From a virus, in IMG/VR virus record IMGVR_UViG_3300047470_000213, positions 1 through 35,649 of that record: a DNA stretch of 35,649 bases; one strand, given 5' to 3'. This document shows positions 1 through 35,649 of this stretch, piece by piece (positions within the stretch are counted from its first letter, which is position 1; each line of letters begins with the position of its first letter). Below the pieces are notes generated by a model. That model was not told the DNA's origin and did not search any database. It saw nothing but the letters and a program-made list of their open reading frames with translations. The position numbers and the translations under genes are program-made.

Positions 1-53
1 CAAAGAAAAACTTCATTTCCACGCGCACATCTGGTACAAAGTCACCGCTCTGA

Positions 54-127
54 GCGGGTGTCGTATAATGGCATTACTCCAGCTTCCCAAGCTGATAACG
101 AGGGTTCGATTCCCTTCACCCGCTCCA
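54..127 (+). tRNA. tRNA-Gly (anticodon CCC)
   Basis: The sequence folds as a 74-nt cloverleaf. The acceptor arm GCGGGTG pairs with CACCCGC, the T arm contains GGTTCGATTCC, and CCA is encoded. The seven-base anticodon loop TTCCCAA gives anticodon CCC, so this is a glycine tRNA reading GGG. The first 27 bases are host DNA. The part from 81 on is the attachment core brought by the phage, so integration keeps the gene intact. Its original downstream terminator is now about 35 kb away at 35394-35420. Confidence 0.95.
81..127 (+). repeat. attL core: 47-bp direct repeat within tRNA-Gly
   Basis: These 47 bases, covering the anticodon loop to the CCA end, recur without change at 35298-35344. Bases before and after the two copies differ. 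This is the expected footprint of a tyrosine recombinase that integrates into the 3' half of a tRNA gene, and the integrase lies beside the other copy. Confidence 0.93.
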
Positions 128-274
128 CTATTTACAAGGCCTCCAGCGGTGTCGAGGTAGCGTCAAGCGAGACTGGTGACAGTTTCAGTGACAGTTACTC
201 AGAATTTGCCTCTCACGCTTCTGGCCAGCCCTGCCCTACCCCCTTCCCCGTTTTAGGTTGACCCATGGGAAAAA

Positions 275-547
275 GGTAATTTTGGTAATTGGATTTTCAG
301 ATCCTCCAGAAACCTTTAAAATCAAAGGGTTAGCTCGTATTGTTAAAGGTAATAATAGGGTAATTTTCTAGTAATTAGATTACCTTTAGATAGGGTTAGA
401 TCCTGACCTTACGAAACCCTTTAAAATCAGTCACTTAAGAAAAAATTACCTTTTCAATTACCTTAAATTACCATCTCAGGTAATTGCGCAAAGCCACGTG
501 CTACAAGGCCTGCAGCCCCCCTCCGCAAGCAAATTCCCAAAATTACC
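275..547. repeat. GGTAATT iteron cluster in two imperfect direct repeats (candidate origin)
   Basis: About ten copies of GGTAAT(T) or its complement AATTACC lie in 273 bp. Forward copies start near 275, 284, 348, 359 and 479. Reverse copies start near 379, 444, 456, 466 and 541. A longer order (GGTAATT pair, AGATCCT, CTTTAAAATCA) is found twice: AGATCCT at 299 and 398, CTTTAAAATCA at 314-324 and 419-429. This makes an imperfect direct repeat of about 100-105 bp. The stretch is AT-rich and has no convincing gene. Phage P4 has similar two-orientation iterons at ori and crr, bound by its primase-helicase, and this prophage encodes a zinc-finger/TOPRIM/helicase protein at 30114. Integrase arm sites are the alternative, but the attR side shows no such heptamers. 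Confidence 0.5.
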
Positions 548-625
548 TTTTTCCCAGCCCGCAACCGAAAGGGCCTAAGCTGACCTTTCCAAGGAGTAAA
601 ATTCTGATGAAGGAGGAATGGGAAA

Positions 626-829
626 TTGAACGTGATCTGGGATGGAATACTGCCGATTGAAGGCATGTTGATCGTGGTCGAGGATGACCCTACCCTTCGC
701 ACACTGATGACGGACATGATCGCCGTGGCCAGCGTCTTGCTGCGACCATCTTTAAGACTCCTTCGCAGTGATCCGGAGGTGCATCTAGTTACCAAATCTT
801 TCCTTGGTCAAACGAGTGCCGGTCATTGA
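626..829 (+). pseudogene. Remnant of a response-regulator receiver domain
   Basis: The frame from the ATG at 665 reads MLIVVEDDPTLRTLMTDMI, which matches the first strand, acidic pocket and first helix of a CheY-like receiver domain. After that the similarity stops and the frame ends at 829, with no phosphorylation-site aspartate or later strands recognisable. It looks like a small broken piece of a bacterial regulator left in the accessory end of the prophage. A coincidental match is possible because the piece is only about 20 residues. The rest of 548-948 shows no other gene I can support. Confidence 0.35.
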
Positions 830-954
830 GATGTTTGCCACATTAGACAATGATGGGCACGCGGGGGAACGTCAGGATGCCTGCCCGCCACGCTCCAAAT
901 GCCTAGTTCGAATGACTCTCACTCTTATGACACAACCTGAAGGATAGTTTGATA

Positions 955-1911
955 ATGGAACCGATCACGACGAAGGGAATAGGCACTACAGTCAAGGTAT
1001 GCGTGAACCTGGCCAAAGCCGTCGGCCCGCTGTTCTTGTCCCAGTTTGATTATGCAAAGTTTAAATATTTAGATTTTAAAATGAAACAAGCTCAAACTGC
1101 AGGATATGCAGAATACTTCCTCGCAGAGGCTAGATCTTTAGTTGAATTGAAAGCTGAGCAAACGCGGGACGCGCTAAACAAACAAGGTTTAGAGAGACTG
1201 CAAGCCGAAGAAAACGTAAAGATCATAACAAAAGAAATAAACAAACTACTTGTATACTCAAAAGTACCAGCCCACATTCGCTACCTCGAAGAAGACAAAG
1301 AACCGCAGGACAGCGAAGCTAGTGATGAAAAAATTGAAATCAATGAAACTTGGCTTGATAGATTCAATAACCTTGCAAGTAAGCTCAACGAAGATTGGCG
1401 CCAAAATCTATTAGCCAAATCTTTCGCTATTGAAGCAGAGAAGCCCGGAACAATTGACCTAGATACACTTTTTACAATTGCCAGACTAGATCAGAAATCA
1501 TTTTACTTTTTTGATGCCATCCTTTCTATTTCATTAAAAATGTATGAAGTTTACTTCTTACCAACGCACAATGACCCAGTAGCAATCAAGGTCGACGTAA
1601 ACGGCACCGAATACGACATCGGAAACATTATATATCAACTGCAGCACACAGGTCTTTTGCTGCACGATGAGCGACTCGGGGTTAACTTAGATGCAAACCG
1701 ATTAGCTCAATTCCGCTATGGCGATGATGTACTAGCGGCTAAGCCTCCTATCCACTTGCATGTATCAGGGATAATAACCTCAAGAACCGGCAGCGCTCTC
1801 GCCGCACTGTGTACCACTAGTACAAACGAAATAGGCTATAACAACTTCAACGCATTTGAATCTTATCTACAAAAAAATAATGCGTTATTCAAACGCTACT
1901 CATTAACCTGA
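955..1911 (+). CDS. Hypothetical accessory protein, DUF2806-like
   Basis: This 318-aa soluble protein has no signal peptide or membrane span. The middle is charged and coiled-coil-prone (residues about 55-100). It is followed by a segment of the form W..NLLAKSFAIEAEKPGTIDLDTL (around residues 148-171), which resembles the W..LLAgE..kPGsfs..tL core of DUF2806-type proteins of unknown function. An AGGA ribosome site at 941-944 lies 10 bases before ATG 955; a TTG at 949 would add two residues. Codon use is AT-richer than in the virion genes, which fits a recently acquired accessory gene at the attL end. It is followed by a terminator-like hairpin at 1938-1960, so it is probably a single-gene unit. 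A role in host or prophage defence is possible but only inferred from position and family type. Confidence 0.7.
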   Translation: MEPITTKGIGTTVKVCVNLAKAVGPLFLSQFDYAKFKYLDFKMKQAQTAGYAEYFLAEARSLVELKAEQTRDALNKQGLERLQAEENVKIITKEINKLLVYSKVPAHIRYLEEDKEPQDSEASDEKIEINETWLDRFNNLASKLNEDWRQNLLAKSFAIEAEKPGTIDLDTLFTIARLDQKSFYFFDAILSISLKMYEVYFLPTHNDPVAIKVDVNGTEYDIGNIIYQLQHTGLLLHDERLGVNLDANRLAQFRYGDDVLAAKPPIHLHVSGIITSRTGSALAALCTTSTNEIGYNNFNAFESYLQKNNALFKRYSLT

Positions 1912-1937
1912 GAGTAATATTTTAATTTCCAGATGCA

Positions 1938-1960
1938 GCGCCTGTGATACAGGCGCCTTT
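1938..1960 (+). terminator. Hairpin terminator after the DUF2806-like gene
   Basis: GCGCCTGT and ACAGGCGC form a perfect 8-bp stem with a 3-base GAT loop, followed by CTTTC. It starts 27 bases after the stop codon at 1911. The T run is short, so termination may be partial. Confidence 0.6.
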
Positions 1961-2444
1961 CACCCTTCGTTCATTAAGAAGATCGTAAGAAAAAATGGCC
2001 TCTAATAAGAAACTCAGGTTTAGTAGGGATACCCCTAATAGATCAAGGCTTTCAGAGCTTTGACTGAATGAAGTGGATGATCCTCTATCGCCTTCAGCTC
2101 TGTGAAATCCTTCAAACCGACCACAGCCCGCATCAGCCGGCGCTTGCAGGGAATTCAACCTATCCCCGGATGGGGCCAATCTCCGCCCAAAAACGATCGT
2201 GTGCGTTTTTGAAAATCCACCGAAACCCACGTTTTCAAACTTTTCGCCCAATAAAACCGGGCACTCCAGCGCGCCCCCTTCCGTGACCGCACTCTGCGCC
2301 GCTGTGCACCCGCGCTGCATTTCCTTTCAAAACTTTGCATTCTGTGAAATTGCCGATCGCCTGCAGAGCCCCAGGGCCCGCCTGGGCTGCAGCTTCGTTT
2401 GCACTACATCCGGATTTGCACAAAAAAAGGACGCAGGGCCCGTC

Positions 2445-2463
2445 GGCGGGAGGGGGATAAGTG
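2445..2463 (+). other. Candidate cos (packaging) site
   Basis: The sequence GGCGGGAGGGGGATAAGTG resembles the 19-base P2 cohesive end as I remember it (GGCGAGGCGGGGAAAGCAC): 11 of 19 positions agree, including GGCG and GGGGA. It lies in a gene-free stretch from about 1961 to 2574 that contains several GC-rich palindromic bits, as expected for a terminase-binding region. The location between the end of the tail operon and the attachment site would suit an HP1-type genome map. I see no gene in 1961-2574; open frames there look like chance frames. Confidence 0.35.
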
Positions 2464-2574
2464 CTTTTTCTGACGCTTTTTTCTTCACGCCGGGAAGTTT
2501 CGATCACAGCAACCCCTGGTCACATACGTCAGCGCTTCATCGGACTGGTGTCGGCAAACTCCCCCAATGACTTA

Positions 2575-2594
2575 TACTGTTCGCATATACAGTA
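2575..2594. promoter_or_regulatory. LexA (SOS) box upstream of the 82-aa gene
   Basis: The 20-bp element TACTGTTCGCATATACAGTA contains CTGT-N8-ACAG, the exact gammaproteobacterial LexA consensus spacing, with symmetric TA ends. It lies 15 bases before the next start codon and contains TATACA/TATACT hexamers that could serve as a -10 region. LexA bound here would block transcription until DNA damage, linking the gene to prophage induction. Confidence 0.75.
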
Positions 2595-2609
2595 TCGAGG
2601 GCGCCGGTG

Positions 2610-2858
2610 ATGATCCAGGCAGAATTTGAAACGTCTATCAGTAAGGCCACCGCACTTGCTAAGTGGAACGATCTACTACGTGATGAAGCCGCGTTGCTCG
2701 CTGCACCAGGTGCACATCACAAGGCGCTACTGAATCAGGCTCACCTGCTCCACCAAACTGATGTGATTGATCGTGATGATCTAAGTGAGCTTCTTGAGCT
2801 GGCTGACGGGGCACTGGCTTATGCCGTGGAGGCTCTGATCGATGATCTCTGCGAATAG
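2610..2858 (+). CDS. Small hypothetical protein under LexA control
   Basis: This 82-aa acidic, leucine- and alanine-rich protein is predicted to be mostly helical (TALAKWNDLLRDEAALL, SELLELADGALAYAVEAL). It has no cysteine motif, signal peptide or membrane span. A CGAGG ribosome site at 2596-2600 precedes both GTG 2607 and ATG 2610; I use the ATG. The LexA box immediately upstream predicts expression during the SOS response. A second small gene follows after 13 bases in the same direction. I do not recognise a characterised family. An SOS-timed role such as antirepression or modulation of the host damage response is conceivable but not shown by the sequence. Confidence 0.7.
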   Translation: MIQAEFETSISKATALAKWNDLLRDEAALLAAPGAHHKALLNQAHLLHQTDVIDRDDLSELLELADGALAYAVEALIDDLCE

Positions 2859-2871
2859 GTAGGCCTGCCGC

Positions 2872-3168
2872 ATGCACATGTTAGTGACCCCAATGCGCCG
2901 GCTTGGCGTAGCGCTCGACCCGAAAGAACGTCGCCGCTATCCAGCGATCAAGGGAAATGTGATGGTGAGCTCCGGCATGAGCGCTGAGCTCGGTCGTAGT
3001 GCCAATGTGGCCCGCTTAGAAGTAGGTATGCCTCTGGAAGCAGATCCCCTACCCCAGTTATTGGACGCGACGCTTTCAGGAATGGCCGTGACTGGATTTG
3101 TCTTGAGTGGCATTGAGTACATCGACGGTTGCGCCTATGCGCAATCTTGGTGGTGTCGTTTGGGGTAG
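2872..3168 (+). CDS. Small hypothetical protein, likely co-transcribed with the SOS gene
   Basis: This 98-aa protein has a basic N-terminus and a C-terminal half ending GIEYIDGCAYAQSWWCRLG. An AGG motif lies eight bases before ATG 2872; ATG 2878 and 2893 are alternatives. The gene begins 13 bases after the LexA-controlled gene and has no promoter of its own that I can see, so it probably shares that transcript. The tryptophan-rich end resembles small proteins of unknown function common near Pseudomonas prophage ends, but I cannot name a family. A perfect hairpin follows at 3233-3257. Confidence 0.6.
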   Translation: MHMLVTPMRRLGVALDPKERRRYPAIKGNVMVSSGMSAELGRSANVARLEVGMPLEADPLPQLLDATLSGMAVTGFVLSGIEYIDGCAYAQSWWCRLG

Positions 3169-3232
3169 GTCCGCATCATGGCCTCCTACCGAGGTATGCG
3201 GCCCTCCACTGAGGACACTGGAGTCTCCAGAA

Positions 3233-3257
3233 TTCAGTCGGTATTGCACCGACTGAA
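3233..3257. repeat. Perfect 10-bp inverted repeat between convergent genes
   Basis: TTCAGTCGGT, a 5-base loop ATTGC and ACCGACTGAA form a perfect hairpin between the rightward small genes and the leftward HEPN-like gene that ends at 3284. There is no T run on either side, so it may be a weak bidirectional terminator or RNA-stability element. Confidence 0.5.
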
Positions 3258-3283
3258 AATAAGGTAAGCGTGGAGAAATTAAT

Positions 3284-4048
3284 CTATGGCAAGACCTGTG
3301 GCGATCCTTTCCATTTAAAACTGTCATACACTTGTTGAAGACTATCACGCATCTTAACAAGGGAATCAAAACTAACTTCAACAGTTGCAACATGTCCATC
3401 ATCAATGGATGCGGTAAAGTTATTCCCCATCAAGCTTGAAACGACGTATATAGGCACTCCAGCCATCCCGGCCAGTAGGCCGCCTCCTGCATATGGCTCA
3501 GGTATGATCTCTACTAGTTTGCGTTTTTCTGACTTCAAGCCACGAACTCTATCTTCCTCATGGTGAGCAGAGTTTCGAACCTTCGTTAAGTTAACGAATT
3601 TTTCCTTAATAAAAATCTCATGTACCTCTTTCAAGGCACAAGGCACAGTACCTAGCTCCTTCAAAACACGAAGCATCTTTTCGAACCCATCAAGAGCATA
3701 TAAAAATGACTTTGCATAGATCATTTCAGAAGCTCGCTGAACTGATTTAGGCAAGCGCCCGGATCCGAGCAAATGTATATTTAAACGACGAGCTACTTCT
3801 AATTCATCCTCAAGAGACAATGGATGGAAAGCATTACCATGAAGTCCTTCAACAATCTCCCGCCTAAGTACTGTTAACTGATACTCCTCATTTGCATTCA
3901 CTTCTGGGTCGTTTTTCTGTGACGAGGAAAACCCAAGGAGTGCATAACAAGCCTCCCAATATGTGTTTTCCAAAACACCCAATTGCGGCAGTAAATCGCG
4001 CCCACCCTCCACATCAAATCCTGGCTTGATTAAAACTGGAAATTCCAT
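3284..4048 (-). CDS. Accessory protein with HEPN-like RNxxxH motif
   Basis: This 254-aa soluble protein has a mainly helical N-terminal two thirds (residues about 50-170) that ends in KVRNSAHHEEDRVRG. R158 and H163 form the R-N-x3-H arrangement (R-x4-H with a polar residue after R) typical of HEPN ribonuclease domains, which dimerise to build an RNA-cutting site in many toxins and abortive-infection proteins. The last 70 residues contain a glycine-rich patch and beta-type segments (GGGLLAGMAGVPIYVVSS) that I do not recognise. The gene is AT-richer than its neighbours and is cut off from the late operon by the hairpin at 4098-4115, so it can be expressed in the lysogen. This fits a moron with a defence or exclusion role. 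The family assignment rests on the motif and helical setting only. Confidence 0.7.
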   Translation of the reverse strand: MEFPVLIKPGFDVEGGRDLLPQLGVLENTYWEACYALLGFSSSQKNDPEVNANEEYQLTVLRREIVEGLHGNAFHPLSLEDELEVARRLNIHLLGSGRLPKSVQRASEMIYAKSFLYALDGFEKMLRVLKELGTVPCALKEVHEIFIKEKFVNLTKVRNSAHHEEDRVRGLKSEKRKLVEIIPEPYAGGGLLAGMAGVPIYVVSSLMGNNFTASIDDGHVATVEVSFDSLVKMRDSLQQVYDSFKWKGSPQVLP

Positions 4049-4092
4049 TGCCCACTCTCATCTTTAAATTGAAGCAGTTTAGGGTAGTTACG

Positions 4093-4121
4093 AAAAAGCC
4101 CGCCGAGCGGCGGGCCTTTTT
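4093..4121. terminator. Bidirectional rho-independent terminator at the end of the late operon
   Basis: GCCCGCCG and CGGCGGGC (4098-4115) form a GC-rich stem. It has an A run on the left and a T run on the right, so it works as a terminator in either direction. It stops the leftward late operon 15-20 bases after the last structural gene and insulates the HEPN-like gene. Confidence 0.88.
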
Positions 4122-4136
4122 ATAACACGTTCAGCA

Positions 4137-4907
4137 TCAGACTGTGATGCCGCGATTAGCGTAGTAGCCTTTCACTGCTTCGTACATGACGTCGATCTCT
4201 ACCTCAGTGAGCACGCGACTCCAGATCGCGGCGAACAAGATCTCCGACGGCAGCGCGCCGGCGACCGAAAGATAGGACGAGCCGATTCGGAAAGGTCCAC
4301 CAAGGTCGGTGGTCTTCCCCGCCGGAATGGGGCTGCTTTGAGCGGCAAGGCCGGCCGTTTTGTTGATGATATTGCCTACCCGGCTTACTTTGCTGATCGT
4401 GCCGAACATGGCCTTCAGCTCAGAAACGGGGCGTGGGGTCGCGATGTAAGGGGCATACAGCACACTTGCCGAGGAGATCCCGTCCCAATGCGACCAAACC
4501 AAAACATCCCGCACCTGGCCATCAACTTCCGGCGATACCTTCCGCACCATGACCGAAGCGCCAATTGTGGTACCGACGCCGCCGGCCCTGGGGCTCCAGT
4601 AGTTCGAGATAATGTGACTATCAGCATCATCCCCTGGGGCTTTGGCGACGACCATAAAGGTCATTTCGTCGGTGTGTGGGACTGCGGTCTGAATGTAGTT
4701 CGCCATCTGGGTGGGAGTCATGCTATTGGCCGTGAATGCAGGCGCCCCTATTACCAGCCCTGGGGGCTTACCTGGTGCCAGGTTGCGTGCAAGGTTCTCA
4801 CTTCCACCAAAGAAATTTAGATACTCCAAACCAGCGGCGACTGGCGGCACATAGTTAATTGCCCTGGCCGCGAAATCGCCATTCTTTACAACGAATCTAA
4901 TTCCCAT
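4137..4907 (-). CDS. Phage host-contact protein, lectin/LamG-like
   Basis: This 256-aa protein is rich in short beta segments and has no membrane span. The tail LTEVEIDVMYEAVKGYYANRG is the helix that commonly ends LamG/concanavalin-like domains of phage fibre and appendage proteins, and the body (residues about 50-240) has the alternating strand pattern of a jelly roll. An AAGGGA ribosome site lies six bases before the ATG, and the start follows the fibre/esterase gene by nine bases, so it is the last gene of the late operon. The likely role is carbohydrate binding at the tip of the fibre or attachment to the neighbouring esterase. Assignment is by fold impression and position. Confidence 0.65.
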   Translation of the reverse strand: MGIRFVVKNGDFAARAINYVPPVAAGLEYLNFFGGSENLARNLAPGKPPGLVIGAPAFTANSMTPTQMANYIQTAVPHTDEMTFMVVAKAPGDDADSHIISNYWSPRAGGVGTTIGASVMVRKVSPEVDGQVRDVLVWSHWDGISSASVLYAPYIATPRPVSELKAMFGTISKVSRVGNIINKTAGLAAQSSPIPAGKTTDLGGPFRIGSSYLSVAGALPSEILFAAIWSRVLTEVEIDVMYEAVKGYYANRGITV

Positions 4908-4916
4908 ACGAATCCC

Positions 4917-7091
4917 TTAAATAGTTACAGGCGTTAAGCTGAAGGCGATGCACCAGTTGTGCAGCGGATATGGCCGATCGACAAGCGCGGGAATGTTGGC
5001 GCCCGCATACTGACCGGACCCTTCTTGATAAACATATTTTTCCGAGGCAACGGTTTCATCACTGTCGCGCAGACTTCCATTACCACCACTGACTGTTTTA
5101 GTCGCATACTGGACTTTTACAATACCAACGGTATCACGACTTAACACTATCTTAACGACAGTGTCAGCGACAATTTCAACTGACGAAATTGCAATAGCAC
5201 CTAAGTTATCAGCAACCCGAAAACCTTTATCGGCATATTCGCTTTCAGCGAGCATCACATAAGGTTTGGCAAACACTAGGGGCGGACATGGAACATGGAA
5301 GTCAATCAGCACTTTCCGATCGCGAATTGTTACCCGGCGCGGCGATAAAGGTTTCCAGCTTTGCCCGAGTGTAACTACCCGATGAAATACTTTACCCAGC
5401 TGCATTCCAACCCACCGATAGCCATTGGAATCAAGATGCCCGCCCTTATCGGTGTATGGGTAAATAGGGGTCGCCATGTACCAGTTGCGCTCCTCCTCGC
5501 TCAACTCCCACTGAGCCATGCCAATGGCCAGATCATTGGCATCTGAGGTGTACCCTGCCCCCGTCTGATAGGTGATGATCGCAGGCGGGTTGGTCTGGCC
5601 CGCAACGCCGTAGGCGATGTCAGTTTTCCAGATCTCACTCTGTGCTTTGAGCTTGGCCTTGTAGCCCTCTTTTGTAGTATCGCCACCGTAAGCGGTCGTG
5701 TAGTTCCATTCGCCTTGCATCCAGTAGATGGCGGGCACGCAATAGGTTGCGGACTCGGCATCAGCAATGGCTTTCACGCCCTGGGCAGCCTGCAAGAGCC
5801 GCCTGTAAAGCTCTGGTGATGCGCCTTTGCTCAGTTGTTCAATCGATCGCCCCGCCACACCCGCGCTGGACGTCACGAACAGCCGAGAATCATCTTTCGC
5901 TAAACCGTGGTGCTGCAAAAACAAGTGTCGGGCGAAGTTGACTGCGCCTACTTCTGGCCCTTCGCCTTCGTTGGTTGCGCCCGCAGCCAAAGCGGCCACT
6001 TCGGCATCGGAAAGGATGGAATCCCCACCGGCCGCTTGGACCACCGCCTTCAAAGGTTTAAGAACCGCACCACCCAAAGGGATAAAAGAGCTGGCCGAAC
6101 CGGATGCTGGGCGTGTGCTATCGCCGTACATCAGTGAGCCATTCTTCGGCACTTTCGATAAAGCAGGCCATCCTTCGAATGCCGTGGACAGACTCTGTCC
6201 ATACATTGGAATGTGATTGTATTTTGCTGAGGGGCGCTGGACTTCACTGTTAAAGTCACCGCGCACGGCATACGAGGCGGCCAAATTCTCAGCGTTGCGC
6301 TGTTTCACTTCAACAAGTTCCAGCTCGCCTGCCAAATCTGACTCTGCGGAAACAAAGGACTCAGAACGAAACTTTCCATTGACCTGTTCAACAGAGACGA
6401 AGCCGAACCGGTCCATAATTTGAAACTCAGCCCCCTCTACCGACTGAATATCAAACTCATAGTTGGAAATTCCATCATGGGAGAAATAAGCGGATGACGA
6501 TCCAAATCCGCCATATTGATCCTGTTGAAACGTGGCGAACCCCGCGCTATCACCAATTGTAAATGGGAGTTCAGAAGTTGATGGCGCCAGATAGCTCAAC
6601 ACATCTTTGATTGGCTTCAGGCTCGGATACTTCGCTTGCGGCCTCGCTACTCCGGCATCGTTGAGGTAGAGCGTGAATGATTCATCCACATCGGAACTTG
6701 GAACGCTGAAGTATTCGCCGCTTTCAACAGACGCCAGGCCAACCTCCACCGTTGGATAGATATTGCCCTGGACCAGGGACGAATCTCGGGCACCCTCAGC
6801 ACGCGCAGCAGCAGAGTTGGCGGCCGCCAAATCCGCGGCGACATCATTGAATTGCAACTGCAGCCGGTAGTCCCGGTTCCCACCCACAATGCGAAGGTCA
6901 AACAAACCGTTGGGCGCAGCGAACTGAACAAATCCATTTTCATCAGCAGTGAATGGATTGTTCAGGAACACGCCATTGGCCTTACGAAGGCCCAACACCA
7001 GGCTTTCAGTGCCGCGCTGATAGAGGTAGCAGGTGGCGCCGGCAATCTTGTTGCCTTGATCGTCCTGAGCGAAGTAGTTCTTGAGTTCCAA
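4917..7091 (-). CDS. Tail fibre/tailspike with SGNH (SASA-type) esterase domain
   Basis: This 724-aa protein has three visible parts. Residues 1-90 resemble phage-fibre N-termini that bind the virion (MELKNYFAQDDQGN...ANGVFLNNPFTADENG). Residues 95-290 are a linker and beta-rich region. Residues about 292-560 carry an SGNH hydrolase signature: YGQS with candidate nucleophile S300, WMQGE at 457-461, and D548-KGG-H552. This is the pattern of sialate-O-acetylesterase-like enzymes, so the fibre probably removes acetyl groups from capsule or O-antigen sugars during adsorption. The C-terminal 150 residues are beta-rich. Translation starts at TTG 7091, one base after the spike gene stop, with GGAG eight bases upstream. 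The substrate cannot be told from sequence. Confidence 0.82.
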   Translation of the reverse strand: MELKNYFAQDDQGNKIAGATCYLYQRGTESLVLGLRKANGVFLNNPFTADENGFVQFAAPNGLFDLRIVGGNRDYRLQLQFNDVAADLAAANSAAARAEGARDSSLVQGNIYPTVEVGLASVESGEYFSVPSSDVDESFTLYLNDAGVARPQAKYPSLKPIKDVLSYLAPSTSELPFTIGDSAGFATFQQDQYGGFGSSSAYFSHDGISNYEFDIQSVEGAEFQIMDRFGFVSVEQVNGKFRSESFVSAESDLAGELELVEVKQRNAENLAASYAVRGDFNSEVQRPSAKYNHIPMYGQSLSTAFEGWPALSKVPKNGSLMYGDSTRPASGSASSFIPLGGAVLKPLKAVVQAAGGDSILSDAEVAALAAGATNEGEGPEVGAVNFARHLFLQHHGLAKDDSRLFVTSSAGVAGRSIEQLSKGASPELYRRLLQAAQGVKAIADAESATYCVPAIYWMQGEWNYTTAYGGDTTKEGYKAKLKAQSEIWKTDIAYGVAGQTNPPAIITYQTGAGYTSDANDLAIGMAQWELSEEERNWYMATPIYPYTDKGGHLDSNGYRWVGMQLGKVFHRVVTLGQSWKPLSPRRVTIRDRKVLIDFHVPCPPLVFAKPYVMLAESEYADKGFRVADNLGAIAISSVEIVADTVVKIVLSRDTVGIVKVQYATKTVSGGNGSLRDSDETVASEKYVYQEGSGQYAGANIPALVDRPYPLHNWCIAFSLTPVTI

Positions 7092-7092
7092 A

Positions 7093-8043
7093 TTAGGCTC
7101 CGGTGATGGGCGTCAGTTGCCCAGAAAGTTGTGCGCCGGTACCGGCATGACCGGCGAAGCTCGCCGCGTTGGTGGGGACTGGGCTGGATCCGTGTTGATG
7201 GCTGGCGATATCGGTGTTCATCTGAATGACCACCTCGATCAAGTCGCACAGCACCTGCAGCACGTTGACCGACTCAGATCCCAGCCAAGTCGTGGGCGCA
7301 GTGCTGCGGCGGGCGCCTTCGATCCGCTCCTGCAGGTGGCCACCCACCGTCAGGTTGAGCTTTTGGCCCACCACCTGGTTGAGGTCGCGGCCGCTGGCCA
7401 GGTGCAGATCATCCAGAGCGGCCAGACTTGCAGCCCCACCCGACAGCAGCTTGAGCGCGCCGATCGCCTCGAGTGTCTTGATGCCCCCGACCGACTCAGT
7501 TGAATGATCGTCCACCGCCACCTTGCTGCTCTGGTGACGCTCGAGGTTGCTCAGGCTCTCCACCTCGCGATCGATCGACTTGTCCAGGATTCGGCCATCG
7601 GTCTGGCGCAGCCAGTTGCCGTCTGCATCGGCGCGCTGCTGGGCGGCGTCGCTGTGCTGCCACACCTGGTCACCTTTCGGCACCTTGGGCAGGCTCAGGC
7701 CGTGCGGCAGGATCGCCTGGATAAACGGCTTGCTCGGCAGGCCGTAGGCAAAGGACACGACCACGCGGGTTCCTTCTTCCGGGAAGGCGAAAAACCCCAT
7801 CTCGTCGCCGCCCATCGGCATCGGCAGCGGCACGCCGGCCAACACTGGCAGCGCCGGATCCGGCTCGTCGTCTTCGCCCAGCAGCTCGAGGTCCACCGCA
7901 AAGCGTGGACGGAAGTCGTCGCAGATCCCGGCGCCGGCCGGCGCATCCGCCACACCGACCACCCGGGCAAAGCGCGGCAGGTGATAACCGCCGGTGAGTT
8001 CGGGAAATTGCCGCTCTACGCTGCGGCGGATTGCGTCTTCCAT
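7093..8043 (-). CDS. V: Baseplate assembly/spike protein (P2 gpV-like)
   Basis: This 316-aa protein has an N-terminal OB-type domain (residues about 15-120, with GDEMGFFAFPEEGTRVVVSFAYGLPSKPFIQAIL, shown here only to mark the typical gpV/VgrG core) followed by a long repetitive beta segment. Near the C-terminus S-H282-Q-H284-G is the HxH apex motif that binds an iron ion at the tip of P2-type membrane-piercing spikes. ATG 8043 overlaps the hub gene by 28 bases; an upstream extension in the same frame is a shadow of that gene. It would sit at the centre of the baseplate under the hub and puncture the outer membrane. At 316 aa it is longer than P2 gpV (about 211), mostly through the beta region. 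Confidence 0.82.
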   Translation of the reverse strand: MEDAIRRSVERQFPELTGGYHLPRFARVVGVADAPAGAGICDDFRPRFAVDLELLGEDDEPDPALPVLAGVPLPMPMGGDEMGFFAFPEEGTRVVVSFAYGLPSKPFIQAILPHGLSLPKVPKGDQVWQHSDAAQQRADADGNWLRQTDGRILDKSIDREVESLSNLERHQSSKVAVDDHSTESVGGIKTLEAIGALKLLSGGAASLAALDDLHLASGRDLNQVVGQKLNLTVGGHLQERIEGARRSTAPTTWLGSESVNVLQVLCDLIEVVIQMNTDIASHQHGSSPVPTNAASFAGHAGTGAQLSGQLTPITGA

Positions 8044-8726
8044 CGGATCGCCATTTGGTTGCCGGTGAGCGTCACCTGGGTGATCCGCTCGCCTTGGTTG
8101 ATGGATGCACCTGGTCGCAACCCGGGAAGGGCCGCGATCATCGCGCTCTGGTTGTTTTGGTAGCCGTCGAACAGCGCGACAGGCAGCTGCAGCGGCGATC
8201 GGGTGCCAAAGAAACTGTCGGCCCAACTGCCCACAAACACTTCGCCGTCGCCTTGTTGTTGCCACATGAAGTCGCGGATCCCGAATACCCGGGCCAAGCT
8301 GTCCATGGCCTGGTAGCCGGCGGCCAGGTTGTAAAAGAACGGGGCTTTTACCTTGGCGTACGCCTTGTCAGGAACCCGAAAGCTCAGCCCGGTTTTCTGG
8401 TTGATATCGGCCAGCACTGTGCTCAGGTCCGCATGCCGCAGGTTGATCGGCAACGGGTTGGCTAGGATCGCGGCCAGCTCGCGGCAGAACAGCACCTGCT
8501 CGATCGCGTTGGACGAGGTGCAGCGCTCGACATAACCGATGAAGTGGCGCTGCAGCGGGCTGTCGTTGTAGCCAATATCCAGTGTCACCAGCCCTTTCAC
8601 CGGTGCCGCTGCCTGAATGGTCAGCGTGGCGCGGCCGGGTGTGCGCAGTTCAAGACGGACGTCATCGCTGACCAAGGGGTAAACGACACCGCCAATGGTG
8701 AGCACCTTGTGCAACTTCATGCTCAT
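8016..8726 (-). CDS. Baseplate hub protein (P2 gpD-like)
   Basis: This 236-aa protein lies directly before the spike gene, as hub and spike genes do in this branch. The sequence shows the hub style: beta-rich start (LELRTPGRATLTIQ), a central segment LADINQKTGLSFRVPD typical of gp27/gpD-type hub proteins, and GIRDFMWQQQGDGEVFVGSW. It is shorter than P2 gpD (about 387 aa). The start at ATG 8726 overlaps the previous stop as ATGA, so translation is coupled. Hub identity is inferred from these segments and from position. Confidence 0.65.
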   Translation of the reverse strand: MSMKLHKVLTIGGVVYPLVSDDVRLELRTPGRATLTIQAAAPVKGLVTLDIGYNDSPLQRHFIGYVERCTSSNAIEQVLFCRELAAILANPLPINLRHADLSTVLADINQKTGLSFRVPDKAYAKVKAPFFYNLAAGYQAMDSLARVFGIRDFMWQQQGDGEVFVGSWADSFFGTRSPLQLPVALFDGYQNNQSAMIAALPGLRPGASINQGERITQVTLTGNQMAIRWKTQSAAA

Positions 8727-9271
8727 GCCCCACCGCCCAAGTAGTTATCCAGCTTTTTCAGGGTGGCTTCGAAACCGGTGAGCTCCTGACCCGCTGCGTC
8801 CGCTCCTCCGGCGCTTGCACCTGGTGCAGTCACGGACTGGCCCGGGGCTCCTTGTTGGGTCACCGCTTTGCCAGCGCGGCGCGCCTCCACCCGCTCAGGG
8901 TTGGAGAGCTTTTCGGCCAGCGTGAACTGCACAAGCCATGCTCTGACCGAATCGTCTTCACGGGCGCTGACGCCTTCGGTGAACTGCACCTGGCGAACGC
9001 CAAACGCAGCCGCGGTGTCGTTGACGACCCGATAGGTTTTCAGCTCGCCACCGGTGCCCGTCGCCTCGGCCATGCTCATCAGGTTGCGCAGATGCCCCGC
9101 ATCGACGAAGGGGATCAACAAGGTGACGGCCAGTGTCTTCGGCTTGAAACCCTTGTGTGCCGAATCGGTGTTGCTGGTCTGCCCCGACAGGTCGTCACTT
9201 TCGATTCGCAGGTTGGCGGTGACCTTGAGGTTTTTGCCGCGCACCTCTTCACCATCGAGCAATAAGGTCAT
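8723..9271 (-). CDS. Conserved phage tail/baseplate-associated protein, function unknown
   Basis: This 182-aa protein starts at ATG 9271, which overlaps the previous stop as ATGA; a longer frame upstream is a shadow. The first 125 residues are compact and beta-rich, with phrases such as DDLSGQTSNTDSAHKGFKPKTLAVTLLIPF that look like late tail proteins of tube-initiator or LysM-adaptor type. The last 50 residues are an alanine/glycine/glutamine-rich tail. It sits between a 306-aa unknown and the hub gene, the position of small adaptor proteins linking tape measure or tube to the hub. No enzyme motif is visible. Confidence 0.65.
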   Translation of the reverse strand: MTLLLDGEEVRGKNLKVTANLRIESDDLSGQTSNTDSAHKGFKPKTLAVTLLIPFVDAGHLRNLMSMAEATGTGGELKTYRVVNDTAAAFGVRQVQFTEGVSAREDDSVRAWLVQFTLAEKLSNPERVEARRAGKAVTQQGAPGQSVTAPGASAGGADAAGQELTGFEATLKKLDNYLGGGA

Positions 9272-10188
9272 AGGCCCACCAATTCCCGAACGAACGACAA
9301 CCCCTTCAGGGAGACGACTAGGAGCACGCCGGCGGACAGACCCCACTCATGACCAGGGGCCTCGCCCTGCAGCAGCTGGTGACGCAACTCGGCGGCATTG
9401 CCCGGACCGATCAGGCGCGCGCGCATGCTGTCGTCGGCGGTACCGCCGACGAACTGTGACTTGAGGTCGGCGAGTTTCTGCGCCTGTGCCTGGGCCTGGC
9501 TGGCTTTACGGGCAGCCAGCTTCGCCAGATCAGCCATCGGTGAACTGTCCGCATAACTTTCCAGTGACGACAGCTGACCGTTCAGGGCTTGCGTGGCGGC
9601 CTTGGTCACCGTGCAACGTTCCAGCGGCAACGCACCCCAGCGCGGCAGTGTGCCGGCGGTGGGCAGTTCCCACTTTTCCGCGTCCAGGGCGAACAGGCTT
9701 TTCGCTCGGCGTTCGGCGCGCTGCAGGTCTGGCATGGGCAACACGGCATTGAACCGGGCCAAGGTCGCCGCGAACTTGTCGTAGCGCGTGCCCAGGAACA
9801 TCACGGCCAAGGCATATTGCGAACCAGCCGGACGGCCGTCATCGCCGGTGTCCTCGAGCTTCTCGCCCAGCTGCTGCAGCAGGTTGGGCGCGGACAGGTA
9901 ACGCTGGTAACCACGGCCCTGCCCTACCCCGCTTTGAAATGGCGTCACCACCAGGCAGGCCGGTACTTCGCCCAGGGCATCGGCCAGGCCCGCCCGGCCA
10001 GCGGCCACGGCGGATTCTGCTGCCGAACCGACCGGACCTGGTGAAGTGGTGGCCAAGTCGGCCAGACCTGCCAGACGTTGCCCGGTGCTGGCCAGCTCGC
10101 TGCTGGCCAGACTCTTGGCCGCCTCGAGGCCGTCAAGCCACTGGGTGGACTGCTCCGGCCAGCGCAGGGTGATTGGTGCCCAAGTCAT
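9268..10188 (-). CDS. Conserved phage structural protein, function unknown
   Basis: This 306-aa protein starts at ATG 10188 (MTWAPITLRWPEQS), overlapping the fibre-assembly stop as ATGA. The middle is helical and alanine/leucine-rich (KASQAQAQAQKLADLKSQFVGG), suggesting a coiled coil. The rest has no recognisable motif. It is embedded in the baseplate cluster and couples translationally to genes on both sides, so a virion or assembly role is likely. I can assign no named family. Confidence 0.65.
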   Translation of the reverse strand: MTWAPITLRWPEQSTQWLDGLEAAKSLASSELASTGQRLAGLADLATTSPGPVGSAAESAVAAGRAGLADALGEVPACLVVTPFQSGVGQGRGYQRYLSAPNLLQQLGEKLEDTGDDGRPAGSQYALAVMFLGTRYDKFAATLARFNAVLPMPDLQRAERRAKSLFALDAEKWELPTAGTLPRWGALPLERCTVTKAATQALNGQLSSLESYADSSPMADLAKLAARKASQAQAQAQKLADLKSQFVGGTADDSMRARLIGPGNAAELRHQLLQGEAPGHEWGLSAGVLLVVSLKGLSFVRELVGL

Positions 10189-10895
10189 ACCGGTGCCGAC
10201 TCCCACACCACAGCGTTGATCGCGTCCAGATCCGACGCCGATCGTGCGGCTGCCAGGGTTTGCTTGAGGTCGTTGGCTTTGCGCAGGCGCTGCAGCTTGA
10301 ACTCGGTGAACTCGTCGCCAATCTCACGCAGCTGCTCGCTGGTGTGTTCCAGAAAAGCTTTCACTCCCGACACATCGCGGCAGGCGTAGGCGCCGCCCAA
10401 GCCACGCAGGATCATGCCGGTCAGGTTCAACTGATCTTCCAGCTCGGTCTCGTAGAAAAAGCGATCGCCCCGCACCGAAGACCAGAACCCGCCGGTGATC
10501 TCCTGCAGACACGCGGTGTTGACCATGGCCAACTGGGCGACGTAACGCAGTTCGATCACGGCCGGGATGTCATCGATCCAGTGACCATTGCCCCAGATCT
10601 GCCCCGGGCCTGGCTTTTCCAAGGTGTAACCCGCCGGCAGCGAACCGGCGCGCTCAATCACCAGGGCCTCGCGGGTGACGATGTTGTACGCCGTCAGCCC
10701 CAGATAGGAGTCGACCAGCTGCCAACGACGACCATCCCAGAATGCCGCCTTCTTTTGCGGTACCGCTGGCGGCTCGACTTCCACACAGCCACCCGGGATC
10801 AACCAGACATCGGGCTCCAGCGGCGAGCGATCGGCCACGGCGGTTCCGGTGTAGATGCCCAGGTGATCGGTTTGGTAGACGATTTTCGTGTCCAT
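10185..10895 (-). CDS. Tail fibre assembly-like protein
   Basis: This 236-aa protein follows the collar-domain tail fibre by nine bases, the usual place of the fibre chaperone (P2 gpG). The first half is beta-rich with tryptophans (DVWLIPGGCVEV, AAFWDGRRWQLVDSY), as in tail-fibre assembly proteins. The second half (about 115-236) is helical (EQLREIGDEFTEFKLQRLRKANDLK) and resembles C-terminal helical domains often attached to such proteins. It probably helps the fibre fold and trimerise. The role is inferred from order and style. Confidence 0.6.
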   Translation of the reverse strand: MDTKIVYQTDHLGIYTGTAVADRSPLEPDVWLIPGGCVEVEPPAVPQKKAAFWDGRRWQLVDSYLGLTAYNIVTREALVIERAGSLPAGYTLEKPGPGQIWGNGHWIDDIPAVIELRYVAQLAMVNTACLQEITGGFWSSVRGDRFFYETELEDQLNLTGMILRGLGGAYACRDVSGVKAFLEHTSEQLREIGDEFTEFKLQRLRKANDLKQTLAAARSASDLDAINAVVWESAPV

Positions 10896-10904
10896 GGGAT
10901 GGCC

Positions 10905-12650
10905 TCAGTACTTGATGCAAGCGAGGAACGCGATGTTTTGAGGACGGGTTTCGCCTCCACCGGTCGCGTTGATCGTGATGGCGTGGGAGTGGTCGCCGAT
11001 TGCGTTGATCGTGACGGCGTGGGAGTGGTCACCCACTGCGTCGACGGTGATGACGTGCGCATGATCGCCCGCTGCGTTGACGCTGATGTTGTGGGCGTGC
11101 GCGCCGTCGGTGGACGTCGTTGAGTAAGAGCCGGCGACTTGAGTGACGTCATCGCCGGATGCCAGTACCTCGCCACCTGGCATGCTTGGGTTGGTCGAGC
11201 CCTCTTTCACCGTGTGAGCGTGGGCACCCTGGGAATCGCTTGACGCGGTGTGGGTGTGGTTACCGGCCGCAGCGGAACTGCCGGTGTGGGCGTGACCGCC
11301 GGCCGCGGCAGAACTGCCGGTGTGGGCGTGGCTGCCGGCTGCGCCGGAACTGCCGGTGTGGCTGTGGCTGCGAATCTCATCAGCCTGAGAGCTGCCCAGC
11401 ACCCGGCCGACATCGATGCCCCGGCCATCGTCAAAGACGCGGATGAACTTGCCGCGTGGGTCCGGCAGGTTGAACGTGCTAACGCCATCGCCAGCACCGT
11501 AGGTGGTGCCGATCTTGGCGAACAATGCGGCATAGACCGTGCGCGAGACCGCCGCACCGTTGGCCCGGAACCAACCCGGGGGTGGCGTGGCCATGGCAAA
11601 GGTGCCGATGCGCCCGACTTCTGAGTCTTCGATAATCTTGCGCAGCACCTTGAGCGCCTTGGTGGTGGCCAGGATCTCGCTACTGTCTGTTGCCGGATCG
11701 TCGCTTTTGGCGTTGGGCAGGTTGCCCAGGTCGACGTCTTCCTTGGTCGTAGCCCGGGCGCGCAGGTTCTCGTAGTCGCCATTGCGCAGGGCGAACTGTT
11801 TGACCAGGGCGTCAGTGATTGGCTCGCTTTGACGCTGGTCGGTGATCTCTCCCGACACCGACACGCTGGCCAGCTCCACCACGTAGTGGGCTGTTCCGTT
11901 GCTGTCGGCGTAGTCCGCTTTCGCCTCGCCAAACACCACCTTCCAGACGGCGACGTTGTCACTGCCTTCGCGGGCCAGCGCTACGTCCAGCCAGGCTATG
12001 ACCGGCAGTTCCGGCAATTGCACCTGGACAGGCTCAGCCAGTTCGACGCGGATCCCTTCCACATAGGCAATCCCCGCTTTGACCTGGTACAGACCGAAAC
12101 TGGTTTCCATCTGCAGGCTGTTGGCCAGGTAGCAGGCGCGGCCAAACACGTCACGATTACTCATGCGCTCGCGCCGATCGATGCCATTCAGGCGCACCGT
12201 GAAGTCGTGTTGCCAGGTGCTGGCATCCACGGTGACACCGGTCAGCGCCTGGGCCCCGTTGAACTCCACCAGGAAGTTGCGGGTGACGTTGTTGCCGATC
12301 TGCAGCGGCGGGATGTTCTTGCGCTTCTGCTGTACTGGGACCGTTGCAACAGCCAGCAGCACACCTTCAGCGGCTTCCAGGCCGATCCAGTTGAAGTCCC
12401 AGTCACCCACATCGGAGCCGATCATCAGGCTGTAGATCACCTGATTGGGGCTTACATACCCTTTGCGGTCATAGACTTTCGTGTAAACGATCTGATTCGC
12501 CGGCGGCTTGCCGGCGGCTCGATCAACCGGCGCATTCGGATCAAGACCAGGAACAAGGGCCAGCACGAAGCGAGCAATATCAAGCTTCTCCCCAGCGCCT
12601 TGTTTTTGGGCAATGAGGCTTTCGCCGGCAAGGGTAATGCTCGCTCCCAT
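10905..12650 (-). CDS. H: Tail fibre with collar domain and nine HxH repeats
   Basis: This 581-aa protein has the tail-fibre N-terminal region that attaches to the baseplate (residues about 1-200), a helical/linker stretch, then a phage tail-collar domain from about residue 350 (GTFAMATPPPGWFRANG...FNLPDPRGKFIRVFDDG). The C-terminal 170 residues contain nine His-x-His motifs spaced mostly 12 residues apart (G-x-HxH-T-GSSAAA and GDHxHAVTIN types). The protein ends RPQNIAFLACIKY, a common fibre terminus. In T4 gp37 similar HxH motifs coordinate iron along a needle-like tip, so this fibre tip is probably a metal-stabilised trimer. Its DNA repeats are listed separately. Confidence 0.82.
   Translation of the reverse strand: MGASITLAGESLIAQKQGAGEKLDIARFVLALVPGLDPNAPVDRAAGKPPANQIVYTKVYDRKGYVSPNQVIYSLMIGSDVGDWDFNWIGLEAAEGVLLAVATVPVQQKRKNIPPLQIGNNVTRNFLVEFNGAQALTGVTVDASTWQHDFTVRLNGIDRRERMSNRDVFGRACYLANSLQMETSFGLYQVKAGIAYVEGIRVELAEPVQVQLPELPVIAWLDVALAREGSDNVAVWKVVFGEAKADYADSNGTAHYVVELASVSVSGEITDQRQSEPITDALVKQFALRNGDYENLRARATTKEDVDLGNLPNAKSDDPATDSSEILATTKALKVLRKIIEDSEVGRIGTFAMATPPPGWFRANGAAVSRTVYAALFAKIGTTYGAGDGVSTFNLPDPRGKFIRVFDDGRGIDVGRVLGSSQADEIRSHSHTGSSGAAGSHAHTGSSAAAGGHAHTGSSAAAGNHTHTASSDSQGAHAHTVKEGSTNPSMPGGEVLASGDDVTQVAGSYSTTSTDGAHAHNISVNAAGDHAHVITVDAVGDHSHAVTINAIGDHSHAITINATGGGETRPQNIAFLACIKY
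10966..11109. repeat. Four tandem 36-bp repeats in the tail fibre gene
   Basis: Copies start at 10966, 11002, 11038 and 11074. Each encodes a 12-residue unit of the type GDHxHxxTxNAx. They are diverged from one another, so the array is old or under protein-level selection, but recombination between copies could still vary fibre length. Confidence 0.75.
11263..11370. repeat. Three tandem 36-bp repeats in the tail fibre gene
   Basis: Copies start at 11263, 11299 and 11335. They encode HxHTGSSxAAG-type units and are closer to each other than the copies of the other array. They share the same 12-residue period as the 10966-11109 array. Confidence 0.75.
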
Positions 12651-12658
12651 GGGGGCTC

Positions 12659-13252
12659 CTAAAATGAATCGGTCAGAAAGGTGAGAATGGCGAGCTCGTT
12701 GATCACGACCAGGCGGCTTGCGCTGTCATCCAGCGTGGCAATCAGGGTCTGCTGGTCGTCGTTGAAGTCGGCCACGCCGATATTTAGCTTCACCGGGGTG
12801 ATCGTGACGAAGTCGTAACGCCGGCAAGTGCGCCCGTATTGCTGCATCAGGACGCGCAGCAGCACCGGGTTCTCGCTCAGTTGCGTGTCGGACAGGTGCA
12901 GCAGGACCACGTCCCAATCCAGATCCGGCAGGCGTTCCTGGATCTCCACATAGCCCACGCCCAGGCGTTCGAAAATGCGCACCATGCCGGCGGTGCTACC
13001 GGCGTCGACGGCATTGATAAAGGCGTACTTCACCCGACGGCGGTACAACCCTTCCGGCTCGCCATGAAAGCGCTGAATGTCGCGCTGCCAAGCCAACAGA
13101 TCGAGCACACTCAGGTGGCAGGTCTCGGCGTCCAGCTGCAGCAGCGGCCAGTTCATCCAGCTTTCGACCTTGCCCCACCAGGCTTGCGCGGCGGCTTTGA
13201 GCTTGGCCAGCTCCGGACCGTCCAGCCAGAAAGGCAGGCTCAACTTAAGCAT
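12659..13252 (-). CDS. I: Baseplate/tail protein I-like
   Basis: This 197-aa protein lies between baseplate J and the tail fibre, the place of gpI in P2 relatives. The sequence has the type of such proteins: tryptophan-rich helical start (AWWGKVESWMNWPLLQLDAE), LAWQRDIQRFHGEPEGLYRRRVKYAF and AGSTAGMVRIFERLGV in the middle. It begins eight bases inside the end of gene J, so translation is coupled. It would form part of the baseplate wedge where the fibre attaches. It is slightly longer than P2 gpI (about 176 aa). Confidence 0.72.
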   Translation of the reverse strand: MLKLSLPFWLDGPELAKLKAAAQAWWGKVESWMNWPLLQLDAETCHLSVLDLLAWQRDIQRFHGEPEGLYRRRVKYAFINAVDAGSTAGMVRIFERLGVGYVEIQERLPDLDWDVVLLHLSDTQLSENPVLLRVLMQQYGRTCRRYDFVTITPVKLNIGVADFNDDQQTLIATLDDSASRLVVINELAILTFLTDSF

Positions 13253-14420
13253 TCAGCACGACCTCAACCCCGGACAGGCGCGGGATGGTCAGCTGAGAAA
13301 TGATGTCGTCGTTGTCGAAGTCCAGGGAATCGATCCCCGGGAACTGCTGGTGCAATTCCTCGCCCAGGCGGCTGAAGGAAAAACGGGACTGCGGATGGGT
13401 CAGCGTCGGCTGATAGTCGCTCTCGCTGCTCTCGCGAAACGCCGCACGGATGAACAGCTCGATATCCGATTTCAACTTCGGCCAGCGCTCGGCGCCGACT
13501 TCGGCTTTCGGCCAGACCGTCAAATGCACGGTGTGCAGCGTGGCCGGCATTTCCAACACCAGCAGGTCGTCGCCGTGGCCATGGTTGCCCTGGTCGCGAA
13601 TAGAGTTGTTGATTTCAGCCAGGTAAGAATCCGCCGGCGAGTCCGCTTCGAACAGCACAAAGGCATTGGCGCTGCCGGGGCCCCGGGGCGCGTTGTGTTC
13701 AAAATAAACGCCGTCAGGCTGCACACCGGGGAACGCGGCGATCATGGCGCGATACACCGCATCGGTGTGCCATTGGTTGACCGCTGAGAACTGGTTGCGC
13801 ACACGCAAACGCAGCTCATCATCGGGCTCGGTGTCGGCGCCTGGCTGGGTCAGCCAGCCGTCAGCGTTCACCACCTGGACAACCCCAGGCACCGGCTCTG
13901 GCAGGATGGAAAAGTAACCTGGTGCAAGGTTGAATCCGCTGCCGGCCTGTTTCGCTCGGGCCTGCACGCGGATCTGCGATTCGCCATCGGCAAAGCTCGC
14001 CGCTGCCACTGTCACCAGCTCGTAGACGTTGCCGTTGATGGCGATCGACTGCACGCGGGTACCGGCCGGCACTTCCAGCAAACCAGCCAGCGCGCTGCGG
14101 GTGAACAGCAGCAGCCCTTCGGCTTTGGTCGCCGGCTTACGGGTGACGTTGACCGCCCAGGCCAACATGTCCAGCCAAGCGCCGGTCGCCGTCTTCACGA
14201 AGAAGTTCGGCAGCACGGTGCCGGCAATGAACTCGATCAGCCACATCACCGGCTTGGTCACCAGGGCAGTGATCACTCGCCAGAACGGCGACCAGGCGCT
14301 GGTGTTGCTCAGCTTGCTGCCCTGGGCGACGACCTCGAGCTCCCACGCGGCGCGCAGCTTGGCCTCGGTGGTTGGAATGCCGGCATCACTCAATGCCTGT
14401 TTGAAGTCCACGTCACTCAC
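13245..14420 (-). CDS. J: Baseplate J-like wedge protein
   Basis: This 391-aa protein shows the baseplate-J pattern. It has a helical N-terminal region with WLDMLAWAVNVTRKPATKAEG, a central beta domain with PAGTRVQS and AKQAGSGFNLAPG, and DTEPDDELRLRVRNQF followed by TDAVYRAMIAAFPGV. These are the segments shared by P2 gpJ, Mu gp47 and T4 gp6. The length is larger than P2 gpJ (about 302 aa). The start overlaps the DUF2590 gene stop as ATGA. It forms the wedge ring of the baseplate that opens when the tail contracts. Confidence 0.85.
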   Translation of the reverse strand: MSDVDFKQALSDAGIPTTEAKLRAAWELEVVAQGSKLSNTSAWSPFWRVITALVTKPVMWLIEFIAGTVLPNFFVKTATGAWLDMLAWAVNVTRKPATKAEGLLLFTRSALAGLLEVPAGTRVQSIAINGNVYELVTVAAASFADGESQIRVQARAKQAGSGFNLAPGYFSILPEPVPGVVQVVNADGWLTQPGADTEPDDELRLRVRNQFSAVNQWHTDAVYRAMIAAFPGVQPDGVYFEHNAPRGPGSANAFVLFEADSPADSYLAEINNSIRDQGNHGHGDDLLVLEMPATLHTVHLTVWPKAEVGAERWPKLKSDIELFIRAAFRESSESDYQPTLTHPQSRFSFSRLGEELHQQFPGIDSLDFDNDDIISQLTIPRLSGVEVVLNA

Positions 14421-14734
14421 AGCACTACCTCAACAGATCCAAATTCAACGGTTTTCGCCGTTACCAGGTACTTGCCTGTTCCCTCGCCGAGGATGCGAAC
14501 AGTGCCCGGCACCAGGCGCACGTCGGCCTCGACCAGCAGCTCCAGCTGCTGGATGCAGTCGGCTTGGCGGAAGCGATCGCGCTCGGCCACCATCGTCACC
14601 AGCAGCCCGCTTTCGCGGATCATGTGACCGATGTCCTGGGCGATGCTGGCCCGATCGTCCACCAGCAGCGGCTGGTTCGATGGGTCCAAAGTCAGGTCGT
14701 TATTGGTGATCAGAAGATCGATGTAGAGGCTCAT
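14417..14734 (-). CDS. Baseplate-wedge candidate, DUF2590-like
   Basis: This 105-aa protein begins MSLYIDLLITNNDLTLDPSNQPLLVDDRASIAQDIGHMIRES only in outline similar to gp25/gpW wedge proteins: a short beta start, then a D-R-x-S-I-x-Q-D helix. I recognise it as the DUF2590 type found in HP1/K139-like phages. It sits between the tape measure and baseplate J, where W/gp25 lies in other phages, and overlaps both neighbours as ATGA. A role as the gp25-like wedge component is inferred from position and length. Confidence 0.7.
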   Translation of the reverse strand: MSLYIDLLITNNDLTLDPSNQPLLVDDRASIAQDIGHMIRESGLLVTMVAERDRFRQADCIQQLELLVEADVRLVPGTVRILGEGTGKYLVTAKTVEFGSVEVVL

Positions 14735-16797
14735 CCGCCCACCCCCATCGCCACCATGTTTTCCAGCTCGAGCGGGGTCATCGGCTTGTTGGTATGGATG
14801 TTCACATTCTCGACGTGTGTGCCCTTGTTCTGGTTGCTGGTGTTCTGAATGCTGGTCAACAGCCCACCCCGGGGCACGGCCGTTGGCCGCGACGGTGAAA
14901 GACTAGGAATGGCTGCGTTGATGGGTTGCTGAGCCGGTTGCGATGCACTGGCGGCGTTGGCCACGCGCATAGCTGCATCGATCCCCGGTACTTTCGGCAT
15001 CCCGGGGATTGGTTCATTGATGGTTTGCGGTGCGCTGATGGTGGCCGCGCTCACCGCGGGCTCGACACCTGGTATTTCCGGCATGCCGCCAAAGCGCGCT
15101 TCGATGTTTACGCCCGGGACGCTGTTGATCATCTCGATCAGGCTGTTGATGGCCTTGTAGAAGACGCCGACGATGCTGTCCCAGGCGCCTTTGGCCATGG
15201 CTGACCAGCCGCCCATGGAGCTGAACCAGTCGGAAAGGGTCTTGAACTGATCGCTGACCCACTTAAAGGCGGCGCTGTTCATCAGTGCGGCGGTCCATTC
15301 GTCCCAGTAGTAGACGGCGGCGACCACCGCCGCGACCAGGGCGACGATCCCGACAACGATCAATAGCACCGGGTTGGCCAGTAGCGCGCCGTTGACCAGC
15401 CAGATAGCGGCCTGCCAAGCCACCATCCCGACTTTGACCAGGCCCATCCAGGTGTACAGCAGCACCAGGCCGGCGACGAAGGCGATTGTCATGACGGTGT
15501 GAAACAGGAACATGGCGATGCTGCGGTAGCCGGTCCAGTTCAGCAGCTTCCAGACCGTAAGCATCCCCAGCCAGACCATCTTGGACATGCCTACCGCCAG
15601 GGTCAGCAGGGACATGCCGGCGATGATGCCGAAGATGGTCAGTGCGGTGATGCCGATCACTCGGGTGATGTTGGGAAACAAGGTGACCCAGCGCATCAGC
15701 GCCTTGCCGATCGCCACCATCTTTTCCATGAACGGCGCCAGGACCGGGATCAGCACCTGGCCAAACAAGGCGCGCATGCTTTCCACCAGGGACGTCCATT
15801 GCGCCCAGGGATCGACCATGGCCTTCGCCATCTGCTCGGCACTCTCCAGACCGCGAATCTTGCCCAACTGGTCCATGCCAATGCGCAGGCGATCGGTGTC
15901 CTTGGCCAGCGCCGTGATCACGCGCGCGCCCTCGCCGCCAAATGCGTCGATCAGCTTGGCCCCCGCATTGGCACTGTTCAGATCACCGAACTTGCCCTCC
16001 AACTTGCCAAGGATGTCGAGCATCGGCAGCAACTTGCCGTTCTGGTCGACGAACTTCATCCCCAACTTTTCCGAGGCGCTGCCGATGTTCTCGAAGAACG
16101 ATTTGTAGATGCCGCCGGCATCGCCGCCTTCCATGGTGCTGCTCAGCGAGCCGATCACCGCGAACTGCTCGGCCAAGTCCACACCCGCCGTGGTCGCGAT
16201 CGAGCCGACTTCCTTGAAGGCATCCTTCAACTGCGCGCCATCGGTGCGGAACAGCTTCACCGCCAGCGCGGTCTGTCCGCCCAGCTTCTCGATCCACTCG
16301 GTTTTACCGAAGGCGTCCGCCTGGCCCTTGAACAGGTTGTACATGGTGCCCACGTAGGCGCTGGTGGTCTCCGCATCGGCCTTGGTCGCCTTGGCCAGCA
16401 CATTGCTGGTGTTGGTGATCGACGTCAGCTGGCTGGCGGTCAATCCTTTGATGGCGCCATCGATCGTCGCCGCCGATGCCACAAAATCGCGAGCATTGGC
16501 TGCGTAGTCGACAGAGAACTCCAACGCCTTTTGATTGAGTGCGGCCAGCGCATCTTCAGCCACGCCCAGCGAACTGACCTCGCCCAGGGCGCGGTTCATC
16601 TCAAGGGCTGGTGCCAATGACTGGGTGATCGCCACACCGGCGCCGACCAAGCCGCCCAAACCCAAGCCCATCGTCTTGATGTTCTGTTCGCTCTGCTCGG
16701 CAAGGTCGGAAAAACCCATTTTCACCTTGCCCAGGGGCGCGGTGACCTTGTCGGTCAGGCTCAAGATGAAGGCCAGGCGGGCGGCGCGGTCAGCCAT
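14731..16797 (-). CDS. T: Tail tape measure protein
   Basis: This 688-aa protein has the TP901-type tape-measure core (residues about 70-330: SLGVAEDALAALNQKALEFS, AANARDFVASAATIDGAIKG, EGGDAGGIYKSFFENIG). Next comes a long hydrophobic region (about 340-500) with several membrane-like segments. The final 130 residues are low-complexity, proline- and alanine-rich, ending KPMTPLELENMVAMGVGG. The protein sets tail length and probably enters the host envelope with the DNA. The start ATG follows the stop of the frameshifted chaperone extension by six bases. P2 gpT is longer (about 815 aa), so a somewhat shorter tail is expected. Confidence 0.92.
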   Translation of the reverse strand: MADRAARLAFILSLTDKVTAPLGKVKMGFSDLAEQSEQNIKTMGLGLGGLVGAGVAITQSLAPALEMNRALGEVSSLGVAEDALAALNQKALEFSVDYAANARDFVASAATIDGAIKGLTASQLTSITNTSNVLAKATKADAETTSAYVGTMYNLFKGQADAFGKTEWIEKLGGQTALAVKLFRTDGAQLKDAFKEVGSIATTAGVDLAEQFAVIGSLSSTMEGGDAGGIYKSFFENIGSASEKLGMKFVDQNGKLLPMLDILGKLEGKFGDLNSANAGAKLIDAFGGEGARVITALAKDTDRLRIGMDQLGKIRGLESAEQMAKAMVDPWAQWTSLVESMRALFGQVLIPVLAPFMEKMVAIGKALMRWVTLFPNITRVIGITALTIFGIIAGMSLLTLAVGMSKMVWLGMLTVWKLLNWTGYRSIAMFLFHTVMTIAFVAGLVLLYTWMGLVKVGMVAWQAAIWLVNGALLANPVLLIVVGIVALVAAVVAAVYYWDEWTAALMNSAAFKWVSDQFKTLSDWFSSMGGWSAMAKGAWDSIVGVFYKAINSLIEMINSVPGVNIEARFGGMPEIPGVEPAVSAATISAPQTINEPIPGMPKVPGIDAAMRVANAASASQPAQQPINAAIPSLSPSRPTAVPRGGLLTSIQNTSNQNKGTHVENVNIHTNKPMTPLELENMVAMGVGG

Positions 16798-16803
16798 GTG
16801 TTT

Positions 16804-17255
16804 TTATCCATTCAGAGCATGGGCGATGCCGTTAGCCACGGCGATTTCCATGCGTTTCCAGTGTTCGTCTTCCAGCCACTTGGCCGTGCCCATCACCTCG
16901 GGCGTGGGCTCTTGACCAGGTAGCCAGCGACTGGACAAGGCCAACAGCTGACCTAGGCCGTCCTCGCTCAGGCGCTCAGCGTGCTCGAGGGCTTTTTTAC
17001 GATGATTTCAACGTCCGGCGCGTACTCCTCGAGCAGGGCACCGGCGATCTGCATGGTCATCACCGGGTTGGCCAACAAGGTGCGCAGATCGGCGCGCTGC
17101 TCGGCCACGACGGTGTTGCTCAGCAGGTTGTGGGATGGCGCCACCTTGTTGTTGGCGGTCACGGCGTTGAAGTACTTGGTCACGTCCTGGGGCGTCAGGG
17201 TGAAAGTGAATTCTTGGGCGCCGACTTCCAGGGTGATATCGCGTTTTTCGCTCAT
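16804..17255 (-). CDS. Tail assembly chaperone, -1 frameshift fusion (E+E'-like)
   Basis: A -1 shift on A-AAA-AAG (16998-16992) after lysine 88 leads into an open frame. It reads ALEHAERLSEDGLGQL...MEIAVANGIAHALNG for 62 codons and stops at 16806-16804, six bases before the tape-measure ATG. The fusion is 150 aa; written as a join it is 17255..16992 and 16992..16804. The extension has no plausible start of its own and fills the whole gap between chaperone and tape measure. P2 E/E' and lambda G/GT use the same arrangement, where the long form recruits the tape measure. The pairing CCTCG/CGAGG downstream could form a stimulatory stem. Confidence 0.85.
16968..17255 (-). CDS. E: Tail assembly chaperone, short form (E-like)
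   Basis: This 95-aa protein resembles the putative phage tail assembly chaperone family (DUF2765/TAC type). It has a beta start (MSEKRDITLEVGAQEFTFTLTP), a helical middle and ends EIIVKKPSSTLSA. It lies right before the tape measure, as P2 gpE does, and its ATG overlaps the upstream stop as ATGA. Eight codons before the stop is the A-AAA-AAG slippery heptamer that yields the long form listed separately. The short form is the main product and would coat the tape measure during tail assembly. Confidence 0.85.
   Translation of the reverse strand: MSEKRDITLEVGAQEFTFTLTPQDVTKYFNAVTANNKVAPSHNLLSNTVVAEQRADLRTLLANPVMTMQIAGALLEEYAPDVEIIVKKPSSTLSA
16992..16998 (-). promoter_or_regulatory. Programmed -1 frameshift slippery heptamer A-AAA-AAG
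   Basis: On the coding strand the zero-frame codons are GTA-AAA-AAG-CCC, giving a canonical A-AAA-AAG heptamer as in dnaX. CCTCG starting two bases downstream can pair with CGAGG about 25 bases further to form a stem, with a small inner CGC-TGA-GCG helix. Confidence 0.85.
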
Positions 17256-17509
17256 GTTCTTTTCCGTTGTGGGGGTTGGTTAAAAAGGTGCTGCAGGCGT
17301 TGTTCCAGCCGGTCTTCCAGCTTTTCCATGGCCTTATCGATGTGCTCGGCCCGCACGTATCGCTCGGCGACCTCGATGCGAAACTCCAGGTGCTCACGAC
17401 GGGCCGCGCTGATCTGTTTGAAGAGGTACATCTGAAAACCCACCACACCGGTCAAAACCAGTTCGGTCAGCATCAGCAGTACGCTCACGGCCATGGCTGA
17501 AAGCTCCAT
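17252..17509 (-). CDS. Small membrane protein with coiled coil (holin or spanin candidate)
   Basis: This 85-aa protein has one N-terminal membrane span (about residues 5-27: AMAVSVLLMLTELVLTGVVGF) followed by a charged helical region (about 30-78: EHLEFRIEVAERYVRAEHIDKAMEKLEDRLEQRL), a typical coiled coil. This topology suits an inner-membrane spanin or a small holin. It is the last gene of the lysis-like cluster, starting one base after the DUF1353 stop and overlapping the chaperone gene as ATGA. No other holin is obvious nearby, so it may be the holin. The choice between the two is open. Confidence 0.7.
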   Translation of the reverse strand: MELSAMAVSVLLMLTELVLTGVVGFQMYLFKQISAARREHLEFRIEVAERYVRAEHIDKAMEKLEDRLEQRLQHLFNQPPQRKRT

Positions 17510-17510
17510 T

Positions 17511-17873
17511 TCACGCGCTCCAGTTGCCACGCCCGCCAATCCGGACGGCGGCGTACATCAGCCACGCAAGAGGCTTGGGCATGCCCTCCTCGAGCAAGGC
17601 GTCATAAAAGACCTGGTCAGCCTCGGCCTTGGTAAAGGACAAGGTGCCGTGGGTGTAAATGAAGTCATGCACCACCGACGGACGACGGGCGCACTCGTCG
17701 TCACGCGGGATCAACCACCAGACCGGACGGGGGACGCTGGCCAGATCGGTGCGGTAGCACTTGGGCACCGTCACCAGCTTGTTGCTGGCCGTCAGGTAGA
17801 ACAGCGGCCTGATCAGTTGCCATTGCTTGGTGCCCTTCACGGCCTTCACGACCAGCTCGCTCCTAAAGGCCAT
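17511..17873 (-). CDS. DUF1353 family phage protein
   Basis: This 120-aa protein contains the DUF1353 pattern: a hydrophobic strand region (LVTVPKCYRTDLASVPRPVWWLIP) followed by RRPSVVHDFIYTHG with a conserved H-D, and SFTKAEADQVFYDALLEEGM. The start at ATG 17873 overlaps the upstream lipoprotein gene by 11 bases; a longer upstream frame is a shadow. DUF1353 proteins are common in phage lysis and tail regions, but their role is not established. The conserved His-Asp suggests a possible metal site. Confidence 0.82.
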   Translation of the reverse strand: MAFRSELVVKAVKGTKQWQLIRPLFYLTASNKLVTVPKCYRTDLASVPRPVWWLIPRDDECARRPSVVHDFIYTHGTLSFTKAEADQVFYDALLEEGMPKPLAWLMYAAVRIGGRGNWSA

Positions 17874-18078
17874 CGGCGGCGCACTCCACGCGGATCGTGT
17901 TCGGGGCCGTGTCGCTGGCAATTTGGGTGCGCAGCAGCACGCGCCCGGGCTCCGGCGCCTTGCAATACAACGCCACCAACGTGGAAGCGCTGCGTGCCAC
18001 CACCGCGTGGGTGTCGCTGAAGGCGCAGCCGACCAGGGCGACGACGGTGAACACGACAATCATCAACAGGCGAGTCAT
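17863..18078 (-). CDS. Small lipoprotein, outer-membrane spanin candidate
   Basis: This 71-aa protein has a signal peptide with a lipobox (LMIVVFTVVALVGC, cleavage before Cys18), then a 54-residue periplasmic part with two more cysteines. It follows the endolysin directly, TGA then ATG. This place and topology suit an Rz1-like o-spanin, although Rz1 proteins are usually proline-rich and this one is not. It could instead be a lipoprotein that alters the surface of the lysogen. Confidence 0.7.
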   Translation of the reverse strand: MTRLLMIVVFTVVALVGCAFSDTHAVVARSASTLVALYCKAPEPGRVLLRTQIASDTAPNTIRVECAADGL

Positions 18079-18471
18079 TCAGTAGCTCCAGATCGCAGGG
18101 CTGGGGAATCGGCCACCGGCCGGCGCCATGCCCAGGTGCAGGAAACGAGCGTTACCGCGCTGGCTGATGCCGAAGCGGGTGAACTTCAGGTTCATGGCCA
18201 GGCGCAGGATCTCCACCGCGTCTTCACCACGGCAGCGCACATCAACCGCCAGGCCGGTGCAGTGCTCACCTGGTGCTGGCTTGCTCACTTCCACCGGGTG
18301 TTTCGGGCAGCGGTAGGCGCTGCTCAGCGCCATGGGTCGGCCAAACTGCTGACGCAGGGTCACCAGCTCGGCCATGAAGGCCGGATCCATCTCGGCGCCG
18401 GTGCTGTTGCACTTGCCACATTTGCAGCGCAATTCAGCCGCGGCGAAGTGCGGCCAGGTGATAGGGCTCAT
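18079..18471 (-). CDS. Endolysin, peptidase M15-type
   Basis: This 130-aa protein resembles M15A (D-Ala-D-Ala carboxypeptidase-like) phage endolysins. ALSSAYRCPKHP at 48-59 is the conserved core start. H70 and D77 (GEHCTGLAVDVR) and H112 (FLHLGM) are the expected zinc ligands. No signal peptide is visible, so release depends on a holin. The start ATG 18471 overlaps the zinc-finger gene stop as ATGA; the frame upstream is a shadow. It would cut the peptide part of peptidoglycan at lysis. Confidence 0.87.
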   Translation of the reverse strand: MSPITWPHFAAAELRCKCGKCNSTGAEMDPAFMAELVTLRQQFGRPMALSSAYRCPKHPVEVSKPAPGEHCTGLAVDVRCRGEDAVEILRLAMNLKFTRFGISQRGNARFLHLGMAPAGGRFPSPAIWSY

Positions 18472-18680
18472 CGGCGTTTTCCTTGCTCGAAATGGGATTG
18501 GCACGGTGTGCAGCGAGTGATGCCGCCCAGCGCTTGGCGCTTCTCAGGGATCGGCTCGTCACAGTCCAGGCAATGGCTGCGGCTCGGCCCGGTCGGACGT
18601 GCCTTGGCGAGTTGGGCGGTAATCGCCTGTTCACGCTGGCGTTGTTCCAGCGCCTGGGCACGATCGAACGGGCAGACCAT
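18468..18680 (-). CDS. TraR/DksA-type C4 zinc-finger protein
   Basis: This 70-aa protein has an N-terminal helix rich in Gln and Arg and a C-terminal C4 finger: C37-x2-C40 (CLDC) and C57-x2-C60 (CTPC) with the EPIPEKRQA segment typical of the TraR/DksA family. TraR binds RNA polymerase in the secondary channel and mimics DksA with ppGpp, so this protein may tune host transcription late in infection. The gene overlaps the tail-tube stop by one base (TGATG) and the endolysin as ATGA. Confidence 0.82.
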   Translation of the reverse strand: MVCPFDRAQALEQRQREQAITAQLAKARPTGPSRSHCLDCDEPIPEKRQALGGITRCTPCQSHFEQGKRR

Positions 18681-19129
18681 CAGCGCAGGCCCTCGATCTC
18701 GGCAGCAGCCAGATAAGGCACGCCGTTGATGCGAATGAAGTCCGGGCTGGTGACGTCAAACGGCACCTTGTGCTTGGATTTCTCGGCGCCTTTCGGATCG
18801 ATGCTCAGCAGGCTGGACACCTTCAACTTGCAGGCGAATGCCTCAACGCGCAGTTCCTCTTCGCCGGCCTTGGCAAAGAAAACAATGTCGAATGCCTCGA
18901 ACTCGCGAAAACTGCCGGCGCTGCGTGCGGCCTCGATCAACAGATTGAAGTTGCTGGTGTCGAACTCCATCTCCCCGCTGGCCGCAACGTCACCATCGAC
19001 GTGCCCATTGGGTACGCCACGGCTCTGCGCCACGGCGGTGTTGTCCGTGATATCGATGGTGCAGCTTTCGATGTGAACCTGCAGATCGCCCAGGTTCACG
19101 TCGAAGTTCTTGCCGCCAATACGTGACAT
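18680..19129 (-). CDS. FII: Tail tube protein (DUF2597-type)
   Basis: This 149-aa protein matches the DUF2597 type as I know it from HP1/K139-like phages: MSRIGGKNFDVNLGDLQVH, ITDNTAVAQSRGVPNGHVDGDVAASGEMEFDTSNFN and a C-terminal half with IDPKGAEKSKHKVPFDVTSPDFIRINGVPY, given as landmarks. It follows the sheath gene by six bases, so it should be the inner tube through which DNA passes. P2 gpFII has about 172 aa, and sequence resemblance to it is not evident. Confidence 0.85.
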   Translation of the reverse strand: MSRIGGKNFDVNLGDLQVHIESCTIDITDNTAVAQSRGVPNGHVDGDVAASGEMEFDTSNFNLLIEAARSAGSFREFEAFDIVFFAKAGEEELRVEAFACKLKVSSLLSIDPKGAEKSKHKVPFDVTSPDFIRINGVPYLAAAEIEGLR

Positions 19130-19135
19130 AGGGGG

Positions 19136-20251
19136 TTACTCCGAATCGTCGTTGGAAAGGTCGAGGGCGATGTTCGCCGTAAGGTCCTTCGGGCAGTTGA
19201 GCGGCCGGATCTTGATGTAAACCTCGACCTTGGTTTTGCTGAGCCACACCAGGACGATGTCGCCGTCCTTGGGCGCCTCGATCTCACCCGGGAACACTTG
19301 GCCGGCGAACGTGACCGACTTGGCCATCTGGCGCAGGGGCTTCATCAGCGCACTGATGGCAGCGGCCATGCTGTTGGGGGTGTTGTTCAATCGGCGATCG
19401 GCCACGCGGCGGATCAGCAGCGGGCGCACCTGGCGAGCGGCCTTGTCAGCCAAACGCAGGTACTCGACCACTTGGAAGTCGCTCGCCGGCGCATCGAGCA
19501 TGTTGCCGTCGCCCCAGAACACGCCCGGGTAATCGGGATAGGTCTGCGACACGGAGAACCGTGCCTTATCCAGCTCGGCACGGATCGCCGATGGCAGCGG
19601 CACGCCGTCAACGTCGGCAGGAATCGCGCCCAAGCCCAGCACGGCACCGGACGCCACACGCATAGGGCTGTCGGCAATGCTCACCGCCGCGTTGGCCAAA
19701 CGACCCGCCAGCACGCCCAGGTCATTGCCGTGCAATTGCGGTACGACCAGGACACGCGGCGCGGCCAGGTTTGCGGTGATGGCCCGTTGCGCGATCAGGT
19801 ATTGGTCCCACGTCTGCAGCACGGTGATGCCCGCGCTCGCGGCCATCACAAACGCCCGACGGCCGTAGACGTTGTTCAGCGCGATGGCGGCGTCATGCAT
19901 GGCCGACAGCTGCGCTGCAGCGGTCACCGGCTTGGTGATCACTACCGCCTCCACCGAAAACCCCTGCTGCTGGGCGTATTCCAGTGCGTCGGACCAATCA
20001 CCGTCGGCCGCGATCGGCGCAGCCAGGCACGCCCAGCGATCGCCGCCGTTCAGTTTGGCGGCAGTGATCTGGGTTTTCAGGTCACTGGCAGGAATGCCCA
20101 GGGCGCTGTCCAGGTCGCTGTCGGTGTTCAAGGGGATCAACTGGCCGACGCTCTTCGCACCGACGCCGATAAAAAGGAAATAGCGCTCGATCTCAGTCAC
20201 GGCACCCTGGCCCAGATTGAGATTGTTTACGCTGACTTTGCCGAGTGCCAT
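19136..20251 (-). CDS. FI: Contractile tail sheath protein (DUF2586-type)
   Basis: This 371-aa protein resembles the DUF2586 sheath type of the HP1 branch. It starts MALGKVSVNNLNLGQGAVTEIERYFLFIG and ends with a beta-rich C-terminal domain (IEAPKDGDIVLVWLSKTKVEVYIKIRPLN). It lies next to the tube gene as sheath genes do. Sheath subunits surround the tube and contract to drive it through the envelope. P2 gpFI is 396 aa. A 263-20251 gap of 11 bases separates it from the upstream completion gene. Confidence 0.87.
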   Translation of the reverse strand: MALGKVSVNNLNLGQGAVTEIERYFLFIGVGAKSVGQLIPLNTDSDLDSALGIPASDLKTQITAAKLNGGDRWACLAAPIAADGDWSDALEYAQQQGFSVEAVVITKPVTAAAQLSAMHDAAIALNNVYGRRAFVMAASAGITVLQTWDQYLIAQRAITANLAAPRVLVVPQLHGNDLGVLAGRLANAAVSIADSPMRVASGAVLGLGAIPADVDGVPLPSAIRAELDKARFSVSQTYPDYPGVFWGDGNMLDAPASDFQVVEYLRLADKAARQVRPLLIRRVADRRLNNTPNSMAAAISALMKPLRQMAKSVTFAGQVFPGEIEAPKDGDIVLVWLSKTKVEVYIKIRPLNCPKDLTANIALDLSNDDSE

Positions 20252-20262
20252 GCAGTGCCTCG

Positions 20263-20946
20263 CTAGCGGGGTGAATTAAGGATTTGTTGGAGCACCTGAT
20301 TCAGCAGCAAACCGGTATCTCGTTCGGTGCTGACGCCGATGAACTGGCGCTTGGGCAAGCTGATCTCCCAGCTCTGCGCGCCGCTGCTTTCGGCTTTTTC
20401 GTCGTCCAGGATGCGGATCAGCAGTCCGGCCTTGGCGTAGTTCACATGCTCTTGAATCCAGGCCACTGATGGCCGGGACAGGGATTTCTTGCCCTCTTGC
20501 CGGACCTTGAAGCCCAGCCGGCGCAGGCGCTTGGCCTGCTTTTCCGTGGCTGCCAGTCCGGCGGGAACATTGTTCCAACGCTTCATCTGGGCGGCGGTGC
20601 GGCGCTCACTGACGCCGTTGTGCTGCTGCGCCGCGACCCAGCTGGTCAGGGCATTACGCCAGCCCAGCTCGGCTTCATCGGGACTCACGCGGGTGACCAA
20701 CATCAGCTTGGCCAGCCCCGCTTCCATCTTCTTTTTGCCCTTGCCGGTCCCTTTGCGCGCTTCGAACGGGGTGCCGTCGAGGTTCTGCTGATCACGCACC
20801 CGCTTGCGGCTCATCGTCCGCACGCGCTTGGAGACGTTGTTCAGCAGGCGCCTGCGCAGCTGTGGCGGCAGGCTGAGCAACGCCAGCTGCTCGCGCACGC
20901 CCAGATAGCCCCGGGCATCGAGCTCGAAGGTGCTACGACCGGCCAA
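20263..20946 (-). CDS. S: Tail completion/virion morphogenesis protein (P2 gpS-like)
   Basis: This 227-aa protein has the gpS pattern: FELDARGYLGVREQLALLSLPPQLRRRLLN, basic RKRVRDQQNLDGTPFEARK and QRFIG-like end segments. I choose TTG 20946 because GAGG lies nine bases upstream and the protein then begins in family style (xAGRSTFELDARGY). The frame further upstream only shadows gene R. The start overlaps the R stop by 14 bases. gpS helps finish the tail end that joins the head. It is longer than P2 gpS (about 150 aa), with an extra middle helical part around residues 85-150. Confidence 0.75.
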   Translation of the reverse strand: MAGRSTFELDARGYLGVREQLALLSLPPQLRRRLLNNVSKRVRTMSRKRVRDQQNLDGTPFEARKGTGKGKKKMEAGLAKLMLVTRVSPDEAELGWRNALTSWVAAQQHNGVSERRTAAQMKRWNNVPAGLAATEKQAKRLRRLGFKVRQEGKKSLSRPSVAWIQEHVNYAKAGLLIRILDDEKAESSGAQSWEISLPKRQFIGVSTERDTGLLLNQVLQQILNSPR

Positions 20947-21379
20947 GGCTTGATACCTCGCCGTGTTCAGCAATCCACAGATCAAACGGGACAAATGCCC
21001 AGGTCTTACCGAACGCCTCGATCTCGCCGGCGGGATCCTCGGCCAGGTATTGCGGCTCGTTGAACTCAAGGGTGATGTCCACGTCGGCCAGGTCGTTGTC
21101 GAGCATGGTGATGTCGAACTTCGGCGCCGGCAGTTCGTCGCGGTCCTGGTCGTTGCCCTCAAGCCAACTACCCACCAACGCCATCAGGCGCCCAGGGTGA
21201 TCGGCGAAGCGCTCCAGGGCGATCGTGGCGCTGTAACGCATATCCCCCATGTGCAGCCCACCAATGTCCGGCTTCCAGATCAGCTCCAGGTTCACCTGGT
21301 CGGTCCAGCTATCGAGCTGCTCCGGCAGCACCAACTGGCGCTCGACCAAGTAAGCGGTGAGGGCGCGGAGTTTGATCAC
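20933..21379 (-). CDS. R: Tail completion protein (P2 gpR-like)
   Basis: This 148-aa protein begins MIKLRALTAYLVERQLVLPEQLDSW, the usual opening of gpR tail-completion proteins, and lies between L and S homologues. The start overlaps the L stop as ATGA. It acts in finishing the head-proximal end of the tail. The middle is beta-rich with an acidic stretch (NDQDRDELPAPKFDITMLDNDLADVDITLEF). Confidence 0.8.
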   Translation of the reverse strand: MIKLRALTAYLVERQLVLPEQLDSWTDQVNLELIWKPDIGGLHMGDMRYSATIALERFADHPGRLMALVGSWLEGNDQDRDELPAPKFDITMLDNDLADVDITLEFNEPQYLAEDPAGEIEAFGKTWAFVPFDLWIAEHGEVSSLGRS

Positions 21380-21837
21380 AGGAGTACCGCCGTGATGCGG
21401 CCACGGCCCTGCAGCGAGCGAACGGCCTGCTGGCTGAACTCCAGGAAGGTTTCGCCACGCTCGGGCAGTTCTTTGCCGGTGTTCTCCGCGCTTTCACGGC
21501 GGGTCACGGTGGCGAATTGAGTCAGCAAGCTGGCTTTGGCGCGGCAATACACGGCGCGCTTGTACGTCGCTGCTTGAAATGTGCGCTCCGGCAGCACCGT
21601 AGGGTCAGCAGATTCCACGGAGGACGCGCCCGCGTTCTGCCATTGGCCTTTGAGCTTGGCCAGATCTCGATTGACCTCGATCATCGCCGTGGTCAGATCA
21701 GTGGCCAGCATGTCTACCAGGTACTCCGCCGGCAGGCGGTATCCCTTCTGGAATTCGGCCAGGGAGAGGTTCGGCCAGAAGCCGTCGTTCTCGATCGCCT
21801 GATCCACAAAGGTGGTGGGTTTCCCGGAAAAGCTCAT
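21376..21837 (-). CDS. L: Head completion/stabilisation protein (P2 gpL-like)
   Basis: This 153-aa protein resembles gpL of P2 relatives: NDGFWPNLSLAEFQKGYRLP at 17-36 and a C-terminal half with YKRAVYCRAKASLLTQFATVTRRESAENTG, where RAVYCRAKA-LL is characteristic. The length is close to P2 gpL (about 169 aa). It plugs the filled head before the tail joins. It begins 99 bases after gpM, a gap holding a run of nine identical bases at 21921-21929. Confidence 0.85.
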   Translation of the reverse strand: MSFSGKPTTFVDQAIENDGFWPNLSLAEFQKGYRLPAEYLVDMLATDLTTAMIEVNRDLAKLKGQWQNAGASSVESADPTVLPERTFQAATYKRAVYCRAKASLLTQFATVTRRESAENTGKELPERGETFLEFSQQAVRSLQGRGRITAVLL

Positions 21838-21936
21838 TGCTGGGCACTCAAATAGGGGCGGGAAAACTGTTTCAGTGGGTCAGGCCATAAATGGTTGGCT
21901 CACATCCACAGTTTCTCGCCGGGGGGGGGTAGTCGG

Positions 21937-22650
21937 TTATTGGGTTGCGGTTTCGGCCAGTTGCTTGATCAAGGCCTTGCGTGCCCCGGCAAGTCGGGTG
22001 CCTACACCAATGCCGTCGTACAACGCTTCGGCGCGTTCAAAGTGCGTGACGGCCAGGGCCCATTCCTTGCGATCCATCGCCAGAATCCCCAGCTGCTTGT
22101 GATAGCGAGCCGGTATCCGCTCGAACAGATTCCACTCGCCGTCAACACGGTGCAGAAGGTTCGATACATAGGGCTCAGGGCTGCGACCGGCCTTGAACTC
22201 GGCCTCGGCCCACTCGATCACCTCGTCTGCAACAAAGGTCGGGATGTCCCGGTTGAAGCGTTCAGGCAACACCTGACCTTGAGACATGGCGAAGTCCGCC
22301 AGCTCCAGGCCTTTTTCAAACTGGGTGGTGTCGAACAGCCAAATCAGGACGTACACCAGCACCGAGTTCGGGAAACTCAATCCGGAATCGCGGTACCGCT
22401 GCACGTATTCCTGGTACTTGGGCAACAGCTCATCACGCTTGAGCTGCTGTCGAAGTTCGCGGCTGTTGATCGCGCTGATGCGCTCCAGATCGACAGCCAG
22501 CGCGTCGTCCATCAACTTCAAATGCTTCTGCGCATTGGCAGGGCTGGAGAGTGCAGCGGCAGGCGAATAGCCCACCGCTACGGCACCGGCGACAGCCATC
22601 GCTGGACCTTGTGCAAGTACGCGCCGTTTGTGCGCCAGTGCCATGCTCAT
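21937..22650 (-). CDS. M: Terminase small (endonuclease) subunit (P2 gpM-like)
   Basis: This 237-aa protein shows gpM features: ERISAINSRELRQQLKRDELLPKYQEYV, SGLSFPNSVLVYVLIWLFDT, and ADFAMSQGQVLPERFNRDIPTFVADEV. The length is near P2 gpM (about 247 aa). In P2 this subunit with gpP cuts cos and starts packaging. The ATG overlaps the capsid stop by one base (TGATG). Confidence 0.9.
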   Translation of the reverse strand: MSMALAHKRRVLAQGPAMAVAGAVAVGYSPAAALSSPANAQKHLKLMDDALAVDLERISAINSRELRQQLKRDELLPKYQEYVQRYRDSGLSFPNSVLVYVLIWLFDTTQFEKGLELADFAMSQGQVLPERFNRDIPTFVADEVIEWAEAEFKAGRSPEPYVSNLLHRVDGEWNLFERIPARYHKQLGILAMDRKEWALAVTHFERAEALYDGIGVGTRLAGARKALIKQLAETATQ

Positions 22651-23666
22651 CAGACCAGCTCCACGTTTTCAGTCATCGCGAACTTTTCCAGCTGCTCGAT
22701 CACATAGCCTTCGTTGCGGCTGTTGTAATCCTCGACGCGGGAGCGTTTCGGGTTGTCGATGGTCTGCTTCCGCCAGCTGGAGTCCTGGAAGTAAATCGAC
22801 AGGTTGTCGAAGCTGGTGACCACTACGCCGTTGACCGGGAAGAACGGCACGCTGAAGCTCGGCAGACCGCCATAAGTCGCGATGACCTGGGCGTCTTCGA
22901 TGCGTTCTTTTTCGGTCGGGACATCGCCCTGCTTGGCGTACAGCTTGGCTTTGTCAGCGGCCAGCAGGTCGCTGCCGATAATTGCGATCAGGTCGCCACC
23001 GTCACGCAGGCGCTCGTCGACCATCTGCTTGGTGTCGTGCACCAGGGCGTCAAGGTTCGCGTAGTCGCCGCCCTCGCCCAGGGTGACTTTGCCGGCGGTC
23101 AAGCCTTGGGACATAACCTGCTGCGGGATCTGGTCGCGAGCAATCTGCAGCCAGCCCTTGTTGACGTCCTGAAGCATCGGGAACGCGACGATGTCGGTCT
23201 GCGGGGCAGCATGCGTGCCATGGAAGCCGACCATGATGCGGTCCAGCGCGATCTGCTTCTGCACCGCCGCGGAGTACTTCTGATGGAAGTCCGGGAATTT
23301 GGCCCAGGCATCGATCTTGGCGTATGGCAGGCTGACGTCGGATTCGGTCGAAAACAGCTCGTAGGTGCTGTCATCCAGCGCCGAGGCATCCTTGGCTTCG
23401 CGATCGGTGGTCTTGGTGTTGGTGCGACCCGTCACTGGACCGGAAACGCCCAGGAACACCTTCTGGCCTTTGATTTCGGTGACCGGCACGACGTTGATGC
23501 GCTGCAGGAAGTCGGACTTGGCGGTGATCGCTTCATTCAGTTCTTGAGCGATGGTCGGCTCAACGCTGAACATTCTGGACGACAGCTCGACGCCGTAGCT
23601 TTCAGCGATGTCCAGTTGCATCTGGGCGTACATCTTGGCGCCCAACGTACTCAGGGATTGAGCCAT
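22650..23666 (-). CDS. N: Major capsid protein (P2 gpN-like)
   Basis: This 338-aa protein has the P2-type HK97-fold capsid pattern: RMFSVEPTIAQELNEAITAKSDFLQRINV, EIKGQKVFLGVSGPVTGRT and LDRIMVGFHGTHAA. The start at ATG 23666 lies one base after the scaffold stop; the frame above it is a shadow. P2 gpN has 357 aa and is processed by gpO at its N-terminus, so a similar trimming is expected here. Confidence 0.92.
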   Translation of the reverse strand: MAQSLSTLGAKMYAQMQLDIAESYGVELSSRMFSVEPTIAQELNEAITAKSDFLQRINVVPVTEIKGQKVFLGVSGPVTGRTNTKTTDREAKDASALDDSTYELFSTESDVSLPYAKIDAWAKFPDFHQKYSAAVQKQIALDRIMVGFHGTHAAPQTDIVAFPMLQDVNKGWLQIARDQIPQQVMSQGLTAGKVTLGEGGDYANLDALVHDTKQMVDERLRDGGDLIAIIGSDLLAADKAKLYAKQGDVPTEKERIEDAQVIATYGGLPSFSVPFFPVNGVVVTSFDNLSIYFQDSSWRKQTIDNPKRSRVEDYNSRNEGYVIEQLEKFAMTENVELV

Positions 23667-23667
23667 A

Positions 23668-24591
23668 TCAGAGCACCCGCACTTTCTTTTGATCGGCGGC
23701 ACCAGTGGTGCGCGGCAGATCACGGCCTTTCGGAGTGTTCACCAGCGTGTTGAACTGCTTTTGCAGCTCAGCCAGGCTTTTGAGAACGGCTTTGTTGGAG
23801 TTGCCTTGACGACTGAACTCACGCTCCTGCTCGGCAGTCGTCACGATGTCGTCAACGGCGCTTTGCACGTCATCGATCGGCGCCTGGTCAGGCTCTGGGG
23901 CTTCTTCGGCGGCAGGCTCAATCACTGCCTGAATGCCGGCAGCGACAACAAGCAGTTGAGCCAGCAAGGCCTTCAAAGCCGTAGCTGTAGCTTCATCCAT
24001 TGGGGGTTTGCTCTCGGTTGGGGTGTCGGTGGTGTCGGTGGCTGCCGGCTGCTCGATAGCGAAACGCTTGAACAGACTGGTGATCATCGTCGCCAGCTTG
24101 GCCAGCTCGCCCTGGGGCTTCTCTTCGTTCAAAGCGCCCAGCTCGACAGAGGCGGCGTAATAGGTGGCTTTGTTGGTGCGCTGCGAGAAGTACAGTTCCT
24201 GGGTGCCGAGGCTGGCAGGTTGGTCAGTCACAGCCAGGCCGGTCAGATAGGCTTTGCCGGTACCGGCGAAGTTCGGCCAGATTTCTATGCTGGAGAACAG
24301 CTTCTCGCCCTGGTCGTTGAGCCAAAGCAATTTCTGATTCGGTTTAAGCTGGGCCTCCAGCGCAATCTGGCCAGGCTCCAGATCGTCAGCCTCTTCGACG
24401 AGGCGCACGGCGAAGACGGTGCCGTGGGAACCGCTCCAGCGTTCGTGCTCGCACCAGATCACAGCCGTGTACTTCGACGGTGCATAGGTCTCGGCGATAT
24501 CGCGCAGTTCCTGGGGAAGGATTTCGCGACCATCAACGGTCGGGCCGCTGGTGGCGACTCGTTTCCAATACGAAACTAGGGAACGGGGCAT
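23668..24591 (-). CDS. O: Capsid scaffolding protein and protease (P2 gpO-like)
   Basis: This 307-aa protein is a gpO-type serine protease plus scaffold. D20, H49 (WCEHERW) and S100/S101 (KLFSSIEIW) match the catalytic triad positions known for P2 gpO (D19, H48, S107). The C-terminal half is the scaffold: acidic, alanine-rich and helical (about 175-290). It is the first gene of the leftward late operon and faces the terminase gene across 163 bases. It guides assembly of the capsid and then cleaves capsid protein and itself. Confidence 0.92.
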   Translation of the reverse strand: MPRSLVSYWKRVATSGPTVDGREILPQELRDIAETYAPSKYTAVIWCEHERWSGSHGTVFAVRLVEEADDLEPGQIALEAQLKPNQKLLWLNDQGEKLFSSIEIWPNFAGTGKAYLTGLAVTDQPASLGTQELYFSQRTNKATYYAASVELGALNEEKPQGELAKLATMITSLFKRFAIEQPAATDTTDTPTESKPPMDEATATALKALLAQLLVVAAGIQAVIEPAAEEAPEPDQAPIDDVQSAVDDIVTTAEQEREFSRQGNSNKAVLKSLAELQKQFNTLVNTPKGRDLPRTTGAADQKKVRVL

Positions 24592-24679
24592 GGGCGTTAA
24601 CTGCGCTCAATCGGTGATTTGAGGCCCCACGATATGGACCGATTGGCCCTCTAACAAACGGTTCTCCTGCGCACTTCTC

Positions 24680-24696
24680 CTACAATCGAGATGTAG
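24680..24696. promoter_or_regulatory. Inverted repeat between divergent late operons, candidate activator site
   Basis: CTACA-N7-TGTAG lies near the middle of the 163-base gap between the scaffold and terminase genes, where both late promoters must be. P2-type Ogr proteins bind a TGT-N12-ACA element; that exact pattern is not seen here. This symmetric element is the best visible candidate for the Ogr-like activator encoded at 27675. Confidence 0.35.
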
Positions 24697-24754
24697 GTTA
24701 TTCGCGGAAATTAACCCCGCGTTTCAAGCGTTTTCGCCGCATAGACTGCGGCCC

Positions 24755-26818
24755 ATGTACTACTCAACCGAAGTAAAAGAAGCCGCCAAACGCCTTTTCC
24801 TGCGCCGCTGCAAAGCGAAGGAAATTCAGGCGCAACTCAACCTGCCCAACATTCGGATCGTCTATTACTGGATCCGTCAGGGCGGCTGGGAGGACATGCT
24901 TTCGGACGAGGAGCCGCTGACGGCCGTCAGCCGGCGGATCACTCTCCTACTGGAAAAACAGGCGACCCTTACCAAGGGCGAACTGGACGAACTGGATCGC
25001 CTGACCACCATTCGCGAGCGCTTGGCCAAGCAATGCGCGAAGCCGACTCCAGTTGCGCCCAGCGAGCCGCGGGAAGACGGTGGCCAACGGAGTGACGACC
25101 AGCGCAGCAATCGCCGTGAGCGTGGCGAGCGGGATGGCAAAGGCGGAAAGAAACGGGAGAAGAAGGTCAAGAATGACGTCAGCGACCTGACCGAGACCGA
25201 CTTTCTCGACAAGTTCATCAGCAAGATGTACGGCTACCAGAAGGAGCTGTTTGCCGCCAAACAGAACCCGCTGACGGCGCGGATCCGCAACATCCTGAAA
25301 AGTCGCCAAGTGGGCCTGACTTATTACTTCGCCGGCGAAGCGTTCATGGATGCGGTGCTGACCGGTGACAACCAGGTGTTCCTGTCCGCCAGTCGTGCCC
25401 AGTCCGAGATTTTCCGTAGCTACATCATCTCGTTTGCCCAGGAGTGGTTTGGTCTGGAGCTGACCGGCAATCCGATCGTGCTCAGTAAGGACGGCAAGCC
25501 ATGGGCTGAACTGCGCTTCCTCAGTACCAACAGCAGCACCGCGCAGGGCCACCATGGCCACGTCTACGTCGACGAATACTTCTGGATTCAGAATTTCGAG
25601 AAGCTGAACACCGTAGCCAGCGCCATGGCGACGCACAAAAAGTGGCGCAAGACCTACTTTTCAACGCCCAGCGCGGTGTCGCACCAGGCCTATCCGTTCT
25701 GGACCGGCGAAGGGTTCCGCAACAGCAAGCGCAAGAAGGCGAAAGAGCCTTGGCCTAGCGACCAGCACATTGCCGCCGGCGCGCTGTGCCCAGATGGCCA
25801 GTGGCGCAAGATCATTACCATCCTCGACGCCATGGCGGGCGGCTGCGATCTGTTCGACCTCGAGCAGCTGCAGCTGGAGTACGACGAGGACAAGTTTGAA
25901 CAGCTGTTCATGTGCAAATTCATCGACAGCACGCAGAGCGCGTTTTCCCTGGCGGATCTGGAGCGCTGCTATTCGGACTTGTCGCTGTGGACCGACTACG
26001 ACCCGGACGACGATCGGCCATTTGGCAACAGCCCAGTCTGGATCGGCTACGACCCAAGCCGCACCCGCGACGATGCAACGTGCGTGGTCATCGCCCCGCC
26101 GCTGGAGACTGGCGGCAAATTCCGGATCCTGGAGAAGTACAGCTGGCGTGGTCAGTCGTTCAAGTACCAGGCGGAACAGGTCAAGCGGCTCACCGAGCGC
26201 TTCAACGTGCAGCACATCGGCATCGACACCACCGGCATCGGCTACGGCGTGTTCGACCTGGTGCGCGACTTCTACCCGCGCACAACCGCGATCCACTACA
26301 GCCTCGAAACGAAGAACACCCTGGTGCTCAAGGCACAGGACACCATCCAGCAAAGCCGCATCGAGTGGGACGCCGGTTGGAGCGATATCGCCCAAGCCTT
26401 CCTGACCATCAAGCGCGGCACCACTGGCAGCGGACAGGTTACCTACAGCGCATCACGCACCGACGCCACCGGTCACGCAGACGTCGCCTGGTCGATCATG
26501 CACGCACTGGCCAATGAACCCCTAAACACCAACAAGTCGCGGCGCAGCCGCTACTCACTCACCGGATCCGGAACCCATGGAACGACGCAAAACAGAACAG
26601 GCCAAACCACCGGCGCCAGGGTCCACGCGCATGTTTTCGTTCGGTGCACCCGAGCCGGTCCTGTCGGAGAACATCGCGCAGTACCTCGGCGTATTCGTCA
26701 GTCACGACGGACGCATCTACACGCCTCCGGTGTCGCGCCAAGGCTTGGCCAAACTGCTCAAGGCAAACGCTCACCACGGCGCGATCCCGGGATTCAAACG
26801 AAACCTGTTGCTGCGTGA
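24755..26818 (+). CDS. P: Terminase large (ATPase) subunit (P2 gpP-like), C-terminus runs into portal gene
   Basis: The frame codes for 687 aa, but only about the first 607 look like terminase. An N-terminal HTH lies at about 18-42, an ATPase motif at about 180-190 (KSRQVGLTYYFAG), the Walker B HVYVDEYFW near 270, and nuclease-type acidic residues in IGYDPSRTRDD (about 430) and IGIDTTGIGYG (about 488). P2 gpP has 590 aa. From codon 608 the frame overlaps the portal gene for 242 bases and turns into an Arg/His/Thr/Gly-rich shadow sequence. A stop codon near 26570 was probably lost by mutation, or the read contains an error. The enzyme packages DNA into the head. Confidence 0.92.
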   Translation: MYYSTEVKEAAKRLFLRRCKAKEIQAQLNLPNIRIVYYWIRQGGWEDMLSDEEPLTAVSRRITLLLEKQATLTKGELDELDRLTTIRERLAKQCAKPTPVAPSEPREDGGQRSDDQRSNRRERGERDGKGGKKREKKVKNDVSDLTETDFLDKFISKMYGYQKELFAAKQNPLTARIRNILKSRQVGLTYYFAGEAFMDAVLTGDNQVFLSASRAQSEIFRSYIISFAQEWFGLELTGNPIVLSKDGKPWAELRFLSTNSSTAQGHHGHVYVDEYFWIQNFEKLNTVASAMATHKKWRKTYFSTPSAVSHQAYPFWTGEGFRNSKRKKAKEPWPSDQHIAAGALCPDGQWRKIITILDAMAGGCDLFDLEQLQLEYDEDKFEQLFMCKFIDSTQSAFSLADLERCYSDLSLWTDYDPDDDRPFGNSPVWIGYDPSRTRDDATCVVIAPPLETGGKFRILEKYSWRGQSFKYQAEQVKRLTERFNVQHIGIDTTGIGYGVFDLVRDFYPRTTAIHYSLETKNTLVLKAQDTIQQSRIEWDAGWSDIAQAFLTIKRGTTGSGQVTYSASRTDATGHADVAWSIMHALANEPLNTNKSRRSRYSLTGSGTHGTTQNRTGQTTGARVHAHVFVRCTRAGPVGEHRAVPRRIRQSRRTHLHASGVAPRLGQTAQGKRSPRRDPGIQTKPVAA

Positions 26819-27608
26819 GTTCATCCCGTCTCAGGGCCTATCCACCGCCACCATGAGCCGTGCAGCGCTCGACTTCATGGTGTTCGGGGAAACGTACCTG
26901 TATCGCAAACCCAATGCGTTCGGCCAGGTCCTCGAGATGGAACACCTGCCAGCCATCAACATGCGGGTGAAGATCGGCGGAGGGTTCCTGCAGCTGCTGC
27001 CCGACGGCAAGGAGGTGGAATTCGACCAGGACGAAATTGAACACGTCTTCAACTACGACGTGGAACAAAACATCTACGGTGTCCCGGATTACCTGGGCGG
27101 CCTGCAGGCGCTGTTGCTCAACGAAGCCGCCACCCTTTTCCGCCGGCGCTATTACAGCAACGGCGCCCACGCGGGCTACATCTTCTACACCAACGACCCG
27201 AACCTGAGTGACGACGACGAGGCCGAACTGAAGGCCCAGATCACGGCCAGCAAGGGCGTGGGCAACTTCCGATCGATGTTCGTGAACATCCCCGGCGGCG
27301 CCGAGAAGGCGATTCAAATCATCCCTGTGGGCGACTTTCAGGCGAAGGATGAGCTGGAGAAGGTGAAGAACATCACCCGCAACGACGTCATCGCCGCTTG
27401 GCGAATGAACCCCGCGTTGGCGGGAATCATCCCGGAAAACAGCGCCGGTTTTGGCGACATAGAGAAGATCGATCGGGTGTACACCAGCAACGAAATCAAG
27501 CCGATCTGCCAACTTTTCGAACAGGTCAATGAAACCTTACGACAGGACAGGCGAATTGCCTGGAGAGAGATGCCAGAAACAGTTGATAACACTACATCTG
27601 GTATCTAG
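26577..27608 (+). CDS. Q: Portal protein (P2 gpQ-like)
   Basis: This 343-aa protein matches P2 gpQ in length (344). Landmarks are FSFGAPEPVL near the start, YLGVF, LDFMVFGETYLYR, DEIEHVF, IYGVPDYLGGLQALLLNEAATLFRRRYYSNGAHAGYI and the C-terminal PALAGIIPENSAGFGDIEKI. It forms the ring at the head vertex through which DNA passes. The ATG lies inside the extended terminase frame in another reading frame. Confidence 0.94.
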   Translation: MERRKTEQAKPPAPGSTRMFSFGAPEPVLSENIAQYLGVFVSHDGRIYTPPVSRQGLAKLLKANAHHGAIPGFKRNLLLREFIPSQGLSTATMSRAALDFMVFGETYLYRKPNAFGQVLEMEHLPAINMRVKIGGGFLQLLPDGKEVEFDQDEIEHVFNYDVEQNIYGVPDYLGGLQALLLNEAATLFRRRYYSNGAHAGYIFYTNDPNLSDDDEAELKAQITASKGVGNFRSMFVNIPGGAEKAIQIIPVGDFQAKDELEKVKNITRNDVIAAWRMNPALAGIIPENSAGFGDIEKIDRVYTSNEIKPICQLFEQVNETLRQDRRIAWREMPETVDNTTSGI

Positions 27609-27674
27609 CTAAGGGATTAACACTACAAAACGTGGCAATATGGTGGCTATTCATCTGACCCTGGGGAGGGACAT

Positions 27675-27935
27675 ATGCGCATCTACTGCACAAGCTGTGA
27701 GCACAAAGGACGAATCAGTTCTCGGGAAGAAGTGTCCAGCATGTTCGTAAAGCTCTACTGCCAATGCCTGGACGCAAAGTGCGGACACACATGGGTAGCA
27801 CATCTCACTTTTTCACACACGCTCAGCCCGTCAGCGCAGACATTCGACAGGATGCTATTCGATCGGTTGAAGGATATGCCCAGGGCAAAACAGCGGGAGC
27901 TGTTCGATCAGTTGGGATCGCAGGCAGTGGCGTGA
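27675..27935 (+). CDS. ogr: Ogr/Delta-type late gene activator
   Basis: This 86-aa protein has the Ogr/Delta zinc-finger pattern: C5-x2-C8 and C31-x4-C36 followed by hydrophobic residues (CGHTWVAHLTF). Members bind upstream of late promoters and contact RNA polymerase alpha, turning on head, tail and lysis operons. A purine-rich GGGGAGGGA ribosome site precedes the ATG. The gene follows the portal in the same direction, so some late transcription may read into it as positive feedback. P2 Ogr is 72 aa; the extra residues lie at the C-terminus. Confidence 0.9.
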   Translation: MRIYCTSCEHKGRISSREEVSSMFVKLYCQCLDAKCGHTWVAHLTFSHTLSPSAQTFDRMLFDRLKDMPRAKQRELFDQLGSQAVA

Positions 27936-27941
27936 TGTGCA

Positions 27942-27969
27942 GATCGCCGACCCCAAGGTGTCGGCGATC
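27942..27969 (+). terminator. Hairpin terminator after the ogr-like gene
   Basis: GATCGCCGAC and GTCGGCGATC form a perfect 10-bp stem with an 8-base loop, followed by GTTTACG. It sits right after the activator stop and before the convergent 61-aa gene, so it probably stops rightward late transcription from entering the immunity region. The T run is short. Confidence 0.7.
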
Positions 27970-27987
27970 GTTTACGTGAAACGACTA

Positions 27988-28173
27988 TCAGCTTCCGATC
28001 GGCTCTTCCGGATGAGTCGCCAGGACCTCGGACATACGACGGAGATGAACCTGTTCCTTCTCATTCAGCATGCGGTACAGCCGAATGAGGCGACGTTCAA
28101 GTTTGGTCAGGTTTGACCATTCGAACTCGGTGGTTCCGATATTGCCAAGCTCGTTTTTCTTGCGATCCAACAT
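27988..28173 (-). CDS. Small helical protein next to the repressor
   Basis: This 61-aa protein is basic and almost wholly helical (LTKLERRLIRLYRMLNEKEQVHLRRMSEVLA). It lies 101 bases after the repressor in the same direction, so it may be made in the lysogen. The sequence suggests a small dimeric coiled coil; a DNA-binding or repressor-partner role is possible. I do not recognise a named family. Confidence 0.65.
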   Translation of the reverse strand: MLDRKKNELGNIGTTEFEWSNLTKLERRLIRLYRMLNEKEQVHLRRMSEVLATHPEEPIGS

Positions 28174-28274
28174 GCTTACTGCTCCATAAAGTGCATTGCT
28201 GAACCGACGTTGACGGGGCTGGATCTGGCTTAAGTACAGGGGGGCGACGAATGTCGTACACGCTTTGTTACAAG

Positions 28275-28625
28275 TTAATTCCGTTGTCGAGCGGCATCGT
28301 CAGCCATGGCTTTGAGGAATCGACGGATCGCTTCTTGGTCTCCTGCAGTGATGCTTCTGTATTGCCGGACCAGCAGGTCTTCAACGTCGCTGAGAGCGTC
28401 TACCGCCAATGTAGTGCGCAAGCCATTAAGGATATAGGGGACGTCAAAACCGAACTGACTCGCGACTTTACTCAGATAAGACGCAGTCGCGTCGCTCGTT
28501 CCAGCTTCGTAATTGGCCTGCGTCCGTTTGGCTATTCCAAGCGCTTCTGCGATCTCGTTCTGCGTCAAAGAGCAACGCTTACGTTCTTCCTGCAGTCGGG
28601 AGCCTATCTCTTCGGAAAGGTGCAA
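28275..28625 (-). CDS. Prophage repressor, HTH Xre type (C/CI-like)
   Basis: This 116-aa protein has an N-terminal HTH (about residues 6-62: LTQNEIAEALGIAKRTQANYEAGTSDATASYLSKVASQFG) and a short C-terminal helical tail with no peptidase residues. It is thus a P2 C-type repressor that is not cleaved by RecA, or needs an antirepressor. It starts at TTG 28625 in family style (xHLSEEIGSRLQEERKR); no in-frame ATG exists nearby. It faces the rightward early genes across an operator with 10-bp phased TGCA repeats and maintains lysogeny. Confidence 0.85.
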   Translation of the reverse strand: MHLSEEIGSRLQEERKRCSLTQNEIAEALGIAKRTQANYEAGTSDATASYLSKVASQFGFDVPYILNGLRTTLAVDALSDVEDLLVRQYRSITAGDQEAIRRFLKAMADDAARQRN

Positions 28626-28650
28626 AATTATTCATCTCTGATATTTACAA

Positions 28651-28710
28651 ATGCATCGAAGTGCATCATTCTGCATCTCACACCACATGAAAATGCACGG
28701 AACTGCACTA
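28651..28710. promoter_or_regulatory. Early operator with 10-bp phased TGCA repeats
   Basis: TGCA begins at 28652, 28662, 28672, 28694 and 28704, each within a TGCATC or TGCAC unit. Three copies are exactly 10 bp apart, then 22, then 10, so all lie on about the same helix face. The cluster fills the gap between the repressor and the rightward regulator, where repressor and Cox-type proteins should compete. Confidence 0.7.
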
Positions 28711-28922
28711 TGCCCAACTCAAGCATCACCGAGCAAGCCCGACAACAAGCGCGTGAAGCCTTGGATAAGCGCGGTCAATCCGCAAAGGACTTTGCTGAAC
28801 AGCACGATCTGAATCCCAGCACCGTTTACGCGGTGCTGAGTGGCCAGAGCCGTTGTCGCCGTGGGGAGGCACATCGCGCCGCTGTATTGCTTGGTATCAA
28901 AGACGGCGTGATCGAACAGTAA
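28710..28922 (+). CDS. BcepMu gp16-like regulator (early, Cro-like position)
   Basis: This 70-aa protein has the gp16-family pattern: ALDKRGQSAKDFAEQHDLNPSTVYAVLSGQSRCRRGEAHRAAVLLGIKDG, an HTH followed by the RGEAHRAAVLLG signature. ATG 28710 is right after the last TGCA repeat; the frame further upstream is a shadow of the repressor region. It is the first rightward gene and probably competes with the repressor or controls the early operon. Its stop overlaps a possible ATG of the next gene (TAATG). Confidence 0.82.
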   Translation: MPNSSITEQARQQAREALDKRGQSAKDFAEQHDLNPSTVYAVLSGQSRCRRGEAHRAAVLLGIKDGVIEQ

Positions 28923-28951
28923 TGGCACTGAGCCACAGGGAAAATCAGAAC

Positions 28952-29431
28952 ATGAAAAGTTCAGTTCTAAAGACTCGCCGGGAAGTTGTCAGCGCCATTA
29001 TCTGTAGTTACCCAGGTGGCCGGGAATGTGCGGCTGCGCGTATCGGTTTGGCTTTGAAGAAATTTGATAACCACGCTTACGAAAACAACAACAGTCGTCC
29101 GCTCTCAGACGCCCAGCTCTACCAGCTGGAGCAGGAAGCTGGCACCCAGCATCTTCCCAACTATGTTGCAGCAATGTACGGCGGTTTGTTTGTTCCGGTT
29201 GCAGATCCGGAGAACTTGGACAATGTCGAGATGTACACCCTTTCGGTGAACGTTGCGGCCAAGCGTGGATGTGTTGACCAAGAAATTGCGAAGGCTTTGG
29301 CGGATGGCTGCATTTCCGAAATCGAAGCAGATCACATCCTTAATGCCCACAACCTACACATGGCTGCACGTCACGCAGAAGTGCTTGCAGCTATCGACCT
29401 GTACCGCAACAAATCAGGGGCTGCTCAATGA
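28952..29431 (+). CDS. CII-like phage regulatory protein
   Basis: This 159-aa protein resembles P2/186-type CII and YmfL-like regulators. It has a basic N-terminal helix-turn-helix region (KTRREVVSAIICSYPGGRECAAARIGLALKKFDNHAYENNNSRPLSDAQLYQLEQEAG), given as a landmark, followed by LPNYVAAMYGGLFVP and a helical C-terminal half. AGGG lies about 11 bases before ATG 28952; an in-frame ATG at 28922 overlaps the previous stop as TAATG and would add ten residues. In phage 186 CII activates repressor synthesis after infection. It overlaps the next gene as ATGA. Confidence 0.78.
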   Translation: MKSSVLKTRREVVSAIICSYPGGRECAAARIGLALKKFDNHAYENNNSRPLSDAQLYQLEQEAGTQHLPNYVAAMYGGLFVPVADPENLDNVEMYTLSVNVAAKRGCVDQEIAKALADGCISEIEADHILNAHNLHMAARHAEVLAAIDLYRNKSGAAQ

Positions 29432-29793
29432 ACGATCTGCCTGCAGTACAGGAATACCAGGACGTGCTCAAAGCTGCTGCGCTCGCCTTTCTGGAGCGCC
29501 ACCAATGCGAACATCTGGGTGACGATCAGCAATTGTTCGACCGCGCAGTGCAGCACCTGATCACCGACTTCGACATCTTGACTACTACTGCAGAGAAAGC
29601 CGTCCACTTAGCCAGCAGCGATATGTCCGCAATTCGCGATCGGCAGCGACTGGACATCGGCAGTAGCACGTCGACCCACACGGTCATCATTGACCCCGCC
29701 ACGGGCAAAGCTTGGGCCGTTCCGGTCAGCCTGATCTACGAACGCATTCTCAACGTGCCGGACAACGGACGCTTCCGCGTAGCCGCATCGTAA
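29428..29793 (+). CDS. Early phage protein, function unknown
   Basis: This 121-aa protein has a helical N-terminal half (DVLKAAALAFLERHQ, DRAVQHLITDFDILTTTAEKAVHLAS) and a short beta C-terminal part (STHTVIIDPATGKAWAVPVSLIYERIL). No motif or membrane span is visible. It is coupled to the CII-like gene by ATGA and belongs to the rightward early operon. I do not recognise the family. Confidence 0.7.
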   Translation: MNDLPAVQEYQDVLKAAALAFLERHQCEHLGDDQQLFDRAVQHLITDFDILTTTAEKAVHLASSDMSAIRDRQRLDIGSSTSTHTVIIDPATGKAWAVPVSLIYERILNVPDNGRFRVAAS

Positions 29794-29865
29794 TACCCAC
29801 CCACTAAATCGCCTGTCCCACCCCCGTGGGTTTGGGTGAGCTGCGTCCGAAATTGAGGTTTGACG

Positions 29866-30111
29866 ATGGAAAACGCCATGAACATCAACGCAAAACTGAC
29901 ACCAGGTCAGGCCCAAGCGCTCTTGGCCAACCTGCGCGAGCAATACCGTCTCAGCCTCAATGATCTTTGGTACGCAGACGAATATCGAATGATTCCTGAT
30001 GGCCTACGTCATGGATCGATTCTCGCCAACAGCCCGGTGATGGCTGCTCGAAAACATCTGATCGGTGCCCTCACCCAAAGCCTTAGCCTCAGCCTCAAAG
30101 CAGTGAAATAA
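29866..30111 (+). CDS. Small early phage protein, function unknown
   Basis: This 81-aa protein is mostly helical (TPGQAQALLANLREQYRLSLNDLW) with a basic C-terminal half. GAGG lies eight bases before ATG 29866, whereas a TTG six bases earlier has no better site. Two bases separate it from the replication gene, so the two are co-translated. Its place suggests a replication accessory or control role, which the sequence does not prove. Confidence 0.68.
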   Translation: MENAMNINAKLTPGQAQALLANLREQYRLSLNDLWYADEYRMIPDGLRHGSILANSPVMAARKHLIGALTQSLSLSLKAVK

Positions 30112-30113
30112 CC

Positions 30114-32807
30114 ATGAGAGAAGATCTGCGTCATGACGTTCTGCAGCGCCTTGAATCCGACTACGGCCTGAAACACCGTTCCGGTACCGATTACATGCGC
30201 GGTGGTGAATGCCCTCAGTGCCACAAGCGCGAGCTCTACTCCCGCCACGACAAGCCCTGGCTGGTGATCTGCGGCCGATCGGAGAAGTGCGGCCACACCA
30301 TGCACGTCAAAGAAATCTATGACGACCTCTTCGAAGACTGGAGCAAGCGTGCGCCGGCAACTGACAGCGCCCCAACCGCCACAGCCCGGGCTTACCTTGA
30401 GTTTGGCCGCGGCTTCGACATCGGCTTGATCGCAGGCTGGTTCACGCAGGAAACGTACTACTCAGCCCAACACAACGCCGGCACTGCGACTGTGCGATTC
30501 GCCCTGGAGAAAGGCGGCTACTGGGAACGACTGATCGATAAGCCGGCCCGCTTCGGCAAGATGAAAGCGCGCTTCGCACCAGGTGATAGCTATCGCGGCG
30601 TGTGGTGGTGTCCACCGTGCGTCGACGTGCTCGAGGCGAAGGAAATCTGGATCGTCGAAGGCATCTTCGATGCCATCGCCCTGGTGCACCACAACATCGC
30701 CGCCGTGTCGGCGATGTCCTCCAACGCCTTCCCGGCTGACTCCCTACAGACTCTTGTGGCAGCTCGCCCGGGCAATCTGCCCAAACTGGTCTGGGCGCTG
30801 GATAACGAGCCTGGTGCACATGCCTACACGAAGCGCTGGGTTCGCATGGCCCGGGAATTGGGGTTTACCTGTGAAGCCGCGCAGATTCCCCAGCGAGACG
30901 GCCGCAAAGTCGACTGGAACGATTTACACCAGCGCTGGCAGTTCCTGGACGAAGGCGAGAAGCGTGATGCCCAGCACGACAAGGACATCACCATTGCTCG
31001 TCATCATGGCGCCCTGCTGATCGCAGAGAGCGCCACCGAGAAGGCGCTGGTGATGTTCGACTGGAAGCGTCGCAGTGAATTCCACCTGGAGTTCGGCAAC
31101 CGCCTGTATTGGTTCAAGCTCGATCTGGAGAAGTACAACAAGGCGATTCAGGAGCTCGAGGACAGCGATCACCACGACGACCAGCTGCTGAACAACAAAC
31201 AGATGCGGGCCAAGGCCATGCAGCAGTGCGGCGCACTGCAACGCATTGCTACCTGCAACCCCAAGGCCCTGTACTACCAAGAGAACAAGCTCACCGACGA
31301 GTCCTGGTACTACTTCCGGATCACGTTCGCCCACGATGCGGCGCCCATCAAAAACACCTTCACCAGCTCGCAGATCGCCTCGTCTGCAGAGTTCAAGAAA
31401 CGCCTGCTCGGCATTGCCCCGGGCGGGATGTTCACCGGTACCACCCAGCAGCTGGACGCGTTCATTGAGGAACAAACCGACGCCCTCAAGACGGTGCAGA
31501 CCATCGACTTCACCGGCTACACCCGTGAGCACGGCGCGTACGTCTATGGCGACGTGGCTGTGCGCGACGGCAAGGTGTTCAAGTTGAACGAAGAAGACTT
31601 CTTCGACATGGACCGACTGAGCATCAAGACCCTTAGCCAATCGGTCACCCTGAACCTTAATACCGACCTGCAGAAGTTCGACACCGAGTGGTTAGACATC
31701 ATCTGGGAATGCTTCGGCGCGAAAGGCTTGGTGGCGCTCGCCTTCTGGTTCGGCTCGTTGTTCGCCGAACAGATCCGCCAACACCAGAAAAGCTATCCCT
31801 TCATGGAAATCATCGGTGAGCCAGGCGCCGGTAAGTCCACGTTGATTGAATTCTTGTGGAAGCTGTGCGGGCGTATCGATTACGAGGGGTTCGACCCAAC
31901 CAAAGGCACCCCCGTTGCTCGAGCACGTAACTTCGCCCAGGTCGGCAATCTGCCGGTGGTCCTGATCGAGTCGGAGCGGGAAAAGACCGATGGCAGCCAG
32001 ACCAAGCAATACGACTGGGACGAACTGAAAACCGCCTACAACGGCCGAAGCGTCCGCTCGACCGGTGTGAAGAACAACGGCAATGACACCCGCGAGCCTC
32101 CTTTCCGTGGTGCGGTGGTCATTGGCCAGAACCACGCAGTGAATGCGTCAGAACCCATTCTGCAGCGCCTGGTGCACATCGCCATGACGAAGGACGGGCA
32201 GACGCCGGCGACTAAATTGTTGGTGGAAAAACTCGAGCGTATGCCGGTCGACCGCGTCAGCGGGTTCCTGGTCAAGTCCACCATGATGGAAAGCCAGGTG
32301 ATGGAGACCGTCCGCGAAAAGGGGCCCAAGTACGAACAGCAGCTGCTGGCCCTGCCCGAGATCCGCACCGTCCGGATCGCGAAAAATCATGCCCAGCTGC
32401 ACGCCCTGGTCGACGCCCTGATGCACGTGGTCCCGCTGAAAAAACACCAAGTGGAAGCGGCTCACACGGAGCTTCGGAACATGGCGAAGGATCGGCAGTT
32501 GGCTATCAATGCTGATCATCCGATCGTCGTTGAGTTCTGGGAGCTGTACGAGTACCTGAACAGCGCTGCCGGCGGGCTTAACCACTCCCGCAATGACGGC
32601 CTGATCGCAGTGAACCTCAACGACTTCGCCAAAGAGGCCGCAGAGAAACGCCAGAAAGTCCCGGATCTGACCGAGCTCAAGCGCCACCTGAAAACAAGCA
32701 AATGCCCAAAGTTCGTTGAGACCAATAGAAATGTCTGCTCAGCATGGGATACCGATGCGGCTGACAAACCGAAAACCGTACGGTGCTGGATTTTTCAAGC
32801 TTCCTGA
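30114..32807 (+). CDS. Replication protein: zinc finger, TOPRIM primase and helicase/ATPase
   Basis: This 897-aa protein carries a C4-type zinc finger (C33, C36, C53, C59), a TOPRIM domain with E182 in VEGIFDA and D230 in WALDNE, a middle region of unknown type, and an ATPase domain with Walker A GEPGAGKST (568-576) and IESERE as likely Walker B (about 615-620). This is the plan of primase-helicase proteins such as P4 alpha and related phage replicases, although domain order and details differ. It replaces the rolling-circle gpA of P2. It should recognise an origin, prime and unwind; the GGTAATT cluster at 275-547 is a possible target. An 18-codon frame and the AlpA gene follow in the same direction. 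Confidence 0.88.
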   Translation: MREDLRHDVLQRLESDYGLKHRSGTDYMRGGECPQCHKRELYSRHDKPWLVICGRSEKCGHTMHVKEIYDDLFEDWSKRAPATDSAPTATARAYLEFGRGFDIGLIAGWFTQETYYSAQHNAGTATVRFALEKGGYWERLIDKPARFGKMKARFAPGDSYRGVWWCPPCVDVLEAKEIWIVEGIFDAIALVHHNIAAVSAMSSNAFPADSLQTLVAARPGNLPKLVWALDNEPGAHAYTKRWVRMARELGFTCEAAQIPQRDGRKVDWNDLHQRWQFLDEGEKRDAQHDKDITIARHHGALLIAESATEKALVMFDWKRRSEFHLEFGNRLYWFKLDLEKYNKAIQELEDSDHHDDQLLNNKQMRAKAMQQCGALQRIATCNPKALYYQENKLTDESWYYFRITFAHDAAPIKNTFTSSQIASSAEFKKRLLGIAPGGMFTGTTQQLDAFIEEQTDALKTVQTIDFTGYTREHGAYVYGDVAVRDGKVFKLNEEDFFDMDRLSIKTLSQSVTLNLNTDLQKFDTEWLDIIWECFGAKGLVALAFWFGSLFAEQIRQHQKSYPFMEIIGEPGAGKSTLIEFLWKLCGRIDYEGFDPTKGTPVARARNFAQVGNLPVVLIESEREKTDGSQTKQYDWDELKTAYNGRSVRSTGVKNNGNDTREPPFRGAVVIGQNHAVNASEPILQRLVHIAMTKDGQTPATKLLVEKLERMPVDRVSGFLVKSTMMESQVMETVREKGPKYEQQLLALPEIRTVRIAKNHAQLHALVDALMHVVPLKKHQVEAAHTELRNMAKDRQLAINADHPIVVEFWELYEYLNSAAGGLNHSRNDGLIAVNLNDFAKEAAEKRQKVPDLTELKRHLKTSKCPKFVETNRNVCSAWDTDAADKPKTVRCWIFQAS

Positions 32808-32832
32808 TCACCATCAACAAAGGAAAGCAAAA

Positions 32833-32889
32833 ATGCACATCCAAGTCATCATAGGCGTCTTCAGTAAGTCGGGGGGGCAAGTGCAGTGA
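32833..32889 (+). CDS. Possible 18-codon leader peptide coupled to the AlpA-like gene
   Basis: ATG 32833 has an AGGA seven bases upstream (AGGAAAGCAAAAATG) and codes MHIQVIIGVFSKSGGQVQ. The stop TGA overlaps the GTG start of the AlpA-like gene (GTGA), an arrangement typical of translational coupling. It may be a leader that tunes AlpA synthesis. The short length makes it tentative. Confidence 0.4.
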   Translation: MHIQVIIGVFSKSGGQVQ

Positions 32890-33089
32890 GACAGTTGGAC
32901 CGTTTCATGAAGGAACGAGAGGTGATTGAGGTCACTACTCTGTCGCACGCCACTTTATGGAGGGAAGTAAAAAAGGGAGCATTTCCCAAGCCTGTACGGA
33001 TTTCTCCTGGACGGGTCGGCTGGCGAGAATCAGCCATAGCAATATGGCAACAAGATCCTGAGAAATGGAAAGCCCCAGGAGCCGCGTAG
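32886..33089 (+). CDS. AlpA/Cox-like excisionase and regulator
   Basis: This 67-aa protein has the AlpA pattern at 13-40: a winged HTH with LSHATLWREVKKGAFPKPVRI and a C-terminal GRVGWRESAI. Members act as excisionase or as activator of integrase genes. It starts at GTG 32886 after a G-rich ribosome site (a run of seven G), or at ATG 32907, which would remove seven residues. It is the last gene of the rightward early region, and integrase lies 850 bases away on the other strand. Excision directionality is the likely role. Confidence 0.85.
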   Translation: MRQLDRFMKEREVIEVTTLSHATLWREVKKGAFPKPVRISPGRVGWRESAIAIWQQDPEKWKAPGAA

Positions 33090-33214
33090 GCGCCCCCAGT
33101 TGGGCCATGCTATCTGCTAGCGTGGTGCAGCGAATAGGAATTACAATTCCTCAGCAAGCCAAAAATAGGTATGCTTCCTAGATCGTCAGTGCCATTTAAT
33201 TAAAGGAAAAATAG

Positions 33215-33559
33215 TTGAAAATTTTGGTGGGGGGATTAGAGGTTATGTCCTCTGGAGTGGTGCACTCCAAGGGTCTTGAACCTATTGATTTTGTATTTTC
33301 GAACGAAATGACATTGCGGATCACAGTCAAGGAAGTTAAGGGGGAGAGCTCAGCAATTGATCTTGTTCCCGAAGGCAATCTCCTTACTATGAATTTTATA
33401 AACCCTCATAGTCAGTTGCATTTCGGCCCAGCAGATCCAATTCAAGTTGGCAGCTATTTAGGAAGAGAACTATTCATTCAAATTCGTATTAATACATTTG
33501 GTACATTTGTATCGTACGGCGTCGAATACACCTTCTATCAAGGGGCGAAAATTGGCTAA
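33215..33559 (+). CDS. Accessory protein, first gene of a two-gene operon
   Basis: This 114-aa protein is beta-rich and has no signal peptide or membrane span. The body reads like a small immunoglobulin- or jelly-roll-type fold (SNEMTLRITVKEVKG, NLLTMNFINPHSQLHF, ELFIQIRINTFGTFVSYGVEYTFYQG). It starts at TTG 33215 with AAAGGA eight bases upstream. Base composition is AT-richer than in the early genes. It overlaps the next gene by eight bases. The place between AlpA and integrase is a usual spot for cargo genes, so exclusion or defence is possible, but I recognise no family. Confidence 0.72.
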   Translation: MKILVGGLEVMSSGVVHSKGLEPIDFVFSNEMTLRITVKEVKGESSAIDLVPEGNLLTMNFINPHSQLHFGPADPIQVGSYLGRELFIQIRINTFGTFVSYGVEYTFYQGAKIG

Positions 33560-33848
33560 TAACGAAGCGCAAAGCTCCTTTATACATACAGCTAGACGGG
33601 TCACGCCAACTGAAATGGGATTGGAGACGGCAAAGCTCAAGAAAGAATTCAGAGAGCGCCTAATGATGCATCTATTTTCAGCATCCTTTCTAGTTTTCTT
33701 GATCGTGCTGGCTATGGTGGGTGCGGGGATAGCGATGCTCTTCGGGGCTCGCGGATTTAGCGAAGTGTCAGAGTTTTGGAAATGGATAATCCCTTTGACT
33801 ACGACTTACATTGGCTACGCAATTGGTAAATCGCCTAAGCACGAATAG
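33552..33848 (+). CDS. Small two-span membrane protein, second gene of the operon
   Basis: This 98-aa protein begins at TTG 33552 with AAGGGG eight bases upstream. An N-terminal cytoplasmic part (about 1-40) precedes a long hydrophobic span (about 42-66: LFSASFLVFLIVLAMVGAGIAMLF) and a second span (about 76-93: WKWIIPLTTTYIGYAIG). The gene overlaps its partner by eight bases, so the two are made together. A soluble plus membrane pair next to integrase is the shape of many superinfection-exclusion and membrane-effector systems. That role is an inference. Confidence 0.7.
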   Translation: MANNEAQSSFIHTARRVTPTEMGLETAKLKKEFRERLMMHLFSASFLVFLIVLAMVGAGIAMLFGARGFSEVSEFWKWIIPLTTTYIGYAIGKSPKHE

Positions 33849-33885
33849 AAACAATACCCAGCCACACCTAACAATCTCTTGAAGT

Positions 33886-33910
33886 GCCGAATAATCTATA
33901 ATAATTCGGC
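33886..33910. repeat. Inverted repeat between the accessory operon and integrase
   Basis: GCCGAAT and ATTCGGC form a stem with an AT-rich 11-base loop, between the convergent ends of the rightward operon (33848) and the leftward integrase (33939). There is no T run, so it is at most a weak bidirectional terminator. Confidence 0.45.
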
Positions 33911-33938
33911 GCATCAATTGTGAGTTCACGAATGACAA

Positions 33939-35147
33939 TCAGAGATTCACTTCAACCATATTCACTTTTTTTAATAGCCACTCCGCCCAAACCTCTAAAC
34001 CCGCTTGCTTTTCCTTGAAATAGTCATACCGATCATAGTGTTTTGAAGAGACGTCGTTAAATGCGTGCCCCTGAATCCGATCTTTCAACTCTTTTTTTAT
34101 GCCGGCCACACCCATCAATGTTTTGCAGGTTCGCCGTATGTCCCGGAGAGTAAACGGGGCTTCAAATTTTTCGGCGTGCCGGTTGTATAACTTTGTTATA
34201 GCCCTAGACAGCGAGTTAGCATGTAACGATTTGCCTTCGATCTTCCCCTCGAATAGAAAGGTGCTGGACTCGTTGATTTCCTTCATGGTGTGCAGACAAT
34301 TGAGCATCAGCTCGTTATAAGGCACCGCATGGATAACGGGCCTACCGTCCTTCGTCTTCTTGTTCCTGATCAATACATGATCGTCGTAATACTGCTGTCT
34401 TGGCACAGCCAAGAGCTGCTCGGGGCGCTGTCCACCCGAAGCTATCAAGAACTTAATTAGCTCGGATGTGACAAGCGATAAACGCTCAGGCAGCAGTTGC
34501 CAGAGGGTAACAAGCTCCTTTTCCGTCAATGCACGCTCCCCTGGATTCTCCCAGTCACTCTGCACGGGCACGCTGGCTACAGGATTGCCAACTAAGCCAA
34601 ATTTCCGAGCGCTTTGCTGATAACTCCGGGGATTGAATTCTTGCTCAAGTCCCATCTGGAACGCCGCATGTAAACGCGACCGAACGCGGTTGCAATAGGT
34701 AGTAATGCCAGCGTCGATCATCTTTGCAATGATGTTCCGAATCTCAGCAGGACCGATCAACGCGACAGGCCGATCGGCAAGGTCAGGGAATGGCTCGGTG
34801 ACGTAGTGCTTAAAGGACCATGCCACATCTTCGACTGAGGTTGCCTCCTGCGCGCGCAGTTTGGTGACATATGCATCCATCAGGTTCTGCAACGTGCCTG
34901 GTGCAACGATTACCTCCTTCTTCACGCGACACAGATCCCGCGCCTCAACCAGCCCCATGGCGGGCCAGTTGCCGAGCTTGACCTTGGGCTTCTTTCCATT
35001 GACCCGCCGGCGAAAAAAGAACTCCTTCGCACCATTAGGTCGTACCCGGAGCATGAGAACCCCCTCTCCTTTCGCTGAGCGGCCGTCAGAGACTTCGTAT
35101 TCCTTTTCGGTGGGCTTCAGTGCCCGAATTTGTTTTTCCGTAAGCAT
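33939..35147 (-). CDS. int: Tyrosine recombinase integrase, P4/DUF4102 type
   Basis: This 402-aa protein starts MLTEKQIRALKPTEKEYEVSDG, the usual opening of the DUF4102 N-terminal domain (about 1-85), then a core-binding SAM-like region (about 85-180) and the catalytic domain. R241 (SGGQRPEQL), R338 in LRDIRRT, H361 (GHAF) and Y371 (SSKHYDRYDY) are the expected active-site residues. The box-II histidine is R335 instead, a change I have seen in related phage integrases. A longer frame upstream of 35147 is possible but lacks the family start. The gene reads away from attR at 35298, the standard place beside the attachment site. Confidence 0.93.
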   Translation of the reverse strand: MLTEKQIRALKPTEKEYEVSDGRSAKGEGVLMLRVRPNGAKEFFFRRRVNGKKPKVKLGNWPAMGLVEARDLCRVKKEVIVAPGTLQNLMDAYVTKLRAQEATSVEDVAWSFKHYVTEPFPDLADRPVALIGPAEIRNIIAKMIDAGITTYCNRVRSRLHAAFQMGLEQEFNPRSYQQSARKFGLVGNPVASVPVQSDWENPGERALTEKELVTLWQLLPERLSLVTSELIKFLIASGGQRPEQLLAVPRQQYYDDHVLIRNKKTKDGRPVIHAVPYNELMLNCLHTMKEINESSTFLFEGKIEGKSLHANSLSRAITKLYNRHAEKFEAPFTLRDIRRTCKTLMGVAGIKKELKDRIQGHAFNDVSSKHYDRYDYFKEKQAGLEVWAEWLLKKVNMVEVNL

Positions 35148-35297
35148 TGGGGGACGTTCCAGGGGGACATTCGACTGAACTATGATCATTTTGGCTGGTA
35201 CAGCATGAAATCGCCAAGAAGCCATAAACCACTGATTCTACGGCGCATTCCGGATGCTTGGAAACCTATACAGCCCGATAGATACTCCAGGCATCCA

Positions 35298-35344
35298 AGC
35301 TTCCCAAGCTGATAACGAGGGTTCGATTCCCTTCACCCGCTCCA
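35298..35344 (+). repeat. attR core: second 47-bp copy of the tRNA-Gly end
   Basis: Identical to 81-127, with different flanks (ATCCA before, ACCGAA after). The part left of it is phage DNA, including integrase and its upstream region. The part right of it is host DNA. Confidence 0.93.
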
Positions 35345-35393
35345 ACCGAATTCTTGTCTCACGTTGTTTTTTTGACGGGGGATGCAGGTAAAG

Positions 35394-35420
35394 AAAAACC
35401 GGCCTTCATGGCCGGTTTTT
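35394..35420 (+). terminator. Host rho-independent terminator, originally of tRNA-Gly
   Basis: ACCGGCC-TTCAT-GGCCGGT forms a strong GC stem with A run on the left and T run on the right. In an uninfected chromosome it would lie about 50 bases after the tRNA-Gly 3' end. The prophage now separates them. Confidence 0.9.
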
Positions 35421-35552
35421 TTGTGCCTTGGGTTTGCTGAGATCCGGTTTGTCATTGCGCTGCTCGACTAGCAAGTGTCCCCGCGCTGTCGCGACTACTC
35501 TGAACCCGTTAGCGTTTTTTCTAAAAAATACGGTTTCAGTATCATTTTTCAT
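35406..35552 (-). CDS. Possible small host protein (48 aa)
   Basis: ATG 35552 opens a 48-codon frame (MKNDTETVFFRKNANGFRVVATARG start) that ends inside the terminator hairpin. Its start overlaps the stop of the upstream host frame as TGATG, which suggests coupling. The protein is basic and lacks known motifs. Shortness keeps this uncertain. Confidence 0.45.
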   Translation of the reverse strand: MKNDTETVFFRKNANGFRVVATARGHLLVEQRNDKPDLSKPKAQKNRP

Positions 35553-35649
35553 CAAGCATTAGCCTTTTCACGTCTACCGATCCCTACGCGCAAAACCTCG
35601 CAATACTCCAACCCTCTCCTTTCAGGCTTGCCCAAAGGCATGTCCGCAG
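35552..35649 (-). CDS. C-terminal fragment of a host gene cut by the window edge
   Basis: The last 31 codons of a frame entering from the right read ADMPLGKPERRGLEYCEVLRVGIGRREKANA and stop at 35554-35552. The frame is open to the edge, and the stop overlaps the next ATG. I do not recognise the protein from this piece. Confidence 0.45.
   Translation of the reverse strand, partial: ADMPLGKPERRGLEYCEVLRVGIGRREKANA

What the first reader, a model, noticed from the sequence alone, without database searches (positions are those of the whole stretch)
275..547. GGTAATT iteron cluster near attL, a P4-like candidate origin
Ten heptamers in both orientations in 273 bp, arranged in an imperfect direct repeat of about 100-105 bp (shared AGATCCT and CTTTAAAATCA), are far beyond chance. 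P4 alpha primase-helicase uses two-orientation iterons at ori and crr, the latter as long direct repeats. This prophage has a comparable replicase. No copies were seen on the attR arm, which argues against integrase arm sites.
Basis: partly seen in the sequence, partly recalled or inferred. Interest (0 to 1): 0.7.

Follow-up and report, generated by a model that had tools for sequence, protein, structure and literature searches.

The report
Phage replication origin beside integration site
A 300-base block of short repeated DNA words next to where this bacterial virus inserts itself is most likely the place where the virus starts copying its DNA, and across related viruses the repeated word changes together with the copying enzyme.

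Summary
The cluster is real. All 8 GGTAATT of the window lie in 275-547, and it holds 10 GGTAAT. It is the core of a ~320-bp A+T-rich array (247-568) with a conserved layout. Homologous arrays occur in phiCTX, Dobby, Smp131 and many Pseudomonas prophages, beside unrelated integrases and terminases. In 298 Pseudomonas genomes the array and the full-length replicase family (phrog_1139) co-occur; 53 of 65 replicases have an array 17-37 kb upstream, all on the same strand. Relatives keep the scaffold but change the repeated word (GTAATT, GYRATA, GTGATA, GTAAC, CTGACAG). The word class follows the replicase (54 of 59 nearest neighbours) better than eight other phage proteins (56-72%). The replicase model resembles SCCmec Cch (Z 22.4) and SaPIBov1 Rep (Z 20.1), initiator helicases; SaPI Rep reads ori iterons with its C-terminal domain. 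Best reading: an iteron origin, or an essential part of one, read by the phage's own primase-helicase. It works like P4 ori/crr, but the protein is not P4-alpha by Pfam. The window is itself an exception: its replicase belongs to the GYRATA/GTGATA clade, its array to the GTAATT class. Nothing here shows replication experimentally.

The parts
54..127 (+). tRNA-Gly (anticodon ccc); its 3' end is the attL core
   Evidence: ARAGORN
81..127 (.). attL core, 47 bp, identical to 35298-35344
35298..35344 (.). attR core, 47 bp
247..568 (+). iteron array: proposed replication origin (or essential part of it)
   Evidence: profile hit 247-568; conservation
267..283 (+). left copy of the perfect 17-bp inverted repeat bounding the array
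539..555 (-). right copy of the perfect 17-bp inverted repeat
275..281 (+). iteron GGTAATT
284..290 (+). iteron GGTAATT, 9 bp after the previous one (the first two P4 crr iterons, 4314 and 4323, are also 9 bp apart)
348..354 (+). iteron variant GGTAATA
359..365 (+). iteron GGTAATT
370..376 (+). iteron variant AGTAATT
378..384 (-). iteron variant GGTAATC
444..450 (-). iteron GGTAATT
456..462 (-). iteron GGTAATT
466..472 (-). iteron GGTAATT
479..485 (+). iteron GGTAATT
532..538 (-). iteron variant GGGAATT
541..547 (-). iteron GGTAATT
310..324 (+). spacer element, first copy of the ~105-bp direct repeat
415..429 (+). spacer element, second copy
30114..32807 (+). replicase, 897 aa: Toprim (DnaG-like) primase part ~82-305 and Cch/SaPIBov1-Rep-like initiator helicase ~322-897; phrog_1139
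32286..32804 (+). C-terminal domain of the replicase (residues 725-897), proposed iteron reader
   Evidence: model pLDDT 90.4; fold matches; function inferred
32886..33089 (+). AlpA-type regulator (neighbour, not part of the origin)

Best explanation
The block 247-568 is an iteron-type replication origin of a P2-like temperate phage, or an essential cis part of one (like P4 crr). In the excised circle it lies beside attP. The phage's own primase-helicase (30114-32807) would bind the iterons through its C-terminal domain, assemble on both sides of the A+T-rich middle as the two-orientation layout suggests, melt the DNA, unwind it with its helicase part and prime with its DnaG-like part. Shown: the array, its conservation, its company with the replicase, the tracking of the repeated word with the replicase, the predicted fold. 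Inferred: binding, melting and that replication starts here.
For: (a) Array conserved (about 73% DNA identity over 325 bp) in Citexvirus phages and phiCTX, with the iterons among the invariant columns. (b) Integrases of window, phiCTX and Dobby do not align, yet the array is kept; the terminase large subunit is only 45% identical to Dobby's but 71% to phi3's, and phi3 lacks this array. (c) Of 14 viral records with an array found by DNA pattern, 10 encode the replicase family; the 4 without are contigs of 6.2-10.8 kb. Of 8 bacterial genomes found by pattern, 6 have it full length. (d) 298 Pseudomonas genomes: both 52, array only 28, replicase only 6, neither 212; 53 of 65 replicases have an array 17.1-37.1 kb upstream on the same contig, 53 of 53 on the same strand. 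(e) Word class agrees between nearest neighbours by replicase in 54 of 59, against 25/43 integrase, 31/52 terminase, 29/52 portal, 40/59 ogr, and 29/50, 36/57, 35/55, 41/57 for four small proteins. (f) The cluster finder recovers P4 crr and P4 ori, flags nothing in P2 (whose annotated origin is a nick site), and flags CGGAACA beside the phi3 replicase. (g) Replicase model: SCCmec Cch Z 22.4 (450 aligned), SaPIBov1 Rep Z 20.1 (434), above DnaG at 14.2. PMC7581432 (passages read) says SaPI Rep reads ori iterons with its C-terminal domain and that Cch is related to SaPIBov1 Rep.
Against: The window breaks the covariation: its replicase is 94% identical to G001's (52 differences, only one of them in the last 97 residues, A818T), whose array is GTAATA/GCGATA, while the window has GTAATT. 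28 of 80 array-bearing genomes lack a full-length replicase; those fetched look in part like remnants. G350 has the replicase on a long contig but no array was seen in the 20 kb fetched. SaPI/PICI and phi3 origins lie right behind rep; here the array is ~3 kb away across attP. Cumulative G-C skew fell almost steadily along the prophage and gave no origin signal. The shuffles do not correct for common descent.
Confidence: 0.8

Rival explanations
1. The heptamers are arm-type sites of the integrase or sites of the excisionase/AlpA, used in integration and excision.
For: Lies 120-440 bp from the att core, multiple short repeats in both orientations; in the excised circle it is on one arm of attP.
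Against: Conserved array beside three mutually unalignable integrases; the same integrase families occur with different words and different words with the same integrase (25 of 43 agreement); phages sharing the integrase but not the replicase (PG1, pAN, LPPA56) have no such array; in Smp131 the array is ~2.2 kb from attP, with annotated genes between (attP 30,738-30,783 from PMC3931495). Nothing on the other arm.
Confidence: 0.05
2. The array is a packaging element (terminase-binding region of cos).
For: In phiCTX, Dobby, Sirocco, D14A and Smp131 a phiCTX-type cos lies ~160-260 bp beyond the array.
Against: No phiCTX-type cos (12-mer, one mismatch) near it in the window; word class follows terminase poorly (31 of 52); P2 has a cos and a related terminase but no such array.
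Confidence: 0.05
3. A crr-like or handcuffing control element: the replicase binds here to control copy number or to help a start site elsewhere, but replication does not start here.
For: P4 crr, the closest match in place, size and layout, is a separate cis-required region while its ori lies ~4.5 kb away. The window has no second GGTAATT cluster, but a start site with another word cannot be excluded.
Against: A single array of this kind in most records scanned; PICI/SaPI origins are single iteron loci (PMC6092414, passages).
Confidence: 0.1
4. Operator array or centromere: a phage regulator or ParB-like protein binds it (immunity, partition, or silencing).
For: Palindromic layout and many sites would suit a DNA-binding regulator; lies upstream of cargo genes.
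Against: Word class follows the HTH protein 28251-28922 (29 of 50) and other small proteins less well than the replicase; neighbouring cargo differs from phage to phage.
Confidence: 0.05

Closest known systems
P4 crr and ori with the alpha protein
   Same: crr starts ~195 bp from the attP core, is 300 bp long, holds 10 annotated type-1 iterons in both orientations within two 120-bp direct repeats, the first two 9 bp apart; Toprim-primase plus helicase replicase.
   Different: Other iteron word; one array instead of ori plus crr; alpha has D5_N and Pox_D5 domains, the window protein none; BLASTP E 0.05 only.
SaPIBov1 Rep-ori, SCCmec Cch and PICI replicons
   Same: Predicted fold of residues 322-897 (Z 20.1 and 22.4); the UFJF_PfPro relative has a DUF927 Pfam match, the family named for Cch in PMC7581432; PICI origins have two iteron sets around an A+T-rich stretch (PMC6092414).
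   Different: Primase fused on; origin not directly behind the gene but beside attP; full P2-like phage, not a satellite; no significant sequence match to Cch or Rep.
phiCTX / Citexvirus attP-cos region
   Same: Homologous array in D13409 at about 1912-2234, between annotated attP core and cosR, not annotated there.
   Different: 10 exact GGTAATT in the cluster of Dobby, Sirocco and D14A (8 in phiCTX and in the window); different integrase, cos and terminase.
P2 replication (gpA nick site)
   Same: Same virus family (Peduoviridae) and virion genes.
   Different: P2 starts at a nick site inside gene A (annotation); the cluster finder flags nothing in P2.

Membership tests
P4-alpha type replicon | replicase with Zn_Ribbon_Prim, Toprim, D5_N, Pox_D5 (as P4 alpha) | tested here: not met
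   Window protein: Toprim_2 only at E<=0.001; P4 alpha gives all four
P4-alpha type replicon | two-orientation iterons in a ~300-bp region beside attP (crr) | tested here: met
P4-alpha type replicon | second iteron cluster (ori) elsewhere | tested here: not met
   All 8 GGTAATT in one place; the cluster finder gives no other A+T-rich cluster in the window
SaPIBov1 Rep / SCCmec Cch (DUF927) initiator helicases | helicase plus C-terminal domain fold of Cch/Rep | tested here: met
   Z 22.4 over 450 and Z 20.1 over 434 residues, model pLDDT 81.8
SaPIBov1 Rep / SCCmec Cch (DUF927) initiator helicases | sequence-level DUF927 match | tested here: inconclusive
   Window protein shows none; UFJF_PfPro relative E 1.6e-7
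SaPIBov1 Rep / SCCmec Cch (DUF927) initiator helicases | origin directly downstream of the rep gene | tested here: not met
   Array is across attP from the replicase; phi3 does have its repeats right behind the gene
Iteron origin | multiple copies of one short word, conserved in register, with an A+T-rich part | tested here: met
Iteron origin | initiator binds the iterons; replication starts there | not testable with these tools
   Needs binding and replication assays
Integrase arm-type sites | follows the integrase family | tested here: not met
cos/terminase-binding element | follows cos and terminase | tested here: not met
   Near cos in five phages, but no such cos near it in the window and weak tracking

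The most novel reading that the evidence does not exclude
A modular phage origin: one conserved scaffold in which the iteron word has been exchanged wholesale (GTAATT, GYRATA, GTGATA, GTAAC, CTGACAG, GTAAGTGAG) together with replicase specificity, so that many P2-like prophages in one genus are mutually compatible replicons. Some 8.5-10-kb att-flanked elements that keep only integrase, AlpA, cargo and the array (L364, L380) may be satellites that use a helper phage's replicase in trans.
Probability: 0.25. Interest if true: 0.75.

Novelty: new variant of a known kind. Interest (0 to 1): 0.6.

Why it matters
It gives a large group of P2-like prophages (the full-length replicase is in 58 of the 298 Pseudomonas genomes searched) a concrete predicted origin and a predicted initiator of the SaPI/SCCmec helicase type, unlike P2's nick-site start. 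The natural set of word classes with matched replicases, and the window as a natural mismatch, makes initiator-iteron specificity directly testable.

Tried and rejected
Plain counting of GGTAATT in replicase relatives misled: 42 of 42 records had no cluster until the left ends were read and a changed word was seen. For Dobby-like records (replicase 85-99% to Dobby's) absence was uninformative: 17 of 23 searched have no GGTAATT at all and the other 6 have one; in the seven whose left ends were fetched a portal gene lies within 1.9 kb of the record end and no tRNA was found, so the noncoding att region is probably cut off. Of 79 left-end loci examined 49 gave a profile hit, one of them (L314, E 0.0023) weak; of the 25 that include a tRNA gene, 24 gave one and the 25th, L346, shows GTAAGTGAG repeats by eye. 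The exact pattern TGTTGACCCAT was in 0 of 40 records, so it is no general marker. The TcpK winged-helix matches of the C-terminal domain (Z 5.9) are below the level to be trusted alone. No sequence match of the replicase profile to Cch or SaPI Rep in PDB. G-C skew: no signal. phiCTX's whole genome was not in the collection; that phiCTX has this replicase is inferred from L232, L248 and L260, which carry phiCTX integrase at 99% and Dobby-type replicase at 96-99%. In the 59-record test records without a recognisable array had been left out beforehand, and for phages held whole the class was scored on the densest 320 bp anywhere, so the label of Halomonas phage 4908 is doubtful. Of the 12 replicases without a paired array, 5 were examined: TCTGACA clusters in 2, profile hits in 2, nothing in 1; 7 were not examined. 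Literature: searches returned no paper that I recognised as describing this array (search listings, plus passages of PMC3931495, PMC6092414, PMC2647930 and PMC7581432); subscription papers on phiCTX attP-cos are not held, so it may have been noted there.

Full report
What is there. The window is a 35,649-base virus record: a prophage in a tRNA-Gly(ccc) gene (54-127) with 47-bp att cores at 81-127 and 35298-35344. All 8 GGTAATT lie in 275-547; there are 10 GGTAAT and 12 sites within one mismatch, on both strands. Local shuffles give 0.11 on average, maximum 2 in 2000, though some other 7-mer reached 8 or more copies in 6 of 2000. G+C is 0.37 against 0.57. The profile of the array also matches its own reverse complement, so the layout is roughly palindromic.

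Who shares it. blastn finds the region in 7 phage records: Dobby (two records), Sirocco, D14A, OQ658368 and two short phiCTX records. In phiCTX D13409 it lies between the annotated attP core (1737-1766) and cosR (2393-2413) and is not annotated. In the alignment the iterons and a few spacer blocks make up most of the invariant columns. Two DNA patterns found 14 viral-contig loci between them (10 and 14 hits, overlapping) and one pattern found 8 Pseudomonas contigs. Where a tRNA was found in these loci it was tRNA-Gly(ccc), tRNA-Thr(tgt) or tRNA-Leu(caa).

Not the integrase. The integrases of window, phiCTX and Dobby give no significant BLASTP alignment, yet the array is kept. L102 joins a Dobby-type replicase with a window-type integrase and has the array. 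PG1, pAN and LPPA56 share an integrase family with the window or with Dobby but have other replicases (PriCT_2 in PG1, Prim-Pol in LPPA56; pAN annotated PriCT-2) and no such array; the cluster finder instead flags CCCAACA right behind their own primase genes.

The apparent refutation and its resolution. 42 of 42 records with replicases 67-94% identical to the window's have no GGTAATT cluster. Reading their left ends showed the same scaffold with other words: GTAATA/GCGATA, GTGATA, GTAACC, aligned site by site with the window. A profile built from eight arrays finds the array in most left ends, in Smp131 (E 1.7e-14) and in Halomonas phage 4908 (E 8e-19). UFJF_PfPro keeps outer and inner spacer blocks but has CTGACAG; its close relatives have TCTGACA clusters in the same place. 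One more, L346, shows GTAAGTGAG by eye. Of 79 left-end loci 49 gave a hit (one weak); of the 25 with a tRNA gene 24 did.

Company with the replicase. A sequence-only model of 133 columns was run on 298 Pseudomonas genomes: 80 have a hit at E<=0.01. Full-length phrog_1139 (over 1100 bits) is present at 65 places in 58 of the same genomes. Both 52, array only 28, replicase only 6, neither 212. 53 of 65 replicases have an array 17.1-37.1 kb upstream (median 28.7 kb) on the same contig, all 53 on the same strand. The genomes are not independent, so the Fisher value (1e-30) is only descriptive. Of 12 replicases without a partner, 5 were looked at and 4 do have an array (two with TCTGACA, two by weaker profile hits); one, G350, shows none; 7 were not looked at.

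Which protein does the word follow? For 59 records with a class label and a replicase, the nearest neighbour by replicase has the same class in 54 (shuffled mean 16.6-16.7, maximum 33-34). The same test gives 25 of 43 for integrase, 31 of 52 for terminase, 29 of 52 for portal, 40 of 59 for ogr, and 29/50, 36/57, 35/55, 41/57 for four small early proteins. Because these phages are mosaics, the contrast means more than the shuffle. The five replicase exceptions include the window itself: its replicase is 94% identical to G001's, with one difference in the last 97 residues, but its array is of the GTAATT class. Its first 717 bases are 93% identical to L144, a GTAATT-class prophage at the same tRNA, so the left end was probably acquired by recombination. 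Either the replicase reads GTAATT and GTAATA alike, or this pair is mismatched.

The protein. PHROGs places the replicase in phrog_1139, DNA primase. Pfam sees only Toprim_2 in it at E<=0.001, whereas P4 alpha shows Zn_Ribbon_Prim, Toprim_3, D5_N, DUF5906 and Pox_D5. The model (897 aa, pLDDT 81.8) matches SCCmec Cch (Z 22.4, 450 residues) and SaPIBov1 Rep (Z 20.1, 434 residues) over 322-897 and DnaG primases over 86-304 (Z about 14) (Foldseek E 5.6e-13 and 4e-11). The C-terminal 173 residues alone (pLDDT 90.4) match TcpK, SaPIBov1 Rep and Cch weakly (Z 5.9, 5.7, 4.8). From passages read: SaPI Rep reads ori iterons with its C-terminal domain, and Cch, with DUF927, is related to SaPIBov1 Rep (PMC7581432); PICI origins have two iteron sets around an A+T-rich stretch (PMC6092414).

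Controls. The cluster finder flags both known P4 elements (GTGAACA x7 at 4314 in crr, x6 at 9311 in ori) and nothing in P2. It also flags GC-rich words in some genomes, so its hits alone are weak evidence. phi3, with a 71% identical terminase but a 33% identical replicase (tblastn), has CGGAACA repeats right behind its replicase and no GGTAATT.

Against. Array-only genomes exist (28 of 298 at E<=0.01). Those fetched include decayed prophages with fragments of integrase, replicase or terminase (L370, L374, L379, L381) and an att-flanked small element, L380 (10.0 kb), with integrase, AlpA and array but no replicase; a like one, L364 (8.5 kb), came from another genome. In Smp131 the array is near cos, about 2.2 kb from attP (attP position from PMC3931495, passages; array), so nearness to attP is not a fixed feature. 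G-C skew is uninformative. No replication or binding data exist here.

Conclusion. The new element is the conserved scaffold with exchanged words that follow the replicase.

Noticed in passing
L364:10482-19089 and L380:7257-17343: Att-flanked 8.5- and 10.0-kb elements at tRNA-Gly with window-type integrase (67-68%), AlpA (65-70%), cargo (NACHT NTPase and M78 peptidase in L364) and the array, without replicase, terminase or capsid genes found; remnants or satellites.
   Followed up: partly
L370:11121-11456 and 16956-17282; L382:4077-4401 and 7713-8030: Two arrays 5.8 and 3.6 kb apart in one region, suggesting tandem integration or stacked remnants.
   Followed up: partly
L176:39719, L177:28883, L180:37145, L173:10449: CCCAACA clusters; in the first three directly behind primase-helicase genes of other families: probably origins of another replicase type.
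   Followed up: no
L012:7390-7730: phi3: repeated CCGGAACA/CTGGAACA right behind its distantly related replicase, a likely origin.
   Followed up: no
window:1-717: 93% identical to L144 (GTAATT class) while the replicase belongs to the GYRATA/GTGATA clade: the prophage looks recombinant.
   Followed up: partly
L040:12769-13422, L264:12771-13556, L266:12764-13555: A second, shorter stretch right behind the replicase that resembles part of it at 32-35% identity (for L040, for L264 and L266); also seen as separate hits in bacterial genomes.
   Followed up: no
window:1922-2320: A 132-aa frame whose relatives lie near the array in many records even where the cargo differs; function unknown.
   Followed up: no
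L003:1912-2234: The phiCTX attP-cos record carries the array without annotation.
   Followed up: yes

Follow-up and report, generated by a model that had tools for sequence, protein, structure and literature searches.

DUF6890 as the probable frameshift-encoded half of the tail assembly chaperone in HP1-like phages

Locus layout and the two reading frames

Does the stretch between the tail assembly chaperone gene and the tape measure gene of this phage encode a second half of the chaperone, and if so, how do ribosomes reach it? The window (the whole 35,649-nucleotide stretch of viral DNA analysed here) comes from a virus whose hosts are Pseudomonas-like bacteria, and its minus strand carries an HP1-type tail operon in the order sheath, tube, lysis cassette, 95-amino-acid ORF and tape measure (Table 1). 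Two overlapping reading frames lie between the tail tube and tape measure genes, the arrangement found in frameshifted tail chaperones, which are a known class, well known in the tailed phages (λ G/GT and P2 E/E+E'). Lysis and DksA-like zinc-finger genes (window 17252-18680, minus strand) separate tube from chaperone, a layout common to HP1, K139 and phi3.

In the zero frame the sequence GTA-AAA-AAG-CCC begins at 17000, close to the 3' end of the 95-amino-acid chaperone ORF, and this places AAAAAAG at 16998-16992 on the minus strand, in the phase A_AAA_AAG. (AAAAAAG occurs five times on the minus strand of the window and three times on the plus strand.) The −1 frame product from 16992, ALEHAERLSEDG...AHALNG, is 62 amino acids long; its stop ends at 16804, and six bases separate it from the tape measure ATG at 16797. 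Joining the zero frame to the −1 extension gives a predicted fusion of 150 amino acids. The first-pass annotation had given the same position and slip phase for the heptamer and the same open −1 frame of 62 codons ending six bases ahead of the tape measure gene, and these readings hold. It had also foreseen that a single-frame gene caller would miss the product, and in public records the DUF6890 stretch is indeed mostly blank or annotated as a separate short gene.

Table 1. Features of the chaperone locus and its presumed partners in the window
Feature	Position in window	Strand	Basis
Tail assembly chaperone, zero-frame, 95 aa	16968..17255	-	PF10963 Phage_TAC_10 (Pfam E 2.8e-21), PHROG 1214 (E 5.3e-33)
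Slippery heptamer A_AAA_AAG, then CCC	16992..16998	-	Direct reading of sequence
Zero-frame stop TGA, starting 28 nt from first heptamer base	16968..16970	-	Sequence
-1 frame extension, 62 codons + stop	16804..16992	-	PF21830 DUF6890 (Pfam E 8.4e-21), PHROG 7050
Internal TTG, the start a single-frame gene caller would pick (46 aa)	16942..16944	-	ORF calling
Tape measure protein, 688 aa, presumed chaperone client	14731..16797	-	PF10145 E 5.6e-26, TIGR01760, PHROG 28
Tail tube protein, HP1 Orf24 family, presumed extension partner	18680..19129	-	PF10772 E 9.8e-58

Both parts belong to curated families. The zero-frame product matches PF10963 at 75.9 bits (curated cut-off 25.7), and the extension matches PF21830 over the entire profile (positions 1-44 of 44) at 73.9 bits (cut-off 23.6). 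NCBIfam has no model for either chaperone or extension, and a sequence search of solved structures with both families gave no significant match. An AlphaFold2 model of zero-frame residues 1-88 (pLDDT 93.6) has as its best solved match 3FGX (Z 9.5, rmsd 2.8, 84 residues aligned), followed by HK97 gp13, 2OB9 (Z 5.2, rmsd 3.2, 76 aligned). Both are called tail assembly chaperones in a paper on Bg_9562 (PMC9603447), and the zero-frame part is predicted from its model to have the HK97 gp13/3FGX chaperone fold. The extension is modelled as a confident helical domain (pLDDT 94.6) whose first helix, residues 2-9, lies right behind the junction; a fold search with this model found nothing significant in BFVD, and its matches in the PDB are all weak helical ones (best Z 3.3). 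Our literature search found no paper that names DUF6890 or Phage_TAC_10.

Elsewhere in the window, the 687-amino-acid terminase large subunit ORF (24755-26818, plus strand) runs about 80 codons beyond the end of its family match (near amino acid 600) and overlaps the portal ORF (26577-27608, plus strand) by 242 bases, whereas the K139 terminase has 605 amino acids. The C-terminal tail of the ORF looks non-homologous, so its 3' end may have lost the usual stop or shifted frame.

Conservation of the slip site and selection across it

We regard a programmed −1 ribosomal frameshift as the best explanation of this arrangement, and as a highly probable one on the sequence evidence. Its products would be a major 95-amino-acid chaperone and a minor fusion, predicted to have 150 amino acids. 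The majority of ribosomes would translate 95 codons and stop; a minority would move one base back on A_AAA_AAG, where two lysine tRNAs would re-pair in the −1 frame, and would continue for 62 codons to complete the fusion.

The first-pass annotation had proposed such a frameshift, and had held that its absence from related phages, as −1 frame or as heptamer, would speak against the proposal. Both are conserved. Relatives were collected from viral contigs, bacterial genomes and phage records. Wherever both parts were found, in 338 related loci altogether, the extension is in the −1 frame, and an in-phase X_XXY_YYZ heptamer is present in the overlap in 258 of 261 distinct sequences, a result that supports the proposal. 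Outside the overlap, 23,707 codons of the frame-0 chaperone genes in these 261 relatives contain 22 in-phase slippery heptamers; at that background rate chance alone would put one in the overlap of about three loci, against the 258 observed. The heptamer is AAAAAAG in 166 of these, AAAAAAC in 81, AAAAAAA in nine, and GGGAAAG and GGGAAAA in one each; the remaining three sequences have, at the same place (around 1720-1760 of their loci), GTA-AAG-AAA (L309 and L310) or GTG-GGG-GAG (L316). One Pseudomonas prophage (L129, 2990-3600) has no extension, as its chaperone gene appears to be cut short, and this locus has probably decayed.

Extension length is likewise nearly fixed: 137 of 139 loci have 62 codons. 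In the 125 distinct relatives whose extension has this length, the majority of them from Pseudomonas, the codons at the heptamer are GTA in 122 and AAA in 124, while upstream of the heptamer in the same genes GTA makes up 4% of valine codons and AAA 22% of lysine codons. In HP1, K139 and the Aeromonas, Pasteurella, Yersinia and ESSI2-type phages (L138, L139, L141, L142 and L332-L335) the heptamer A_AAA_AAC is followed immediately by the zero-frame stop; in the Pseudomonas group, unlike these, that stop starts 28 nucleotides from the first heptamer base.

Protein-level selection passes from frame 0 before the heptamer to the −1 frame directly after it, and the variable sites just past the heptamer are third positions of the −1 frame. 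Over extension codons 8-61 dN/dS is 0.16-0.20, against 1.1-2.3 in the other two frames (the values are pairwise and uncorrected for shared ancestry, though the contrast between frames is large), and constraint is strongest in codons 8-15 (0.06-0.10), none of which is past the usual candidate start discussed below. Both chaperone and extension are under purifying selection.

Alternative readings and stimulatory elements

The −1 stretch could instead be a separate small gene of 46 codons translated from an internal start, the TTG at 16944. It is annotated as a separate gene in phi3, phiO18P, ESSI2_ev239, yong1, F108 and 10N.286.54.E4, and 61% of the 125 relatives have a start codon at extension codon 16. 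Against this, 12 of the 125 have no ATG, GTG or TTG in codons 0-16 and eight have none in codons 0-31; constraint peaks in codons no later than the usual start, which the first predicted helix (residues 2-9) also precedes. Moreover, the annotated internal starts vary in position and codon from phage to phage, and a separate gene offers no reason for a fixed heptamer. The TTG at 16944 is most likely not a real start, and we think it very improbable that the stretch is an independent gene. A comparison of Shine-Dalgarno sequences did not separate the fusion from the internal start (the true chaperone and tape measure starts scored weaker than the internal candidate), so an additional short product is possible.

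If, on the other hand, RNA polymerase slipped on the A run, mRNAs with an extra base would give the same fusion, and most of the sites are in fact runs of six or seven A. Six A, however, is short for polymerase slippage; the ribosomal phase of the site is kept in 258 of 258 cases; and the distant members, with G_GGA_AAG, G_GGA_AAA, G_GGG_GAG or A_AAG_AAA at the same place, have no comparable run. Because these broken or G-containing sites stand in the same phase, slippage by the polymerase is disfavoured, and we give it only a slim chance. The frame offset would look identical if it were a one-base error in a single sequence, or it might mark a decayed gene. Here 338 loci share the offset; they come from many assemblies and hosts, and the sequenced phages HP1, K139, phi3 and phiO18P are among them. 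Purifying selection acts on both parts. Sequencing error is excluded because the relatives share the offset, and we give error or decay virtually no weight. The agent of the slip would be the ribosome, as programmed frameshifting supposes.

Does such a slip have help from the RNA? In addition to its slippery heptamer, E. coli dnaX uses an upstream Shine-Dalgarno sequence and a downstream hairpin; no equivalent of these stimulators was found at this locus, and no Shine-Dalgarno sequence was found at dnaX-like spacing. The dnaX heptamer itself, A_AAA_AAG, is the same as that found here (PMC5009743). The downstream stem that had been suggested as possible can be drawn, but it is not supported: the folding of the 50 nucleotides past the site has z −0.11, matched by 89 of 200 shuffled sequences, and a search of the relatives for conserved pairing near the slip site found none. 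The locus shows no downstream stem near the slip site of the kind that marks a dnaX-type cassette. A small GGCCA...TGGCC hairpin about 30 nucleotides past the heptamer is recurrent in relatives; we rejected it as a stimulator, since it is too distant for a usual one and may be dictated by coding. In P2 and the P2-like Burkholderia phages, chaperone shifts have been reported without such a hairpin (PMC3091744).

In E. coli few sites shift as readily as A_AAA_AAG, with CC as its best 3' context (PMC5009743), and CC follows the heptamer in the window. For two shifted genes in a different phage chaperone cluster, a reporter test gave 6% and 7% (PMC3711429), and by analogy 6-7% is a fair guess at the order of magnitude for this site too. 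Trypsin would cut the fusion exactly between KK and ALEHAER, so the peptide across this junction that had been proposed for mass spectrometry cannot be tryptic, while Glu-C would give the junction peptide IIVKKALE.

Relation to known frameshifted chaperones

The nearest annotated parallel is Pseudoalteromonas phage ACA1 (Peduoviridae, OR438928), whose gp36/gp36a are a homologous chaperone and extension in the same position. Its record has a joined gene with the note 'projected programmed frameshift analogous to that in phage P2', which is no more than a prediction, and the frameshift is not taken up in the ACA paper; the heptamer there is A_AAA_AAA, as opposed to A_AAA_AAG here. Phage HP1 orf26 and K139 orf30 are likewise homologous chaperones with a −1 frame extension behind A_AAA_AAC, left unannotated in both records; these are the phages that the first-pass annotation had named for comparison with the extension. 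The lysis cassette lies between tube and chaperone in HP1 as it does here.

Phage P2 belongs to the same phage family, and its gpE/gpE+E' are made by a −1 shift in the gene just ahead of the tape measure gene, at T_TTT_TTG rather than A_AAA_AAG (PMC3091744); the first-pass annotation had also named a T run for P2. The equivalence with P2 that it proposed stands for position and mechanism, but at the level of sequence hhalign comparison with the single P2 E and E' sequences gave no match for either part (remote homology is possible). The evidence accordingly supports the statement that the locus works like P2 E/E+E', and the two may or may not share common descent.

In phage λ the two chaperone forms, gpG and gpGT, are made in unequal amounts by a −1 shift ahead of the tape measure gene; the G sequence, whether alone or within gpGT, binds the tape measure protein, and T binds the subunit of the tail tube (PMC5009743). 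The λ tail is non-contractile, unlike that of this phage. If the analogy extends to this locus, the tape measure protein would be coated by the short chaperone, and DUF6890, in the extension, would bind the tube protein and so recruit tail tube subunits.

Since the mechanism is known, indeed textbook, and ACA1 is already annotated with it, the present locus is a further case in a known class, and the gain is mainly one of annotation. What is added is a probable identity for DUF6890, the finding that HP1 and K139 share the arrangement, and the record of slip sites of several types within one lineage. DUF6890 (PF21830, PHROG 7050) is most likely the frameshift-encoded half of the tail chaperone, and a curated family of 'unknown function' so gains a role; the missing product can now be added to the annotation of HP1, K139 and dozens of further records that leave it blank or give it as a short separate gene. 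We think it reasonably likely, taking two propositions jointly, that the slip site has been swapped several times in the lineage (A_AAA_AAG/C/A, G_GGA_AAG/A and the non-canonical A_AAG_AAA and G_GGG_GAG), with place and direction kept and no conserved RNA stimulator, and that across the HP1-like phages frameshifting is the main or only source of DUF6890, which forms the tail of the chaperone. The clade is a natural series for learning which slippery sequences suffice without a stem-loop.
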